Origin: Halogranum rubrum
Lineage (GTDB): Archaea; Halobacteriota; Halobacteria; Halobacteriales; Haloferacaceae
Assembly: GCF_900114455.1 (NCBI RefSeq)
Contig: NZ_FOTC01000001.1
Location: 62,001-126,000, forward strand
DNA: 64,000 nt
Direction of reading: 5' to 3'
Shown here: positions 1 to 64,000 of the stretch, piece after piece
How the letters are laid out: every line of letters begins with the position of its first letter
Numbering within the stretch: the stretch's first letter is position 1
Program-made: the position numbers and the translations under genes
The notes under the pieces: model-generated
The model's database searches: none
What the model was told of the DNA's origin: nothing
Seen by the model: the letters and a program-made list of their open reading frames with translations, nothing else

Positions 1-39
1 CGGGAAAGATTTATCTTCTTTCACAGAATTTATTGTATC

Positions 40-342
40 ATGATGGGAAACCAAGTCTCTGTCCAGCCAGAACAGCGCTTGGTTCACCTGACGCGTCACG
101 CTCGCGAGAGCGGCGAGTCGCTGAGTACTGCCGTCGCATCGGCCGTGGCGGCCGCCGACGACAATGACCCGGCGGAGACGTCGTGGACGCTCACCGAGTA
201 CGTCGACCCGGACGCACTCGACTCGCTCTTCGACCGCTACAGCGACGTGACAGATGGGGTGTGGCGCTTCGAGTTCGCCATCCACCGCTACTGTGTCGTC
301 GTCGAGGGAAGCGGTATCATCAGCGTCTATCGACGACTGTGA
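40..342 (+). CDS. HalOD1 output-domain protein
   Basis: A 100-residue acidic protein resembling the haloarchaeal output domain HalOD1, which occurs alone or at the end of haloarchaeal signalling proteins. The C-terminal half has the typical pattern: a short helix with DPDALDSLF, then beta strands with WRFEF and a final VVVEGSGIISV strand. Two Met codons stand together at the start (40 and 43). A TATA-like TTTATCTT around 10-17 places a leaderless start near 40. It is a single domain with no sensor part, so the signal and target cannot be read from the sequence. Family call by similarity of pattern. Confidence 0.75.
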   Translation: MMGNQVSVQPEQRLVHLTRHARESGESLSTAVASAVAAADDNDPAETSWTLTEYVDPDALDSLFDRYSDVTDGVWRFEFAIHRYCVVVEGSGIISVYRRL

Positions 343-447
343 CTCACGACCCCTCGTCTCTCGACGCGACGACGGACGAGACCCCCAGTACCTCACACTG
401 ACGTGTCAGTCGAAACTGTCTTTTGTGTCTGACTGTTATCATTCAGT

Positions 448-867
448 ATGTCTTCTACTGTGAGCGCCGCGAGCGGTAGCGCCCTCCGCGAGCACGTCCA
501 CGACGTCGTCGACGACGACCTCAGGGCGGTGATAGCCTACTCGGGGTCTGGAAGTATCGAGTACGTCTATCTTCGCCCCGGACTCAACTACCAACTAGAA
601 CAAGAGAGCACCGAGGCCCGTGACGACATCCTCGAAGAACTCCTCGTCGAGTCGCTGGCGAAGTCGACCAGCGAGGACTCGTTCGACCTCGGGTCGCTCA
701 ACTGTGCGGTCCGGTTCTTCGACGACGCTACCGTCGTCCACTGCATCGTCAGCGAAGGAGCGGGTGTCGCGTTCAGCCTCGAACCCGGGACGCTTCTCGC
801 AAACCAGTCGCTCCTCGACGACTGTCTAGAGATCGTCGGCATCGACGCTCCGGCGTCGGCCGAGTAG
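448..867 (+). CDS. Haloarchaeal hypothetical protein (DUF7522-like)
   Basis: A 139-residue soluble acidic protein with no signal peptide or membrane segment. The N-terminus is helical (ALREHVHDVVDDDLRAV), followed by strands such as AVIAYSG and a stretch with EYVYLRPGL. Sequences of this kind appear in haloarchaea as DUF7522-type proteins near HalOD1 genes. The neighbour upstream is a HalOD1 protein, which suggests a regulatory or signalling setting. No catalytic motif is visible, so the function is unknown. Confidence 0.7.
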   Translation: MSSTVSAASGSALREHVHDVVDDDLRAVIAYSGSGSIEYVYLRPGLNYQLEQESTEARDDILEELLVESLAKSTSEDSFDLGSLNCAVRFFDDATVVHCIVSEGAGVAFSLEPGTLLANQSLLDDCLEIVGIDAPASAE

Positions 868-916
868 CGCAGAAGAAGTGCGAGGAAATGCGGGAAATGC
901 GAGTGACTGACGGCGC

Positions 917-2695
917 TCAGTCGTCCGCCTGCAGCGAGTTACCTTCGCCGTCGGTCGGCGCGGGACTCGCGTCCATGGAGTCGTCGTCGGCGTATGGGTA
1001 CCACGTCATCTTCGTGTTGTGCATCATCGGGTCCTCGTAGCTGGTCTCTTCGGGTTCGACGAGGTCGGCGAGCGCCTCCTCGTCCGTCCGCTCGACGAAC
1101 TCGCGGAACGTCTCGTCGCCTTCTCTCTCGTCTTCGAAGTTCGCGAGCAGGTTCTCGATGGCTCCCGGCACCTCGTCGACGGGGATACGCTGCGCGACCC
1201 AGTCGGCGAAGTTCGGATTCTCGCCGAGACCGCCGCCGAGACCGATGTCGAGCGCCTCGACCGGTTCGCCGTCCTTGCGGGTCTTCATGCCGCGCAGGGA
1301 GACGTCCGCAATCTGCGGTTGGGCGCAGGAGGCCGTACAGCCCGAGAGGTGGATGTGGAAGTCTTCGACACCCTCGGGAAGTTCGACGTTCTCCTTCAGC
1401 CAGCGAGCGTAGCGCACCTGTCGGTTCTTCGTCTCCACGATAGAGAGCGAACAGAACTCGGTGCCCGTACAGGCGACCGAACCACGCATGAACGGATGCG
1501 GGTCCGGCGAGTAGTGTTCGAGCAGGTCTTCGCTCTTCAGCGCGTCGAGTTTCTCCTCGGGGACGTCGGTGATGATGACGTTCTGGCGCTGCGTGACACG
1601 AACTTCGCCGGAGCCGTACTCGTCGGCGACGCGGGCGAGTTCCTTCGTGTCGTCGACGCCCATTCGACCGACGAGCACGTCGAGACCGACGTAGTAGTTG
1701 CCGTCTGGCTGTTCGTGGATGCCGACGTGGTCGGAGTGACCGCCGTTGGCGTAGCCGGAGTTGTAGCTGTACTCCGAGCGCAGGTCTTCGCCCGCCGTCT
1801 CCAGTTCGTAGTCGACGTACTCCTCTTGCAGGACGTTGCGGAACTTCTCGGGACCCCACTCGTCCATCAGGAACTTGATGCGGGCGTTGTAGCGGTTCTC
1901 CCGGTCGCCGTTGTCGCGGAAGAGCGCGGAGATGGCACCCGACACCTCGGGGGCCTGTTCGGGCGTGACGAAGACGTCGATGTCGCGGGCGAGTCGTGGT
2001 TCGTTCCGCGAGAGACCGCCGCCGACGCGGATGTTGAACCCTTTGACTTCATCGCCGTCGATTTCCTTCGTTGCGGGTTCGAGTGCGAGGTCGTTGATGT
2101 CGCCCTGTCCACAGCCTTCGCGGCAGCCGGTGACGGAGACCTTCCACTTCCGGGGGAGATTCGAGTGGTCTTCGTTGCCCTTGTACTCCTCGTTGAGTTC
2201 CATCGCGACGGGCAGTGCGTCGACGTGTTCGTGTTTGTCCTTGCCGGCGACGGGACAGCCGACGATGTTACGCCACGAGTCACCACAGGCCTGCTGCGTC
2301 GACAGCCCGACCGATTCGAGTTTGTCGAAGATTTCCGGGATGTCTTCGAGTTTGATCCAGTGCAGTTGGATGGACTGACGGGTCGTCCAGTCGACGTAGC
2401 CATCGCCGAAGATTGGGTTGTCGGCGGGGCCACGAGCGTACTCGTCGGCGACTTCCGCGACGACTTCGGTCTGGCCCGGCGTCAGCACACCGTTCGGCGT
2501 CCCGATACGCATCATGAAGTAGCTCTCTTGGCCGTTGCGCTGGTGGTACAGTCCCCACCACTTGAAGCGCTCGAACCACTCGTCGTGTTCGTCTTCGGGA
2601 ATCGAGTCCCACCCCTGCTCTGCAAATTCGAGGAGGTGGTCTCGAATCTCGTTGCCGTACACCTCCGACTTCCAGTTTTCGACGTCCGTAGGCAT
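917..2695 (-). CDS. nirA: Ferredoxin-type nitrite/sulfite reductase
   Basis: A siroheme and 4Fe-4S enzyme of the assimilatory nitrite/sulfite reductase family, 592 residues, reducing nitrite to ammonium (or sulfite to sulfide) in the cytoplasm with ferredoxin as donor. The cluster cysteines are visible as CTGTEFC (C-x5-C, near residue 410) and GCTASC (C-x3-C, near residue 453). Two reductase repeats are present, with conserved VGGG-type turns in each half (GFNIRVGGGLSR and DIGLGGGLG). I chose ATG 2695 rather than the upstream in-frame Met at 2767, because homologues start near MPTDVENWK. No nitrate reductase or transporter gene lies beside it. A perfect palindrome lies just upstream (2712-2727). 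Confidence 0.9.
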   Translation of the reverse strand: MPTDVENWKSEVYGNEIRDHLLEFAEQGWDSIPEDEHDEWFERFKWWGLYHQRNGQESYFMMRIGTPNGVLTPGQTEVVAEVADEYARGPADNPIFGDGYVDWTTRQSIQLHWIKLEDIPEIFDKLESVGLSTQQACGDSWRNIVGCPVAGKDKHEHVDALPVAMELNEEYKGNEDHSNLPRKWKVSVTGCREGCGQGDINDLALEPATKEIDGDEVKGFNIRVGGGLSRNEPRLARDIDVFVTPEQAPEVSGAISALFRDNGDRENRYNARIKFLMDEWGPEKFRNVLQEEYVDYELETAGEDLRSEYSYNSGYANGGHSDHVGIHEQPDGNYYVGLDVLVGRMGVDDTKELARVADEYGSGEVRVTQRQNVIITDVPEEKLDALKSEDLLEHYSPDPHPFMRGSVACTGTEFCSLSIVETKNRQVRYARWLKENVELPEGVEDFHIHLSGCTASCAQPQIADVSLRGMKTRKDGEPVEALDIGLGGGLGENPNFADWVAQRIPVDEVPGAIENLLANFEDEREGDETFREFVERTDEEALADLVEPEETSYEDPMMHNTKMTWYPYADDDSMDASPAPTDGEGNSLQADD

Positions 2696-2711
2696 CTCTG
2701 GACAGCCCTTT

Positions 2712-2727
2712 CTTACGCACACGTAAG
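2712..2727. promoter_or_regulatory. Palindrome upstream of nitrite reductase
   Basis: CTTACG-CACA-CGTAAG is a perfect inverted repeat with 6-bp arms and a 4-bp spacer. It ends 17 bp before the reductase start codon at 2695. A weak TATA-like stretch (GCATACGC on the minus strand, about 2733-2740) lies just upstream, so the palindrome would cover the likely transcription start. This is where a repressor site would sit. The binding protein is unknown. Confidence 0.45.
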
Positions 2728-2782
2728 GTGGCGCGTATGCCGTCAACCCTTCCCGGTGCTCCCGCAAACAGGAGAATGTTGC

Positions 2783-3106
2783 TTATTCTTGGTGTTCTGT
2801 CACGCCAGTCGGTGCGAGGACGCTCTCGCGGTCGATGTCGCGGAACTCGCCGTCGACGATTCGCCCGACGGGAAGCCATTCGGTCGTCGACTTCTCGCCA
2901 CAAGCGATACACTGTCCGTAGACACGCACCTCGACGGTTCGGCCGTCTACACCCACCTCGATGAAGTTCTCGACGACCATATCGGGGAGGGTACACGCAC
3001 AGAACGTCGGGTCGACGAACCGCCAGAGTTCACTCACGCTGACCTCTCTGTGGTCGTTGACCGAAATCCAAGCACCGTCGTCGAGGATGCGAAGGGCGAC
3101 AGCCAT
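2783..3106 (-). CDS. Small haloarchaeal protein with paired cysteines
   Basis: A 107-residue protein of unknown function. It has two cysteine pairs, FCAC near residue 36 and CIAC near residue 65, that could bind a metal. No membrane segment is present. I chose the ATG at 3106 because a good Shine-Dalgarno-like GGGGAGG sits directly upstream; an in-frame Met at 3244 would add 46 poorly structured residues. It lies upstream of and on the same strand as the nitrite/sulfite reductase, about 90 bp away, so co-transcription is possible, but the palindrome between them argues for separate control. Confidence 0.6.
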   Translation of the reverse strand: MAVALRILDDGAWISVNDHREVSVSELWRFVDPTFCACTLPDMVVENFIEVGVDGRTVEVRVYGQCIACGEKSTTEWLPVGRIVDGEFRDIDRESVLAPTGVTEHQE

Positions 3107-3324
3107 GCCCTCCCCTTCGTCGTCCACCCACCTGTAGCAGTCGGCAACTGCAAGCACTGCGGCGACTCCACGACGGGAAGGTCCGTGAAGGTATGGCACC
3201 TGTCGCGTGATTTCGGTGAAACAGCGTGTCAGAGATAGCGGCAAGATAGTCTCGAAAGCGGGAGCAGAGGTGAAGGTTACGCATAGAGGCGGCCTTATGA
3301 CTCTTCTCGCCTAACGAGGTGATG

Positions 3325-3459
3325 ATGAGTGAGCCCGCAACCGAACTCGACGCACCCGACGAACGCGACGACGCACACCTCCGCAATCTCGAAGATGGTT
3401 CCGGGTGTACAGAAATCTGGGAACACCTCTCGGAGCGCCGGGAGGAGAACGAGGAGTAG
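3325..3459 (+). CDS. Small acidic protein, 44 aa
   Basis: A short ORF starting at ATG 3325 (a second Met codon is at 3322), preceded by a strong GAGGTGAT ribosome-binding site. The product is very acidic, with one Cys and the segments DAHLRNLEDG and CTEIWEHLSERR, which would form a helix. Third codon positions are mostly G or C, as in the real genes nearby. Small proteins of this size are common in haloarchaea. Function unknown. It is divergent from the gene at 2783-3106. Confidence 0.6.
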   Translation: MSEPATELDAPDERDDAHLRNLEDGSGCTEIWEHLSERREENEE

Positions 3460-3561
3460 CGAGTCGCGACTTCGGCCTCGCCGCTGTCGAACCGGTTCTG
3501 CTGTCTGCGACCCTTACAACAGCGAGATGTTTTTGATAGCTACCACACAACGAGACACTAC

Positions 3562-4245
3562 ATGAGAGACCAGTCGCCCGGGGGAGGACTCCCTGCCGAC
3601 CGTGAAGAACCGGTCGGTGCACCCGTCGTCCGGGCGGACCCGGCGATTACCGGCGAGCGCGCCGCCGAGGCCGTCGGATTCGACCCCGACGACCCCGAGA
3701 GCGTCGCCGACGCCGCCGAGACAGTCAGTGCCTTCGCACAGAACACCGTCGGTGCCGAGGACAACGTCTACATGCTCCGCGGTGCCGCGGCGTGTGCAGC
3801 ACTGGTCCGAGGCGTCGGCTCGTACAAGGCGGCAGCGGAGCGAACAGATGGCGTCGCCTCCATCGCCTTCATCCGAAAGTGGGCGCGAGTCCACGACCTA
3901 CCGCAGTCGATTCGCCGGCACGTCGCTCGCGGCCACATCGCGCCGACGGCGGCGAAACACATCGCTCGCGTCCCCGGCGAGGCGCGGTTCACACTCGCGT
4001 GGGCGACCATCGACAGCGACCTGACCGTCCGCGAGGTCCGCGCCATCGCCAGTGAGGTCAACGACGGAGCCGACCCGCTCGACGCGCTCCAAAGCTATGG
4101 CGTCACCTCCGGGCGACTCACGCTCGACGTTCCCCCGGAACTGTACAACGAACTTCGCCGGCGCTCGTCCGTCGAGAACCGAGCACCTGGCGACGTCGTC
4201 GCCGAGGCACTCACCGACTACTTCGAGGAGCCTTCGGAGAGATAA
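3562..4245 (+). CDS. DUF7119-like putative DNA-binding protein
   Basis: A 227-residue soluble protein. The middle part (about 85-150) has a ParB-like helical arrangement: SYKAAAERTDG, then FIRKWARVHDLP and ARGHIAPTAAKHIARV, a likely helix-turn-helix. The C-terminus (about 183-222) reads like a ribbon-helix-helix: SGRLTLDVPPELYNELRRRS, then a helix with APGDVVAEALTDYF. These features suggest DNA binding. Haloarchaeal relatives are listed as DUF7119; the link is from memory. The last 28 bp overlap the convergent M20 peptidase gene. Confidence 0.7.
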   Translation: MRDQSPGGGLPADREEPVGAPVVRADPAITGERAAEAVGFDPDDPESVADAAETVSAFAQNTVGAEDNVYMLRGAAACAALVRGVGSYKAAAERTDGVASIAFIRKWARVHDLPQSIRRHVARGHIAPTAAKHIARVPGEARFTLAWATIDSDLTVREVRAIASEVNDGADPLDALQSYGVTSGRLTLDVPPELYNELRRRSSVENRAPGDVVAEALTDYFEEPSER

Positions 4246-5486
4246 CGCCGCGCCGTCGCAGCGATGGTGGTTCTCGCCTGTTCGACGTCCGGCCAGTGGA
4301 CCGTCTCGTCGGGGAAGTGCGCCTGTTCTATCGTTCCCGGTCCGAAGACGACCGTCGGGATTCCCGCAGCGACGTAGTGTCGCGAGTCAGCCCCGTAGGT
4401 CGCACCCTGTGGCTCCGTCTCGTCGAGTCCTGTCTCACGCATTCCGTCCTGTAGCGCCGCCACGACCGGTTCGTCCGGGTCGGTCTCGGCCGGTTCGAAC
4501 TGGATGGTGAACCGCTCGAACGTCGGTGGATGCTCGGAGAGCCACTCGCTGTCGGCGACGACCTCGGCCAGTCGGGCTTCGTACTGCGCTTCCACTTCGT
4601 CGACGGTCTCGCCGGGCGCGACGCCGATGCGAATCTCTGCAACTAACTCGGCGGGAACGGTAGAGGACCACGACCCAGCGTGGACGGTGCCGAAGCAGAT
4701 TGGCCACGGAATCGGGAACTCGCCGTACAGCGGATGCGTCACCGACTCGCTTCGTTCGGCTTCCAACGCCTCGAAGGCGTGGCGCACCGTCTCGAAGTGC
4801 GGCAGGACGGACTCGCCGACCCACCGCGTCGCAGCGTGCGCCGACCGCCCCGTCAGGTGGAGTCGCTTCATCACCGTTCCCTCCGTCGCCGTCACCGCCC
4901 GCAGGTCGGTCGGTTCGGCGACGAGTGCGGCGTCGCGTTCGAAGGGATACGGGTTGTCGAGTGTGGCCGCGGCGGCACCGATGCCGCCCTCCTCTTCGCC
5001 CGCGACGCTCTCGACGACGACACGACCGTTCAGTCCGTCGCTCTCTTCGTCTGCTTCGCCCTCTCGCAACGCGAGCGCCGCGAACACACAGGCGGCCAGT
5101 CCGGACTTCATGTCGGCCGCACCGCGCGCTCGGAGGTCTTCTCCCTCCTCGCCGACCCACGTCGGTTCGAACGGGTCGCTGGTCCACAGGTTGCGTTCGA
5201 CGGGGACTACGTCGACGTGGCCGTTCAGCACGAGCGTCGGTCCCGCGTCGGCGTCGCCGAATTCGAGGACGCCGGCGACGCTCGGGCGGTTCGCCACCTC
5301 GATGTCGCCGGGGTCGTCGGGAAAGGAGGGATGTTCGGCCAGACGCTCGGCGTCGGCGGTCCACTCGTACGTCTCGAAGCCCAACTCGTTGAGTCGTTCA
5401 CGGACCCACGTCTGCGCGTCCGCCTCGTCGCCGTCGGTGGTGTCGAATCGGAGGAGTTCCTCGGTGAACGTCCGGATGTCGGTCAT
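4218..5486 (-). CDS. M20 family metallopeptidase (ArgE/DapE type)
   Basis: A 422-residue cytosolic zinc-dependent amidohydrolase of the M20 family, which includes acetylornithine deacetylase, succinyl-diaminopimelate desuccinylase and dipeptidases. Metal and catalytic residues are visible: NGHVD (His90, Asp92), AADMKSG (Asp125) and GEEEGG (Glu164/Glu165 region). The C-terminal GADSRHY and VFGPGTIEQAH carry the last ligand His. A dimerisation lid domain lies between. The exact substrate cannot be told from the sequence. The start at 5486 gives an N-terminus typical of the family. It overlaps the end of the convergent DUF7119-like gene by 28 bp. Confidence 0.85.
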   Translation of the reverse strand: MTDIRTFTEELLRFDTTDGDEADAQTWVRERLNELGFETYEWTADAERLAEHPSFPDDPGDIEVANRPSVAGVLEFGDADAGPTLVLNGHVDVVPVERNLWTSDPFEPTWVGEEGEDLRARGAADMKSGLAACVFAALALREGEADEESDGLNGRVVVESVAGEEEGGIGAAAATLDNPYPFERDAALVAEPTDLRAVTATEGTVMKRLHLTGRSAHAATRWVGESVLPHFETVRHAFEALEAERSESVTHPLYGEFPIPWPICFGTVHAGSWSSTVPAELVAEIRIGVAPGETVDEVEAQYEARLAEVVADSEWLSEHPPTFERFTIQFEPAETDPDEPVVAALQDGMRETGLDETEPQGATYGADSRHYVAAGIPTVVFGPGTIEQAHFPDETVHWPDVEQARTTIAATARRYLSEGSSK

Positions 5487-5578
5487 GGTCGATTCGACGT
5501 GGAAAGAGTGCGTAAGGGCTTCGGGATTCTCGGGCTAATCGTAAACGCTTAAACCGTAGTACGGGAATGTGTGAATGA

Positions 5579-5693
5579 GGGCCGGTAGCTCAGTTCGGCA
5601 GAGCGTCTGGCTTTTATCGTGACTACGCGAGCGGTTTTGCGCGTGGTTGCGGGAGACACCAGACGGTCGGGGGTTCAAGTCCCTCCCGGCCCG
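5579..5693 (+). tRNA. tRNA-Lys(UUU) with a 41-nt BHB intron
   Basis: The acceptor arms GGGCCGG (5579-5585) and CCGGCCC (5686-5692) pair fully, with discriminator G5693. The D-arm is GCTC/GAGC, the anticodon stem TCTGG (5606-5610) pairs with CCAGA (5659-5663), and the T-arm is GGGGG/CCCTC around TTCAAGT. The loop reads C32-T33-TTT-A37, giving anticodon UUU. The intron is 5617-5657, between positions 37 and 38. The pre-tRNA folds into a textbook bulge-helix-bulge: 3-nt bulges 5615-5617 and 5656-5658, separated by 4 bp (5611-5614 with 5652-5655, including two G-U pairs), followed by a 12-bp intron helix (5618-5629 with 5640-5651). Confidence 0.93.
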
Positions 5694-6070
5694 TATTTAC
5701 TCCGCGAGCGACAGCGAGCGGTGTTACTCGAACGCGGGAGGACTGAACCCGACGAGTCGCGCACAGCGAACGAAGTGAGCGAGCACGTCTCGGCTCGGTT
5801 CAAGTCCCTCCCGGCCCGTTTCTACGGAAACCTACACGACGGCGAGCACCTCGTGTGCTCGTCACTCGCTCGTTGCTGTGTGCGGCGACGTGGGACTTGA
5901 ATCAGGGAGCGAACGTCAGTGAGCGACCGTGGTTCAAGTCCCTCCCGGCCCGTACCAAATCCGCGAGCGACAGCGAGCGGTGTTGGACAAACGCGGGAGG
6001 GCTTGGAGTAGACCAGTCGCGCGCAGCGAAGCGAGCACGTCTGGGCGTAGTTCAAGTCCCTCCCGGCCCG
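5673..6070 (+). repeat. Four direct copies of the tRNA-Lys 3' end
   Basis: The last 21 bp of the tRNA gene (T-loop to discriminator, starting GTTCAAGTCC) occur four times without mismatch: 5673-5693 (inside the tRNA), 5798-5818, 5932-5952 and 6050-6070, spaced 125, 134 and 118 bp. The spacers are related: 25 bp at 5701-5725 recur exactly at 5960-5984, and the rest of these two units is also similar. tRNA 3' ends are common targets of site-specific integrases, so this looks like serial attachment-site duplications or amplified scars. No integrase gene lies here. Confidence 0.85.
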
Positions 6071-6259
6071 CTTCGTTGGATGTGCGCGAAACAAGCGAGT
6101 ACTCGCTACCTCAGAAACCGTGCGAATGCTGGCACCTCGAAAGCCCCGAGGCAGTGGACTCGGGCTACTCGCTGCGCCCTTCGCTCACTCCGTTCACGGG
6201 AACCTCGCGTGCGTGGTTCGCGACACGCAGGTCGCGAAGCCACGCGCCACGGCGGTTGG
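5694..6259. other. Non-coding tRNA-associated repeat region
   Basis: No convincing gene. The interval holds the tRNA-Lys 3'-end repeats up to 6070, then about 190 bp of unremarkable GC-rich sequence. ORFs here have arginine- and serine-rich translations and run through the repeats, so they are not credible. Short repeated words such as GAGCGAC and GCGAGCAC give the region a low-complexity look. Confidence 0.6.
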
Positions 6260-6478
6260 TCAGTGCTTTCGTAGCCGCTTGTTGCCATCTCGCTCCGCTT
6301 CCAGTTCCCCAATCCGTGCTTCCAGCGACTCGACTTGCTCGCTCAGCGTCGCCAACCGCCCGCCGACCCACGTGCCGACGGGGAAGGCGAGAACCGCCCC
6401 GACTGGACCGGCCATCGACCAACCAGCGAGTCCGAAGGCGACACCGAGACCGAGCACTTGCACGTCTGCACGATTCAT
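6260..6478 (-). CDS. Small membrane protein with C-terminal coiled coil
   Basis: A 72-residue protein. Residues 8-40 are hydrophobic and glycine-rich (one long or two short membrane spans, LGLGVAFGLAGW to GAVLAFPVGTWVGG). They are followed by a heptad-like helix (LSEQVESLEARIGELEAE) and a basic tail. Function unknown; the layout suggests a membrane anchor with a short cytoplasmic coiled coil. It is single and lies between the tRNA repeat region and the DUF4397 gene. Confidence 0.6.
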   Translation of the reverse strand: MNRADVQVLGLGVAFGLAGWSMAGPVGAVLAFPVGTWVGGRLATLSEQVESLEARIGELEAERDGNKRLRKH

Positions 6479-6575
6479 GACGGATGGATATCGTGTTCGC
6501 TATTAACTCGTTCTGCGCTCGTGAGTTCGAAAACTCCAGAAAACCCGAGTCGGTGGCGTGCGCTGCCGACAGTCG

Positions 6576-7205
6576 TCAGTATGCGCGCCCACGCTTTCCA
6601 GCACCCTTCGCCGCCGGTGACCCGGCGTCGCGGGTGACGATTGCCTCCAGGGACTTCGCGGTGTCGACCCCGAACACCGTACAGGTCTCGCCGCCGTTGA
6701 ACTCGCAGTCAGGCAGTTCGACGACGACGTCGTCGGTGCCGGCCCAGCAGACTTCGAGGTCGTAGGTGCCGGCGTCGACGGGTTCGTAGTTGCTCGTCTT
6801 CCGGAAGCCGACGTTCTCGAACAGCGTCCGGCCGTCGGTGGTTCGGACGTCCACCTTCTGGGCGTCCGGCGAACAGTGGACGAAGCGTGCGTGACACTTC
6901 CCCTGCGGAACGGTGCCGTTCTCGTCGGTCAAGACGAGCGGTTGGATATCGTCCGAAAACCCCGTCGCGAGGACGGTGTAGTCCTCTCCGCGTTTCACCG
7001 TCAGGGTCTCGTCGACGAGCGCCGCCGAACGCTCCTCGCCGTTCGGGGTGATTGCGACGTCGTACGTTCCCGGTTGTAGCGACGCGTACTCGCTGACGTT
7101 TCCGAACGTGACGTTGTCGAACGCTCGGTCGTCGTCGAGATAAACGTCTACTCCGGCCGTGTCCGGACAGCAGTGGCCGATTCGGATCTGTGTGGTCTCT
7201 GGCAT
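6576..7205 (-). CDS. DUF4397 domain-containing protein
   Basis: A 209-residue protein with two DUF4397-type beta-sandwich repeats. Each opens with a segment like IRIGHCCPDTAGVDVYLDD or HARFVHCSPDAQKVDVR, followed by a YASLQPGTYDVAI or YEPVDAGTYDLEV strand. The family is usually extracellular and of unknown role, but no signal peptide is present here. I chose ATG 7205 because GGAGGAG sits a few bases upstream; the in-frame Met at 7229 lies before that site. Six cysteines are present, unusual for a haloarchaeal protein. Confidence 0.85.
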   Translation of the reverse strand: MPETTQIRIGHCCPDTAGVDVYLDDDRAFDNVTFGNVSEYASLQPGTYDVAITPNGEERSAALVDETLTVKRGEDYTVLATGFSDDIQPLVLTDENGTVPQGKCHARFVHCSPDAQKVDVRTTDGRTLFENVGFRKTSNYEPVDAGTYDLEVCWAGTDDVVVELPDCEFNGGETCTVFGVDTAKSLEAIVTRDAGSPAAKGAGKRGRAY

Positions 7206-7331
7206 TGTCTCTCTCCTCCGAGGAGACATCGCTCGCAGAGGGCTTTATGGTGGCTAGACTGTTCGGTGAAAGATGTCTTTCTGTCCTCACGAGGTCGTCG
7301 GCGTCACGAACCGTCTCTCGGAGTCGGCGCG

Positions 7332-7817
7332 CTACTCCACCAGATTCTCGCCCTGATAGCTTCCGTCGTAGGCGTCGTCGTGGTTGCCTTCTGCGAGAAC
7401 GAGTTGGGCGATGCGGGCGTCGCGTTCGAGTTCGATGTCGTGGTGCACTTGGAGCAGTCCCTCGCCGCGACCCTCGTAGCCGGCGTCCCAGACGGCCGTG
7501 TTGAGCATACAGGAGTTCCGCATCAGCGACGACCGAGGGTAGATGAAGCCGACGTGGCCCTCGGGGATGCGAACTCGCTCGGCGTACTGGACGATGTATC
7601 CCCCGGCCGGGAGGTAGTACGAGTCCGCCCCGTCGTCGCCTCGTTCCTCACGCTCGATGGGTTGTCGCTCACCGATCTCTTTTCCGTCGACGCCGATGCG
7701 GCCGGGGTCCAGTTGCTCGAAGACGGTGTCGAGCGTGAGGTCGACGCCGTTCGGCTGAATCTGTGCCTTAGTGAGTGGACTGACGTGCTCGGCAACGAAC
7801 GACCCGGATTTGAACAT
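7332..7817 (-). CDS. dUTPase / dCTP deaminase family enzyme
   Basis: A 161-residue member of the dCTP deaminase/dUTPase superfamily, which keeps uracil out of DNA by removing dUTP and supplying dUMP. Visible motifs: the N-terminal IQPNGVDLTLD, the nucleotide-binding IYPRSSLMRN, and a following AVWDAGYEGRGEG with a downstream IAQLVLAEG. Haloarchaeal relatives are usually named dUTP nucleotidohydrolase. Deaminase versus dUTPase activity cannot be settled from sequence alone. A TATA-like TTTTCC element about 25 bp upstream on the minus strand suggests a leaderless transcript and lies within an inverted repeat (7831-7855). Confidence 0.82.
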   Translation of the reverse strand: MFKSGSFVAEHVSPLTKAQIQPNGVDLTLDTVFEQLDPGRIGVDGKEIGERQPIEREERGDDGADSYYLPAGGYIVQYAERVRIPEGHVGFIYPRSSLMRNSCMLNTAVWDAGYEGRGEGLLQVHHDIELERDARIAQLVLAEGNHDDAYDGSYQGENLVE

Positions 7818-7830
7818 AGTCGACGCTTCC

Positions 7831-7855
7831 GTCGGTAGCGGAAAACGCTGCCGAC
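7831..7855. promoter_or_regulatory. Inverted repeat over the dUTPase-type promoter
   Basis: GTCGGTAGCG, a 5-bp GAAAA spacer, then CGCTGCCGAC: arms of 10 bp with one mismatch. It lies 14 to 38 bp upstream of the start codon at 7817 and contains the TATA-like stretch of that gene. It could be an operator. The regulator is unknown. Confidence 0.35.
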
Positions 7856-7961
7856 TCGCCCGACGAATTCACAACTCACAACCGAGTTATTGTATGTCTC
7901 TCCGCGAAAATTGCCATACGGCGCTCGTTTCACATGGTAATTGAAACGGAAACACGCGGGA

Positions 7962-7969
7962 TTTATATC
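7962..7969 (+). promoter_or_regulatory. TATA box of aconitase gene
   Basis: TTTATATC lies about 29 bp before the aconitase ATG at 7995. This is the spacing expected for an archaeal core promoter giving a transcript with almost no leader. Confidence 0.65.
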
Positions 7970-7994
7970 CGCCGAGGAACGACCAACGGACGTT

Positions 7995-9971
7995 ATGGGA
8001 CAGACGCTCACAGAGAAAATCCTTGACGACCACCTCGTCGAAGGTGACCTCACGCCGGGTGAGGAAATCGGTATCGAGATCGACCAGGTCCTCGCGCAGG
8101 ACACGACCGGGACGATGGTCTGGCTCCAGTTCGAGGCACTCGACCTCGACGAGGTCCAGACGGAACTCGCCGCACAGTACTGTGACCACCAGACGTACCA
8201 GTTCGACTTCAAGAACACGGACGACCACCGCTTCCTCCGCTCGGCGGCCGGCACGTACGGTGCGTACTTCTCCCGCCCGGGCAACGGTATCTGTCACAAC
8301 GTCCACAAGGAGAACTTCGCCGCACCCGGCAAGACGCTGCTCGGGTCGGACTCCCACACGCCGACGCCCGGTGGCCTCGGCGAACTCGCAATCGGTGCGG
8401 GTGGTCTCGACATCGCCGTCGCCATGGGTGGCGGCGCGTACTACGTCGAGATGCCGGAAGTCGTCAACGTCAAACTCGAAGGCGAACTCCCCGAGTGGGC
8501 GACCGCGAAGGACATCGTCCTCGAGATGCTCCGTCGCCTCAGCGTGAAGGGCGGCGTCGGCAAAGTGTTCGAGTACACCGGTGAAGGTGCCGCCTCGCTC
8601 ACCGTCCCCGAGCGCACCACCATCACCAACATGGGTACCGAACTCGGCGCCACGTCCTCCATCTTCGAGACCGACGAGCAGACCAAAGACTACCTCGAAC
8701 GGCAGGGCCGCGGCGACGAATACGTCGAACTCACCGCCGACGAGGACGCCGAGTACGCCGACGAAGTCGTCATCGACCTCGCCGACCTCGAACCGCTCAT
8801 CGCCAAGCCGTCGATGCCGGACAACATCGTCCCCGTCCGCGAAGTCGCCGGCGAGAAAGTCGAACAGGTCATCGTCGGTTCCTGTACCAACGGCGGCTAC
8901 GAGGACGTCCTCCCGGCCGCGAAGATGGTCAAGGGCCGCGAAATCGCAAAGCACATCGAGATGATCGTCGCACCCGGTTCCAAACAGGCCGGCGAACTCC
9001 TCGCCCGTCAGGGCTGGACCGCCGAGATGATGGCCGCAGGCGTCAACGTCTCCGAAGCGACGTGTGGGCCGTGTATCGGTATCGGTCACGTCCCCGCCTC
9101 GGACTCCGTCTCGCTGCGTACCTTCAACCGCAACTTCGAGGGTCGCTCCGGTATCGAGGACGACTCCGTCTTCCTCTGCTCGCCGGAAGTCGCCGCCGCC
9201 GCCGCCCTCAAGGGCGAAATCGTCGACCCGCGTGACCTCGCCGACGAACTCGGTGACCTCGACGCACCCGGCATCGAGCTCCCCGACAAGTACGACGGCT
9301 CGAAGTCCGACATCATCACGCCCGACGAGGCAATCGACGACGAACTCATCAAGGGTCCGAACATCGGGAACGTCCCCCTGAAGGACGAACTCGCCGCCGA
9401 CATCGAAGGCGAGACGCTCCTCCACATGGAGGACAACATCACGACCGACCACATCATCCCGGCCACGTCGGACATCCTGAAGTTCCGCTCGAACATCGAG
9501 CGCCTCTCGGAGTTCACGCTCTCGCGTGTCGACGACAGCTTCGCACAGCGCGCGAAAGACGCCGACGGTGGCGTCCTCGTCGCGGGCGAGAACTACGGCC
9601 AGGGTTCCTCGCGCGAACACGCCGCGATGTGTCCGATGTATCTCGGCATCGAGGCCGTCTTCGCACAGTCGTTCGCCCGCATCCACAAGGCGAACCTGTT
9701 CAACTTCGGTATCGTCCCCCTCACCATCGACGAGGAGACGTACGAGAAGATCGAGCAGGGCGACGACATCGCAATCGTCGACGACGTCGCCGAGGCTGTC
9801 AGATCCGGTGACGAGGAGTTCACCATCCGCGTCAACGACGACTGGGAAGCCACGGCGAACCTGAAGGCCTCCGAGCGCGAGCGCAAGATTCTCGCCGCCG
9901 GTGGCAAGCTCTCGTGGACGAAGCAGCAGTACGAAGAAGGCTCGGGCGGCGCTGCCCCTGCAGACGACTAA
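7995..9971 (+). CDS. acn: Aconitate hydratase
   Basis: A 658-residue aconitase converting citrate to isocitrate in the TCA cycle, with a 4Fe-4S cluster. Visible features: GSDSHTPTPGGLGELAIGAGG near the substrate site, the cluster cysteines in GSCTNGGYED and CGPCIGIGHVP, and a C-terminal swivel domain with YGQGSSREHAA. I chose ATG 7995 (MGQTLTEK) over the upstream in-frame start at 7941, since homologues begin there and TTTATATC at 7962-7969 sets a leaderless start. It is monocistronic, with a poly-T tract after the stop. Confidence 0.95.
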   Translation: MGQTLTEKILDDHLVEGDLTPGEEIGIEIDQVLAQDTTGTMVWLQFEALDLDEVQTELAAQYCDHQTYQFDFKNTDDHRFLRSAAGTYGAYFSRPGNGICHNVHKENFAAPGKTLLGSDSHTPTPGGLGELAIGAGGLDIAVAMGGGAYYVEMPEVVNVKLEGELPEWATAKDIVLEMLRRLSVKGGVGKVFEYTGEGAASLTVPERTTITNMGTELGATSSIFETDEQTKDYLERQGRGDEYVELTADEDAEYADEVVIDLADLEPLIAKPSMPDNIVPVREVAGEKVEQVIVGSCTNGGYEDVLPAAKMVKGREIAKHIEMIVAPGSKQAGELLARQGWTAEMMAAGVNVSEATCGPCIGIGHVPASDSVSLRTFNRNFEGRSGIEDDSVFLCSPEVAAAAALKGEIVDPRDLADELGDLDAPGIELPDKYDGSKSDIITPDEAIDDELIKGPNIGNVPLKDELAADIEGETLLHMEDNITTDHIIPATSDILKFRSNIERLSEFTLSRVDDSFAQRAKDADGGVLVAGENYGQGSSREHAAMCPMYLGIEAVFAQSFARIHKANLFNFGIVPLTIDEETYEKIEQGDDIAIVDDVAEAVRSGDEEFTIRVNDDWEATANLKASERERKILAAGGKLSWTKQQYEEGSGGAAPADD

Positions 9972-10399
9972 GCTTCACCACCCACCAACCGTCCCATTTT
10001 TTCGGTGTCTCGCTCCCAGCGTGAGCGTTCGCTCCCTCTCCCGTTCGTAGTTTGCGCTCTCGGGACTCTCTCAATCGTCTGCTGGCCGCCCGCGACGAAG
10101 CTGCGACAGATTGAGGTCTGTCGAAGCGGCGTGTCGACGGCGTCGGCCTCCGTCTCCGAGGAGCGGTCGTGACCCTCTGCAACGACGACACCGTCCGTCA
10201 CCTTCCGGCGGCGATGTGCCAGCGAGAAATCGCCGTCTCGTACTCGTGGAGGACGTCGCGTACCCGAGCGCGGAGTTCGTCGTCGGCGATAGGGACGTCG
10301 AGTCGTACTCACGCAATTCTACGGGCCGGTGGAGAGTAGCGCCACCTCCCCTGGAGACTGGCCGGACGGCTTTTAGCGGTGAAGTGCCAACGTCGGGCC
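9972..10399. other. Intergenic region with no clear gene
   Basis: Apart from the T tract at 9997-10002, about 400 bp lack a convincing gene. On the minus strand, 10198-10309 encodes a protein-like segment (LDVPIADDELRARVRDVL, then ISRWHIAAGR and a stop), but it has no start codon and a stop immediately upstream. It may be a gene remnant. A TTTTA box near 10375 serves the next gene. Confidence 0.5.
9997..10002 (+). terminator. Poly-T terminator after aconitase
   Basis: A run of six T residues lies 26 bp after the aconitase stop codon. Archaeal RNA polymerase commonly stops at short T tracts, and no stable hairpin is needed. Confidence 0.45.
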
Positions 10400-10915
10400 G
10401 TGACGACCCCTCCCGCGGGTAGCCAGCCACTCTCCCTCCGGCAGGTCGAGCGCGCGGACCTGCTGGACGTCTTTCGCATCGAGAAGCAGTGCTTCTCCCA
10501 ACCGTGGCCCTACGCTGCTTTCGAGCAGTTTCTCGGCGAATCGGGGTTCATGCTCGCCGAACGCGACGATGTCGTCGTCGGCTACGTCGTCGCCGACGTC
10601 ATTCCGAACTACGGCCGCGACATCGGCCACATCAAGGACCTCGCGGTCCGCCCCGAGTCTCGTGGACAGGGAGTCGGCCGTTCCCTCCTCGAACGGGCGC
10701 TCACCACGCTCTTCGTCGACAGCACGGCGCTCGTCAAACTCGAAGTGCGTGAGAGCAACGACCCGGCGCTCGACCTCTATCGCGACGTGGGGTTCGAACC
10801 GATGCGTCGCGTCCCTCGCTACTACGACGACGGCGAGGCGGCGCTCGTGATGGTGCTGGACCTCGACGGCTGGGCGACTGGCGACCCCGCCAGTCCGGAC
10901 ATCGACGACGAGTAG
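10400..10915 (+). CDS. rimI: Ribosomal protein S18 alanine N-acetyltransferase-like (RimI)
   Basis: A 171-residue GNAT-fold acetyltransferase that moves an acetyl group from acetyl-CoA to protein N-termini. The acetyl-CoA loop reads RPESRGQGVGRSLL (R/Q-x-x-G-x-G type). The conserved IEKQCFSQPWP near the N-terminus and the NDPALDLYRDVGFEP motif are typical of archaeal RimI/Ard1. The start is GTG 10400, about 27 bp after a TTTTA box, giving a leaderless transcript; an ATG at 10379 would lie too close to that box. It is followed by the DUF5810/DUF5809 pair. Confidence 0.85.
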   Translation: MTTPPAGSQPLSLRQVERADLLDVFRIEKQCFSQPWPYAAFEQFLGESGFMLAERDDVVVGYVVADVIPNYGRDIGHIKDLAVRPESRGQGVGRSLLERALTTLFVDSTALVKLEVRESNDPALDLYRDVGFEPMRRVPRYYDDGEAALVMVLDLDGWATGDPASPDIDDE

Positions 10916-10958
10916 CGGAGAGTAGTGCCCTTTTGTCCATCGACGCCGAACGGGCGGT

Positions 10959-11402
10959 ATGGGATACGCCTGTCCGGTCTGTGACGTGCCACAGCGCGAC
11001 GGAAAGCATCTCGCGAACCATCTGGCGTTCACCGCCTTGCTCCGCCACGAGGACCACGAGACGTGGCTGGACGACCACGTCGACGACTGGAGCGAGATGA
11101 ACGCCCCCGAACTCGCCGACCACGTCGTCGACCACGCCGACGAACACGACTTCGAGTCTGTCTTCGAGGACACGACCGACGACCACGACCACGCTCACGA
11201 ACACGCCGGACACGGAGGCGGGGGAAGTCCGGCCATCCGACAGGAGGGAAACCTCGACGGCGAGGCCCAGCAGGTCCTCCGCGAAGCGCAGGAACTCACC
11301 CAACAGATGATGGAGGGCGACGGCGAGGACGCCGACGAGTCGACGCCGAGCGACGACGTTGCAGTCGACGACACCGACGACACCGACGACGCCGAGGAGT
11401 AG
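10959..11402 (+). CDS. DUF5810 zinc-finger-like protein
   Basis: A 147-residue protein with an N-terminal zinc-finger-like motif CPVCDVPQRDGKHLANHLAFT (two Cys, two His), then a long acidic and His-rich linker (HDHAHEHAGH) and a helix with AQQVLREAQELTQQMM. It ends in an Asp/Glu tail. Haloarchaea carry such genes next to DUF5809 genes. DNA or protein binding is possible but unproven. It lies 43 bp after rimI on the same strand. Confidence 0.75.
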   Translation: MGYACPVCDVPQRDGKHLANHLAFTALLRHEDHETWLDDHVDDWSEMNAPELADHVVDHADEHDFESVFEDTTDDHDHAHEHAGHGGGGSPAIRQEGNLDGEAQQVLREAQELTQQMMEGDGEDADESTPSDDVAVDDTDDTDDAEE

Positions 11403-11454
11403 CCCGAACCGAGAGACGGAAAGGTGTAAGCGTCGGGCGAGCGATGCCACGAAC

Positions 11455-11877
11455 ATGGAGACCGAAGGCGTCTACGCACCCGAGACGGTCGACGAGGCGA
11501 GCGCCGCCTACGAGGACGCTGGCCCGGCCGCACAGGTCGTCGTCCGCGAGACGGTGAAGGCGATGGCGTTCGACCGCGAGGAGTACCGCGAACGCGTGAC
11601 GAGCGACGTCGTCGAGACGGCTCGCGATGCGCTGTTCGCCTCGCTTCTGGAAGTCTCGGTCGGCACACGCGCCGAGTTCGACGAGTGGTGTGAAGAGCAC
11701 TCCGAGTACGAGGTCCACGAGACGGGAAGCGAGAACGTCGACAGCGTCGTCTGGCACGCCGCACCGTTTTCGGAGACTGCAGTCGCGGCGACGTACCAGA
11801 ACGAGCGCGACGCCGCCGTGGGAACGCTCCGCCGGCAGGCGTTCGGACGGATTTATCGGCCCGTGTTCGAGGAGTGA
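11455..11877 (+). CDS. DUF5809 family protein
   Basis: A 140-residue soluble acidic protein starting at METEGVYAP. Features include a helix with VVRETVKAMAFDREEYRERV, a WCEEHSEYEV segment and a VVWHAAPFSE strand. It is paired with the DUF5810 gene upstream (52 bp apart). The role is unknown; the conserved pairing suggests a shared function. ATG 11455 was chosen over an in-frame start at 11359, which reads through the end of the upstream gene. Confidence 0.75.
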   Translation: METEGVYAPETVDEASAAYEDAGPAAQVVVRETVKAMAFDREEYRERVTSDVVETARDALFASLLEVSVGTRAEFDEWCEEHSEYEVHETGSENVDSVVWHAAPFSETAVAATYQNERDAAVGTLRRQAFGRIYRPVFEE

Positions 11878-12044
11878 GGTATCCACCTGCGGTCTTTTCT
11901 CGGACGTCGAGTAGTCGGGCTATGGCTGCGCAGTAGTCTGCTGTCGGAGCCGTCTCGTTCACCGTGCTGTACCACCGCCACCGCACAGACCCAGTGTTAC
12001 TCGCGGGTCGAAACCACCATACGACTCGCTTCCTTACCTCCTCT

Positions 12045-12446
12045 GTGCGCCGCGTAACCCGCAACTTCCTCGTCGGTGTCGGCCTCGTCGTCGTCGCTCT
12101 CCTCGCACTCGGGGCGCTCCCGAGTTACCTTGGAACCGGTGACCCGTACTACCTGACCGCCGAGACGACGAACGTGACGGACTCAGCGAACTCGACGGTC
12201 GAAGCTGTCGACGTCAGCAACGTCTCGGCACGGCGCTACCCCTACTTGCTCGGAGCACTCGAAGACGGACAGTCGGACGGCTACCAGAAGGGGCCGTTCG
12301 GTCTGAAGACGGCGTTCACACACTCACCGTTCGACGAGTACGACTCGCTCGTGGTGCAGAACCCCGACGCGAGGGTGGACGATGAAGATGCCGTCCTCGT
12401 GGAGTATAAGGGCCAGCGCTACCGTGTGAGAGTCGTCCAACCATGA
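12045..12446 (+). CDS. Membrane-anchored hypothetical protein
   Basis: A 133-residue protein from GTG 12045, with a basic N-terminus (RRVTRNF), one hydrophobic span at residues 8-27 (LVGVGLVVVALLALGALP) and an outside domain rich in Thr/Asn/Asp. The C-terminal part (YLLGALEDGQ, GLKTAFTHSPFDEYD, YKGQRYRVRVV) looks like a small beta fold. Function unknown. Its last 4 bp overlap the Nudix gene, so the two are probably translated together. Confidence 0.65.
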   Translation: MRRVTRNFLVGVGLVVVALLALGALPSYLGTGDPYYLTAETTNVTDSANSTVEAVDVSNVSARRYPYLLGALEDGQSDGYQKGPFGLKTAFTHSPFDEYDSLVVQNPDARVDDEDAVLVEYKGQRYRVRVVQP

Positions 12447-13012
12447 GCAGACATCCCGACGGCCGCCGACACGAATCGCTCTCCGACCCCGAATGGCCCG
12501 TCATCGACTCAGAAGTCGAGTACGAGACGGAGTGGTTCACCGGCGGCTACGACCTCGTCGAACAACCCGACGGCGGTCAGAAGAAGTACTACTGGGCCGA
12601 ACTCGCCACCGCCGTCGTCGTCGTCGCCGTCACCGACGGCCAGGTGCTCTTCGTCGAACAGTACCGACCGACCATCCGCGAGACGCAACTCGAACTCCCC
12701 GCCGGTATCGTCGAGGGCGGTGAGTCCTTCACCACCGCCGCCGCTCGCGAACTCGAAGAAGAGACCGGGTTCGAACCGACGAGCACCTCGCTGATTCAGG
12801 ACTTCTGGTGCTCCACTGGCCTGCTTCGGCACCGTCGCGGGTTCGTCTTCGCGGAGGGTCTCGAACTCGGCGAGCGCCAACTCGACTCCAACGAGTTCCT
12901 CACGCCGAAGGCGATTCCCGTCGACGACGCACTCGACGTCGCCCGCGAGTCGCCGACCAACGACGCGACGGTCGAAGGCATCCTCCTCGCACGCGACGAG
13001 GGGTTGCTGTAG
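12443..13012 (+). CDS. Nudix hydrolase (ADP-ribose pyrophosphatase type)
   Basis: A 189-residue Nudix enzyme. The box is canonical (G-x5-E-x7-REUxEExGU) at about residues 88-110: GIVEGGE, then ARELEEETGF. Before it, EQYRPTIRETQLELPAG matches ADP-ribose pyrophosphatases, which cut ADP-ribose to AMP and ribose 5-phosphate. The start codon ATG 12443 overlaps the previous gene by 4 bp (ATGA), a sign of translational coupling. Confidence 0.88.
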   Translation: MSRHPDGRRHESLSDPEWPVIDSEVEYETEWFTGGYDLVEQPDGGQKKYYWAELATAVVVVAVTDGQVLFVEQYRPTIRETQLELPAGIVEGGESFTTAAARELEEETGFEPTSTSLIQDFWCSTGLLRHRRGFVFAEGLELGERQLDSNEFLTPKAIPVDDALDVARESPTNDATVEGILLARDEGLL

Positions 13013-13066
13013 GCGGGACGTCGAGACAGACGAGTCACTTATCCTCCTCGGTCGTTTGGTCACACT

Positions 13067-13426
13067 ATGGACGGCGAAATCTCCACTGCGGAGGTCGAAG
13101 CACTCCTCGACAGCGACACACCACCCCGCATCGTCGACATCCGACAACCGGTCTCGTTCTCCAGAGGACACATCCCCGGCAGCGAGAACATCCCGTTCAA
13201 CGAACTGCCGAGCAAGGTCGCCTCGTTGGAGGGCGCAGACCGTATCGTCACCGTCTGCCCGCACGGACAGGCCAGCGTGCAGGCCGCCCGCCTCATCAAG
13301 TCCTACGAGGGGACGGGCGACGCCCGCGTCGAGAGCATGGCCGGCGGCCTCGACGCGTGGGAAGGTGACCTCGAAGCCGACGTGGAAGAAGCGACGGCCG
13401 ACGAAGGTCCCGACGCCCCGTTCTGA
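13067..13426 (+). CDS. Rhodanese-like domain protein
   Basis: A 119-residue single rhodanese domain (sulfur transfer through a cysteine persulfide). The start has IVDIRQPVSFSRGHIPGSENIP, the typical CH2A-like motif. The active-site loop is CPHGQAS with the catalytic Cys at residue 64, followed by AARLI and a GGLDAWEG segment near the end. It is cytosolic. It follows the Nudix gene by 54 bp on the same strand. Confidence 0.88.
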   Translation: MDGEISTAEVEALLDSDTPPRIVDIRQPVSFSRGHIPGSENIPFNELPSKVASLEGADRIVTVCPHGQASVQAARLIKSYEGTGDARVESMAGGLDAWEGDLEADVEEATADEGPDAPF

Positions 13427-13709
13427 GACGTTCGGCGCGCTCTTCTATCGTTGACTACTCGTCACGCTTAGCGAAACTCGTCGTACTTTTCGACGTCACG
13501 AGTTTACTACCTCTCGAAATCGACGTGCCGAACTCAGCGCGCATCTACAGCAAAGTGGCAATCAGATATGTAAATATTATTATAACGATTAAAGACATAT
13601 CATGAATAACTATCGTTGAAGTGCGGGATATGAAGCCCCTAACTAGAAATATCCTCAATATACTTACTACGGCCCCAGCCAATGTAGGTAATAGTGGACG
13701 ACTCCACAT

Positions 13710-13798
13710 GAAAGGGTCGCTCAGTCTGGCCAGAGCGCCCACCATCGTGGTGGGTGGCCTGAAATATGGCTACGGTGGTTCAAATCCACCCCCTTTCG
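13710..13798 (+). tRNA. Unusual class II-like tRNA or tRNA pseudogene
   Basis: Acceptor GAAAGGG (13710-13716) pairs fully with CCCTTTC (13791-13797), with discriminator G13798. The D-stem GCTC/GAGC and T-stem GGTGG/CCACC around TTCAAAT are intact. A 19-nt variable region can form a 5-bp arm (TGGCC/GGCTA, one G-U), as in Leu/Ser tRNAs. The anticodon stem CCCAC/GTGGG is followed by the loop CATCGTG. Position 33 is A instead of the invariant U, and two further pairs could close the loop to a TCG triloop. By position the anticodon would read TCG (Arg), but the loop is abnormal. Probably a degenerate or element-borne tRNA. Confidence 0.6.
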
Positions 13799-13854
13799 TT
13801 CATCTTTTCTGGGCTACTAAGACACATAGTCCCTAACTACGTTAGTGATACAGT

Positions 13855-13872
13855 CACCCTCTATATTCAGCA
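13855..13872 (+). repeat. Dispersed motif, copy 1
   Basis: CACCCTCTATATTCAGCA. The same 18 bp occur exactly, in reverse orientation, at 41363-41380. Shorter variants are at 42040-42051 and 42695-42708. All copies lie in non-coding accessory DNA. Confidence 0.6.
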
Positions 13873-13933
13873 AGCCCATTCTGACGACGCGGATAGATAA
13901 CCGAGACGACTGTCCCAACCCTTCTGCTCAACC

Positions 13934-16042
13934 CTACTTCTTTCGCATCTTCGCTGCCCGCACCCCACAAACGGCGAGCACACCCACGACGACCAGTGCA
14001 CACAGCGCCACGAGCGGCCCGAACCCCGGCGTCGTCGTCGACGTCTGCTCGTCACTCGATTCGGTCGCCGTCCCCGCCGCTTTTGCGGGGACGACGTCGA
14101 CGAGTACCGTCGTCGAACCCCCCGCCCCGAGTCGGTGTGTGCCCGTCGTCGTTGGCGTGACCGTCGCCGACACCGTCGTCTCCTCGCCAGCGTCGAGCAC
14201 CACCTCCTCGCGGGCGACGACGTCGCCGTCGAGTGTGAACTCGACTGTCCGTACACCTGGTCGCGACTCGGCGTTTTCGACCGTCGCCGTCACGGCGATT
14301 GGGTCGCCCGCGGCCACGCGGACTGGTGTCGCCGAGAGACTCGTGACCGACAACTGCGCCGGAGAGCGGACGAAGACGGTGAACTCCTCCCCGTCGACAC
14401 TGAGGACGTAGGTCCCCGGCGTCTCGAACGTCCGCGTGAGCGTCTCGATGGTCGACTCACCCGAGTCGAGCCGACCGGTGAACTGCTCGATGGTATCGTT
14501 TTCGTCCGTCCGGACGACCACGTCGTACTGCCCCGGCGCGCCGCCATCGTTCGTCACTCGGACAGGGAGTTCGAGCGTCTCGTTCGTCACGAGGACGATA
14601 CCGCCCAGTTCGGTGTCGGTCGTAGTTCGGTACGGTCCGCTCACGCGTGTCGGTGTCGCCTCGCTGATACTGAATCGGCTATCGAAGTGCGCGGGAAACG
14701 ACCCGAACGCCTCGACGTGTTCCGCACGCGTCCACGTCGACGGTGCGTCCGTCGTCGTCGCGTACGCCTCGCCGTCGGTCGCGACCGACCCGTTGCCTGC
14801 GTCGGCGACGAACGTCCAGAACGCTTCGGCGGTGAGCGTCCCCTCGTGGTCGTTCATCTCGGTGAACACCGTCTCGAACGAGGCGTCGCCGTCCGAGGCG
14901 GCCCTGATACGGTAGTCGAGCGACCCGACGACGAGTCCGCCCTTGTGGTAGTGGCCCTGTCGCCCCCACGTCGACGGGTTCGAGAGCACCGTCTCCGCGT
15001 AGGGAGGTCTGGACCCGACGGCGAGCCACGACGCGAACTCGTCGTAGCCGATGTGGCCCTGTTGGAGCGTGAGCAGCGCGGCGTAGTACGTTGCGCTCCC
15101 TTCGGTCACCCAGCGCACCTCTCTCGTCGGCTGGTAGGACTGTCGACTGTGAACGTACTCGTGAAGCCAGACGTTGTTCGGTGTCGCCAGCGGTTCGCTC
15201 GCTTGCACCCAGATATCCGATTCGCCGGTGTGGAGCCCGCGAACACCCCACTCGACGCCGTCCGTTGGGGCGGCGATGACGAGCACTCGGTCGTCACGAG
15301 CGCCGACGCGAAGCCGTTCGGACGCGTCGGCGTAACTGTCGAGAATCGCCGACGGTTCGACCGCCAACTCGGCGGCGTCGGGGACGACGAGTCGGAACTG
15401 CTGGCCGTTCGATTTCCGTCGGTGGTCGGTGTACTCGCCGAGGAAGACGAGTTGCTCGCCGACGACACCGTCGCCGTCGACGGCCGTCGACTGCGTGAGT
15501 TCGACCTCGCTTCCGTGCCACGTCCAGCGCGTCCCGGTCGAGGGACGGCGAAAGAGCGCCCACGGCCCGGTGTCGGCAAAGAGCGTGGTTCCGTCGCTGG
15601 CGAGTGGGAGTCGGCCGGCCGTCGTCTCGTTTACCGCGAGACGATAGGTGAGCGACGGTTCGTCGGTACTCTCCGTCCACGTGTAGCGGTCTCCCGTCGA
15701 GGGGTCGAACCCGTCTGTCGAGACGACCGTCGCGTTCGACGGAACCCGTGTCTCGACGTCGACGACGCGACTCGGTACGTCGTAGTCGAGCGTCACGAGA
15801 ACCTCTCCAGGTCGTGTGGGCGTGAGGTGGAACGTCGTCGTCTGGGCGAGACTGTCGGTCGCTGCCGCGGCGTCTGTCGACACCAGCGCGTTCCGACCGT
15901 CGTCTCCTGCGTCTCCGGCGTCGACTGTGGTCGACGCACTCGCCGCTGTGCTCGTCGCCGACGGTGTACTGCCGGCGACCGGTACGACGGCACCTGTCAG
16001 TACCGAGAGCGTGAGCAGGAGGGCGACGACGGCACGAACCAT
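13934..16042 (-). CDS. Secreted metalloprotease-like protein with PGF-CTERM anchor
   Basis: A 702-residue exported protein. Residues 1-24 are a signal peptide. A gluzincin-like domain holds HEYVH (near residue 294), the HExxH zinc motif, followed by WVTEGSATYYA supplying a likely third ligand Glu. The C-terminal third has two Ig-like/CARDB-type segments (NETLELPVRVTNDGG and AAGDPIAVTATVENAES). It ends with a Thr-rich linker, TPGFGP, a hydrophobic span and a basic tail, matching PGF-CTERM signals processed by archaeosortase A in haloarchaea. So it is probably a cell-surface peptidase; the substrate is unknown. Confidence 0.75.
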   Translation of the reverse strand: MVRAVVALLLTLSVLTGAVVPVAGSTPSATSTAASASTTVDAGDAGDDGRNALVSTDAAAATDSLAQTTTFHLTPTRPGEVLVTLDYDVPSRVVDVETRVPSNATVVSTDGFDPSTGDRYTWTESTDEPSLTYRLAVNETTAGRLPLASDGTTLFADTGPWALFRRPSTGTRWTWHGSEVELTQSTAVDGDGVVGEQLVFLGEYTDHRRKSNGQQFRLVVPDAAELAVEPSAILDSYADASERLRVGARDDRVLVIAAPTDGVEWGVRGLHTGESDIWVQASEPLATPNNVWLHEYVHSRQSYQPTREVRWVTEGSATYYAALLTLQQGHIGYDEFASWLAVGSRPPYAETVLSNPSTWGRQGHYHKGGLVVGSLDYRIRAASDGDASFETVFTEMNDHEGTLTAEAFWTFVADAGNGSVATDGEAYATTTDAPSTWTRAEHVEAFGSFPAHFDSRFSISEATPTRVSGPYRTTTDTELGGIVLVTNETLELPVRVTNDGGAPGQYDVVVRTDENDTIEQFTGRLDSGESTIETLTRTFETPGTYVLSVDGEEFTVFVRSPAQLSVTSLSATPVRVAAGDPIAVTATVENAESRPGVRTVEFTLDGDVVAREEVVLDAGEETTVSATVTPTTTGTHRLGAGGSTTVLVDVVPAKAAGTATESSDEQTSTTTPGFGPLVALCALVVVGVLAVCGVRAAKMRKK

Positions 16043-16164
16043 GTACGTAGTCGACGTTAGCCCGGTCGGCTAATGACCGTTTTCCTCGGAGAGAGCGCCG
16101 CCGCTCGGGAGTCGTGGTACGTCTCAAAAAACACTAAACTCGACGTGCCGATGCTACAGAACGG

Positions 16165-16470
<306 letters not shown>

Positions 16471-16546
16471 CTACACGATGGGGATATTAAACAGTATCGG
16501 GACCTCGCACGGCCCTGGAAAACCGGTTTACGGGGACTATTCGGCT

Positions 16547-18790
16547 TCAGTTGCGGATTCTGCCGATGACCGGAATCTCCTCTCGAACGAGGGTGTCGAC
16601 GAGCGCGATTGCACGGTCCGCTTCGTCCCGACTCACGCCCGGGCCGTAGTGGGCACGCTCGTAGAGTTCGCCGACCTCCGTCGCTCGCTCGTCGAGACCG
16701 ACCTTCGAGAGTGCCGTCAGGTAGCTTCGGGGCGTCTCCCGTGGACGACGTGGCCGATACCGCCGTTCGAGAAGGTACTCTAATCGACCGAACGCTCGTT
16801 CCGTGTCGGCCGTCGGGTCCTGTCGCGCCCCTTGGTAGTACATCCACACGAAGCGTGTCGCCCGCGACGTCATCCCGGTTCGGCGTGCACCCGCGGCGAG
16901 ACCGACCATCAGCGCCAGTCCGACACCGAGCGTCTCACGCGACGGCAACGAGGGCAGGCCGCCGCTCGTGTCGTCGCTCGTCGTCACGCTGAGTTCGCCC
17001 GTCTCTCCCGGCCCGTTCGCTCCAAGGGCCTCTTGGCTGAGAATGCGGTTCGGGTCGACCGACGAGCGGTTCGACGTCGACTGGTTCGTCGTGTTGTCGG
17101 TCGGCGTCTCCGGTTCGGGCGTCTCCGTCTCCGTCGTGTTCGGCTCCGTCGTCGACGACTCGGGGTTCGTCTCCTCGGTGTCGACGCCCGCTTCTTCGCT
17201 CTGACGGGCCTCCTGCAGACGGGCCCCTTCGGCGGTCTGTCGTGGGCCGGAGGGTGTCGGGTCGAAGTCGACCCACCCGACGTCCGGGAAGTAGACCTGC
17301 ACCCACGCGTGAGAGTCTAACCCGCGAACGACGTACTTGTCGTCTGCGACCTGCTGACCGGTCGTGTACCCGCTGACGAACCGCGCCGGGACGCCCTGCG
17401 AGCGCAGCATCACGACCATCGTCGTGGCGTAGTAGGTACAGTAGCCGGCGTCCATCTCGAAGAGGAACGTGTCGGCAATCTCGCCGTCCGGTTCCTGCAC
17501 CGTCAGCGAGTACTCCTTGTTGGCTTCGAGATACTGCTCGATGGCGCGTGCTTTGTCGTGGGCGTTCGTCTCGTTGCCAGCGACTTCCGCGGCCTTCTCG
17601 CGGACGCGGTCGGAGGTGGTCTCGGGCAGTTGGAGATAGTTCTCCGAGACGCGCGTCGGGTAGTCCGTCCCCGAGCGACGAAGCTGTTCGCGGGTGTACT
17701 GCGGCATCTCCGAACGGACGCGGTAGCTCTCGTTCACCCCGACCGACTCCGTAGAGACGATGTTCCCTTGGTGGGTGACGCGAAGCGTCGACTCGTCGAG
17801 ACCCGTCACTCTGACCGGTTTCCACGCCGCCGGGAGGTTCGATATCGACGTCTTCGCCTTCACGTTCTGGACGACGGTCCGAGAACTCCCCGGCGGGCCG
17901 TCGAGTCGCCCCGAGAACGTCTCGTCTTCGCCCGTTCGTACCCAGTCTCCCCCGGTGTAGCGGTCGAACGACCTGACCTGCCAGTACTCCGGCGAGTCGC
18001 TTCTGACCTCGAAACGGACCTTCGGCGACAGGCGGATACTCCCGAGGATGGTCACGCGGTCGCTCGACGAGACGAGACTGGACTCGACAGTCGGCGCACC
18101 GCGGTTCTCGAGCAACGGTTGGGCCGCCCCACCCGGCACTATCGAGAGCGTCGCCGAGAAGACGACCATCGCCGCCAACACGACGGCGAGGGTGTCGAGT
18201 TGCGCGGTCCACGCGCCTCGGGTCGAGAGCGTGTCGAGTCCGATTGCGGCCGCCGCGCCGACGACGCCGAGCAGCGTCGTCGCCGCGCCCGCGTCGCCGG
18301 TCAGTACGAAGAACCCGAGTGCGCCGCCACCGACGACAACGGACCAGACGTACTCGCGGCGAACGGCGAGATACCACGAGAGGAACACCGGGCCGGGAGC
18401 GATAGCGAGCGCCCACGCTCCGGCTTTCGTCAGACGGAGCACCGAGAGCCCTGTCAGGAGCGCGATGGTGTCGGAGACGACACGGCCGACGGTGAACAGC
18501 GCTCGGTTGCTCTCGGGGACCGAGAAGAAGTACGCGGCCAACCCGCCGACGAGGATGAGTGCGCTGAGGACGAGCGCACTCCGGATGCGGAGGAACCGGC
18601 CGAGTAGCGTCGCCAGTGCCAGCGTCGCCCCGACGACGAGGAGTAGTGTCGTGCTCCCGCGGACGACGTTGGTGACGTGATAGAGTACGCTCAGATACGA
18701 GAGCGTCAAGATAGCCACGCCGAGGAGCGCCGGATGACGCAAGTCGAACTGCGTCGACCGACTGGATTCGCGAGTCTCGGATGTCGTCAC
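16547..18790 (-). CDS. DUF3488/transglutaminase-like membrane protein
   Basis: A 747-residue protein. Several N-terminal membrane spans (about residues 20-200) are followed by an outside transglutaminase-like domain. Its Cys-His-Asp triad is visible in GYCTYYATT, LDSHAWVQVYF and WVDFDPTP. A Thr/Glu-rich linker follows, then one more span (GLALMVGLAAGARR) and a C-terminal DUF4129-like cytosolic region. The start is GTG 18790, overlapping the stop of the DUF58 gene by 4 bp (GTGA). With the MoxR and DUF58 genes it forms the widely conserved operon thought to act in cell-envelope protein processing. Confidence 0.88.
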   Translation of the reverse strand: MTTSETRESSRSTQFDLRHPALLGVAILTLSYLSVLYHVTNVVRGSTTLLLVVGATLALATLLGRFLRIRSALVLSALILVGGLAAYFFSVPESNRALFTVGRVVSDTIALLTGLSVLRLTKAGAWALAIAPGPVFLSWYLAVRREYVWSVVVGGGALGFFVLTGDAGAATTLLGVVGAAAAIGLDTLSTRGAWTAQLDTLAVVLAAMVVFSATLSIVPGGAAQPLLENRGAPTVESSLVSSSDRVTILGSIRLSPKVRFEVRSDSPEYWQVRSFDRYTGGDWVRTGEDETFSGRLDGPPGSSRTVVQNVKAKTSISNLPAAWKPVRVTGLDESTLRVTHQGNIVSTESVGVNESYRVRSEMPQYTREQLRRSGTDYPTRVSENYLQLPETTSDRVREKAAEVAGNETNAHDKARAIEQYLEANKEYSLTVQEPDGEIADTFLFEMDAGYCTYYATTMVVMLRSQGVPARFVSGYTTGQQVADDKYVVRGLDSHAWVQVYFPDVGWVDFDPTPSGPRQTAEGARLQEARQSEEAGVDTEETNPESSTTEPNTTETETPEPETPTDNTTNQSTSNRSSVDPNRILSQEALGANGPGETGELSVTTSDDTSGGLPSLPSRETLGVGLALMVGLAAGARRTGMTSRATRFVWMYYQGARQDPTADTERAFGRLEYLLERRYRPRRPRETPRSYLTALSKVGLDERATEVGELYERAHYGPGVSRDEADRAIALVDTLVREEIPVIGRIRN

Positions 18791-19794
18791 GCGACCACAC
18801 CTCCCGTCGACCACCCGTCGACCAGTCGCGACTCGCGGCCGCGTAGGTCCTCGAACGGAACGCGACGGTCGCCGATACGGAGTTCCACGCCGGCGTCACG
18901 CGCGTCGACGACGACGTCTGCTTCATCCGTCGGCACCGGTCCGTCGGTGACCCGTGCGCAGTGTTCGAGGAGTTGCATTCGGCCGACTCGGTCGGTGTCG
19001 GCGTCGACACGACCGTTCGGCAGCAACAGCGTTACCGGGATGTCCGCGTCGTGGAGCGCGAGTGCCACACTCGCGGTTGCCTCTGCCAACTGGTCTGCAC
19101 CGGCCGCATCGCCTCCGCCAGCCACCGTCACGCTCGTCACGTCGTGGTCGGCGGCGAACTCTTGGACGATGAGGTCGTCACGCTTGGCGCTGGACTTCCA
19201 GTGGACGTCGCGGAGGGCATCGCCGCGAACGTACTCGCGGAGGCTGTCGAACTCGGCGCGCTCGTCGGTCCGGTCCGTCTCACGGAGGGCGACCAAGTCT
19301 TGCTGCGCCCATCCGTCGAGGCCGTAGACTCGTGGATACACCAGAATCGAATCCTGCCCCGAGCAGTGGAGGTCGGTCTCGAACAGGCCGAAGATGTCGC
19401 GAGCGACGACGTGGGTCGGGCCGAGTCGCCGTTCACCTCGGTGGTCGTACGTTACCTCGTAGCGAATCGAATCGTCGCCGACAGTCGCTGTGACCGCGTC
19501 CGTCCCACTCGTGAGTCCGTCGTCGATGTCGTCGGTGACGGTGCCGACGAACGGTCGTTTCACGTCGGGAAAGCGGAGCGCTACCTCGTGGGTCTTGCCG
19601 ACGAAGTCGTCCCGGGGAACGGTTCGTTCGACGGTCGGCGGCGAGAGGCTTCGGACCTGCAGTGCGCCCGCTACGAGCGCGATGATGCCGGGGAGGACGA
19701 CGGCGTCCAACGCCCGCGCACCGAACAGCCCTGCGAGGACGAATCCGGCGACACAGACGCCGACGAGCGCCATCCCGCGGCGGGTGAGCCTCAT
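18787..19794 (-). CDS. DUF58 domain-containing protein
   Basis: A 335-residue protein. Two membrane spans at the N-terminus (residues 8-45, ending PGIIALVAGALQV) are followed by a beta domain and the DUF58 signature REYVRGDALRDVHWKSSAKRD near residue 200, part of a von Willebrand A-like fold. DUF58 proteins are encoded with MoxR ATPases and are taken as their partners. The start ATG overlaps the moxR stop by 4 bp (ATGA), and its end overlaps the transglutaminase gene in the same manner. Confidence 0.9.
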   Translation of the reverse strand: MRLTRRGMALVGVCVAGFVLAGLFGARALDAVVLPGIIALVAGALQVRSLSPPTVERTVPRDDFVGKTHEVALRFPDVKRPFVGTVTDDIDDGLTSGTDAVTATVGDDSIRYEVTYDHRGERRLGPTHVVARDIFGLFETDLHCSGQDSILVYPRVYGLDGWAQQDLVALRETDRTDERAEFDSLREYVRGDALRDVHWKSSAKRDDLIVQEFAADHDVTSVTVAGGGDAAGADQLAEATASVALALHDADIPVTLLLPNGRVDADTDRVGRMQLLEHCARVTDGPVPTDEADVVVDARDAGVELRIGDRRVPFEDLRGRESRLVDGWSTGGVVA

Positions 19795-20759
19795 TCGACC
19801 GCGACGGCGTCGAGGGCGTCCTCGACGACCGCCCCTCCGGTCTGCGCCCCCGACTGCGTGACGATACGGTGGCTGAGGACGGTCGGTGCCTCCGTCTGGA
19901 CGTCGTCGGGAACGACGTAGTCACGGTCGCTGAGCACTGCTCGCGCCTGTGCGGCGCGGAGGAGTGCGATGCTCCCACGCGGACTGACACCCAACTGGGC
20001 GTGGTTTCGGGTGTAGGCCGCGAGTCGGCTGACGTAGTTCCGAACCGGTTCGGCGACGTCGACGCCCGCGACGGTGGCGCGTGCCTGTCGGAGTTCTTCG
20101 ACCGTCGCCACCGGTTCCAGCGACTCGATGGGATGTCGTCCGGCGACGCGGCCGAGGAGGTCGGTCTCGGCGGCTTCGTCGGGGTAGCCGAGTCTGAGTT
20201 TCTTCATGAACCGGTCGATTTCGGCGACCGGTAGGTCGTACGTTCGCCCCTGTTCGACGTCGTTCTGCGTGGCGACGACGGTGAAGGGGTCCGGCAGGTC
20301 GCGCGTCACGCCGTCGACGGTCACCTGCTGTTCTTCCATCGCTTCCAGTAAGGAGGACTGAGTCTTCGGCGGCGCGCGGTTTATCTCGTCGCCGAGGACG
20401 AGATTGGCGAAGACGGGACCGGGTTGGAACTCGAACTCGCGAGTCTGCTGGTTGAACACGTTCACGCCGGTCACGTCGGAGGGGAGGAGGTCGGGCGTGA
20501 ACTGAACACGCTTGAAACTCCCGTCGACGGACTTCGCGATAGAGCGGGCGAGCATCGTCTTGCCGACGCCCGGCACGTCCTCTAAGAGGAGGTGTCCACG
20601 TGCGAGCATGGCGATGAGGATGTGTTCGATGGCGTCGTGGTGGCCGACGATGACCCGTTCGACGTTCTCGGTGATGCGCTCGCTCAACGCGGCGGCGTCG
20701 GATACGGGAAGTGCGGTACGGTCACTGACTTCGGCCTCGGTCGTCTCTGCGTCAGTCAT
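19791..20759 (-). CDS. MoxR-type AAA+ ATPase
   Basis: A 322-residue AAA+ chaperone of the MoxR/RavA class. Walker A is VPGVGKTML, Walker B LVLGDEINRAPPKTQ, sensor 1 VVATQND, and the arginine finger region follows. MoxR ATPases are believed to act on VWA-domain partners, here the DUF58 protein. I chose ATG 20759 (MTDAETTEAE); the longer in-frame start at 20882 reads non-protein-like sequence. It is the first gene of the three-gene operon. Confidence 0.92.
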   Translation of the reverse strand: MTDAETTEAEVSDRTALPVSDAAALSERITENVERVIVGHHDAIEHILIAMLARGHLLLEDVPGVGKTMLARSIAKSVDGSFKRVQFTPDLLPSDVTGVNVFNQQTREFEFQPGPVFANLVLGDEINRAPPKTQSSLLEAMEEQQVTVDGVTRDLPDPFTVVATQNDVEQGRTYDLPVAEIDRFMKKLRLGYPDEAAETDLLGRVAGRHPIESLEPVATVEELRQARATVAGVDVAEPVRNYVSRLAAYTRNHAQLGVSPRGSIALLRAAQARAVLSDRDYVVPDDVQTEAPTVLSHRIVTQSGAQTGGAVVEDALDAVAVE

Positions 20760-21067
20760 TTGTATAGATAGGGGACCTGCCGAGCGCTGACTCGACAGTA
20801 GATTCGTCTCTCGTGCCGGACAGTCGTCTGACTGCGTGGTCCGTGCACACGATACACAGATTATCTTACTAATGGAAACCACCTAACTCTGCCGGGGGTT
20901 CGCACGCTCCACGCACGTGTCTGACACTGTGAGATTCGTTCTCGGCCGACTGTGCAGCTACGTCTAACGAAACGCGTGGGCGCCGTCGCCGTCGGCGAAG
21001 TACACCCACCCGCCGATTTCGACCCACATCCCGGGCGCTTAAGCCCGTTCGTCGCCCCCTTCCAGAC
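20760..21067. other. Divergent intergenic region, moxR/mutS
   Basis: About 308 bp between the moxR and mutS starts. The palindrome GCTTAAGC at about 21037-21044 lies 25-30 bp before mutS and probably includes its TATA element. On the minus strand, 20964-21029 encodes a 21-residue peptide ([20 protein letters not shown] and one more residue) with G/C-rich third positions. It is too short to call a gene with confidence. Confidence 0.5.
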
Positions 21068-23767
21068 ATGACTTCGGTGACCGGCCCACCCGAGCAGATG
21101 GTCGCCGTCCGCGAGGACCTCACGCCGATGATGTCGCAGTATCTCGACCTCTGCGAGCAGTACGAAGAGTCGCTCGTGCTCTTCCAAGTCGGCGACTTCT
21201 ACGAGGCGTTCTGCGACGCGGCGGAGGCCGTCGCGCGCATCTGCGAGATTACGCTCACTAAGCGCGAGGACTCGACAGGCACCTACGCGATGTCGGGCAT
21301 CCCCATCGACAACGCCGCCTCCTACGTCGAACGCCTGCTGGATTCGGGTTACCGCGTCGCCATCGCCGACCAAGTGGAGGACGCCGAGGAGGCGTCGGGA
21401 CTGGTCGACCGGGCGGTGACGCAGATAATCACACCGGGCACCATCGTCGACGACGAACTGCTCTCGGCGGGAACGACGAACTACGTGGCTTCGGTAGCCC
21501 GCGACGGTGACACGTTCTCGTTGGCTGCGGTGGACGTCTCCACCGGCGAGTGTCTCGTCACGAGCGCCAAACTGGATAGAGTCGTCGAAGAACTGGAACG
21601 CGTCGCCCCCGCGGAACTGCTCTTCGCCCCCGACGTCGACGCGAGCGAGTTCGACCTCGACACCGTCGCGGGCGACGCGATGGTGACCGACTTCGACGCC
21701 GACGCTTTCGGCCACGACGCGGCCCGCGAGACGCTCTCGGGGTACGTCCCCTCACCCGAAGCCGTCGTCGCCAACGACGCCGAACTCTCTGCCTGCGGCG
21801 GTCTCTTGGCTTATGCCGAGTACACGCAGGGCGGCGACCGACTCGACTACGTCTCGCGGGTCACGCGCTACGACCCGCGGGAGTCGCTTCGTCTCGATGC
21901 CACTGCCCTCAGAAGCCTCGAACTGTTCGAGACGCGCGGCGCGAGTTCGGGTCACGCGCTCGTCGACGTGCTCGACGAGACTTCCTGTGCGCTCGGCCGT
22001 CGGGAGTTGACAGGATGGCTCAGACGACCGCTCGTCGACCGCGAGCGTATCGAAGCCCGACACGACGCCGTCGCCGAGTTCGCCGAGCACGCCCTCGTCC
22101 GCGAGGCGGTTCGCGACCTGCTGACCGACGTCTACGACGTGGAGCGACTCATCGCTCGCGTCTCCCGTGGCCGGGCGAACGCCCGTGACCTGCGTTCACT
22201 GAAGACGACGCTCGACGTCGTGCCCGAGGTCAAATCCGAACTCGCCGACGCGGAGTGTGCGAAGCTCCGAGACCTCCACGGCGCGCTGGACGAACTGGCC
22301 GACGTGCGTGACCTCATCGACCGGGCCATCGCCACCGACCCGCCCATCGAGATTACGGAGGGTGGTGTCGTCCGCGAGGGGTTCGACGACGAACTGGACG
22401 ACTTGCGGGCGACGGAGCGAGCAGGTCGCGAGTGGGTCGCGGACCTCGAAGCGAGCGAGAAGGAGCGGACGGGCATCGACTCGCTCGACGTGGGGCACAA
22501 TCAGGTCCACGGTTACTACATCGAGGTGACGAACCCCAACCTCGACAGGGTGCCCGACGACTACCAGCGCCGACAGACGCTGAAGAACTCCGAGCGGTTC
22601 TACACACCGGAACTGAAACAGCGAGAGGACGAAATCTTCGGGGCGGCCGAACGCGCCGACAAACTGGAGTACGAACTGTTCACCGAGGTTCGGAGCACCA
22701 TCGCCGCCGAGTCCGAACGAGTGCAGGCGCTCGCGGCGGCACTCGCCGAGTTGGACGTCCTCGCCACACTCGCGGCCGTCGCCGTCGACAACGACTACGT
22801 CCGGCCGACGTTCCACGAGGCGGGTGAACGGGGCATCGACATCGACGGCGGCCGCCATCCGGTCGTCGAGCGGACCCAACCGAACTTCGTCCCGAACGAC
22901 ACGCGACTCGGCGGCGACGAGGGGAGTATCGCCATCATCACCGGTCCGAACATGTCGGGCAAGTCGACCTACATGCGACAGGTCGCGCTGGTCGTCGTGC
23001 TCGCCCAGATGGGGAGTTTCGTCCCCGCCGACTCTGCTCACCTCCCTCTCGTCGACCGAGTGTTCACCCGCGTGGGTGCCAGCGACGACATCGCGGGCGG
23101 CCAGTCGACGTTCATGCGCGAGATGGCCGAACTGACCGACATCCTCCACGGTGCGACCGAAGACTCGCTCGTCCTCTTGGACGAGGTGGGGCGCGGTACG
23201 TCGACTGCCGACGGCCAGGCCATCGCCCGTGCGACGACCGAGTTCGTCGACGACGACGTCGGCGCGTACACGCTCTTTGCGACCCACTATCACGAACTCA
23301 CGGCCGTCGCCGACGAACGCGACGGCGTGTTCAACCTGCACTTCACGGCGACGAGAACGGGCGACGACGTGACGTTTCTCCACCGCGTCGAGCGGGGGGC
23401 GTCCTCCTCGTCCTACGGTGTCGAAGTCGCCCGGATGGCGGGCGTTCCAGAGCGAGTCGTCACCCGGTCGCAGGAACTGGTCGACGCCGACGGCGCTGAC
23501 GTCTCCGACTCGCCGTCCGCTGGCGAGTACCGCTCGAACGGACGTCGCGAACCGACGCAGACCACGCTGACGAACGGCGCTGGTGCAGTCGAAACCGAGA
23601 CGGGCGAGTCGACGAGTTCGACGGACTCGACGACCGAACGCGACGACGCACTCGCGGCCGTCGCCAGCGAACTCGACGCCGTCGATATCGCCCAGACGAC
23701 GCCGTTGGAGGCACTCACCCGACTGAACGACCTGAAGCGACTTCTCGAAGAGGACGATGCCCGTTAG
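21068..23767 (+). CDS. mutS: DNA mismatch repair protein MutS
   Basis: An 899-residue MutS1-type protein. The mismatch-binding N-domain is present, with the Phe-x-Glu motif in VGDFYEAF. Connector, core and clamp domains follow. The ATPase has Walker [10 protein letters not shown] (near residue 626), Walker [13 protein letters not shown] and THYHEL. A variable Ser/Thr-rich linker precedes the C-terminal helix [14 protein letters not shown]-like segment. It acts with MutL, whose gene starts 11 bp before the mutS stop. ATG 21068 lies 25-30 bp after a TTAAG element, so the transcript is likely leaderless. Confidence 0.95.
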
Positions 23768-25409
23768 ACGCCTTCCCCCCGAGACGGTCGAACGCATCGC
23801 CGCGGGCGAGGTGGTCACCCGTCCAGCGAGCGTCGTGAAGGAACTCGTCGAGAACAGCCTCGACGCCGGCGCGACGAGCGTTACCGTCGACGTCGACGGC
23901 GACGGAACGGCGCGTCTCCGAGTTGCCGACGACGGTCACGGGATGAGCGAAGCGGACGCCGAACTCGCCGTCGACCACCACACGACGAGCAAACTCGCTG
24001 AGCACGACGGTATCGAACACGTCTCGACGCTCGGCTTCCGGGGCGAAGCCCTGCCGAGTATCGCCGCCGTCGCGACACTCGACGTGACGACGAACGACGG
24101 CGGGCCGCGAGGGACGCGTGTTCTCGTCGAGGGCGGCGAGACGACGGTGTCGCCCGCGGGTCGGGCGACGGGGACGACGGTCGAAGTCCGAAAGCTGTTC
24201 CACAACCGCCCCGCCCGCCACAAGTCGCTTTCGAACACCGAGTTCGCCCGTATCAGCGACGTCGTCTCGCGATACGCCCTACTTCGCCCGGACGTCCGCT
24301 TCAAACTCCGCCACGACGGCCGCGACGTGTTCTCGACGCCCGGGTCGGGCAACTACACCGACGCCGTCCTCGGCGTCTACGACCGGACCGTCGCCGGACA
24401 GAGCACGACGTTCGACCACGAGACGAGCGTCGCCATCGACGGGGTGGACCACTCGCTCCGCCTCGAAGGAGTGCTCGTCTACCCCTCGGTCACGCGCTCG
24501 CGGCGCGACCACGTCCACGTCGCGGTCAACGGCCGTACCGTCGGCAACGCGGGCCTGAAACGCGCCATCGTCTCGGGCTACGGGACGCTCCTCCCGAGCG
24601 GTCGCGAACCCATCGCCGTCGCCTCGGTGTCGTTACCACCCGAACTCGTCGACGCCAACGTCCACCCCTCGAAAGACGAGGTGGCGTTCGTCGACGGCGA
24701 CGTCGTCGAATCTGCGGTCGAAGACGCGGTTCACGAGGCGCTGACGACGGCCGACTTACGACAGAGTGGCGAGGTGACGATGGACCTCGAGACGACGCTC
24801 GAACGCAGGGAGGAAGGCTCGTCGTTCGACGACGTGACCGTCATCGGCCAGTTCCGTGAACTCTATCTGCTCTGTGAGGCCGACGACGACCTGCTCGTGG
24901 TCGACCAGCACGCCGCCCACGAGCGCATCAACTACGAGCGCCTGCGGGCCGCACTCGCCGGGTCGGCCGTCGAGTCCGCGCTCGTCGACCCGCCGGAGAC
25001 TGTCTCCCTCTCGCCAGCAGAGGCGGCCGTCGCCGACGACGAACGGGAGACGCTCACGCGACTCGGCTTCGAGTTCTCGCGTTTCGGCGGCGGGACGTAT
25101 CGTCTCACGGGCCTGCCTGCGCCGCTCGGCCGCGTCGCCGACGTCTCTACCTTCCACGACGCTGTCGACGCACTCCGCGCGGGTGACGACCCGGACGACG
25201 CCCGCGACGAGTTGCTGAAGGACCTCGCGTGTCACCCGTCGCTGAAGGCGGGTGACGTGTTGGACCGTGAGATGGCCGCCGACCTGCTCGGCCGCCTCGG
25301 CGAGTGCGAGCAACCCTTCGCGTGCCCGCACGGACGGCCGACGGTGCTCTCCATCGAGGAGCAGACGTTCGCGACGGGGTTCGGCCGCGGCGGAACCCGT
25401 CTCGACTAG
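23757..25409 (+). CDS. mutL: DNA mismatch repair protein MutL
   Basis: A 550-residue MutL. The GHKL ATPase carries [34 protein letters not shown] and [10 protein letters not shown]. The C-terminal dimerisation domain has [12 protein letters not shown], fitting the endonuclease motif DQHA(x)2E(x)4E, so this MutL probably nicks DNA itself, as in organisms without MutH. The C-terminal ACHPS and CPHGRPT motifs, which take part in metal binding, are also present. The gene overlaps mutS by 11 bp. Confidence 0.95.
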
Positions 25410-25456
25410 TTTCGCGCCGGACAACTGCTAAGTTCTGTGGCGAGTATCTTCTCCTC

Positions 25457-26191
25457 ATGGGTCTCACCGACCGGACCTCCGACCTGTTGAACACCCGCGT
25501 GAACGCCCTCCTCGACCGTCTCGAAGACGAAGGGGAGAGCGCCGACTACGCCGTCGAACGCCTCCGCGACGAACTCAAACGCGTCAAAGAGGCCATCCTC
25601 GACCTCGTGACCGAGAAGAAACGACTGGAGCAGCGTCGCGACCGACTGCAGGAGACGGTCGAAGAGCGAAACGAGCAGGCACGGGAAGCCGTCGCCGCCG
25701 GCCGCGAGGACCTCGCTCGCGAGGTGCTCAGGAAGAAACAGCGCGACTTGAACGACTTGGAGAACCTCGACGAACAGATCACCGAACTCGCCGACGCCCA
25801 AGAGGAACTCATCGAACGGAGCGAGGAGTTAGAGCGTCGCGTCGACCACTACCGCGCCGAACGCGCCCGAACGGCGGCCCGCGAGACGGCCGCTCGCGCC
25901 GACCTCGCGGCCAGGGGTGGCGTCGGCAGTGACGCCGGGCGATACGCCGGGGACGCCGCAGACGACATCGACGAACGCGAGGCCCGCGCCGCCGCACTCG
26001 AAGAACTGGAGGAGCGCGGCGTCTTCGACGACGAAGACGAGGACCTCGACGCCGAACTCGCGAAGATGCGAACGGACGACGAAGTCGAAGACGAACTCTC
26101 GACGATTCGCAAAGAGATGGGCAAAGAGGAGCGGAAGACTGCGGTCACGCGGCGTGACGAGAACGAAGACGACGTCGACGACTCGGAGTAG
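25457..26191 (+). CDS. PspA/IM30 family protein
   Basis: A 244-residue mostly helical coiled-coil protein. MGLTDRTSDLLNTRVNALLD resembles the amphipathic N-terminal helix of PspA/Vipp1, and GREDLAREVLRKKQRDL is the family's hallmark segment. PspA proteins bind membranes and preserve their integrity under stress. The C-terminus (from about residue 165) is a long acidic extension. ATG 25457 was chosen over an in-frame Met at 25304 inside mutL. It lies 47 bp after mutL and may be co-transcribed. Confidence 0.82.
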   Translation: MGLTDRTSDLLNTRVNALLDRLEDEGESADYAVERLRDELKRVKEAILDLVTEKKRLEQRRDRLQETVEERNEQAREAVAAGREDLAREVLRKKQRDLNDLENLDEQITELADAQEELIERSEELERRVDHYRAERARTAARETAARADLAARGGVGSDAGRYAGDAADDIDEREARAAALEELEERGVFDDEDEDLDAELAKMRTDDEVEDELSTIRKEMGKEERKTAVTRRDENEDDVDDSE

Positions 26192-26473
26192 CTACCACTC
26201 CTTGCAGTCGGCACAGACGAACTGCCCGTCGTCGTGCCAGCGCTTCTGGACGGCCTCGTCACAGCCATCGCAGGCCGCGCCGTCGGGGTCGAAGCGGTAG
26301 GTAGGTGTCGCCGGTGCGACGGCGTCCGTCTCGACAGCGTCGTCAGTGTCGCTATCGTCGCCAGTGCCGGGTGCGTCTGGTTCGGCAGTGGCGACGTCGT
26401 CGGTCTCGTCTTCGTCTTCGTCGACGTCGACGCCACTTCCGGCGAAGTCGTCCAGCGACCGGTCTCTGCTCAT
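26192..26473 (-). CDS. Small zinc-ribbon-like protein (DUF7573-like)
   Basis: A 93-residue protein. The N-terminus MSRDRSLDDFA is followed by a long Asp/Glu/Thr-rich linker, and the C-terminal 35 residues form a zinc-ribbon-like unit with CDGC and CADC. Such proteins are common in haloarchaea; their role is unknown. It is convergent with the PspA-like gene, with no gap between the two stop codons. Confidence 0.7.
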   Translation of the reverse strand: MSRDRSLDDFAGSGVDVDEDEDETDDVATAEPDAPGTGDDSDTDDAVETDAVAPATPTYRFDPDGAACDGCDEAVQKRWHDDGQFVCADCKEW

Positions 26474-26659
26474 GGTTCGACCTGTCGGTGAACCGGTTTA
26501 GCGGTGACGACTGTCACCTCGAGCGTCTCGGGACTCGTGTCGCTCTGCTATCTGCCGACTTAGTGACACCCAACAAGCACCTAACATGGTGAAACAGTGC
26601 TCAACGCAACGCAACAGTCGTATACGCTTCTACTGGTGGCGATACTTCACTCGAGACGA

Positions 26660-26956
26660 ATGATGCAAGAGCTGACTGGATTTCAACGTGACATCCTCTA
26701 CGTGATTGCTGGACTCGACGAACCCTACGGACTCGGGATAAAGCAGCGACTCGAAGAGTACTACGAACGCGACGTCAACAACGGCCGACTCTACCCGAAC
26801 CTCGACACCCTCGTCGAGATGGGTCTCGTCGATAAGGGGACTCTCGACCGACGAACGAACTCCTATACACTCTCTGACAGTGGCTATCGCACACTGCAGC
26901 GCCGACACGAGTGGGAGGCCGAACAGGTCTCAATGCGTGCGAAGCACTCGGCGTGA
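26660..26956 (+). CDS. PadR family transcriptional regulator
   Basis: A 98-residue winged-helix protein. FQRDILYVIAGLDEPYGLGIKQRLEEYY, NNGRLYPNLDTLVEMGLV and the wing TNSYTLSDSG are the PadR fold. PadR proteins repress nearby genes and often sense small molecules. Two Met codons (26660 and 26663) start the frame; an upstream in-frame Met at 26597 is unlikely. The next gene, an MFS transporter, is convergent (10 bp apart), so its target is not evident. Confidence 0.85.
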   Translation: MMQELTGFQRDILYVIAGLDEPYGLGIKQRLEEYYERDVNNGRLYPNLDTLVEMGLVDKGTLDRRTNSYTLSDSGYRTLQRRHEWEAEQVSMRAKHSA

Positions 26957-26966
26957 GAGCCGAGAG

Positions 26967-28187
26967 CTAATCGCCCGTCGAATCGACCGTGCGAGTGGTG
27001 TCGGCGACTGTCCCGAGACGGGCCCACGCGACGAGAGCGACGACGAGTAACCCGACGATGGGAACGAGGAGCAGTCGCATCGCCACGGCGATGCCGGAAC
27101 GCTCGATGACGAACCCCATCAGCGTCGGCACACCGGCGATACCGCACGACGAGACGACCAAGGCGAGGGCGTTTATCGGCGCACTGTGTGTCGGCGCACT
27201 CTCCGTCGCGTACGCCAACAGGGTCGGGTACAACCCCGAGAGACCGACGCCGATACAGAACACGCCGACCAGCACGCCGAGTCCAGCCGCGAAGACGAAC
27301 GTGTAGACGGCCCCCACGAGACAGAGACTCCCCAGTCCGAACACGAGTGGGAGGTAGCCGAACCGCTCCGAGAGCGATCCGGCGGCGAACCGCCCGGGGA
27401 TGTAGGCGACCAGGAGGATGCTCAACGAGACAGTCACGAGCGACGCGGGCACTCGGCCGTCGGCGTACGTCGTGAGCCACGTGAACAGTCCACCCTCGAC
27501 ACCGGTCGAGAACAGGATGCCGGCCGCCATCACCATCACGGCGGGGTTCTGTACGATTCGGCGCACCCCTGCGAGCGTCAGTGGGTCGTCACCGCTCTCG
27601 ACGGAGGGACTCGGCAGGAACCAGATGAGTGCGACGAGCGGAAGAAACGACGCAGCGAGCGCGTAGTAAGCCAGTCGCCAGTTTTCCATCCAGAGTGCCA
27701 CAGTCACGACGAGCGGTCCGAGCGTCGCCCCGACGGCCCACATCATGTCGTAGTAGCCGAACAGTTGCCCGCGTCGCCGTGGGTACAGATGGCTCAACAG
27801 CGGCCTGTCACTGCCACGTCCGATGCCGGCGAACGCGCCGCGGACGAGCAAGACGACGAGAAAGGCACCGAACGACGGAACCAGTCCCATGAGGAGCACA
27901 CTGCCACCGGTACCGGCGACGCCGACCAAGAGGAGTTTACGTGTCTCCAACCGTCCAGCGACTGCACCGACGGCAGCGACGAACACCAGAAAGCCGACCG
28001 TCCCCGCGGGCGACACCAACCCGAGTTGCCACTGGGCCGTCCCGAACGTCGTTCGTAGGACAGGGATAATCGCCCCCTGCATCTGCAACGTGGCTCCCTC
28101 TAGCGCGACGAACGCGAAGACTGCCAGCGTCCACCATCGACGGCCATCGAACTCGCGTGTCGTCTCTTCGTCGGTGGCCGTCTCCAT
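26967..28187 (-). CDS. Major facilitator superfamily transporter
   Basis: A 406-residue membrane protein with 12 predicted spans and a cytoplasmic N-terminus. Typical MFS features are the span 2-3 loop AVAGRLETRKLLL, with a basic cluster, and an early charged YPRRRGQLFG loop. The substrate cannot be told. ATG 28187 was chosen because it lies 30 bp from a shared TATA palindrome (28213-28222); an in-frame extension to 28733 runs over the divergent gene. Likely controlled by the adjacent TrmB-like regulator. Confidence 0.85.
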   Translation of the reverse strand: METATDEETTREFDGRRWWTLAVFAFVALEGATLQMQGAIIPVLRTTFGTAQWQLGLVSPAGTVGFLVFVAAVGAVAGRLETRKLLLVGVAGTGGSVLLMGLVPSFGAFLVVLLVRGAFAGIGRGSDRPLLSHLYPRRRGQLFGYYDMMWAVGATLGPLVVTVALWMENWRLAYYALAASFLPLVALIWFLPSPSVESGDDPLTLAGVRRIVQNPAVMVMAAGILFSTGVEGGLFTWLTTYADGRVPASLVTVSLSILLVAYIPGRFAAGSLSERFGYLPLVFGLGSLCLVGAVYTFVFAAGLGVLVGVFCIGVGLSGLYPTLLAYATESAPTHSAPINALALVVSSCGIAGVPTLMGFVIERSGIAVAMRLLLVPIVGLLVVALVAWARLGTVADTTRTVDSTGD

Positions 28188-28212
28188 ACGTCGCTCTCGC
28201 CGCACCGACGGA

Positions 28213-28222
28213 AAAATATTTT
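28213..28222. promoter_or_regulatory. Shared palindromic TATA box
   Basis: AAAATATTTT is a perfect 10-bp palindrome, centred 30.5 bp from both start codons (28187 minus and 28248 plus). The symmetric placement suggests one TBP site driving transcription in both directions, each leaderless or nearly so. Confidence 0.6.
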
Positions 28223-28247
28223 GTAGATAGTTGTATAATTCTCTCTC

Positions 28248-29330
28248 ATGACCGACCGCTCGCTCCGTGACAACCTCCTCGCGTTCGGCCTCTCCGAGAA
28301 GGAGACCGACGCGTACCTCGCAATCTTGCGGGCTGGAGACGCGACGACCGGCGAGATTTCGGAGGTCGCCGGCGTCTCTCAGGGGTACGTCTACGAGATT
28401 GCAGGCGAACTCGCCGCACACGGACTCATCACCGTCGACGAGACGACGTCGCCGACGCTCCTCCGTGCCCGTCCACCCGAGGAGGCACTCGGCGACTTCG
28501 CCGAGCGACTGGACCAACTCGGCGAGGATATCGACCGTCTCTACCGTCGCTCGGAACCGACCGAGCCATCCGTCGAAATCGTCCACTCGCGGACGACGGT
28601 CCGCAAGCGAATCGTCCGTGCAATCGACCGGGCGCGTCACGACGTGGTGCTGACGGTTCCGGCGAGCGAGTTCACACACCTGCAGGAGCCACTCTCCGAG
28701 GCGCGTCGACGCGGCGTGACGGTGTATCTGCAACTCGTCGCGCCCGTCGGAGCGGTTTCGCCAGATGTCGACTGGGGACGGTTCGGCACCGTCGTCAAGA
28801 CGTGGGACGCGACGCCGCCGGTGACAGTCGTCGCCGACGAGCAGACGGGCGTGATGGGCTCACACGGGATACTCGCCGGACGCCACGGCGCTGCCTACGC
28901 GCTGTCGTTCGCCCAACAGGACATCGCCGGCGCTTTCTTCGGCAACGCCATCAGCAACTTCTGGCCGATGGGTGAGGTTCGGTACGTGAGCGACCCCGAC
29001 CCGTTGCCAGCGACGTACGACCACCTCCGGACCGCGACCATCAACGCTGCACTCCACCGCGCGGCGGGTCGGTCGCTGCTGGCCGACGTCACCGTCCGAG
29101 CGGTCGGCGAGACGGAGACGACGACGTACGAGCGCGTTCCGGTGGTCGGCGTTCGACAGCATCTCGTCGGCGACCCGACGAACGAGTTCCCCATCGAGAA
29201 CAGTCTCGTGTTCGAGACGCCCGACGGCCGTATCGCGACGGGCGGTGAAGACGGCAGCGTCCTCCCGTTCTACGAGGGGTACGCCGCCGTCTCGGTCACG
29301 TTGTACGATGCGGCGGACGGGCAGAACTGA
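28248..29330 (+). CDS. TrmB family transcriptional regulator
   Basis: A 360-residue regulator. The N-terminal winged helix-turn-helix is GLSEKETDAYLAILRAG, then TTGEISEVAGVSQGYVYEIA. A short coiled coil (GDFAERLDQLGEDIDRLY) leads to a TrmB effector domain with a phospholipase-D-like fold, which binds sugars in known members. It is divergent from the MFS transporter across a 60-bp gap with one shared TATA palindrome, so the transporter is the obvious target. Confidence 0.85.
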   Translation: MTDRSLRDNLLAFGLSEKETDAYLAILRAGDATTGEISEVAGVSQGYVYEIAGELAAHGLITVDETTSPTLLRARPPEEALGDFAERLDQLGEDIDRLYRRSEPTEPSVEIVHSRTTVRKRIVRAIDRARHDVVLTVPASEFTHLQEPLSEARRRGVTVYLQLVAPVGAVSPDVDWGRFGTVVKTWDATPPVTVVADEQTGVMGSHGILAGRHGAAYALSFAQQDIAGAFFGNAISNFWPMGEVRYVSDPDPLPATYDHLRTATINAALHRAAGRSLLADVTVRAVGETETTTYERVPVVGVRQHLVGDPTNEFPIENSLVFETPDGRIATGGEDGSVLPFYEGYAAVSVTLYDAADGQN

Positions 29331-29399
29331 ACCGGCGGAGAGTCGGTCCAAGCGTCGACGAGGGTGGCTTGCGAGGCGGAGTCGAAGGGCCGTGGCTAC

Positions 29400-30878
29400 T
29401 CACCCGAACTCACGACGGAGCGCACCGCGGTCGAGTTTCCCGGTCGCAGTCCGGGGAAACTCGTCGACGAACACGACGCGGTCCGGGACCTCGTGGCTCT
29501 CTAACTGGCGCTCACAGACCCGTTTGATCTCTGCCGCCGACACCGTCTCGCCGTCGCGGCACGTGACGATCGTCGTCACCGTCGTCCCGCGGACGTCGTC
29601 CGTCGAGTCGACGATGGCGACCTGCTGGACGGCCGCTAGCTCGTAGATCGCGTCTTCGATCTCGTGAGGGTAGACGTCACCGCATCCCGTGGTGAACATA
29701 TCCTCGAGGCGGTCGACGATGTACAGAAACCCGTCGTCGTCCATCCAGCCGACGTCGCCCGACCTGAGCCAACGGACGCCGTCACGTTCGACGAACGCAC
29801 TCTCGGTGAGTTGCTGTCGGTTGTACCCCGGCGTGACCGTGTCGCCGCGCCAGAGGACTTCGCCGCGTTCGCCACGCTCGACGGGCGTGTGGGTTCGGTG
29901 GTCCTCTATTCGAACGGTGACTGCGTTCGCCACCGGGCGGCCGACGCTGCCGGGTTTCCGGCCCGCGTCGTCCGGGCGATTCATCGTCGCGAGCGGCGTC
30001 GTCTCCGTCATCCCGTATCCCTCGACCAACGTACAGCCGAGTGCGGACTCGACTTCGGCGATTCGCCGCTCCGGCATCGGAGAGCCGCCGACGCCGACGG
30101 TTCGGAGGCTGGTGAGGTCGTACGCCTCGACGTGTTCGTGTTCGAGGAGTTCGACGACCATCGTCGGGATGAGGAAGGTGTAGGTCACGTCGTGACGCTC
30201 GATAGTGGCCAGCGCAGCCTCGACGTCCCACTCGGTGAGCAGGTGATTCTCGGCCTCCAACGCGAGAAACGGTGTCGTCGTGATGTTGAGGCCGGTGACG
30301 TGAAAACACTGACACACCGTGAGTGCGACGTCGTCGCGAGACCACCGATTACAGTCGATGTAGCCCCGTGCGTTCGCATCGAGGTTGCCGTGTGTGTGGT
30401 AGACGCCTTTCGGGGCACCCGTCGTCCCCGAGGTGTAGAGCAACTCGGCCAGTTCTTCGGACCGTCGCGGTTCGACGTCCGTGTCGCCCCCTTCCGTGCC
30501 GAGTAGGGCGGCGTACTCACACGTCTCGCCGTCGATGGCCGTCGGAACGGAAGCGTCGTGACGGCTCGTGACCACCGCGACCGCGTCGCTGTCGGTGAGG
30601 ACGTACTCGGTCTGTTCGTCCGTAAAACGCCGGTTGAGCGGGACTGCTACCGCGCCCCGCTTGAGCACCCCGAGATAGGTACAGACGAACGCCACGCTGT
30701 TCGCCATGCTTATCGCGACGTGGTCGCCGACGGCGACACCTCGGTGAACGAGCGCGTCGGCGATGCGGTCCGACGACTGGGCTAACTCCCCGAAGGTCAG
30801 CGACTCACGACTGTCGCCGACCGCGAGGGAGTCGGGTGCGTTTCGCGCTGCGGTGTCGACGTGGGTAGCGAAGTTCAT
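29400..30878 (-). CDS. AMP-binding acyl-CoA ligase
   Basis: A 492-residue adenylate-forming enzyme that activates a carboxylic acid to its CoA thioester with ATP. The phosphate loop is LLYTSGTTGAPKGV, followed by VEGYGMTETTP, RSGDVGWMDDDGFLYIVDR and the C-terminal catalytic Lys in PRTATGKLDR. The acid cannot be read from sequence, but a medium-chain or aromatic acid is plausible. ATG 30878 was chosen; a longer in-frame ORF to 31430 is antisense to the IclR gene. A minus-strand TATA-like TTTATC near 30930 and an IclR-like palindrome at 30997-31011 lie upstream. Confidence 0.88.
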   Translation of the reverse strand: MNFATHVDTAARNAPDSLAVGDSRESLTFGELAQSSDRIADALVHRGVAVGDHVAISMANSVAFVCTYLGVLKRGAVAVPLNRRFTDEQTEYVLTDSDAVAVVTSRHDASVPTAIDGETCEYAALLGTEGGDTDVEPRRSEELAELLYTSGTTGAPKGVYHTHGNLDANARGYIDCNRWSRDDVALTVCQCFHVTGLNITTTPFLALEAENHLLTEWDVEAALATIERHDVTYTFLIPTMVVELLEHEHVEAYDLTSLRTVGVGGSPMPERRIAEVESALGCTLVEGYGMTETTPLATMNRPDDAGRKPGSVGRPVANAVTVRIEDHRTHTPVERGERGEVLWRGDTVTPGYNRQQLTESAFVERDGVRWLRSGDVGWMDDDGFLYIVDRLEDMFTTGCGDVYPHEIEDAIYELAAVQQVAIVDSTDDVRGTTVTTIVTCRDGETVSAAEIKRVCERQLESHEVPDRVVFVDEFPRTATGKLDRGALRREFG

Positions 30879-30996
30879 GATGTGAGAGAATACCGTGGCT
30901 TCTCGTACCAACCCCTTGGAGAATGATAAATCATGGTCTCGACACGAGCGAGCGCCCAATTCGATACCGACGCCCGCCCCGTTCTCTCGAATTTTG

Positions 30997-31011
30997 TTCG
31001 GTATTACCGGA
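30997..31011. promoter_or_regulatory. IclR-type operator candidate, ligase side
   Basis: TTCGG-TATTA-CCGGA, a palindrome with one mismatch. The surrounding 19 bp match the 31840-31854 site at 15 of 19 positions. It lies about 65 bp upstream of the TATA-like element of the acyl-CoA ligase gene. Confidence 0.5.
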
Positions 31012-31038
31012 AAGCTCTCGACGACCCGTCTCCGCCGG

Positions 31039-31806
31039 TCACTCCTCGGCGAAGATGATGTTCGCCTGAATCTCGTCGGCGGCGTCGACGACGAGTTCGC
31101 CGACCGAGGAGTCGTGGCCGTCCAACTCGAATCCGCCGCTCGCGCCGTAGACGGCGATGGCTCCGTGGACCGTCTCGCCGGTGACGACCGCCGCAGCGAC
31201 TCCACGCATCCCCGCCACGACCTCACCGTCGTCGACCGCGTAGCCAGTCTCGCGAATCTGTTCGAGGGTCGCTCGCAGTGCGTCCTCGTCGGTGATGGTG
31301 TTCGGTGTCCAGCGAGGTAACCCGTGTTCCGTGAGCACGCGTTCGACCGTCTCGTCGGACTCGTGCGCGAGAATCGCCTTCCCCGGGGCGTTCGTGTGGA
31401 GGTGCGGGCGTCGCGGGTACGAGGTCGCACCCCCTACTTGGGCGCCTCGTGGCCGCGGAGCGAAGAGACTCGCGCACGTCCCGTGTTCCTCGGTGACCAG
31501 TTGGACGTGTTTCGTGTCACCGACGGCGTCGGCCAGAGCGAGCGTATCGTCGCGTCCGTGGACGAAGAGTTCGTGGCTATCGCGTGCGGACTCGCCGACG
31601 TGCAGGAAGCGGGTGCTCAGGCGGTAGCTCCTGTCTTCGTTGACCACGTAGCCGACTCGCTCGAGCGTCCGGAGGTGGTCGTGGGCCGTACTCTTGGGAA
31701 TATCGAGGGACGCTGCGACTGTCGTGACTCCTGCCGTCCCGTGTTCGAGAAGCACCTCGACGATGTCGGCGGACCGTTTGACGGCCGAGACCGGATACGT
31801 CGTCAT
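31039..31806 (-). CDS. IclR family transcriptional regulator
   Basis: A 255-residue regulator with an N-terminal winged helix (VKRSADIVEVLLEHG, then DIPKSTAHDHLRTLERVGYV) and a C-terminal GAF-like ligand domain (HLHTNAPGKAILA, DDGEVVAGMRGVAAAV). IclR proteins often control catabolism of acids, which fits the adjacent acyl-CoA ligase. I chose ATG 31806, since a perfect palindrome at 31840-31854 lies 34 bp upstream and would overlap the coding region if the Met at 31848 were used. The site suggests self-regulation. Confidence 0.85.
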   Translation of the reverse strand: MTTYPVSAVKRSADIVEVLLEHGTAGVTTVAASLDIPKSTAHDHLRTLERVGYVVNEDRSYRLSTRFLHVGESARDSHELFVHGRDDTLALADAVGDTKHVQLVTEEHGTCASLFAPRPRGAQVGGATSYPRRPHLHTNAPGKAILAHESDETVERVLTEHGLPRWTPNTITDEDALRATLEQIRETGYAVDDGEVVAGMRGVAAAVVTGETVHGAIAVYGASGGFELDGHDSSVGELVVDAADEIQANIIFAEE

Positions 31807-31839
31807 CGTCTGTGTTCTCCACCGAATCCTCTTAGATTG

Positions 31840-31854
31840 TCCGGCCATACCGGA
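31840..31854. promoter_or_regulatory. IclR-type operator candidate, regulator side
   Basis: TCCGG-CCATA-CCGGA is a perfect inverted repeat with 5-bp arms, 34 bp upstream of the IclR start codon. The same element with one arm mismatch occurs at 30997-31011 upstream of the acyl-CoA ligase gene. Confidence 0.5.
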
Positions 31855-32130
31855 AAGTCTTCCTCGAAATTTCTAGTCAGCAGAGTGTAGGTTAAATAAA
31901 ATATACAAATCATATTTATGGTAGTTAGGGAATAATACGCCGTTATTCGACCCAATCGTATCACAAATATGTGAGGAAACGAAGCGGAGATAAACGCAAG
32001 ACGAAAGCCGATTTAGGTGTCGGTTGGTTCGTCCAAATGCGGCGATTCGTCGACGTGCCAGTATTCTTTACAAAAATCTTATCAAACTATGCTCTTACGT
32101 TTGGTATTGCAATAGGTGTCACAAACTATC
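31855..32130. other. AT-rich intergenic region
   Basis: About 275 bp unusually rich in A and T (for example TTAAATAAAATATAC near 31892), with the perfect inverted repeat TCACA-AATA-TGTGA at 31961-31974. No coding potential seen. It probably carries the promoters of the IclR gene and of the GMC dehydrogenase operon, and may mark the edge of an acquired segment. Confidence 0.5.
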
Positions 32131-33273
32131 ATGCACGAACATACCGACTCGTCGCCGACGCGACGCGGGGTCATGAAGGGCATCGGCGGTCTCGCCGCGT
32201 TGTCGATGTCAGGTGCGACCTTCTCGCAAGCGGCCGCCGCCGTCGACAACCCGCTCGCGAGCGACCCCCACACCGCGGACACGTATCGAGCAATCGTGGA
32301 TGCGATCATCCCACGAACCCCGCAACTCGAAGCCGAACTCGGGGCCGAACACGTCCCTGGCGGGCTAGACGTCGAACTGGAGAAGTTCCTCATCTGGGAC
32401 TTCAACCACTTCCAGGAGATTCGCGCCGAGATGGTGACCGAACCGGGGTTACTCGGGGGCGTCCCCGACGGACTGATGCCGGTGAGCATGTTCGAGACCG
32501 GACTAGACGTGACCGGTTCGGGGTCGGTTCTCGACGCGCTACTCGACCTCGCCGACATCTCGCTGCTCGACCTCGTCTCCAGTCTTGACGTCACGGGCGA
32601 AGAACTCGAAGAACATCTCACGCTCGGCCCGGTCGAGCGGCATCAGGTCTCGTTCGCCGACGACGTCGAGTCGGCGTCCGGGCCTGCCGACTTCGACCTC
32701 GTCGTCGAGACCGCTACCGAGACGACACACCGAGTCCTCCAGAACTACCCGTACGCGCCGGCGTTTACGCTCGTCTTCGACGTCGTCGCCGCGGAGTTCA
32801 TCGCCCTCGGGAAGAACGAGGACGCGATATCCCGCGACCGAACCGAGTTCCCGGGCGGCGGTACCTTCACGCAACTGTCACGCGAAGACCGCCTGCGCTG
32901 TCTCTGGTCTATCGTCGACGGCGGCGTCGTGGACCGCTTGGACGACCTCCTCTCGCCGCTCGTTCCGGACGTCGGCATCCTCAAGTACGTGGTGATGGCG
33001 GTCAACGGACTCCACGGCTTCGGCTACTACACGGAGTGGTCCGGCCTCGGCGAGACGAAGACTAACACGCCGAACGAGCGGACGCTGGCGACGCCGCCGG
33101 GCGAGGTTCAGAGCCGTGAACAGTCCGGCTACCCCGGACCGCAACCCGGTTACGCCGCGAACTGGCGACACGCCGTCGAGGGCGGGTTCGACGACCCGGA
33201 CGTCGACCAACTCGACCTCTCGGGTGACCTGACCGGCGACGACGTCCTCGACGGTATCGGAGGTGACACCTGA
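32131..33273 (+). CDS. Gluconate 2-dehydrogenase subunit 3-like Tat protein
   Basis: A 380-residue exported protein. The N-terminus has a Tat signal (TRRGVMKGIGG followed by a hydrophobic stretch to about residue 35). The mature part resembles gluconate 2-dehydrogenase subunit 3, with TADTYRAIVDAIIPRTPQLEAELG near its start. These subunits accompany GMC flavoproteins and help export and anchor them. An upstream GTG at 32116 is an alternative start. Its stop overlaps the GMC oxidoreductase ATG by one base (TGATG), so translation is coupled. Confidence 0.78.
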   Translation: MHEHTDSSPTRRGVMKGIGGLAALSMSGATFSQAAAAVDNPLASDPHTADTYRAIVDAIIPRTPQLEAELGAEHVPGGLDVELEKFLIWDFNHFQEIRAEMVTEPGLLGGVPDGLMPVSMFETGLDVTGSGSVLDALLDLADISLLDLVSSLDVTGEELEEHLTLGPVERHQVSFADDVESASGPADFDLVVETATETTHRVLQNYPYAPAFTLVFDVVAAEFIALGKNEDAISRDRTEFPGGGTFTQLSREDRLRCLWSIVDGGVVDRLDDLLSPLVPDVGILKYVVMAVNGLHGFGYYTEWSGLGETKTNTPNERTLATPPGEVQSREQSGYPGPQPGYAANWRHAVEGGFDDPDVDQLDLSGDLTGDDVLDGIGGDT

Positions 33274-35027
33274 TGGAGAACCCCGACGTCGTCATCGTCG
33301 GTGCCGGAGCGGACGGCCCGGCCGCCGCCTGGAAACTCGCTCGGGACCACGGCCTCGACGTGCTCCTCTTGGAGGGCGGTGCGTGGCACGGGAACAAACA
33401 GTGGCCGAAACCGCACGCCGACTCGGGCGGGACGGTCAGTACCGACCCGGACGACCTCGACGGGAAACTGCTCGACGAGCAGTTCACCCACCGCGAGGCC
33501 GACGCGAACGACCCGACCTACGGCTATCTGCGGGTCGGCCCCGCAGACCACTCGCGTGCTCCGTGGTTCCGAAACCTACACCAGAACGCCTTCATCTGGC
33601 AGATATCCGCGGTCGGTGGCACCTCGCTCCACTACTTCGCCAACCATCCGCGCGCCTACCCGACGGCCATCAACGACCAGCCACACTGGCCGATAGACTA
33701 CGAGGAACTGGTGCCGTACTACCAACTCAACGAGGAGATTACGAGCACCCAGCAGGCCCCGATGACCGGGAAGGAAGAGGTTTTCATCGAGGGCGCGACG
33801 AACGCGGGCTACGACCTCATCACGTCGAAGAACGTCACCGAGACCGGGTGGCGGCCGCAGGCCAACGCGGTCGAAGTGCCGGGCCGAGAGACGTCGACCG
33901 GCGAACCCCTCGACGCGGACTACGAGGGTTCGTTCAGCTACGACGACGGCTTCCGCGGGGACACACTCGTGGGCGACCACTTCCAAGGGTCCTCGACGCC
34001 CGTCGACGCGCCGGTTCGCGACAAGGCTCGCAAGTCGAGCAACGTCGGCTACGTCCCGCGCGCACTCGACACCAACGAGGACGACACGGCGGGGAGCGTC
34101 GCACTCCGTCCGAACGCCTACGTCACCAACGTCGAGACCAACGAGACGTTCGGAGCGAGCGAAGCGACGGGCGTCACGTTCCGCGACTCGTGGTCCGGGC
34201 AGTCGCAGACGGTCGAGGCCGACGTGACCGTCCTCGCGGGTGGGTGTATCGAGACGCCTCGACTGTGGCTCAACTCCGGACTCCCGGACGACGGCTGGGT
34301 CGGAAAGGGGCTGACGACCCACTGGTTCGACTGGGTCGTCGGCGTCTACGACGACGAGACGGTCGCCGACATCAACCCCGAGACGGAGCATATGGACCCG
34401 TACATCGGGCAGAACTCCGCGGTCCGGTTCGACAAACCCGGCATCGGTGGGATGGAGGACATCGGGATGTCGCCCGGACTGGTCTCCTACGCCGACTACC
34501 TGTTCAGTCAGGCGGGCTACAGCTTCGACACCGAAGTCGACCCGGAGGAGCCGTGGGACACGCGCGGCTACGTCGTCGGCGAGGAACTCAAACGCCGGAT
34601 GTCGGACTACCGACAGACGAAGGCGCTGTTGATACTCACCGACGACCTGCCGCGACAGGACAACGGCGTCTCGCTCGACAACACCTTCAGCGACGAGCAC
34701 GGGCCCGTCCCGAAGGTCAAGTGGGAACCACACCCCGACGACGACGCCAAGCGCGACGAACTCTCGCGCATCGCTGCGCGCATCCACAAGTCGGCCGGCG
34801 CCGCACACGTCCACCGCTGTGACTGGCCACCGCTCTTGCTCCACATGCAGTCGTCGATGCGGATGGGACAAGTGCTCGACGAGAACGCCGAGGCGTACAA
34901 CGTCGACCGCCTGTTCGTCGCGGACCACTCGGCGCTCGCCAACGGGCTGGGGGGACCGAACCCGACCAACACCGGGCAAGCACTGGCGCTCCGAACCGCC
35001 GACAAAATCGCCGAGTTGTACTTCTGA
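33273..35027 (+). CDS. GMC family FAD-dependent oxidoreductase
   Basis: A 584-residue flavoprotein of the glucose-methanol-choline type. The N-terminal FAD fold is VVIVGAGADGPAAAWKLA, with a downstream VGGTSLHYFAN. The C-terminal part has LFVADHSALANGLGGPNPTNTG, where Asn replaces the second catalytic His seen in many family members. It has no signal of its own and is probably exported together with the Tat-bearing partner encoded upstream. The substrate is likely a sugar acid or alcohol, but this is not determined. Confidence 0.85.
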   Translation: MENPDVVIVGAGADGPAAAWKLARDHGLDVLLLEGGAWHGNKQWPKPHADSGGTVSTDPDDLDGKLLDEQFTHREADANDPTYGYLRVGPADHSRAPWFRNLHQNAFIWQISAVGGTSLHYFANHPRAYPTAINDQPHWPIDYEELVPYYQLNEEITSTQQAPMTGKEEVFIEGATNAGYDLITSKNVTETGWRPQANAVEVPGRETSTGEPLDADYEGSFSYDDGFRGDTLVGDHFQGSSTPVDAPVRDKARKSSNVGYVPRALDTNEDDTAGSVALRPNAYVTNVETNETFGASEATGVTFRDSWSGQSQTVEADVTVLAGGCIETPRLWLNSGLPDDGWVGKGLTTHWFDWVVGVYDDETVADINPETEHMDPYIGQNSAVRFDKPGIGGMEDIGMSPGLVSYADYLFSQAGYSFDTEVDPEEPWDTRGYVVGEELKRRMSDYRQTKALLILTDDLPRQDNGVSLDNTFSDEHGPVPKVKWEPHPDDDAKRDELSRIAARIHKSAGAAHVHRCDWPPLLLHMQSSMRMGQVLDENAEAYNVDRLFVADHSALANGLGGPNPTNTGQALALRTADKIAELYF

Positions 35028-35189
35028 GCGCACCGCTTCCGGACTACCGTCTCCGGGGTCATCTCTTCGAGAAGGGAACGACCGACGACGCGACACAACC
35101 GAGACGCGACGAGGCACCCCATCACCGAGTCCGGCGAGGCGGCGCGTGAACCACGAACACACAAGTACCCCTACTGCAAAGAGACGGGC

Positions 35190-35432
35190 ATGGTCACGGT
35201 CACGGAATTCATCGTCCAACTCCTGACGAGCGTCGCCGAACTCATCCAGATATTCCTGTTCGACGTCGTCATCGCCGGCGGCGACCCGCTCCAAATCGTC
35301 GCCTTCGTGTCGGGGAGTATCTTCATCGGCGTCGCGTCTCTCTACTTCACGTACCTGCTTCTCGGGGCAGTCGCTGAACTGTTCGGCGGCTTGTTCAGCT
35401 TCGAGACCGGTCAGCCGCCGCAGCAAGAGTAA
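35190..35432 (+). CDS. Small membrane protein, 80 aa
   Basis: An 80-residue protein with two membrane spans (about 12-32 and 37-66: IQIFLFDVVIAGG and IVAFVSGSIFIGVASLYFTY) and a short polar tail with GQPPQQE. No known domain seen. It follows the GMC gene on the same strand after 160 bp. The last 38 bp overlap the convergent F420-dependent reductase gene. Confidence 0.6.
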   Translation: MVTVTEFIVQLLTSVAELIQIFLFDVVIAGGDPLQIVAFVSGSIFIGVASLYFTYLLLGAVAELFGGLFSFETGQPPQQE

Positions 35433-36372
35433 TCGCCTCGTCGAGGTCGGGTCCGAGCGGCGACCCGACCACGAGACTGTCCGCGTGTTCTCGCACCGCT
35501 TCCATTCGCTCACTCACTTCCTCGACAGTGCCAGCCATGCAGAACGCGTCGACCATCGCGGGTGTCACGAGACCGAAGGCCTCAGAGAACTCTCCGGCGC
35601 TGATCTTCTCGCCTATCTCGCCCGCTCGCTCCTCGTCGATGCCGTGGCGGGAGAGGACGGGCGGGGCCGCTCCCGCGGCGATGAACGCGACGGGCGGCCG
35701 GGCCGCCTCGCGTGCGGCCTCGCCGTCTTCGGCGACGCTCACTGACGCATATGCGGCGAGGTCGAACTCGCCTAACTCGTCGAGTCTGTCTTCTTTCCCC
35801 TGTTCGACCTGCTCGCGTGCCCACGCCAAGTCGTCGGGGTGTGACCCGTTGAACAGCAGTCCATCGGCGTGCTTGCCCGCCATCCGACACATGTGCGGGC
35901 CCTCGCCGCCGACGTAGACCGGAATCTCGCTCGGTGGCTCGTAGTTCAGTCCGGCCTCGCGGGCGGTGAACGTCCCGTCGGCGTCGACGCGTTCGCCCGC
36001 CCAGAGCTTCTGGGCCGTCTTGAACGCCTCCAAGACGGGCCGAAGACCGCGCTGGTCTTCGAGGCCGAGGTTGCGGAGCGTCGAGGGGTCGCCCGGACCG
36101 ATGCCGAAGACGGCCCGTCCGTCGCTCGTCTCGTCGAGGGTGGCGACTTTCGAGGCGAGCGTCACTGGGTGGGTCTCGTAGGGGTTGGCGACGCCGGGAC
36201 CGAGACGAATCTCGTCTGTCGCGGCGGCGATGCTCGTCAGGACGGCGAAGGGGTCGCGGTTGTTGTAGTGGCAACTCGTAAAGAGCGTGTCGTAGCCCGC
36301 TTCCTCGGCCTGTTCACCCAAGTCGGTCAGCCGCGAGACCGAGTGTTCGGGCGTGAGTTCGATACCGAACAT
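35395..36372 (-). CDS. mer: F420-dependent LLM-class oxidoreductase (Mer-like)
   Basis: A 325-residue TIM-barrel flavin/F420 enzyme resembling methylenetetrahydromethanopterin reductase. Visible segments: MFGIELTPEHSVSRLTDLGE, TSIAAATDEIRLGPGVANPY, GIGPGDPSTL and PVYVGGEGPHM. In non-methanogenic haloarchaea such enzymes probably act in folate-type C1 metabolism or other F420 redox reactions. ATG 36372 overlaps the cofE stop by one base (TAATG), which couples the enzyme to coenzyme F420 synthesis. Confidence 0.82.
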   Translation of the reverse strand: MFGIELTPEHSVSRLTDLGEQAEEAGYDTLFTSCHYNNRDPFAVLTSIAAATDEIRLGPGVANPYETHPVTLASKVATLDETSDGRAVFGIGPGDPSTLRNLGLEDQRGLRPVLEAFKTAQKLWAGERVDADGTFTAREAGLNYEPPSEIPVYVGGEGPHMCRMAGKHADGLLFNGSHPDDLAWAREQVEQGKEDRLDELGEFDLAAYASVSVAEDGEAAREAARPPVAFIAAGAAPPVLSRHGIDEERAGEIGEKISAGEFSEAFGLVTPAMVDAFCMAGTVEEVSERMEAVREHADSLVVGSPLGPDLDEAITLAAAADRSRS

Positions 36373-37127
36373 TATCCGTCGAACTCCCACTGGCGCAGTG
36401 CTTGGCGGACGAAGTCACCCTCGACGTCGCGGAAGTGGTTATCGCTTCCGTCGTGGTCGCCGAACTCGAAGTCGCGGACGACGACGACGGGTGTGCCGCC
36501 CGCGCCTTCGCCGGCGACGAGGTTCGCGGCGGCGGCGAGTTCGTCGACGACGTTCTGGACCGTGACACCGAGTTCGCGGCCGTCGCGGTCAGGTTCGCCC
36601 CGCCAGTCGCGACTCGCGGGCATCCCGGCCCAGCCGATGGCGACGCCGCGTTGCCCGTGGCGGAACGGTCGTCCGCAGGTGTCGGTGACGACGACGCTCT
36701 CGACGGGGAGTTCGTCGTGGATGCGTTCGGCGCTCTCGGTCGGTCGCGTCGGAAGCAGAAGGAGGTCCGACCCGGGGACGTTCGAGCGGTCGATACCGGC
36801 GTTGACGCCGACGTGGCCGAACCGCGTCTCGGTGAGCAGGAACGGGGCTTCCATGATGACCTCGGTGCTCTCCTCGAGGACGGCCTGTGCGAACCGCGGG
36901 TCTTTCTCCTCGCCGCTGATGTCGCCGAGGCGCGCAGCGATTTCCTTCGCTCGGGGACCGGCGGGGAAGTCTGCCAGATTCGCGTGTCGACCCTCCGCTT
37001 TCGAGACGATGGTGGAGGCGACGCAGACCACGTCCTCGGCGCGAAGGTCGACCCGTTCGCGGACGAGTGCCGCGATGTCGTCTCCCGGCTGAATCTCCGG
37101 GAGGTCGGGGACGGCGAGCAGTTCCAT
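36372..37127 (-). CDS. cofE: Coenzyme F420-0:L-glutamate ligase
   Basis: A 251-residue enzyme adding glutamates to F420-0 with GTP. The start MELLAVPDLPEIQPGDD is typical; later motifs are VVCVASTIVSKAEGR, HVGVNAGIDRSNVPGSDL and VTDTCGRPFRHGQRGVAIG. ATG 37127 was chosen because the in-frame upstream Met at 37202 adds unrelated residues. It is the first gene of the cofE-mer pair. Confidence 0.93.
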   Translation of the reverse strand: MELLAVPDLPEIQPGDDIAALVRERVDLRAEDVVCVASTIVSKAEGRHANLADFPAGPRAKEIAARLGDISGEEKDPRFAQAVLEESTEVIMEAPFLLTETRFGHVGVNAGIDRSNVPGSDLLLLPTRPTESAERIHDELPVESVVVTDTCGRPFRHGQRGVAIGWAGMPASRDWRGEPDRDGRELGVTVQNVVDELAAAANLVAGEGAGGTPVVVVRDFEFGDHDGSDNHFRDVEGDFVRQALRQWEFDG

Positions 37128-37202
37128 ACCGACGCTGTGCGTCGTGTACCCAAAAGGCCGCCGAAGGTGGCGAAGCGAACCGGTGTCGGAGACGCCTCTC
37201 AC

Positions 37203-37709
37203 CTACTCGCGGTGCAGACGAACCTCCATCTCGCCGTCGTCGACGCGGACGGTCAGCATCGTCTCGTCGTCGTCCGGGTTGGCACCCGTCGCGCTCCCCG
37301 GATTCAGGAGTCGGACGCCGTCGACGACGTCGTCCATCGGGTCGTGGGTGTGTCCCGAGATGCCGACGGCGTCGGGGCCGCCCTCTTCGCGGACGATGCC
37401 GGCGACGCGTTCGGCGTAGCCTGCTCTGGGTCCTGTCCCGTGAGTGACGACGAAAGTGACGCCCTCGACGGTGAGCGTCGCGACTTCGGGGAGGTCGACG
37501 CGAACCCCGTCGACGTTCCCCCGAACACCCGTGAACTGTTCACTCCCGCCCGCGAGCGACTCGACCAGTTCGAGCGTCTCCGGAGCGTCGAAGTCACCGG
37601 CGTGGACGGTGTGGTCTGCAGCCTCGACCTTCTCACGTATCCACTCGGGTATCGACGAGGCGCGGCCGGGAACGTGCGTGTCGCTGACGAGTGCGAGTTC
37701 CGTGGGCAT
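37203..37709 (-). CDS. Metallophosphoesterase (YfcE/MJ0936 type)
   Basis: A 168-residue calcineurin-like phosphodiesterase. The metal-binding motifs are SDTHV, HAGDFD, RGNVD, VVTHG and GHTHDP, followed by NPGSAT. Relatives hydrolyse phosphodiesters such as cyclic nucleotides in vitro. ATG 37709 was chosen over an in-frame Met at 37757. It is divergent from the Nudix-eIF2B gene across 56 bp. Confidence 0.88.
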   Translation of the reverse strand: MPTELALVSDTHVPGRASSIPEWIREKVEAADHTVHAGDFDAPETLELVESLAGGSEQFTGVRGNVDGVRVDLPEVATLTVEGVTFVVTHGTGPRAGYAERVAGIVREEGGPDAVGISGHTHDPMDDVVDGVRLLNPGSATGANPDDDETMLTVRVDDGEMEVRLHRE

Positions 37710-37765
37710 ACCGCTACTCCACAGAACACCACAAAAGTCGTTGTGCCCAGTTGCCAAGAGTAGCT

Positions 37766-39004
37766 ATGACACACGTCGTCACCGTCTTTCTCCGCTCGGA
37801 CGGTCGAATCCTCCTCCTCCGCCGGAGCGACGCCGTCGGGACCTATCAGGGGTGCTGGGGTGGCGTCTCGGGCTACGTCGAAGGTGACCCGACCGACGCG
37901 CTGGTCGACGCCCGTCGCGAACTCGGCGAGGAAGTCGGCGTCCGCGACGCCACGCTCGTCCGCGCGGGCGACCCAGTCGACGTCGTCGACGGCGACCACG
38001 AGTGGACCGTCCACCCCTTCCTCTTCGACTGGAACGGTGAGAGCGAACTCGCGTTCAACGACGAGGTGGCGACGGCCGAGTGGGTCCACCCGCCCGCGAT
38101 TCTCGCTCGAGAGGTAGTTCCCGCGCTCTGGGACGCTTACGACGCCGTCGCGCCGACCGTCGAAGACGTTCGCGACGACGAGACCCACGGGTCGGCGTAT
38201 ATCTCGATTCGAGCGCTCGACGTGCTCCGCGATGCGGCGGCCGTCGCCGACGACTGGGAGAGCGTCGCCGCCGTCGCCCGCGAACTCCGAGACGCTCGGC
38301 CGAGCATGGCCGCGCTGGCGAACCGAGTGAACCGCGTGATGAGCGAAGCGGAGCGGACGCCCGACGCGGTGTGCGAACGAGCGCAGGCCGCCGTCGACGA
38401 CGCGGTTCGAGCCGATTCGGCGGCGGCCGCGAACGCTGTCGACCTGCTCTCGGGAACCGTTCTCACGCTCTCGCGCTCGGGAACCGTCACCGACGCACTC
38501 CTGCGTGCTGACCTCGAACACGTCATCGTCGCCGAGTCGCGGCCCGCCCGCGAGGGCGTCGGTGTCGCCGAACGTCTCACAGCGGCTGGAATCGACGCGA
38601 CACTCGTCGCCGACGCGGCGATTGGCTACACACTGGCCGAGCGGGAGGTAGACGCCGCCGTCGTCGGCGCGGACACTGTTCTCGCGGACGCGACGGTGGT
38701 GAACAAGGTCGGAACCCGACTGCTCGCGCTGGCGGCGACGCGAGAGGACGTACCGGTCTACGTCGTCGCCGCCGGCGACAAGATTTCGCCGACCGACGAG
38801 TTCCACACCGAGTTCGGTGACCGTGTCGATATCTACGACGGTGAGCACGACGTCGACGTCCTCAACCCGACGTTCGACCGGACACCCGGTGACCTCGTGA
38901 GCGGGTTCGTCACCGAACAGGGCATGCTCTCCGCCGACGAGGTGGCCGGAGTGGCCGGCGAGCATCGTCGACTCGCCGGGTGGGACGAAGACGCGTCGGC
39001 GTGA
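37766..39004 (+). CDS. Nudix domain fused to eIF2B-like domain
   Basis: A 412-residue two-domain protein. Residues 1-140 form a Nudix domain: GYVEGDPTDALVDARRELGEEVG fits the box with Asp at the position of the first Glu. Residues 165-400 match the eIF2B/MtnA/ribose-1,5-bisphosphate isomerase fold: SGTVTDALL, VVGADTVLADATVVNKVGT and YVVAAGDKISP. The isomerase Asp region is kept (GADTV), but where MtnA and the R15P isomerase have a catalytic Cys this protein reads LTLSRSGT, with Ser. So isomerase activity is doubtful. It may act in nucleotide or ribose phosphate turnover. Confidence 0.78.
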   Translation: MTHVVTVFLRSDGRILLLRRSDAVGTYQGCWGGVSGYVEGDPTDALVDARRELGEEVGVRDATLVRAGDPVDVVDGDHEWTVHPFLFDWNGESELAFNDEVATAEWVHPPAILAREVVPALWDAYDAVAPTVEDVRDDETHGSAYISIRALDVLRDAAAVADDWESVAAVARELRDARPSMAALANRVNRVMSEAERTPDAVCERAQAAVDDAVRADSAAAANAVDLLSGTVLTLSRSGTVTDALLRADLEHVIVAESRPAREGVGVAERLTAAGIDATLVADAAIGYTLAEREVDAAVVGADTVLADATVVNKVGTRLLALAATREDVPVYVVAAGDKISPTDEFHTEFGDRVDIYDGEHDVDVLNPTFDRTPGDLVSGFVTEQGMLSADEVAGVAGEHRRLAGWDEDASA

Positions 39005-40146
<1,142 letters not shown>

Positions 40147-40236
40147 TACGACCGGCCCGTGACAGCCGGTTCCACACGAAATCGCCTGCGTCGGCAAACG
40201 AACGGCCTTTTACGCTCCGGCGTTGAACTGGTGAAC

Positions 40237-41211
40237 ATGATTTTCGAGAATCTTCCGACCACCCCCCGGTCGGAGGAACTCATCGACAAGGCGTTCTCGC
40301 GGGCGGCGCGGGCCGGTCGGGCCAAGAGCGGCCTCGAAGCCCAAGAGTCGATGCTCATCACGGCGGCGAACATCCTCTCGGACAACCTCGAAAACGTCGT
40401 CACGGCGTGGCCCGACTTCGGGACCGTCGACCCGTTCTACTACGAACTGGCCGACGCCATCGTCGACGTCGACGAGGTCCGGAAGAGCCTCTCCGAAGTG
40501 ATGTGGGCGAGTCGTCAGATTCCGGAGCTTCGAAGCGAGTATCAGTCGAAACTCCGCAACGCGAACCTCGACACGGGACGAAAGCACCGTAAACAGGCGT
40601 TCGCCCGGATGGCCGACATCATCGAGGAGATTTCAGACGACCTGCTCCGCATCGGCGAGGCACGTGACGCGCTGAAGAACCTGCCCGACATCCGCCCGGA
40701 CGAACCGGCTATCGTCGTCGCCGGCTACCCGAACGTCGGCAAGTCGTCGTTCGTCAACGCCGTCACCCGCGCCAGCAACGAGATTGCGGAGTACCCCTTC
40801 ACGACGAAGGGCGTCCAAATCGGGCACTTCGAGCGCGACCGGATTCGCTACCAGATTATCGACACGCCCGGACTGCTCGACCGGCCCGAAGAAGACCGAA
40901 ACGACATCGAGCGACAGGCTGTCAGCGCCATCGAGCATCTGGCCGACACGGTGCTGTTCTTCCTCGACCCGAGCGGCGACTGTGGCTACCCGCTCGAAGC
41001 GCAACTCGAACTCCGCGACGCCGTCGAGGCACGCTTCGCCGAGCGCGACATCCCCGTGCTCACCATCTGTAACAAGTCGGACCGCTCTCGCGACGTCGAC
41101 GCCGACGCCTACATGAGCGTCATCCAGGGCGAGAACGTCGACGGCGTACTCGACTTAGCAGTCGAAGCGGTCGGCTTCGAACCGGACATCCCGCCGTCGC
41201 GGCAGGAGTAG
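40237..41211 (+). CDS. NOG1-like GTPase
   Basis: A 324-residue GTPase of the Obg/NOG1 group. The N-terminal helical domain (residues 1-150, MIFENLPTTPRSEELIDKAF) is followed by the G domain: GYPNVGKSS (G1), TTKGVQIGHF (G2 region), DTPGLLDRP (G3) and NKSD (G4). Eukaryotic NOG1 works in 60S ribosome assembly; the archaeal forms are thought to act on the large subunit too. ATG 40237 was chosen over the in-frame 40159 start, since MIFENLP is conserved. Confidence 0.92.
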   Translation: MIFENLPTTPRSEELIDKAFSRAARAGRAKSGLEAQESMLITAANILSDNLENVVTAWPDFGTVDPFYYELADAIVDVDEVRKSLSEVMWASRQIPELRSEYQSKLRNANLDTGRKHRKQAFARMADIIEEISDDLLRIGEARDALKNLPDIRPDEPAIVVAGYPNVGKSSFVNAVTRASNEIAEYPFTTKGVQIGHFERDRIRYQIIDTPGLLDRPEEDRNDIERQAVSAIEHLADTVLFFLDPSGDCGYPLEAQLELRDAVEARFAERDIPVLTICNKSDRSRDVDADAYMSVIQGENVDGVLDLAVEAVGFEPDIPPSRQE

Positions 41212-41406
41212 GTCACTCGCGGACTGTTTCTCCCATCGACTGGCTGACTTCAACGAGGCAGACGACGGACACGCACATCGTCAGTAGCTACGCGACGTCG
41301 TACGGGACGGGTTCGTTTACGAGTAGCTCTGTTGAAGTCCTCAAAATTTGACAGATGTGGCGTGCTGAATATAGAGGGTGTATGCAGCAACTCAAAACGA
41401 GTGAGT
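41212..41406. other. Left edge of accessory island
   Basis: Non-coding. It holds GACTTCAAC (near 41249) and its inverse GTTGAAGTC (near 41331), about 80 bp apart, then an inverted copy of the dispersed motif at 41363-41380. It looks like the degraded end of a transposable element. Confidence 0.5.
41363..41380 (-). repeat. Dispersed motif, copy 2
   Basis: On the minus strand this reads CACCCTCTATATTCAGCA, identical over 18 bp to 13855-13872, which lies 27.5 kb away. Confidence 0.6.
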
Positions 41407-41940
41407 CTATTCGATGTGCTTCCGTGCGAACTCTATTTTATATTCAATTCTCTTAGGGAACGATGTTTGACACAGCTCCGTACTGTCCATCACTCCATAC
41501 ATTTTCACGAACTCTTCGTACGCGAAATAGAATTCCATAAAGTCCGGTTCATCTTTCCATCGTTCTTCGTGCCATGTGAGGTCTTGATAGTAGCCTTGAG
41601 CGGTCTGATACTTCTGAACCGCCTCTGAATCTCCAAGATACAGTAGTCCGTCCCCTTCCCACTCGTGTGTAAGACCGACGAGCACACCTTTTTGTGTATT
41701 TTCTCGAACCTCTTCGAGATGCCACCGTGCGTATTTGAACAGATGTTGAGCTCGGGCAGTATTTCCAACATGCGCATCACAGCTCATAGCTTGCAGCAAT
41801 TCACCTACCGCCCATCTCATTCGACCATCCACAGCGAAGTTGTTATCGACTAATTTTGACAGGGCGTACTTCGCATATTCTGACGCTGCCTCCTCGTAGT
41901 CTCCTGCTTTTTTTGCTTCATCGGCCTTAGAATAACTCAT
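41407..41940 (-). CDS. TPR-like hypothetical protein, low GC
   Basis: A 177-residue helical protein. The N-terminus MSYSKADEAKKAGDYEEAA, with ASEYAKYALSKL, looks like a tetratricopeptide repeat; further helices follow (GNTARAQHLFKYARWHLEEV, AVQKYQTAQGYYQDL). It is far lower in GC than its neighbours and uses codons such as AAA, TAT and ATT that are rare in this genome, and its protein is less acidic. This points to recent transfer, perhaps from a plasmid or virus. Function unknown. Confidence 0.65.
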   Translation of the reverse strand: MSYSKADEAKKAGDYEEAASEYAKYALSKLVDNNFAVDGRMRWAVGELLQAMSCDAHVGNTARAQHLFKYARWHLEEVRENTQKGVLVGLTHEWEGDGLLYLGDSEAVQKYQTAQGYYQDLTWHEERWKDEPDFMEFYFAYEEFVKMYGVMDSTELCQTSFPKRIEYKIEFARKHIE

Positions 41941-42039
41941 TCTGAATCACTATCGTCTGGATATTGTGGAGACATATCCTCTGGTTGAGCATAGTTCTTG
42001 ACGTGGTGTAGCACCATACCGAAGTGACCGACTCGCGCG

Positions 42040-42051
42040 CTCTATTCAGCA
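42040..42051 (+). repeat. Dispersed motif, shortened copy
   Basis: CTCTATTCAGCA, the same motif as at 13855 but lacking two bases (TA). It lies about 115 bp upstream of the lipoprotein start. Confidence 0.4.
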
Positions 42052-42155
42052 CGACCACAGAGACCTACCTCGTCCCTGTCAGAAGTGCCGTGCAAGATAT
42101 AGGGTGTGTCTATCCTTCCCGAATGTCTATACGTTCCTCCAACTACCATTCGACG

Positions 42156-42665
42156 ATGGCTCCCTCCACCACGCGACGCCACCTCATCGCCACTATCCCC
42201 TTCGTTACTCTCGGAGCAGGGTGCATGGGTTCTCTCCCGTTTCGTGATGAACCAGCGTCGCCACGTGTTGGCCTCGGGAAGATCAGCGTGTTCAACAGCC
42301 GGGAGGCACCGACTACTGCCGACATCACCGTTCTCAGAGACGGTCGCTCTGTGTACGAACAATCGCACACGCTCGAAGGTCGCGAAGGAAATCGCGTTGA
42401 TATGGTCGAAGTTGTTGAATCGTGGATGGGACAGAATGTCACCTACGAGGTTGCAGTAACTGCTCGCAATCCCCGAGTAGAGGCCACCTTCTCAACGTCG
42501 GACGCGGAACAACTCGTCGAGGACTGGGGCGACGACGAGTGCTTCCAGGTGCATTTCGATATCACCAGCGAGGAGATTCCGACTGCGTTCGGTGGTCTGA
42601 ATACCTGTCAACTGTCATCCCCTGATTCGACGGGGTCGGGCGATAGACCGACTCTGCGTAGGTAA
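42156..42665 (+). CDS. Tat lipoprotein of unknown function
   Basis: A 169-residue exported protein. TTRRHLIATIPFVTLGAGC is a Tat signal with a lipobox (LGAGC), so it is lipid-anchored outside the membrane. The mature domain (RVGLGKISVFNSREAPTTAD) resembles a small beta sandwich with a DGRSVYEQSHTLE strand. ATG 42156 was chosen over an in-frame 42024 start because it gives the signal peptide at the right place. It lies in the accessory island. Confidence 0.68.
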   Translation: MAPSTTRRHLIATIPFVTLGAGCMGSLPFRDEPASPRVGLGKISVFNSREAPTTADITVLRDGRSVYEQSHTLEGREGNRVDMVEVVESWMGQNVTYEVAVTARNPRVEATFSTSDAEQLVEDWGDDECFQVHFDITSEEIPTAFGGLNTCQLSSPDSTGSGDRPTLRR

Positions 42666-42995
42666 TTGAGGAGTCACTGTTCGGTAGACTCGTGCCCTCT
42701 ATCCAGCACACCCCCAACGAACTATCAGCGACTGAGTGTTCAGACAGAACCTGACGAGTCTGAACCCGCGAACAGCATCACGAGCAGTGCGAAGGGGAGG
42801 ATATCCGTTCGCATGCACGACGTCCGGCCATCGAGCGGACGACCAAAAACGGCCCGATGGGTGGGATATCGGGCTGGCAGTGGTCTCGCGACCCGGAATC
42901 CTCGTGCCTGAGCGTCTCGGTCCGAGAGGGTCGGTCATCGACCGTGGGTAGAGAGTCGGAGAGAGGTGAGTTAGCGAGCGTCAGCGGATTCCTAC
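42666..42995. other. Right edge of accessory island
   Basis: About 330 bp without a firm gene. A variant of the dispersed motif (CCCTCTATCCAGCA) lies at 42695-42708. On the minus strand, 42740-42814 encodes 24 residues starting MRTDILPFALLVMLFAG, which reads like a signal peptide cut short; a T-rich box near 42845 is at promoter distance. It may be a micropeptide or a truncated lipoprotein gene. Confidence 0.5.
42695..42708 (+). repeat. Dispersed motif, variant copy
   Basis: CCCTCTATCCAGCA matches the motif of 13855-13872 with CC in place of ATATT. It lies just past the lipoprotein gene. Confidence 0.4.
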
Positions 42996-43751
42996 TTACT
43001 CGATGTCGTAGGTGATGGTGACCGTCGCGGAGACCTCGACGGGACCGGGTTGGAGCACCGTCGACGCGCCGTCGGCGGACTCCTCGAAGGCGTACCGGGG
43101 TTGCGGGTACGGGTTGTAGTCGGCACCGGTCGAGATGGTGCGGACGCCTGCGATGCTCACACCGGCCGCGCCAGCGACGGTGTCGGCGTCGGCGCGGGCG
43201 GCGTCGACGGCGTTCTCGAGGGCTTCGGCGCGGACGTCGGCGCGCGTCTCGTCGGTCAGGGTGTACTGGACACCGTCGACGACGATGCCGTTCTCGCCGT
43301 CACCGGAGACAGCGCCGACGGCGGCGTCGATAGCGTCACCGGCCTGTTCGGGCGTGACCTCTATCTGGTAGCCGTGGGCGGCGCGGTAGCCGAGGAGTTC
43401 TCGGCCGCCGTCACGGGAGTAGTCGTACTCCGGTGAGATGCGGAAGAACGTCGTCGTGACGGCTTCCTCGGTGTCGACGCCGGCGTCGGTCAACGCGTCG
43501 AACATCGCTTGGGAGTCCTCGGCGACGGCCGAGCGAGCGGCCTCGGCGTCGCTATCGAGCGCCGAGATAGTGACGGAGACGAGCGCGAGGTCAGCGTCGG
43601 CGGAGGCGGTTCCCGTCCCCGAGACGGAGATGTTCGGCGGCGTCTCTCCGTCCGCTGGTGCGGCGGCGGAGCCACCGTCTGTCTGAAGGGGAGCAACACA
43701 GCCAGCGAGGAGTAACATCGCGGCGAATACGACGGGAAGTAACGGTCGCAT
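42996..43751 (-). CDS. SIMPL (DUF541) domain lipoprotein
   Basis: A 251-residue exported protein. The signal peptide ends in the lipobox LLAGC (Cys near residue 18), followed by a SIMPL/DUF541 domain: ISVSGTGTASADADLALVSV, RISPEYDYSRDG, GYRAAHGYQIEV and PGPVEVSATVTITYDI. The domain's role is not well defined, but it is linked to envelope stress in bacteria. ATG 43751 (MRPLLPV) was chosen over an in-frame Met at 43781. Confidence 0.85.
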   Translation of the reverse strand: MRPLLPVVFAAMLLLAGCVAPLQTDGGSAAAPADGETPPNISVSGTGTASADADLALVSVTISALDSDAEAARSAVAEDSQAMFDALTDAGVDTEEAVTTTFFRISPEYDYSRDGGRELLGYRAAHGYQIEVTPEQAGDAIDAAVGAVSGDGENGIVVDGVQYTLTDETRADVRAEALENAVDAARADADTVAGAAGVSIAGVRTISTGADYNPYPQPRYAFEESADGASTVLQPGPVEVSATVTITYDIE

Positions 43752-43827
43752 AGCTTCTATAAGGTGATATGAGATATTCAACCCGCGCTAAGCGCAAAGA
43801 CTGGTTTCACATATCAGACCGACGCGC

Positions 43828-45153
43828 TCAGGCGTCGTGGCGGAACGCATACAGTCGGGTCGTCGTGCCCGTGGGGTCGGCCGTCGAGCGGTCGGGTGTC
43901 ACAGACCCCTCCGGGTCCGGTGGTGTCTTCGTGGTGAACAAGACGGTTCCGTCCGACGAGACTGTGCCGCCTCCCGTTTTGGCGCGACGTTCGAGTTGCC
44001 AACGTTGTTCACCTGTCTCGGTGTCGAGCGCAGTGACGGTCACGCGGCCGTCGACGGCGTAGCAGACCAGAAACGCCCCGTCGACGACGACGGGAACGGT
44101 CCGACTCGGGCCGACATCGTCGTACAGTTGAGTTCCCCACACGCGCTCACCCGAGTCGAGCGAGAAGGCGGCCGCGTTGCCGTCGTTGTCGGCAACGTAT
44201 AGTCGTTCGCCGTCGACGGCGGGACGAACGCCGCCGTCGGTGAACGTCTCTCTCGCCCAGCGGCGACTGCCGTCGAGCGTCACCGCGTCGACGACGTCTC
44301 TGCCCGAGCGAAACACCGCGCCGTCGGCGACGCTGACCGGTCCGCCGGCGACGGGTCCGTCGTCGGGCGTGTATCGCCACTGGACGCTTCCGTCGGCGGT
44401 ATCGAGTGCCGTCAATCCTTCGGCGTAGGCCGTTCCGTCGACGACGGTCGGCGGCCAGTACATGTACGGCTTCGACCCGTGCCGCCAGCGCTCGGTTCCG
44501 TCCCGATTCAGACAGACGAGTCCACCCAGCGCGTCGCCGACGAACAGACCGTCGTCGGTGGCGGCGACGGGACCGAGGACCCAGTGGGACTCGGTCTCGC
44601 TTCGGCCGCGACTGTCCGTGTACTCTCTATCTTCGAACCGCGTCACCCAGTAGCGTTCGCGACTCGCGGCGTCGACGGCGAGGGCGACCCGGCCGGCGAC
44701 GAGAAACAGCGTCCCGCGGTGGTACGTCGGGCGGGACTCCACTCCCTCGAACGAGCGTCCGAGTGGCTCGCTCCAGCGGCGTTCGCCGGTGTCGAGTGCG
44801 AACGCTTCGAGCGTCGCCTCGGCGACGCCGTCGCTCGGAGCTCCCCGAGTGTGATACACCGTGTTGCCGACGACGATGGGAACCGTCGTCGGTCCGGCGA
44901 GTGACTGTGTCCACGCGAGCGACGGGGCCGCCGCCGTCGTCGTCGGGTCGGCGGCCGTTCGAGCGCGGTTCCGGCCGACGGTCGGCCACGACCCCTCGGG
45001 GGCAGGGTCACCCAGCGGTGGTTTCCGCCGGGTCGGCGTCGTCGTCTCCGCATCCTCGCCGTCGTTCGACGGCGAGAGTCCCGAACAACCGGCGAAGGCG
45101 GTGCTCCCTGCGAGTGCGAGGAACCTGCGGCGATCGGCGGCCAATCTCTCCAT
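43828..45153 (-). CDS. PQQ-like beta-propeller lipoprotein
   Basis: A 441-residue exported protein. DRRRFLALAGSTAFAGC combines a Tat motif and a lipobox. The mature part has about seven WD/PQQ-type blades, shown by repeated patterns such as ALDTGERRWSEPLG, ALDTADGSVQWRYTPD, SLDSGERVWGTQL and ALDTETGEQRWQLE. It resembles BamB-like propellers, which usually hold other proteins, and is not shown to bind PQQ. It lies upstream of and on the same strand as the SIMPL gene. Confidence 0.85.
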   Translation of the reverse strand: MERLAADRRRFLALAGSTAFAGCSGLSPSNDGEDAETTTPTRRKPPLGDPAPEGSWPTVGRNRARTAADPTTTAAAPSLAWTQSLAGPTTVPIVVGNTVYHTRGAPSDGVAEATLEAFALDTGERRWSEPLGRSFEGVESRPTYHRGTLFLVAGRVALAVDAASRERYWVTRFEDREYTDSRGRSETESHWVLGPVAATDDGLFVGDALGGLVCLNRDGTERWRHGSKPYMYWPPTVVDGTAYAEGLTALDTADGSVQWRYTPDDGPVAGGPVSVADGAVFRSGRDVVDAVTLDGSRRWARETFTDGGVRPAVDGERLYVADNDGNAAAFSLDSGERVWGTQLYDDVGPSRTVPVVVDGAFLVCYAVDGRVTVTALDTETGEQRWQLERRAKTGGGTVSSDGTVLFTTKTPPDPEGSVTPDRSTADPTGTTTRLYAFRHDA

Positions 45154-45194
45154 CGTTCATCAGAATAGTCGACGGAACAAAAGGGGTTTCTGTC

Positions 45195-46499
45195 TCACTC
45201 GGCGGCGATGTACCGAATGTCTACCTCGATGTGGTGGTCCGACCTGAGTCCGAACGGTGGTTCGTAGAGTCGGTTGATCTCCTGTTCGAACGTTCCTTCG
45301 AGCGACGGCGGTGTCGTCGACGGTGGATAGCCGATGGTGAGCGTCACTCGTTGTGGCTGTCGAATCGGGAAGTCGCCGTAGACGACGCTCATCGAGAGGA
45401 GTTCGACGTTGTTCTCTGCGGCGATATCTTCGACCGCAGTGCTCGTTTCGTCCTCGAACTGTGAGCTCTGGAGCGTGACGAACGTGATGCCACCGAGGAA
45501 TCCCGACAGGAGCAAGAGGATGACGCCGAGGACGGCGATGCGTCGGCCGGTCGACTCGGTGGCTTCGTCCTGTTGGAACCAGTGGAATGGACGGTAGCCC
45601 TGATAGCTCAAGACGGCCAGTGCGGCGAGATTGACCGAGAGGAAGTTCACGAGGACGAGCACCGCTGCGCCGATTACTGTACTGGGTTCGCCCCACGCGA
45701 GTCCGATGCCGACGACGGCTGTCGGCGGGACGAGCGCGGCGGCAATCATCACGCCCACGAGCGCCGCCGAGACACCCGACGAGAGGCTGAGTGCACCGGC
45801 GACGCCCGCACCCAGCGCCACGGCCAACGAGAGAACGTCCGGCGCGAGTCGCTCGCGGACTTCGCCGATGGCGAACACCTCGCCTGCGTTCAGCGGTATC
45901 GCACCGCTGAACTTGAGTAGACTGGCGAAGATGGCTGCGGCGACGACGGCGAGGACGCCGCCGATGACTTGCAGACGGACGCCACGCACGAACAGGTCTT
46001 TCTCGTCGAGCACCGACCCGACGCTCGTCGCCATCGCGGGACCGATGAGCGGCGCGATGACCATCGACCCGACGACGACGGCCGGAGAGTCCAAGAGGAG
46101 ACCGGCGGTGGCGACGATGGCACTGACGGCGGTCATGATCATGAACGTCGACCGCTCGGGGGCGAGGTCCTCTGCCCGAGCGACGAGTTCTTCACGGGCG
46201 ATACGGTCCCCGTTCCCCTCCTCGGTCTCTTCGTACCGCTCGACGAGGCGGTCGAACTTCTCGGAGATAACCGTCTCGGCGTCGATGACGACGGTGTAGG
46301 CGTCACGTTCGATACCGGCTTCTCGAAGCTGTTCCAGCACTGGTTCGACCGCACTGACCGGGAGCGGAAAGCTCACGACAGCGGTGTACTCGCGACCACT
46401 GACCTCTTCGGTGAGCGCGTAGTCGATACCCTCGTCGTCGAGGACGCGAAGAACCGTCTCGCGTTTGCCAGCCGGAATCATCACTTCAACGAGTCGCAC
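45195..46499 (-). CDS. TIGR00341/DUF389 membrane protein
   Basis: A 434-residue protein. A soluble N-terminal domain (residues 1-110; MRLVEVMIPAGKRETVLRVL) is followed by about seven membrane spans with the family motif AVVVGSMVIAPLIGPAMATS, and by MIAAALVPPTAVVGIGLA. A C-terminal outside domain (after QSSQFEDETS) ends the protein. The family is conserved in haloarchaea, and its function is unknown. It is 41 bp from the PQQ-type gene on the same strand. Confidence 0.88.
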   Translation of the reverse strand: MRLVEVMIPAGKRETVLRVLDDEGIDYALTEEVSGREYTAVVSFPLPVSAVEPVLEQLREAGIERDAYTVVIDAETVISEKFDRLVERYEETEEGNGDRIAREELVARAEDLAPERSTFMIMTAVSAIVATAGLLLDSPAVVVGSMVIAPLIGPAMATSVGSVLDEKDLFVRGVRLQVIGGVLAVVAAAIFASLLKFSGAIPLNAGEVFAIGEVRERLAPDVLSLAVALGAGVAGALSLSSGVSAALVGVMIAAALVPPTAVVGIGLAWGEPSTVIGAAVLVLVNFLSVNLAALAVLSYQGYRPFHWFQQDEATESTGRRIAVLGVILLLLSGFLGGITFVTLQSSQFEDETSTAVEDIAAENNVELLSMSVVYGDFPIRQPQRVTLTIGYPPSTTPPSLEGTFEQEINRLYEPPFGLRSDHHIEVDIRYIAAE

Positions 46500-46547
46500 A
46501 CTGCCTCCTCTCCCGGTGGGGGGAAAATACCTCTGGGTAAAATCGGA

Positions 46548-47261
46548 CTACGGAGCGAACCGCCGGAGGACGGGTATCTCGTCGAGTCGCTCGTCGTCTA
46601 AGACCTCCCAGTCGATACCCGTTGGTCGCGGGAAGGGCGAGTCAGTTCGGACGAGTCGGTCCGGTGTGACCACGAGGTCCATCGGCACGTCGTGTGCGTC
46701 CGGTTCTGGCGCGTCTGCTCCCACAATCTGCAGTTCGTGGACCGACGTCGCTACCGTCGTCGTCGCGTCGACTGCGCCGAGTTCCGAGAGAACGGCGTAT
46801 TCGAGGTCGCTGTACCCCTCTCCCTTGCCGACGCGCGCACCCTGTCCCGTAACGGCGACACTGCCGGAGACGACGAGGTCGACGTGCGGCACGGCGTCGG
46901 GACCGACTGGTTCGGCGTAGCCGTCCATCTTCGACACCGTCGCCGCCGAATCGAGGTCCGACTCGTCGATGGCCGCGGGGTCGAGTTTCATGAACGGTTG
47001 CTCGTCGCGGAGACGCGGTTGGGCCATGTAGACGACTTTTCCTTCGTGAAGAGCGCGCCGACGGACGGGCAGTTGTGGCGCGTCGGGATTCGCTTTGACG
47101 ACGTCGGCGGCTTGCCACTCGTCGGTGGCGGCGAGTCGGTCGGCGGCGTCTCTCGCCCCCGCGAAGTTCGGAATGCGCCCGTGTGGCGGGAACGGGAATC
47201 GGGCTTCTCCCGAGTCCGCCAACTCGTCCCAGATGCGCTCGCGGAGCGTCTGTTTGTCCAT
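46548..47261 (-). CDS. 5-formyltetrahydrofolate cyclo-ligase family protein
   Basis: A 237-residue member of the MTHFS family, which converts 5-formyl-THF to methenyl-THF using ATP. MDKQTLRERIWDELADSG is the usual start, and the C-terminal VTGQGARVGKGEGYSDLEYA is the ATP-binding signature. Archaeal members have a divergent middle part, so the exact substrate is unsure. It would work in C1 folate metabolism. It is divergent from engB. Confidence 0.88.
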   Translation of the reverse strand: MDKQTLRERIWDELADSGEARFPFPPHGRIPNFAGARDAADRLAATDEWQAADVVKANPDAPQLPVRRRALHEGKVVYMAQPRLRDEQPFMKLDPAAIDESDLDSAATVSKMDGYAEPVGPDAVPHVDLVVSGSVAVTGQGARVGKGEGYSDLEYAVLSELGAVDATTTVATSVHELQIVGADAPEPDAHDVPMDLVVTPDRLVRTDSPFPRPTGIDWEVLDDERLDEIPVLRRFAP

Positions 47262-47361
47262 GCCGGGAGGACGTATCCCGGGTGGAAAAGCGATACGAGG
47301 CGAGACAGACGGTGCGCGACGCTCTCGCCAGCGTTAACCACCTCGGTCGATTACGAGGCGT

Positions 47362-47988
47362 ATGTTCGAAAATCGCCCCAACCGAGACGCAGAAGTCGTC
47401 TTCGTCGGGCGCTCTAACGTCGGCAAGTCGACGTTGATGCGTGAGTTGACCGGCCACAACAAGTTCAACACGGGGAAGAAGCCCGGCGTGACTCGGAAAC
47501 CGAATCACTTCGATTGGAACTCCGAGAGCTTCATGTTCACCGACTTGCCGGGGTTCGGTTTCATGTCTGGTGTCGAAGAGGACCACCGTGAGGTCATCAA
47601 GACGGACATCGTCCGCTACATCGAAGAGAACGCCGAGGAGATTCTGGTGGGTGTGCTCGTCGTCGACGGCAAGAGCGTCATCGACATCATCGACCGCCAC
47701 TCCGGCGAGGGTGAGATTCCGCACGACGTAGAGATGTTCTACTTCCTCGAGGAGTTGGGCATTCCGACCGTCGTCGCCGTCAACAAGATGGACAAAGTCG
47801 ACGACAAGGACGAGCGACTGAACGACCTGTGTGACCGGCTTGGACTCTACCCGCCGTGGGAGCAGTGGCAAGACGACACCATCGCACCCATCGTCGCGAA
47901 GCGCGGACAGATAGAGCCGTTGAAAGAGACGCTTCGACACCACTTCCACGAGGCGAAACGTGACGACTTACTGAAGTTCGTGAAGTGA
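47362..47988 (+). CDS. engB: GTP-binding protein EngB
   Basis: A 208-residue GTPase of the TrmE-Era-EngA-EngB group. G1 [10 protein letters not shown]2 region [13 protein letters not shown]3 DLPGFGF, G4 NKMDKVDD. EngB acts in large ribosomal subunit assembly in bacteria; archaea keep the gene. ATG 47362 opens [19 protein letters not shown]. Confidence 0.93.
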
Positions 47989-48003
47989 GCGGTCGACCGA
48001 CAC

Positions 48004-48264
48004 TCACTCGTCGTCGACTTCTCGCTCGTCGACTGCCTGCTCGCTTTCGACTTCTCGTTCTTCGTTCGCCGCCGAGATACCGTCGACGCGTGTTCGCTTG
48101 AGCCGGAATATTTCGACGTCCCAACTCGGATTTCCGTCTGTATTCTCACACGGCCACCCACCCGAGACAGTGATTCCACCCATGTGTGCCCGCAATAGGA
48201 GGCGATTAAGCTGTTCGCGAAATACCGCCTCGTCTCGAATCGGTGAGCGGTCGTCAGGTGTCAT
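48004..48264 (-). CDS. Small acidic hypothetical protein
   Basis: An 86-residue protein. DEAVFREQLNRLLLRAHMGGI is a helix, then VSGGWPCENTDGNPSWDVEIFRLKR forms strands, and the C-terminus is a charged helix (ANEEREVESEQAVDERE). Protein-like and conserved in style with small haloarchaeal proteins, but not assigned to a family. It is convergent with engB, 15 bp apart. Confidence 0.6.
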   Translation of the reverse strand: MTPDDRSPIRDEAVFREQLNRLLLRAHMGGITVSGGWPCENTDGNPSWDVEIFRLKRTRVDGISAANEEREVESEQAVDEREVDDE

Positions 48265-48385
48265 AGTAGGTCTCTTGCGTCGGTGCAGAATCGTCAGGAG
48301 GTTTGGAAGGGCTTGTCCGGTTTCGGTCTCACGGGGTGACAGCGTGTCGTCGGGGATGTGTGTATAGACAACTAGTAACGTTCCG

Positions 48386-48402
48386 CAAGATAATGTATCT
48401 TG
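48386..48402. promoter_or_regulatory. Perfect inverted repeat, DUF5518 upstream region
   Basis: CAAGATA-ATG-TATCTTG, 7-bp arms with a 3-bp spacer, in the 259-bp gap between two divergent genes (48264 and 48524). It lies about 120 bp from each, so it could be an operator for either, but no regulator gene is next to it. Confidence 0.35.
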
Positions 48403-48523
48403 TCGTTCTGTTGTGATACTCTCTTTATCGGCACGGATAGCACTCGTCGGTAGTCGTGGTCGTCGGTAACAGTCCCCTACCGCCGTCGCACGACTTAATC
48501 GTCTGCGCGTCTTTCCTTCTCAC

Positions 48524-48886
48524 ATGACGAATTGGCGTGCGGTCGCGGGTGGGTTCGTAGTCCTCCTCCTCACCGGATTGATTGGCCTCCAGCTCCCCCT
48601 CCTCGGACAGATCGGTGCCGGACTCATCGGCGGGTTCGCTGCGGGCTACCTCGCCGGCGGTGGCTTCGGAAACGGGGCGTGGCACGGTCTGCTCGCGGGG
48701 TCTATCACGGGTGTCGTGTTGACGCTGTTCCTGGCGCTCCTCGGCGGGTTGTTAGGTCTCGGTGCCGGTCCTCTCGGCGGATTCCTCGGCGGAGCGGGCG
48801 TCCTCCTCGTCGGCGTCTTCGTGACGCTGCTGTTCGCCATCGACAGCGCCATCGCCGGCGCGTTCGGTGGCTGGCTGAAGGGCTAA
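48524..48886 (+). CDS. DUF5518 membrane protein
   Basis: A 120-residue protein made almost entirely of membrane spans (about four), with glycine-rich turns: GGFAAGYLAGGGFGNGAWHGLLAG is the family hallmark in two pieces. DUF5518 proteins are common in haloarchaea; the role is unknown. A TTAAT element about 30 bp upstream supports a leaderless start at 48524. Confidence 0.85.
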   Translation: MTNWRAVAGGFVVLLLTGLIGLQLPLLGQIGAGLIGGFAAGYLAGGGFGNGAWHGLLAGSITGVVLTLFLALLGGLLGLGAGPLGGFLGGAGVLLVGVFVTLLFAIDSAIAGAFGGWLKG

Positions 48887-48892
48887 GTACGG

Positions 48893-49408
48893 TTACTCGC
48901 CGCGGTCGAGATACTCCTGTTGGACGGCGACGACGTCCGTCGAATCGGCGCACTCCGAGTAGCGTCTGAGCGGTTCTTCGTTCAGTTCGAGGAAGGTGTG
49001 TCCCCACGTGAACTTCGAGAGAATGTTCTCCGCCTCCTCCCACTCGCCGAAGATGGCGAGTGCGGCGGCCATCGCTTCGACCGTCGTGAGTTTCATCGGC
49101 CGACCGAAGTTGACGGGGTTGGCGGCGACGAGATACGGGAGCGCCCGGTGTTCCCCCGGGAGCGAAAAGCGTGCTTCGCCCGCAGACTCCCACGAGCAGT
49201 CGAGTGCGACGAGCGTCTCCGTCTGTCCGGTGGTGGCGGCCACCCTGTCCGCTGGCGACAGTGCCTGTTCGGCGTGCGGGTTCAACACGACACCGTACGG
49301 CGTCGCGCGATGTGACTTGTGCAGTTCGGCGAGGTCGAACTTCGCGAGGCGGCGCGCGGTGCACTTGTCGGGGTCGTCGTCGCCCTCGTACCGGATGTGC
49401 AGGTCCAC
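48893..49408 (-). CDS. 16S rRNA aminocarboxypropyltransferase (Tsr3)
   Basis: A 171-residue Tsr3 (DUF367) protein, transferring the aminocarboxypropyl group from SAM to small-subunit rRNA. Motifs: [53 protein letters not shown] and [13 protein letters not shown]. The start is GTG 49408 ([13 protein letters not shown]): a T-rich box about 24 bp upstream on the minus strand fits a leaderless transcript, and longer in-frame sequence to 49711 runs under the NTF2-like gene. Confidence 0.9.
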
Positions 49409-49492
49409 AGGAGTTCGGAGGTCGGCGTCGAACAAAAACGACCCGTTTGGTCGTGGGTGAGAACCAAGAGGGCTGACTACGTGGCTAGTCTC

Positions 49493-49831
49493 ATGAGTCA
49501 CCTCAAAGCCGTTCACTCCTACTACGACGCGCTCGACGAGGGTGATTACGACGCTCTTCTGGTCGTTCTCGCGCCGTCGTTCGAACAGACGCGTCCGGAC
49601 CGGTCGTTCACCACTCGGCAGTCGTTCATCGACTTCATGCAGGAAGACCGCCCCCACGAAGACACGTCTCACGAGATAGACGTCGTCTACCGTAACGAAA
49701 CAGGCGAACACGACGAACTCGCCGTCCGCGGACGAGTCTGCACTAACGGCGGTGCGGAACTGGTCGGGTTCCTCGACGTCTTCCAGTTCGAAGACGGCCG
49801 CATCTCGCAGGTACAGACGTACACTGACTGA
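49493..49831 (+). CDS. NTF2-like/SnoaL-like protein
   Basis: A 112-residue protein with the cone-shaped NTF2 fold: [20 protein letters not shown], then [17 protein letters not shown] and a final beta sheet [25 protein letters not shown]. Such proteins bind small ligands or act as simple enzymes; the ligand is unknown. ATG 49493 was chosen over the in-frame 49319 start, which overlaps the divergent tsr3 gene. Confidence 0.82.
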
Positions 49832-49848
49832 CCGCGCTCACACCTCAC

Positions 49849-50169
49849 TCATCGGTCGTCGGATCCGGCCGCTACCGACTCTCCTCGCGCATCTCGCACA
49901 TCTCGCTCACGGTAGAGGAAGTACGCTCCTCCGAGAACGAGCGCACCCAGTGTCGTCCACCCGACGACGCTCACGACGGGAACACCGAAGCCGAGTTCGA
50001 ACCCGGGAGCGTCGAACACGTGATACTCCGTCGCACCCGTCCCGTGCATCGTCCCCCAGAACGTCACGCGCAACACTGCGCCGAGTACAGCCGTCAGAAC
50101 GGTGACGAGGAGCACGCTCGCAGCGACGACGGCCGCCGTCTCACTCAGTGTGTCGACTCTCGTGCTCAT
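49849..50169 (-). CDS. Two-span membrane protein
   Basis: A 106-residue protein. MSTRVDTLSETAAVVAASVL opens the first membrane span (to about residue 36). A loop with WGTMHGTGATEYHVFD follows, then the second span (VPVVSVVGWTTLGALVLGGAYFLY) and a charged tail. No known family. ATG 50169 was preferred to 50208. Confidence 0.6.
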   Translation of the reverse strand: MSTRVDTLSETAAVVAASVLLVTVLTAVLGAVLRVTFWGTMHGTGATEYHVFDAPGFELGFGVPVVSVVGWTTLGALVLGGAYFLYRERDVRDARGESVAAGSDDR

Positions 50170-50310
50170 CGTCTCTTGTATGGGCTGTGGTAACATATCT
50201 CTTCGCACAGGTTCACCGTCGAAGATATTCGACGGCTCTCATAGAGTAGCGACGAAACAGAAGTAGAGACGGAAGCTGTCGACGAAGCGAAGAGACAGTC
50301 GAACGACCTG

Positions 50311-51693
50311 TTACTCTTTCTTGCCTGCGCCGACTGCCGCTTCGCCGACGGGTTCGTGACCCTCGATGACCTCGCGGCCGCCCATGTAGGGTTGGAGTAC
50401 GTCGGGCACGTCGACGGTGCCGTCCTCGTTCTGGTAGTATTCGAGGAGCGCGACCATCACGCGGCCGACGGCCGTTCCCGACGCGTTGAGCGTGTGGAGA
50501 TACTCCGTCGACTCGTGGCGCTCTGGCCGGTAGCGGAGACCAGCGCGACGCGCTTGGAAGTCCTCGAAGTTCGACGCCGACGAGACTTCGAGCCAGCGGC
50601 CGCCCTGTTCCGGCCCCTCGTCCGACTCGGTGCCGGGTGCCCACACTTCGATGTCGTAGGTCTTCGCCGACGAGAACGTCAGGTCACCGGTACAGAGGTT
50701 GAGCACGCGGTACGGTAGCCCGAGTTGTTCGAGTACCTCGATGGCCTCGCCGAGCAGTCCTTCGAGGCGGTCGTAGCTCTCCTCCGGTTCGACGAAGTTG
50801 ACGAGTTCGACCTTGTTGAACTGGTGGACGCGGACGATTCCTCTGGTCTCGGTTCCGTGTTCTCCCGCCTCGCGTCGGAAGTTCGGCGTGTACGCCTGAT
50901 GCTTCAGGGGTAGGTCGTCCTTCAGCAGGATGTCGTCGGCGTACATGTTCGTCACCGGAACTTCGGCCGTCGGGCAGAGCCACAGGTCGTCGTCCTCGTA
51001 CCCCTCGGTCTCGCTGCCGCCGATTCGGTAGGCGTCCTCGGCGAACTTCGGTAACTGGCCGGTGCCGGTCATCGACGTCGTGTTCACCGGAATCGGTGGG
51101 AAGAGGTCGACGTACTCCTGTTCGCGGTGGACGTTCAACATGAACTGGATGAGCGCGTGCTCCAGCATCGCGCCCTCTCCTTTCAGGAAGTAGAATCCCG
51201 ACCCTGTCGTCTTCGCACCGCGGGCCTCGTCGATGATGTCGAGGTCCTCGCCGATGTCGTAGTGCGGCGTGACCTCGTCGGGGAGTTCACGCAAGTCGTC
51301 GAAGCCGACGCGACGAATCTCCTCGTTGTCGCTCTCGTCGGCACCGACGGGGACACTCTCGTGCGGGACGTTCGGAATCTCCAAGAGCGCCTCTTCCAAC
51401 TCGGCTTCGAGTTCGTCGGCGCGTTCTTCGAGCGCTTGCAGGTCCTCTTTCAACTCCTGCGAGCGAGCGATGGCCTCGTCGGCCTCGTCGTCCTTGCCTT
51501 CGGCCTTCAGTTGGCCGATCTGACTGCTCACCTGGTTGCGCTCGTGGCGCAGGTCGTCGCCCGTCGCTTTCAGTTCGCGCCACTCCTCGTCGACAGCGAT
51601 GACGTGGTCGATGTCGACGTCGTCGTAGCCGCGGTTCGCGAGGCTCTCGCGGACCTCCTCGGGATGTTCGCGGAGGTATCGTCGGTGAAGCAT
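50311..51693 (-). CDS. serS: Seryl-tRNA synthetase
   Basis: A 460-residue class II tRNA synthetase charging tRNA-Ser. The N-terminal coiled-coil arm (to about residue 110) is clear: LRHERNQVSSQIGQLKAEGK. Motif 2 is FRREAGEHGTETRGIVRVHQF, in two overlapping parts, and motif 3 reads LNASGTAVGRVMVALLEYYQ. It is the common bacterial-type enzyme also used by haloarchaea. ATG 51693 (MLHRRYLREHPE) is the usual start. Confidence 0.95.
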   Translation of the reverse strand: MLHRRYLREHPEEVRESLANRGYDDVDIDHVIAVDEEWRELKATGDDLRHERNQVSSQIGQLKAEGKDDEADEAIARSQELKEDLQALEERADELEAELEEALLEIPNVPHESVPVGADESDNEEIRRVGFDDLRELPDEVTPHYDIGEDLDIIDEARGAKTTGSGFYFLKGEGAMLEHALIQFMLNVHREQEYVDLFPPIPVNTTSMTGTGQLPKFAEDAYRIGGSETEGYEDDDLWLCPTAEVPVTNMYADDILLKDDLPLKHQAYTPNFRREAGEHGTETRGIVRVHQFNKVELVNFVEPEESYDRLEGLLGEAIEVLEQLGLPYRVLNLCTGDLTFSSAKTYDIEVWAPGTESDEGPEQGGRWLEVSSASNFEDFQARRAGLRYRPERHESTEYLHTLNASGTAVGRVMVALLEYYQNEDGTVDVPDVLQPYMGGREVIEGHEPVGEAAVGAGKKE

Positions 51694-51720
51694 TTGCTCG
51701 AAATTCAGTCGGGATTGGGA

Positions 51721-51764
51721 AAACCGTATCGCATCTGTGTGTCTCTCTCTCAGGCGATGGGTGG
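51721..51764. repeat. 44-bp intergenic repeat, copy A
   Basis: Starts AAACCGTATCGCATCTGTGT. It matches 54932-54975 at 36 of 44 positions (28 of the first 31). It lies just upstream of serS, which is on the minus strand. Confidence 0.55.
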
Positions 51765-51867
51765 GGTTTGGTGGGTCGGGGTGGGGGGTAAACTGCTGGC
51801 AGAGTCGCTGTTACGACTTTTCTAGACGAGCGGAACGATTTATCTCTCTCGTGACCTACGGTGCACC

Positions 51868-52080
51868 ATGAGTACCACGACGAGTGAACGGCGTGTGAGT
51901 GGCGAAGCGAACTACGAGTACAAAGTCGTCAACGCACCGACCAGCCTCCTGTGGTTCCGAATCAAACGCGACGAGACCGAACAGCTGTTGAACGACCTCG
52001 CGGCAGACGGCTGGGAACTCGACGACGTCGTCGTCAACTGGTGGGGCGGTGCCGAACTGTTCCTCCGACGTGCCCGATGA
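51868..52080 (+). CDS. DUF4177-like protein
   Basis: A 70-residue protein. NYEYKVVNAPTSLLWF, then TEQLLNDLAADGWELDDVV and a final AELFLRRAR strand follow the DUF4177 pattern (beta strand, helix with LN-x-L-a-x-x-GWEL, strand). Function unknown. It starts at ATG 51868. Confidence 0.78.
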   Translation: MSTTTSERRVSGEANYEYKVVNAPTSLLWFRIKRDETEQLLNDLAADGWELDDVVVNWWGGAELFLRRAR

Positions 52081-52156
52081 GCACAGATACCGTAGGCACG
52101 GCCTCTTCTCGTCAACTCTCCGCCAGGATTATGCTCACCGCTACCGAACGGCGACT

Positions 52157-52432
52157 ATGTCCTCCAAGAACGCCGTCGGTATCGCACCGCTAGTCACTGG
52201 ATTTCTTCTCGCGAGTCAGTCGTTCGAGCAGTCCGTTCTGAGTGACCCGTCTCTGTCGTCGGTTGCTGGATTGATTGGAGGGTGCGCCGCAGTCCTCGTC
52301 GGCGTCGGCATTTTGACTGGGTGGCGGGAGTTCGACACGGAGACGGAGTCGTCGGGACAGACGGCCGCCGTCGCGCTGGCCGTGATTGCACTGGTCGCGT
52401 TTACCGCTGGTGTCGCCTTCACTACGCTCTGA
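52157..52432 (+). CDS. Small membrane protein with three spans
   Basis: A 91-residue protein with hydrophobic stretches IAPLVTGFLLA, SVAGLIGGCAAVLVGVGILTG and AVALAVIALVAFTAGVAF. ATG 52157 (MSSKNAV) was chosen over in-frame 52049. No family seen. It lies between the DUF4177-like gene and the LolA-like gene. Confidence 0.6.
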   Translation: MSSKNAVGIAPLVTGFLLASQSFEQSVLSDPSLSSVAGLIGGCAAVLVGVGILTGWREFDTETESSGQTAAVALAVIALVAFTAGVAFTTL

Positions 52433-52544
52433 ACCCGCTGCATCGAGTATCGAGACGATTCGGGTGAACCAGTGACGACTCTCCAGAAGTATTTAGCCAC
52501 CAGCTACTCGACATGTATCTGACTCACCTATCCGTGCTCCAACC

Positions 52545-53729
52545 ATGACCGGTCCTCCACTCCCTTTCAGCCGACAGACGCTCGTCGGACTCCTCCTCAT
52601 CGGCGTCGTACTCCCCGCAGTCATCTGGGCGTCGGTGGGTGCGATAGACGATGGGAGTCCGTCAGTCGACGCGAACGTGACCGAGCGGTACGACTCTCTC
52701 GACGCCATCAGTGGCACGCAGACCGTCGAGATACGGACCAACGGGACCGTCACGTCTCGGAGTGTCGCCACTGTCACACTCGTCCCCGACACCGACCGGA
52801 AGCGTGTCCGGTTCCACGACGGCGCGAACCGTCAACATCAACTCCAGGTCTCGAACGGGTCGACGCTGTGGCTCCACGACACCGACCAGAACACCGTGAC
52901 GGTCTACCAGTTGACCGGACCACCGACAGAGTCGTCTACAGCCCCCCGCATCCAAGGACTCGTCACTGCCGCGGGGCTGACCGACGACGCAGGTCGACCG
53001 CAGTCCATCGGCGTCTCACCGTTGCCCGTCTTACCGCGACACACCGGCGTCGCTCCGCAGGTGGACGCCAACTGGAGCTACGGCGTCGAGTTCGTCGAGA
53101 CTGACACCGTCGGCGGGCAAGACGCGTACGTACTCGAGATTGCCCCCACGAGCAACCAGAGCGAGGCGCAGTACCGACAGCGACTGTGGTTCGACACCGA
53201 GCGGTTCTACCCGCTCCGTAAGCAGACGTCGTGGACCGACGACGGGACCCAGCGGTCGGTGACGACGACGTACACGAACGTGACGTTCGATGCGGAGGTG
53301 TCCGAAGACACGTTCCGTCCCGACATCGGAGACGATACGACGGTCCGGCGGCCCGAGTTCCCCGACAGAGAGTGGTACCAAAGTCGCGCCGACCTGCGAG
53401 CGCAGAGTTCGATGTCGGTGCCGAACCCGACGGTACCACCCGCGTTCGAACTGGTCTACGCCACGCAAACGACGGGACGCATCGACGGCGTCGGACTCAG
53501 CTACGTCGCCGACGGCCGCGAACTGACGGTGGCGAAGTTCAACTACACCCTCGGCATCGACCCCGACGAGCGTGACCTGACACTCGACGGTCGACCGGCG
53601 TCGCTCGACCCCGGACCGACCATCTCGCTCTCGTGGGACTGCAACGGGTACGGGTACACCGTTCGCGGAACCGGTGTCGAGACCGACCAACTGGTCGAAG
53701 TCGGCCGGTCGGTGGGCTGTCCCGTCTGA
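52545..53729 (+). CDS. Exported LolA-like protein
   Basis: A 394-residue protein. An N-terminal membrane span or signal (residues 8-30; LVGLLLIGVVLPAVIWASV) is followed by a domain of the LolA/RseB kind: YDSLDAISGTQTVEIRTNG, RKRVRFHD, QYRQRLWFDTERFYPLRKQT and YTNVTFDAEVSEDTFRP. LolA carries lipoproteins in bacteria; haloarchaeal forms have an unknown role on the outside of the cell. A C-terminal beta domain follows. The candidate structured RNA starts 70 bp downstream. Confidence 0.75.
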   Translation: MTGPPLPFSRQTLVGLLLIGVVLPAVIWASVGAIDDGSPSVDANVTERYDSLDAISGTQTVEIRTNGTVTSRSVATVTLVPDTDRKRVRFHDGANRQHQLQVSNGSTLWLHDTDQNTVTVYQLTGPPTESSTAPRIQGLVTAAGLTDDAGRPQSIGVSPLPVLPRHTGVAPQVDANWSYGVEFVETDTVGGQDAYVLEIAPTSNQSEAQYRQRLWFDTERFYPLRKQTSWTDDGTQRSVTTTYTNVTFDAEVSEDTFRPDIGDDTTVRRPEFPDREWYQSRADLRAQSSMSVPNPTVPPAFELVYATQTTGRIDGVGLSYVADGRELTVAKFNYTLGIDPDERDLTLDGRPASLDPGPTISLSWDCNGYGYTVRGTGVETDQLVEVGRSVGCPV

Positions 53730-53740
53730 TTTCTGCCGAA

Positions 53741-53755
53741 TTTCTGGCCCAGAAA
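53741..53755. promoter_or_regulatory. Palindromic operator candidate
   Basis: TTTCTGG-C-CCAGAAA, perfect 7-bp arms around one base. It ends 11 bp upstream of a TATA box (53767-53774), a position where a bound protein could help or block transcription. Confidence 0.5.
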
Positions 53756-53766
53756 CTCGTCCTCTG

Positions 53767-53774
53767 TTTATATG
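53767..53774 (+). promoter_or_regulatory. TATA box without a downstream protein gene
   Basis: TTTATATG, a good archaeal TATA element. Transcription would start near 53796-53799, exactly where the multi-stem structure begins. The next protein gene starts 260 bp further on with its own TATA element (54001-54009). Confidence 0.55.
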
Positions 53775-53798
53775 CTCCGACGGTCCGTCGGTCGAAGT

Positions 53799-53890
53799 AC
53801 GATGGGACAGGACGTCTCGACACGTCTACGCTCACCGGTCGTCCGGTGATGTGCCTGATGTGCCTCTGACAGCACGACACGTCCCATCGT
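53799..53890 (+). ncRNA. Candidate structured RNA, four-way junction
   Basis: A 92-nt segment with a 10-bp perfect closing stem (53799-53808 with 53881-53890: ACGATGGGAC/GTCCCATCGT). Inside are three hairpins: GACGT/ACGTC (53811-53815 with 53822-53826), TCACCGG/CCGGTGA with a TCGT loop (53832-53838 with 53843-53849), and GTGC/GCAC (53860-53863 with 53872-53875). A TATA box lies 29 bp upstream and a palindrome before that. It does not fit a tRNA: there is no T-loop, and the closing stem is too long. No long ORF; a 15-codon frame from 53802 is an alternative. No match to a known RNA was recognised. Confidence 0.42.
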
Positions 53891-54000
53891 CGTCACCGCT
53901 GACGCATCAGCCCCTCCACAGTATCGCCGTACTGTTCCGACGGCCCCGCTGTACACTCGGAACCGGTCGACGTGACCGTCCGTGTCCGAAACCCGTGGGC

Positions 54001-54009
54001 CTATTAATA
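54001..54009 (+). promoter_or_regulatory. TATA box of winged-helix gene
   Basis: CTATTAATA, centred about 30 bp before GTG 54035, fits a leaderless transcript and supports the GTG start. Confidence 0.55.
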
Positions 54010-54034
54010 CGACAGGCAGTTATCCGATAGAAAA

Positions 54035-54406
54035 GTGAGTGAGGATCCGGCGTTGGGCGAACTTCTCGACGTCCTTAGCGACGAGTACGCCCGGGACATC
54101 CTCGCAGCGACGAGTATCAAACCAATGTCCGCACAAGAGCTCGCAGACGAGTGTGAGATGTCCAAGCCGACGGTCTACCGGCGGGTAGAGCGGTTACAAG
54201 CCCACGGACTCCTCGACGAACAGACGAAGGTGCAGACCAGCAGTAACCACTACAGCGTCTACACGGCGACGCTCTCGAAAGTCTCGCTCGAACTGGACGC
54301 CGGGTCCTTCGAAGCAGCCGTGACGCGCACCGACGACGAATCGTTCCCCGGCGAGCGAGAGAGCGACACCGCCGACCGCTTCACGAAGATGTGGGAGGAC
54401 CTTTGA
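54035..54406 (+). CDS. Winged helix-turn-helix regulator
   Basis: A 123-residue ArsR-like protein. SDEYARDILAATSIKP, then SAQELADECEMSKPTVYRRVERLQ, is a clear helix-turn-helix, followed by a wing (HGLLDEQTKVQTSSNHYSVY). No ligand domain is present. It pairs with the membrane protein gene one base downstream, a common pairing in haloarchaea, which suggests that the membrane protein senses and the HTH protein responds. Start GTG 54035. Confidence 0.85.
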   Translation: MSEDPALGELLDVLSDEYARDILAATSIKPMSAQELADECEMSKPTVYRRVERLQAHGLLDEQTKVQTSSNHYSVYTATLSKVSLELDAGSFEAAVTRTDDESFPGERESDTADRFTKMWEDL

Positions 54407-54407
54407 G

Positions 54408-54719
54408 ATGGTGTCCGTGACCGCCGTCGTCGACGTGCTCATCGTCGTTCTCGCGCTCGGGTCGACGCTCGTCGGCGGCTACGTGGGCTATCAGGCCTAC
54501 CGTGGGTATCGTCGCCACGACAGCCGAACGATGCAAGCGCTCTCGCTGGGACTCTTCTTCCTCACGGCCGTCGCGTTCAGCATCGCCTTCGTCGGGTCGT
54601 TGCTCCTCCGCGAAGGTATCCTCGGGTTGCAGTACCAGCAGGCGCTCACGCTCGTCACGCGACTGTTCCAGTTCCTCGGCGTCCTGCTCATCGCCTACTC
54701 GCTTCACTCGCGAGGGTAG
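54408..54719 (+). CDS. Membrane protein paired with HTH regulator (DUF7521-like)
   Basis: A 103-residue protein with three membrane spans (VVDVLIVVLALGSTLVGGYV; ALSLGLFFLTAVAFSIAF; FQFLGVLLIAYSL) and a basic loop YRGYRRHDSR. It starts one base after the winged-helix stop, so the two are surely co-transcribed. DUF7521 by resemblance only. It may hold or sense a signal for the regulator. Confidence 0.78.
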   Translation: MVSVTAVVDVLIVVLALGSTLVGGYVGYQAYRGYRRHDSRTMQALSLGLFFLTAVAFSIAFVGSLLLREGILGLQYQQALTLVTRLFQFLGVLLIAYSLHSRG

Positions 54720-54757
54720 TTCGTCCGAGCCTCACGAGTCCCTGTACCGAGGTGTAC

Positions 54758-54871
54758 TCACCAGATCCCGTAGAAGACGACGAGGAGCACGTTTCCAACG
54801 ACAACCCCCACTACGAGGGCGAGAAGCAATCCGACGTCCGCCAGCGTGCTCCGTGCACGATGGTCGCTCAT
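54758..54871 (-). CDS. Single-span microprotein, 37 aa
   Basis: MSDHRARSTLADVGLLLALV opens a short charged N-terminus with one membrane span running to the end (VVVGNVLLVVFYGIW). The inverted repeat CTCGTGT...ACACGAG (54874-54880 with 54891-54897) lies directly upstream of the start. Too short for certainty, but codon use and composition fit a real small membrane protein. Confidence 0.5.
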   Translation of the reverse strand: MSDHRARSTLADVGLLLALVVGVVVGNVLLVVFYGIW

Positions 54872-54931
54872 TACTCGTGTCTCGGTGTTCACACGAGAGA
54901 AGGTTCGTGTCGACGTCCAGTCGGCCGGGGG

Positions 54932-54975
54932 AAATCGTATCGCCTCTGTGTGTCTGTCTCTCGAACCACGGGTGG
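54932..54975. repeat. 44-bp intergenic repeat, copy B
   Basis: Starts AAATCGTATCGCCTCTGTGT and is related to 51721-51764 (36 of 44 positions). It lies in the gap between the microprotein and the alpha/beta hydrolase gene. Confidence 0.55.
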
Positions 54976-55011
54976 CTATTTGTCCCGTCCGGGTGAACTC
55001 CGGACTCGACC

Positions 55012-55857
55012 ATGCCAACGCTGTCCCTCTCCGACGGTCGACGACTCGGGTACGAGACGTTCGGCGCGCCCGACGGCGACCCGGTGTTCTTCTTCCACGG
55101 CCTCCCCGGTTCACGACTGGACGGTGAACTCCTCGCAGACGCCGCGACGTCACGGGACGTCACCCTCGTCGCGCCCGACCGCCCCGGATTCGGTCTCTCG
55201 ACGTTTCAACCGACTCGTCGACTCCTCGACTGGCCGACGGACGTGACTGCCGTGGCCGACGAACTCGGATTCGAGCGGTTCGGTGTCGTCGGCTTGTCTG
55301 GCGGCGGTCCGCACGCGGCGGCCTGCGCGCACGCCGTCACCGGCGACCGTCTGACCGGTGTCGCGCTCGTCGACTCTGCGCTCCCGACGTCGTTCGCCGA
55401 CAGAAACGTTCTCGGCCGCACCGTGTTCGGTGTCCTCGCCCGATTCCCGACGCTCGTGCGCCCGGGGTTCGCGCTCGTCGCGTTGCAAGCGAAGCACCGT
55501 CCGGAGTCCTTGCGGAACGGGATGCGACGGCAGATGGCCACGGGCGACGAGTCCGTCCTCGCTGACGACGCAGTGTGGGCCTCTCTCCTCGCCTCGACGC
55601 GAGAGGCGTTCCGACAGGGGACGCGCGGTCCCGCACACGATGGGGCGGTGTTGAGTCGTCCGTGGGGGTTCGGCCCGGCGACGCTCGACGGGTCGGTGTC
55701 GCTGTGGCACGGGGCCGAAGACGGGTCGGTCCCCGTTGCAGACGTCGAACGATTCGCCGCTGCGATTCCGGACGCCGACCTCACCGTCTTCGACGGCGAA
55801 TGCCACCTCTCACCGCTCGTGAGACACGGAGAGACGATTCTCGACGCCGTCGTCTGA
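55012..55857 (+). CDS. Alpha/beta hydrolase
   Basis: A 281-residue hydrolase. HGLPGSRLDGE forms the oxyanion region, the nucleophile elbow is GLSGGGPHA (Ser), the acid lies in GAEDGSVPV (Asp), and the His in GECHLSPLV. No signal peptide, so it is cytosolic. The substrate, an ester or epoxide, cannot be read. Confidence 0.88.
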   Translation: MPTLSLSDGRRLGYETFGAPDGDPVFFFHGLPGSRLDGELLADAATSRDVTLVAPDRPGFGLSTFQPTRRLLDWPTDVTAVADELGFERFGVVGLSGGGPHAAACAHAVTGDRLTGVALVDSALPTSFADRNVLGRTVFGVLARFPTLVRPGFALVALQAKHRPESLRNGMRRQMATGDESVLADDAVWASLLASTREAFRQGTRGPAHDGAVLSRPWGFGPATLDGSVSLWHGAEDGSVPVADVERFAAAIPDADLTVFDGECHLSPLVRHGETILDAVV

Positions 55858-55889
55858 GAGAACGAACGGAGAAGTCGCTCGTCGGCCGA

Positions 55890-57458
55890 CTACCACAGGA
55901 ACATCGGCCAGACGAACTGGAACAGCACCCAGATGAGACCGGTTAGGATGACCGTCATGATGAGGTTCAGCGCGACGCCGACTTTCATCATGTGTTCTTG
56001 CTTCAGGTGGCCGCTCCCGAAGACGATGGCGTTCGGCGGCGTCGCCACCGGCAGCGCGAAGGCGAAACTCGCCGCGATAGCACCGCTGACCGAGAGAAAC
56101 ACCGCAGACCCGACTTCCGAGATGCCGAGCGTTGCCGCGAAGACGCTCCCGATACCGATGAGCACCGGGACGACGATGGTCGCCGTCGCGGTGTTGGAGG
56201 TCATCTCGGTCAGGAAGATGACGAGCAACACGACGGCGGCGACGACCAGCACGATAGGTGCGCCCGTGAGCGACCCGAAGATACCCTTCGCAATCCACTC
56301 GGTCGCACCGGTCGTCGCGAACGCGTCGGCCAGCGAGATACCGCCGCCGAAGAGGAGGATAGTCCCCCAGTCGATGTCGACGAGGTCCTCCCACTCCATC
56401 GTGTCGGCGAGGACGAGTGCCGGAATGGCGTAGAGGCCGACCATCACGTAGTAGAGCAGTCCTTGATGGCCTTCGACGCCGGTGACGGTCTGTCCCTCGC
56501 CGCCGAAGATGGTGACGAAGACGTCCGAGGGAAGGTACGGCTGGATGAACGTCCCGAGACCGCCGAGCACCCACAGACTCGCCGTCGCGGCGAAGATGTA
56601 CGCGGCTCGCTTGCCCCGCGGACTGAGGTCACCCTCTTCGCGGAGGTAGCGACGCGCTTCTTCGCGTGCACCCTGCACGTTGTCGACTTCGGGCGGGAAG
56701 AAGACGAACGTGAGGACGTACCAGACGATGGGTAGCGTGATGAAGACGATTGGAAGCCCCACGAGAAGCCACTCGGCGAAGCCGATTTCGTAGTCGAGCA
56801 TCGCCGAGAGTTGCGTGGCGACGACGGCGTTCGGAGGCGTTCCGATGAGTGTCCCCACGCCGCCGACGCTGGCTGCGTACGCCGTCCCGAGGAGCGTCGC
56901 AATCTGCATGTTGGAGAAGGCCTCCTTCTCTGCGCCCTGTTCTTTCACCTCCTCGCGGCCGAGCACCTGTGCGAGCACACCGAGGGCGATGGGTGTCATC
57001 ATCGCCGTCGTCGCGGTGTTCGACACCCACATCGAGAGGAACGCCGTCGCGAGCATAATAGAGAGGATGAGCAGTCGCGGCGACGCCCCCATCGTGCTCA
57101 TTATCCAGAGTGCGATGCGACGGTCGATGTCGTACTTCTGCAGCGCGTTCGCGAGCATGAACCCCGCGACGAACAGGAAGATGAGGTGGTCTGCGAACCC
57201 CGCCAGCGCCGGGTCGATGTCGTTGTAGACGCCGAACGCCGTCAGGAGTACCGGTATCGAGAGTGCCGTCACGGCGAGGGGGACGACACCCGTCACCCAC
57301 AGCACCGCCGCGAAGAACATCGTCGCGAGCGCGTACTGTCCTTTCAACGAGAGGCTGCCGCCCAGCGACGGTCCGAATCCGATGGCCATCGCACCGACGA
57401 GTGCGATTGCGAACACGAGCAGTCGACCCTGAGCCGTCTGTTTCAGCCGCTGTATCAT
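55890..57458 (-). CDS. SLC13/DASS family anion transporter
   Basis: A 522-residue membrane protein with about 12 spans. The two helix hairpins carry the SNT motifs: WVSNTATTAMMTPIALGV and TSNTATATIVVPVLIGIG, which bind Na+ and carboxylate in this family. The middle loop (residues 250-290) is charged. Transport of dicarboxylates, citrate or sulfate with Na+ is likely; the substrate is not determined. Confidence 0.9.
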   Translation of the reverse strand: MIQRLKQTAQGRLLVFAIALVGAMAIGFGPSLGGSLSLKGQYALATMFFAAVLWVTGVVPLAVTALSIPVLLTAFGVYNDIDPALAGFADHLIFLFVAGFMLANALQKYDIDRRIALWIMSTMGASPRLLILSIMLATAFLSMWVSNTATTAMMTPIALGVLAQVLGREEVKEQGAEKEAFSNMQIATLLGTAYAASVGGVGTLIGTPPNAVVATQLSAMLDYEIGFAEWLLVGLPIVFITLPIVWYVLTFVFFPPEVDNVQGAREEARRYLREEGDLSPRGKRAAYIFAATASLWVLGGLGTFIQPYLPSDVFVTIFGGEGQTVTGVEGHQGLLYYVMVGLYAIPALVLADTMEWEDLVDIDWGTILLFGGGISLADAFATTGATEWIAKGIFGSLTGAPIVLVVAAVVLLVIFLTEMTSNTATATIVVPVLIGIGSVFAATLGISEVGSAVFLSVSGAIAASFAFALPVATPPNAIVFGSGHLKQEHMMKVGVALNLIMTVILTGLIWVLFQFVWPMFLW

Positions 57459-57569
57459 TGATACACGAGTGGTGTGGACGATTGTCTTACTTAATCATTT
57501 TCACATCGGTTGGATTTATCATTACAATGAATACGTCGGGTCGAAGTCACCTCTGTGGTGAGTCCGAAG

Positions 57570-57815
57570 TCAGAACACGTCGACGAGTGCTCGAACCTGC
57601 TCGTCGGTGAGCTCGGACGCGTAGAGGTCGAAGAGTGCGTCTCTACGTGACTGTGACAGACCGCGGCGGTCGTTCTCCAGCATCGAGACGTGCGCTTGGA
57701 TGACATCGTCGAGTTCGCGTTCGACACCCCGCTGTTCGTATCCGGCGGCCGTCCGAAGCAGTCGCCACGCCATCGGAGAGATTTCGCTGACGTCGATGGA
57801 GGGCGACCGGGCCAT
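57570..57815 (-). CDS. Small XRE-like helix-turn-helix protein
   Basis: An 81-residue protein. AWRLLRTAAGYEQRGVERELDDVIQAHVSMLENDRRG, read in pieces, resembles an XRE-type HTH (arginine-rich helix 1 and a recognition helix ending MLENDRR), followed by SQSRRDALFDLYASEL. It may bind DNA. It lies between the SLC13 transporter and the first CPBP protease, all on the minus strand. Confidence 0.65.
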   Translation of the reverse strand: MARSPSIDVSEISPMAWRLLRTAAGYEQRGVERELDDVIQAHVSMLENDRRGLSQSRRDALFDLYASELTDEQVRALVDVF

Positions 57816-57918
57816 ACTGTCGGATTGACGGACCCGAATACAAATAACGTCTGGTCTGACGGGTGCTCGAGACGGCGTCAGCCCCCACGACCGAAAACGA
57901 CCAGTACGAGTGGAACCC

Positions 57919-58788
57919 TCAGTCTGCGAGCGTCTTAGTCTCTGCTCGGCTGGACTGGACGAGGACGTCGCGAGGGAGAACCGGCCCGGCCTCGCCTGTC
58001 AATCGCCCCTTCGTGACGAACAGGAGAACGGTAGCGACGCTGACGGCGGCGGCGATGCCCGCTCCGAAGTTGAGCGCGACAGAGGTGTCTGCGGCGAACG
58101 GATACAACAGCCCTGTGGTGTTGTACAACCCGTGCAGCAGGATGGCCGGAAGGACGCGCCCGCCGGCCACGTTGTAGAGCCAGGTGAACACGAAACTCAA
58201 CACGACAGCGGCGGCGGTGAACAGCCAGAACGGCTGGTCAGCGTTCTGTGCGCCCGGGAGGACGAACAGCGGCAGGTGCCAGAGCGCCCAGCCGAAGCCG
58301 ACGACCAGTGTCGCGACGACCGGAGACCACCGTTGCTGGAGACGGGGAAGCGCGTACCCGCGCCATCCGAGTTCTTCGAGTCCACCGCCCAGGGTCAGGG
58401 TGAGGACGAAGGCGACTACCAAGGCCGACACCGTCACTGTCGGCGCGGTGAACACCCCACCGGCGAGGAGATACGCACCGGTCGTGACGGCGAGCAGTGC
58501 AGCGGCGAGAACGACGGCAGCGAGAGACCACCGCACGCTTCCAGCGACCGGTCCGAGTGAGCGAACCCACGCCCTGAGCGACCGGCCACTCAGCTTCAGT
58601 GTGAGCAGTGCCCCGACGGCCGGCCCGAAGACGGGAACCATGCTCGCGGCCATCGCCACTGGCGAGTCGCCGGCGTACACCATGAGACTCCACGCGGCCC
58701 ACGAGAACGCACAGGCGAGGACGTAGAAGACGACCAGTTCGTGCGCTCTGATGGCTCTCTGTACTTGAGGAATCGTATTCGAAATCAT
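57919..58788 (-). CDS. CPBP intramembrane glutamic endopeptidase
   Basis: A 289-residue membrane protein, about eight spans. The catalytic motifs are EELGWRGYALPRL (EExxxR), FGWALWHLPLF (with His) and LLHGLYNTTG (His, Asn). The family (Rce1-like) cuts proteins inside the membrane or processes peptides, including bacteriocin immunity in bacteria. A second CPBP gene follows 131 bp upstream on the same strand, of which this may be an older copy. Confidence 0.88.
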   Translation of the reverse strand: MISNTIPQVQRAIRAHELVVFYVLACAFSWAAWSLMVYAGDSPVAMAASMVPVFGPAVGALLTLKLSGRSLRAWVRSLGPVAGSVRWSLAAVVLAAALLAVTTGAYLLAGGVFTAPTVTVSALVVAFVLTLTLGGGLEELGWRGYALPRLQQRWSPVVATLVVGFGWALWHLPLFVLPGAQNADQPFWLFTAAAVVLSFVFTWLYNVAGGRVLPAILLHGLYNTTGLLYPFAADTSVALNFGAGIAAAVSVATVLLFVTKGRLTGEAGPVLPRDVLVQSSRAETKTLAD

Positions 58789-58919
58789 CAGCAGTACAAC
58801 AGCTTTTGACGAGATAAAGCCGCTGTGACTGTCCGCCTCACGCGTCGCGACGTGGTAGCTCCCTCGCTCCGCGAGACCGGTGAGTAGCCGACCGCTGTTC
58901 GTCGCTCTGTGCGTGAGAG

Positions 58920-59855
58920 TTACGAGCGCCGAGCAGGCGCTCGGAAGTGACCACGTTGCCGCGCCTGCCGAAGAACAACCATCGTCGCGAGCAGAACGAC
59001 ACCGACGACGACCGCAGAGCCTTCGAGACCGTAGTCACCGCCGCTCAGCCAGGTGGGGCCCGAGGTAGTGCCGACGAACAGCCCTAACCCAGCCTCGTCG
59101 CCGGAGACGGCGATACCGAAGACTCCGCCTTGCACGAAGTTCCAAGCGGCGTGGAGCGCGATAGGGAACCAGAGTCGGCGGGTGTAGACGTACGCCCCGC
59201 CGAGCAAGAGACCGGCGAGGAACACCGACAGTCCCGTCCAGAGCGTGACGTTCGGTGTCGCGACGACGTGGAAAGCCGCGAAGGCGAGCGCCGAGACGGC
59301 GAGTCCGGCCCAGGTTCCGAAGGGAAGCTCAACGAGACGGAGGACGACACCGCGGTAGACGAGTTCTTCGAGCGTCGCGAAGAACAACGCGCCGGTAATC
59401 AGGGGGACGACGAGTTGCCACGAGTTCGTCTCCGTGATGGTGTAGCCACCGGCCGCCCAGACGATGGCAATCGCCGTGCTGAACAGCGCAGCGCCGAGGA
59501 CAGTTCCGAGGGCGAACTCGCGGACTGCACCGCGGCGACCAAACTCGGACACTCCACGGGATTCGACCCAGTGGACGTACGCGACGTATCCAGCGACGGC
59601 GACGACCGTCGCGACGAGACCTGCGACGAACTGCAGCGCTACGGGTGGCGTCGGGCCGACACCGAGGAATCCGAAGACTGCGACGCCGACGGCTTGATAG
59701 ACGACGACGGCAGTCAGTATCATCGCTATCGCAGCCACGATACGTCCGAGAGTAAGTACGAGTTCACCGATTCGAGTGCGTTCGAGTGCGTCGATTCGTG
59801 TTCGCGAGTTCCGAGCGAACGTCGTGAGAGGGGTTGTGTTCATACCTGTGGACAC
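58920..59855 (-). CDS. CPBP intramembrane glutamic endopeptidase, second copy
   Basis: A 311-residue membrane protein with the same catalytic pattern: LEELVYRGVVLRLV, ALAFAAFHVVATPN and IALHAAWNFVQGG. A longer N-terminal region (residues 1-90) has extra spans. It differs strongly from the neighbouring copy, so this is not a recent duplication. The substrate is unknown. Confidence 0.88.
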   Translation of the reverse strand: MSTGMNTTPLTTFARNSRTRIDALERTRIGELVLTLGRIVAAIAMILTAVVVYQAVGVAVFGFLGVGPTPPVALQFVAGLVATVVAVAGYVAYVHWVESRGVSEFGRRGAVREFALGTVLGAALFSTAIAIVWAAGGYTITETNSWQLVVPLITGALFFATLEELVYRGVVLRLVELPFGTWAGLAVSALAFAAFHVVATPNVTLWTGLSVFLAGLLLGGAYVYTRRLWFPIALHAAWNFVQGGVFGIAVSGDEAGLGLFVGTTSGPTWLSGGDYGLEGSAVVVGVVLLATMVVLRQARQRGHFRAPARRS

Positions 59856-60048
59856 TCCTCGGCAGTGACACCACCGCTGAGTGAGTCGAATCGTCGGTCG
59901 CCGCGCTCTCCGAGAGGGACGCCGCGAGAAAACCGGTGTCGGTGTTGGCCGCCTATTCGCTCGCTCAGCTATTTGTCGTGTAGCGAGATAAACACGTACT
60001 GTGGCGTGTCATCACCTCGCCGGTCGCTCGACGAGACGTGTCCGGGTG

Positions 60049-60477
60049 TCAGTCGGCGAGGTGACCGTCGAGCGACGACGCCGTCGTCTCTCGCGTCTCC
60101 TCGTCGCTGTATCTGGTGATCGCGACCGTCACTCGCCCAGTGCCGATGTCGACGGCGAGTTCGATTGGTCTGTACATCGTCCACTCGACGGCTTCACGCC
60201 CGACTGGGTCGACTTCGAGGTGGAACTGCTTGTCGCCCCGGCCGCCACTCCCGAACTCCAACTCTCTCGACTCGCCGACATCGAGGGCCAGCGTCCACTG
60301 TTTGCCGTAGTTGTCGAACAGTTCGTCCTCGGCGAACGAGAGGGTCGTCGAGAGTTCGCTCTCGGTGCTGTTCGTTACGGTGATGGGGATGGCGTACGCG
60401 GGACCGGTACAGCCGGCGAGCGCGATGGCCGACGCGGTCACCCCTTTCAACACCGTTCGTCGCGAGTGGAGGGACAT
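60049..60477 (-). CDS. Tat lipoprotein of unknown function
   Basis: A 142-residue exported protein. SRRTVLKGVTASAIALAGC holds a Tat motif and lipobox (ALAGC). The mature part, with ITVTNSTESELSTTLSFAED and QWTLALDVGESRELEFGSG, is a beta-sandwich, as in haloarchaeal lipoproteins near transporters. ATG 60477 was preferred to 60486. Confidence 0.78.
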   Translation of the reverse strand: MSLHSRRTVLKGVTASAIALAGCTGPAYAIPITVTNSTESELSTTLSFAEDELFDNYGKQWTLALDVGESRELEFGSGGRGDKQFHLEVDPVGREAVEWTMYRPIELAVDIGTGRVTVAITRYSDEETRETTASSLDGHLAD

Positions 60478-60573
60478 ACTGGTCACTCACGTGTCGACTA
60501 CGAGAACCTTTCCCCGAGTCCATCGCGACCGCTCGTCCGAACCCTTTTGAACGCTGCCGACGCTCTCCTGCGC

Positions 60574-61485
60574 ATGGCTATCGGCGACCTCGAACGCGTC
60601 CCGAACTGTACCGACCTCTACTATCTCGACACCGGGATGTACGACACCGAGGCGTACGGGTCCGTCTACATCGTCGACGCCGACCGACCTGCCGTCGTCG
60701 ACACCGGCATCGGCACGAACCGCGAGTTCCTCTTCGACGCTCTCGACGCGGTCGGCATCGGCGAGGAAGACCTCGAATACATCCTGCCGACGCACATCCA
60801 CCTCGACCACGCGGGCGGCGCGGGCTTTTTGGCAGACAGGTACCCGAACGCGACGGTGATGACTCACGACATCGGCGTCCCGCATCTCGTCGACCCCTCG
60901 CGTCTCGTCGCCGGGACGAAGGCCGCCGTCGACGACCAGTGGCAGTTCTACGTCGACCCCAAACCGGTCCCCGAAGACCGTATCGAGGGACTCGAAGGCG
61001 GCGAGACCATCGACCTCGGCGACCGGGAGTTAGCGGTCGTCCACGCTCCCGGCCACGCCCCGCATCAGGTGATGTTCCACGACACCGGCGACGACGTGCT
61101 GTTCACCGGCGACGCCGCAGGTATCTGGATTCCGAGCGAGCGGACGGTTCGACAGACGACGCCGCCCTCGCAGTTCGACCTCGAACAGTGTCTCGACGAC
61201 GCCTCGACCATCGTCGACCGAGACCCGGACGTACTCTGTTTCGGTCACTTCGGACCGCTCGACTTCGGCGAGGAACTGATGGACGGCTACAAGCGCACGC
61301 TCGTCGAGTGGGTCGAAGCGGTCCGACAGAAGCGCGACGAACTGGAAGACGACGACGCGGTCATCGAGTACTTCCAGAACCACACCGACATGGTGGAGAC
61401 GTGGGGCGAGCAGAAGGCCCGCGACGAGGAGCGACTGAACGTGAAAGGTGTCCTCGGCTATCTGGACTACCGGGAAGAGGAGTGA
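60574..61485 (+). CDS. MBL fold metallo-hydrolase
   Basis: A 303-residue metallo-beta-lactamase-fold enzyme. THIHLDHAGG is the HxHxDH motif; HAPGHAPHQVMF and FTGDAAGIW (Asp) supply further ligands, and the last His is in FGHFGPLD. The C-terminal helix region (residues 230-303) is long and charged. It is probably a thioester or lactone hydrolase (glyoxalase II type); the substrate is unknown. ATG 60574 was chosen, as the upstream frame is unlikely. It precedes the acyl-CoA ligase by 80 bp, so the pair may work on acyl thioesters. Confidence 0.85.
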   Translation: MAIGDLERVPNCTDLYYLDTGMYDTEAYGSVYIVDADRPAVVDTGIGTNREFLFDALDAVGIGEEDLEYILPTHIHLDHAGGAGFLADRYPNATVMTHDIGVPHLVDPSRLVAGTKAAVDDQWQFYVDPKPVPEDRIEGLEGGETIDLGDRELAVVHAPGHAPHQVMFHDTGDDVLFTGDAAGIWIPSERTVRQTTPPSQFDLEQCLDDASTIVDRDPDVLCFGHFGPLDFGEELMDGYKRTLVEWVEAVRQKRDELEDDDAVIEYFQNHTDMVETWGEQKARDEERLNVKGVLGYLDYREEE

Positions 61486-61565
61486 GTGAAGTAGACAATC
61501 AACTCGTGGCAACGAGTCTCGAATTCTGACCGGTTTTTTATAATCAACTCCCGTAACGCCGGGAT

Positions 61566-63542
61566 ATGGACTGGCGGGATGCGGAAGCGGAGTACGAGAG
61601 CGAGGTGCTCGGGGAGACGACGCTCGCTCGACTGTTCGAGGCGAGTGCCGACCGAAACGCCGACCGAGTCGCCCAGCAGTACAAAGGTGGCATCTACGAC
61701 CGGTCGCTCGTCGCGGACGACGTCGTCCCTGCCGCGCCGGCGGGTGACTACGCCGACCTGACCTACGCCGAGATGCGCACGCTCGTCCGCCACCTCGCGG
61801 CGGGCTTTCGCGAACTCGGCGTCGCCGGCGGCGAGCGAGTCGGCCTCTTCGCCCACACCCGGATGGAGTGGGCACAGTGTGACTTTGCGCTCCTCGCCGC
61901 CGGTGGTGTCGTCACCACCGTCTACACCTCCTCCTCGGAGCGACAGGTGAAGTACCTCCTCGGCGACCCCGAGGCCACGGGTGTCGTCGTCGAGAACGCC
62001 GACTGCCTTCGGCGTGTACTGGCCGTCGAAGACGACCTCGACCTGGAGTTCGTCGTCGTGCTAGACGAGATTCCCGACGGCAGCGGGATGTCCGGCGCGA
62101 TACGCGACAGAGACGACATCTACTCGCTGGCCGACGTCCACGAGATGGGCGTCGACGCCTACGACGCCGACACCTACGAGACGTGGGTCGACGAACCGGC
62201 GATGGACGACTTGGCGAGTCTCATCTACACGTCGGGGACGACTGGCCAACCGAAGGGCGTGCAACTCACACACCGAAACTTCCGCGCCAACGTGAACCAG
62301 TGTTTCCGTCGGTTCGGACCGCGTCCGGACGACCCCGACCGACTCGCCATCACCCCGGACTCGACGACGCTCTCGTTTCTTCCGCTCGCGCACGTCTTCG
62401 AGCGTCTCGCCGGCCACTATCTGATGTTCGCAGCAGGGGCCACCGTCGCCTACGCGGAGAGTCCCGACACGCTCCGCGAGGACTTCCAACTCGTCCGCCC
62501 GACGACGGGGACGAGCGTCCCCCGCGTGTACGAGAAACTGTACGACGCGATTCGTACGCAGGCCAGCGAGTCGCCCGTCAAAGAACGCATCTTCGAGTGG
62601 GCGGTCGGCGTCGGACAGGCGTACCACGAGGTAGACAACCCGGGCACGGCACTCACGCTCAAACACCGCATCGCCGACCGTCTCGTCTTCTCGCAGGTGC
62701 GCGAGGCAATCGGCGGCCGCCTAGAGTTCTTTATCAGTGGCGGCGGAAGCCTCTCGGCGGACCTCTGTGCGCTCTACCACGGGATGGGTCTCCCGATTCT
62801 GGAGGGCTACGGGTTGACGGAGACGTCACCCGTTATCTCGGTGAACCCGCCGAACGGCCCGAAAATCGGGACCATCGGTACCCCCGTCGTCGACGTGGAG
62901 ATAGAGATAGACGAGAGCGTCGTCGGCGAGGTACAGCGCCGTGAGACCGAGGGGCAGATCGGCGAACTCCTCGTGAGAGGGCCGAACGTCACCTCGGGGT
63001 ACTGGAACCGTCCCGAGGAGACCGAACAGTCGTTCACCGACGGCTGGTTCCGTACCGGCGACATCGTCCACCTCCGCCCCGACGGCTACATCGAGTTCCG
63101 CGAACGTGCCAAACAACTGCTCGTCCTCTCGACGGGGAAGAACGTCGCGCCCGGTCCCATCGAAGACGCGTTCGCCTCGAACCAACTCGTCGAGCAGTGT
63201 CTGGTGCTCGGCGACGGCAAGAAGTTCGTCAGCGCGTTGCTCGTCCCCAACGTCGAGGCAGTCCACGAGTGGGCCGACCGCGAGGGTATCGACCTGCCCG
63301 AAGACCGCCGGAAACTGGCCCGAGACGAGCGTCTCCGCGCTCGACTGCAACGAGAGGTCGACCAGGTCAACGAACGCCTCGAATCGTACGAACAGATCAA
63401 GCAGTTCCGAATCGTCACCGAGGAGTTCACCGAGGAGAACGGGATGTTGACGCCGACGATGAAGAAGAAGCGGCGACACATCCTCGACCGGTACGCCGAC
63501 GACGTCGAGATGCTCTATCGAGACTCGACGAGCCGGCCGTAG
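61566..63542 (+). CDS. Long-chain acyl-CoA ligase (AMP-binding)
   Basis: A 658-residue adenylate-forming enzyme. LIYTSGTTGQPKGV is the phosphate loop; VPRVYEKLYDAI, the ILEGYGLTETSPVISVN motif and WFRTGDIVHLRPDGYIEFRER follow. It is longer than the ligase near 30 kb and resembles bacterial FadD/FAA long-chain enzymes. The C-terminal NGMLTPTMKKKRRHI has the catalytic Lys region. It would activate fatty acids for beta-oxidation or lipid synthesis. Confidence 0.92.
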   Translation: MDWRDAEAEYESEVLGETTLARLFEASADRNADRVAQQYKGGIYDRSLVADDVVPAAPAGDYADLTYAEMRTLVRHLAAGFRELGVAGGERVGLFAHTRMEWAQCDFALLAAGGVVTTVYTSSSERQVKYLLGDPEATGVVVENADCLRRVLAVEDDLDLEFVVVLDEIPDGSGMSGAIRDRDDIYSLADVHEMGVDAYDADTYETWVDEPAMDDLASLIYTSGTTGQPKGVQLTHRNFRANVNQCFRRFGPRPDDPDRLAITPDSTTLSFLPLAHVFERLAGHYLMFAAGATVAYAESPDTLREDFQLVRPTTGTSVPRVYEKLYDAIRTQASESPVKERIFEWAVGVGQAYHEVDNPGTALTLKHRIADRLVFSQVREAIGGRLEFFISGGGSLSADLCALYHGMGLPILEGYGLTETSPVISVNPPNGPKIGTIGTPVVDVEIEIDESVVGEVQRRETEGQIGELLVRGPNVTSGYWNRPEETEQSFTDGWFRTGDIVHLRPDGYIEFRERAKQLLVLSTGKNVAPGPIEDAFASNQLVEQCLVLGDGKKFVSALLVPNVEAVHEWADREGIDLPEDRRKLARDERLRARLQREVDQVNERLESYEQIKQFRIVTEEFTEENGMLTPTMKKKRRHILDRYADDVEMLYRDSTSRP

Positions 63543-63678
63543 CCGCCACTTCCGGGCGAATTTGTCGAATTAGCTGGCGTCGTAAACGTTTATTTGCTTT
63601 CTCCTGCGGAGAACCCGACCGAGATGGGGGAACTTATCAAAGCTCACGTCAACCACCAAACCACATGGTGGATTGCTA

Positions 63679-64000
63679 ATGGCCGCCGAAGCAGCGGGGA
63701 ACTTGATTCCACTCGTCGCCGCAATCATCGCCATCGGCGTCATCTCACAGGTGCTCGCCGACCGGCTACAGGTGCCGAGTATCATCTTCCTCATCACTGC
63801 GGGTATCCTCCTCGGACCGGAGGTTCTCGGCATCGTCACTCGCGATTCGTTCGGGAACGCACTGCCCGCAATCGTCGGTCTCTCGGTGGCGATTATCGTC
63901 TTCGAGGGGGCGTTCCACGTCCGTATCGAGAAACTCAGAGAGGCGCCGGCGGCGACGCTCCGACTCGTCACCGTCGGTGCGCTCATCTCGCTCGTGGGAA
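63679..64000 (+). CDS. Cation:proton antiporter, 5' part
   Basis: The first 107 codons of a membrane antiporter, cut by the window end. MAAEAAGNLIPLVAAIIAIG and the span LQVPSIIFLITAGILLGPEVLG are typical of the CPA family (NhaP/KefB-like) start. Na+/H+ exchange is likely, as expected in a salt-loving organism. ATG 63679 was chosen; the inverted repeat CCACCA...TGGTGG lies directly upstream. Confidence 0.8.
   Translation, partial: MAAEAAGNLIPLVAAIIAIGVISQVLADRLQVPSIIFLITAGILLGPEVLGIVTRDSFGNALPAIVGLSVAIIVFEGAFHVRIEKLREAPAATLRLVTVGALISLVG

Follow-up and report, generated by a model that had tools for sequence, protein, structure and literature searches.

Which function is served by the interval between a LolA-like (lipoprotein-carrier-like) protein gene and a winged-helix regulator gene in Halogranum rubrum? 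We examined this interval within the window, that is, the whole 64,000-nt stretch of DNA analyzed here, to which all positions refer. In the Halogranum window, direct reading of the interval between the two genes gave a palindrome, a TATA box, and a 10-bp inverted repeat, and an earlier note had proposed that this arrangement represents an independent, regulated RNA gene. The features of the locus are listed in Table 1.

Table 1. Features of the LolA-like–regulator interval and its neighboring genes (window positions)
Feature	Position	Strand	Basis or remark
LolA-like (lipoprotein-carrier-like) protein gene	52545..53729	+	Upstream of the RNA; Pfam LolA_like, E 1.9e-5, under the curated cut-off; syntenic homologues
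Operator-like palindrome TTTCTGGCCCAGAAA (TTTCTGG-C-CCAGAAA, 15 bp)	53741..53755		Precedes the TATA box of the RNA wherever the RNA occurs
RNA-gene TATA box TTTATATG	53767..53774	+	Conserved; fixed spacing to the stem
RNA core closed by stem P1	53799..53890	+	Covariation, fold z-scores
Hairpin P2	53810..53827	+	Minimum-energy fold; window species only, absent from homologues
Hairpin P3	53829..53853	+	Fold; hairpin recurs in most close homologues, register and sequence shifted
Hairpin P4, conserved loop motif CCTCTGACAGC	53856..53879	+	Close relatives only, little variation
3′ domain: CTGACG hairpin, C-rich CCCCTCC (53911–53917), hairpin ACAGTA..TACTGT	53898..53935	+	Conserved past the previously reported end
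Decayed operator copy upstream of the regulator gene	53977..53991		Window retains only the GAAA half
Regulator-gene TATA box TATTAATA	54002..54009	+	Direct reading; aligned across homologues
Winged-helix (HTH_20) regulator gene	54035..54406	+	Pfam HTH_20, E 1.2e-12; GTG start; probably leaderless
DUF7521 small membrane protein gene, paired with the regulator	54408..54719	+	Pfam DUF7521, E 3e-11

Distribution of the interval among haloarchaea

When 170 genomes of the family were searched at the DNA level, approximately 15 contained the complete interval at the corresponding location, with 69–75% identity, and a search with the LolA-like protein added more distant members to the homologue set. 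RNA loci were found in at least eight genera, namely Halogranum, Haloferax, Halogeometricum, Haloprofundus, Halobellus, Haladaptatus, Halomicrococcus, and Haloarcula. The Haloferax loci were those of H. prahovense, H. massiliensis, H. sulfurifontis, H. denitrificans, H. gibbonsii, H. marisrubri, H. elongans, H. larsenii, H. mucosum, and H. mediterranei (on pHME505, between E6P09_RS16760 and E6P09_RS16765), and Halogranum amylolyticum provided a sister locus within the same genus. The LolA-like gene was syntenic at all RNA-bearing loci. A covariance model built from 15 sequences detected a single convincing copy in each genome, which in every case lay between the LolA-like gene and the regulator gene and never apart from the latter; matches with E > 0.002 outside this neighborhood were taken as chance. 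The RNA was missing from two Halobellus loci that kept the LolA-like gene, the operator, and the regulator, and it was not found in Haloferax volcanii in these searches. Conspicuously conserved in the alignment were the palindrome, the TATA box, P1, and CTGAC.

The closing stem covaries across genera

P1 is a perfect 10-bp inverted repeat, ACGATGGGAC (53799–53808) and GTCCCATCGT (53881–53890), exactly as the earlier note had described its closing stem. It was retained with compensating changes in all 15 close homologues. Across all lineages, the stem was represented by 22 distinct arm pairs, in which 92.9% of cells were paired (27–62% in slid-partner controls) and six of the nine pairs showed changes on both sides. 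The covariation score of P1 was 0.478, compared with 0.248 after shuffling and at most 0.230 after sliding, although complementarity partly guided the placement of the 3′ arm in distant lineages, which favors structure, and the shuffle test retains this bias. In Haloarcula, the whole stem was swapped, from GCGATGGG/CCCATCGC to GCAGCGGC/GCCGCTGT. P1 is thus a covarying stem of the kind that marks a conserved structured RNA. The caution that a 10-bp repeat might occur by chance can be relaxed, because the unit occupies the same place in other genera and P1 covaries.

At its energy minimum of −44 kcal/mol (z = −2.9), the window RNA was predicted to fold into a four-way junction bearing three hairpins, and none of 200 dinucleotide shuffles was as stable; 15 of 18 homologues also had a fold z-score of −2.5 or lower. 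The reverse strand folded equally well (z = −3.2), so the fold by itself counts for little and cannot assign the strand, which is given by the palindrome, the TATA box, and conservation. The four-way junction proposed earlier was therefore reproduced as the predicted fold in the window but not as a conserved feature, because P2 is specific to the window, P3 shifts in register, and P4 is confined to close relatives. Likewise, when homologues were inspected for changes that break the stems, P1 stood, but the inner stems were only partly retained. Within the P4 region, CTCTGACAGC was almost invariant in the alignment of close homologues. The proposed 92-nt unit agreed with the core, but conservation ran beyond its end to approximately position 53935: CTGAC was retained in every RNA-bearing lineage, and a CCCTCC-type segment stood out in the alignment, being looser in Haloarcula. 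On sequence comparison, the conserved feature is P1 together with the 3′ domain, and hairpins P2–P4 are not ancestral.

The RNA motif TGATRTGCCTCTGACAGC occurs a second time in Halogranum, at positions 140893–140930 of contig C14 (loci L066/L002), a place that is not conserved. Five Haloferax genomes (L062–L065 and L070) also carry it, at a conserved site downstream of an HPP-family gene. At these other places, TGATRTGCCTCTGACAGC lies directly 3′ of a small hairpin. The complementary strand of the copies would pair over approximately 23 nt, and no conserved antisense promoter was visible at them. The second sites may represent a copy, a protein site, or a pairing partner.

Promoter and operator-like palindrome

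An intergenic sRNA gene in haloarchaea is expected to have its own basal promoter and to be followed by a gene that also has its own promoter. Both were found here. The TATA box of the RNA was read where the earlier note had placed it and was conserved in homologues; TATAT and the 5′ arm of P1 were separated by 30 nt in every measured lineage but one (29 nt in G383), with 35–74 nt between the two arms in the same measurements, and a transcript start is expected near position 53797. No terminator was recognizable after the RNA. The downstream regulator gene has its own TATA box, as had been proposed, with the start codon at leaderless spacing from the box, and also an operator.

The palindrome was read where the earlier note had placed it, immediately upstream of the RNA TATA box, and it is conserved there in every lineage that has the RNA. 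In the aligned loci, the same motif occurs at a fixed place ahead of the regulator's own TATA box, where it is intact in Halobellus and nearly intact in Haloarcula, and this copy is also present at loci that have neither the LolA-like gene nor the RNA. The motif search that had been recommended was run on 10 genomes and returned only two to four near matches per genome; besides the regulator promoters, several near matches outside the locus adjoined paralogues of the regulator–DUF7521 pair. At three such loci (L163, L170, and L175), the operator is located 42–66 bp before the paralogous regulator gene. Because the motif is associated with the promoters of the regulator and its paralogues, the palindrome is probably the binding site of the adjacent winged-helix regulator. 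Its location ahead of the TATA box is compatible, in archaeal promoters, with activation as well as with repression.

The regulator–DUF7521 pairing is retained at the paralogous loci, and at L163, L166, L170, and L175 the same operator occurs near the paralogues, which suggests a haloarchaeal family of self-regulating regulator–DUF7521 modules. Separately, a short inverted repeat resembling CGGTCGCCGCGACCG is located at approximately positions 53961–53980 in the window, and in close homologues, ahead of the regulator promoter. It is present in lineages in which the regulator-side operator has decayed and could be either a substitute for that site or a hairpin formed in RNA.

Proposed function and alternative explanations

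We consider that the interval probably constitutes an independently transcribed, regulator-controlled small RNA gene of a new family, as the earlier note had proposed in outline; the conserved promoter and operator, the covarying stem with its fixed spacing from the TATA box, and the lack of a coding signal point to this. Three other explanations were weighed against it. The interval might contain a leaderless short ORF or a leader peptide starting from the ATG at position 53802, which the earlier note had put forward as a 15-codon alternative. The spacing between the TATA box and this ATG suits a leaderless start, the Haloferacaceae and Haladaptataceae homologues retain the codon, as in fact do all lineages but Haloarcula, and five Halobellus species have a common 30-codon frame; however, that frame lacks codon bias, and the frames from the ATG vary in length between 5 and 87 codons, with peptides that are unrelated to one another. 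The differences by codon position were flat (0.40/0.31/0.36 and 0.09/0.11/0.07), unlike those in the regulator gene of the same genomes (0.04/0.04/0.18). Since Haloarcula has lost the ATG from its arm and yet maintains the stem by compensating changes, and since there is no codon-position bias, a peptide is very improbable, and the earlier statement that the unit has no protein gene of its own is sustained. The interval thus has the absence of protein-coding capacity expected of an sRNA gene. As a separate observation, the start of the Haloarcula RNA (L144–L148, L114–L116, and L126) carries a four-codon frame, ATG/GTG CAG CGG SCN stop, in which the stop is retained as TAA or TGA; this is possibly due to chance. 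It is similarly hard to credit that the inverted repeat acts at the DNA level, as an operator or the remnant of a mobile element that is not transcribed as RNA. Protein sites can be inverted repeats, the reverse strand folds equally well, and one motif recurs at other loci, but the arms of P1 are 30–74 nt apart at lineage-specific distances, the repeat keeps a fixed place on the downstream side of the TATA box, and the turnover of whole arms with pairing kept is unexpected for a protein-binding site.

The chief competing explanation is a long 5′ leader acting in cis: transcription from the upstream promoter would enter the regulator gene, and a leader of approximately 230–330 nt would control how a second isoform of the regulator mRNA is translated or how stable it is. 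The constant proximity of the RNA and the regulator gene, the moderately constant distance from the stem to the regulator start (221–334 nt), the operator common to both promoters, and the lack of a visible terminator are all consistent with such a leader. On the other hand, no conserved element overlaps the regulator start codon. Because the regulator has its own TATA box, with its start codon at leaderless spacing, and because two Halobellus loci lost the RNA but kept both neighbors, we regard the leader as rather unlikely.

If the interval is a small RNA gene, it would encode a structured RNA of roughly 95–140 nt. The neighboring winged-helix protein would bind TTTCTGGNCCAGAAA just upstream of the RNA TATA box and, originally, also upstream of the TATA box of its own gene; since this site precedes the TATA boxes of both, the regulator may control the RNA and itself together. 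The least certain steps concern the RNA, which might be a regulatory sRNA that acts in trans; P1 would shield its 5′ end, and the unpaired CTGAC and CCCCUCC segments would base-pair with target mRNAs, either from the same envelope-related module or from elsewhere. The most extended form of this proposal, in which an order-wide archaeal sRNA family and a winged-helix autoregulator with a common operator form a mixed protein–RNA circuit controlling the LolA-like/DUF7521 envelope module through pairing by CTGAC and CCCCUCC, is put forward only tentatively.

Comparison with known RNAs

Searches against Rfam 15 with sequences from three lineages gave no match at the gathering threshold or at relaxed E-values. 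The only signal from the leuA-Halobacteria RNA (RF03001) was on the opposite strand and at chance level, with 11.9 bits where the gathering score is 47.9; this haloarchaeal family and other Rfam cis-regulatory families are likewise structured RNAs. A box C/D or H/ACA guide RNA was considered for the CUGA and TGATG boxes and rejected, the boxes not being conserved and Rfam giving no match; no conserved RTGATGA box was seen in the alignment by eye. Elsewhere in the window, the Rfam list contained a tRNA at 5579–5693 (115 nt, possibly intron-containing) that was not in the ARAGORN list, and ARAGORN reported a tRNA-Arg at 13709–13799 that was not in the Rfam list.

We identified no published transcript of the locus. 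Sets of intergenic sRNA genes are likewise known in haloarchaea from an H. volcanii deletion study (PMC3956466) and from H. mediterranei (PMC5852579). The RNA locus was matched to no entry of the latter list. Identity with HM48_V of that list, which is located on pHM500, was rejected as unproven, as the surrounding gene order misfits the pHME505 annotation; HM48_V is probably at a different place from the RNA locus. Most published haloarchaeal sRNAs are restricted to a single species or genus, and 22 of the 27 H. volcanii sRNAs studied had no homologue in other haloarchaea (PMC3956466). Among archaeal sRNAs, a structured RNA that covaries across Haloferacaceae, Haladaptataceae, and Haloarcula and is tied to a regulator site would be unusually old and open to testing. 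Its absence from the H. volcanii results could explain why it has been overlooked so far, and it is present in the tractable genera Haloferax (H. mediterranei) and Haloarcula.

The closest counterpart by description, the only level at which the two were compared, is sRNA132 of H. volcanii, an intergenic RNA of 138 nt with its own BRE/TATA promoter, a predicted structure, a downstream gene with its own promoter, and a conserved gene neighborhood, which has been reported only in Haloferax (PMC6560208). The RNA proposed here resembles sRNA132 in its intergenic position, its own promoter, the separate promoter of the downstream gene, the conserved neighborhood, and the predicted structure. Unlike sRNA132, it spans at least three families of the order, lies at another locus, and is accompanied by an operator that it has in common with the adjacent regulator.
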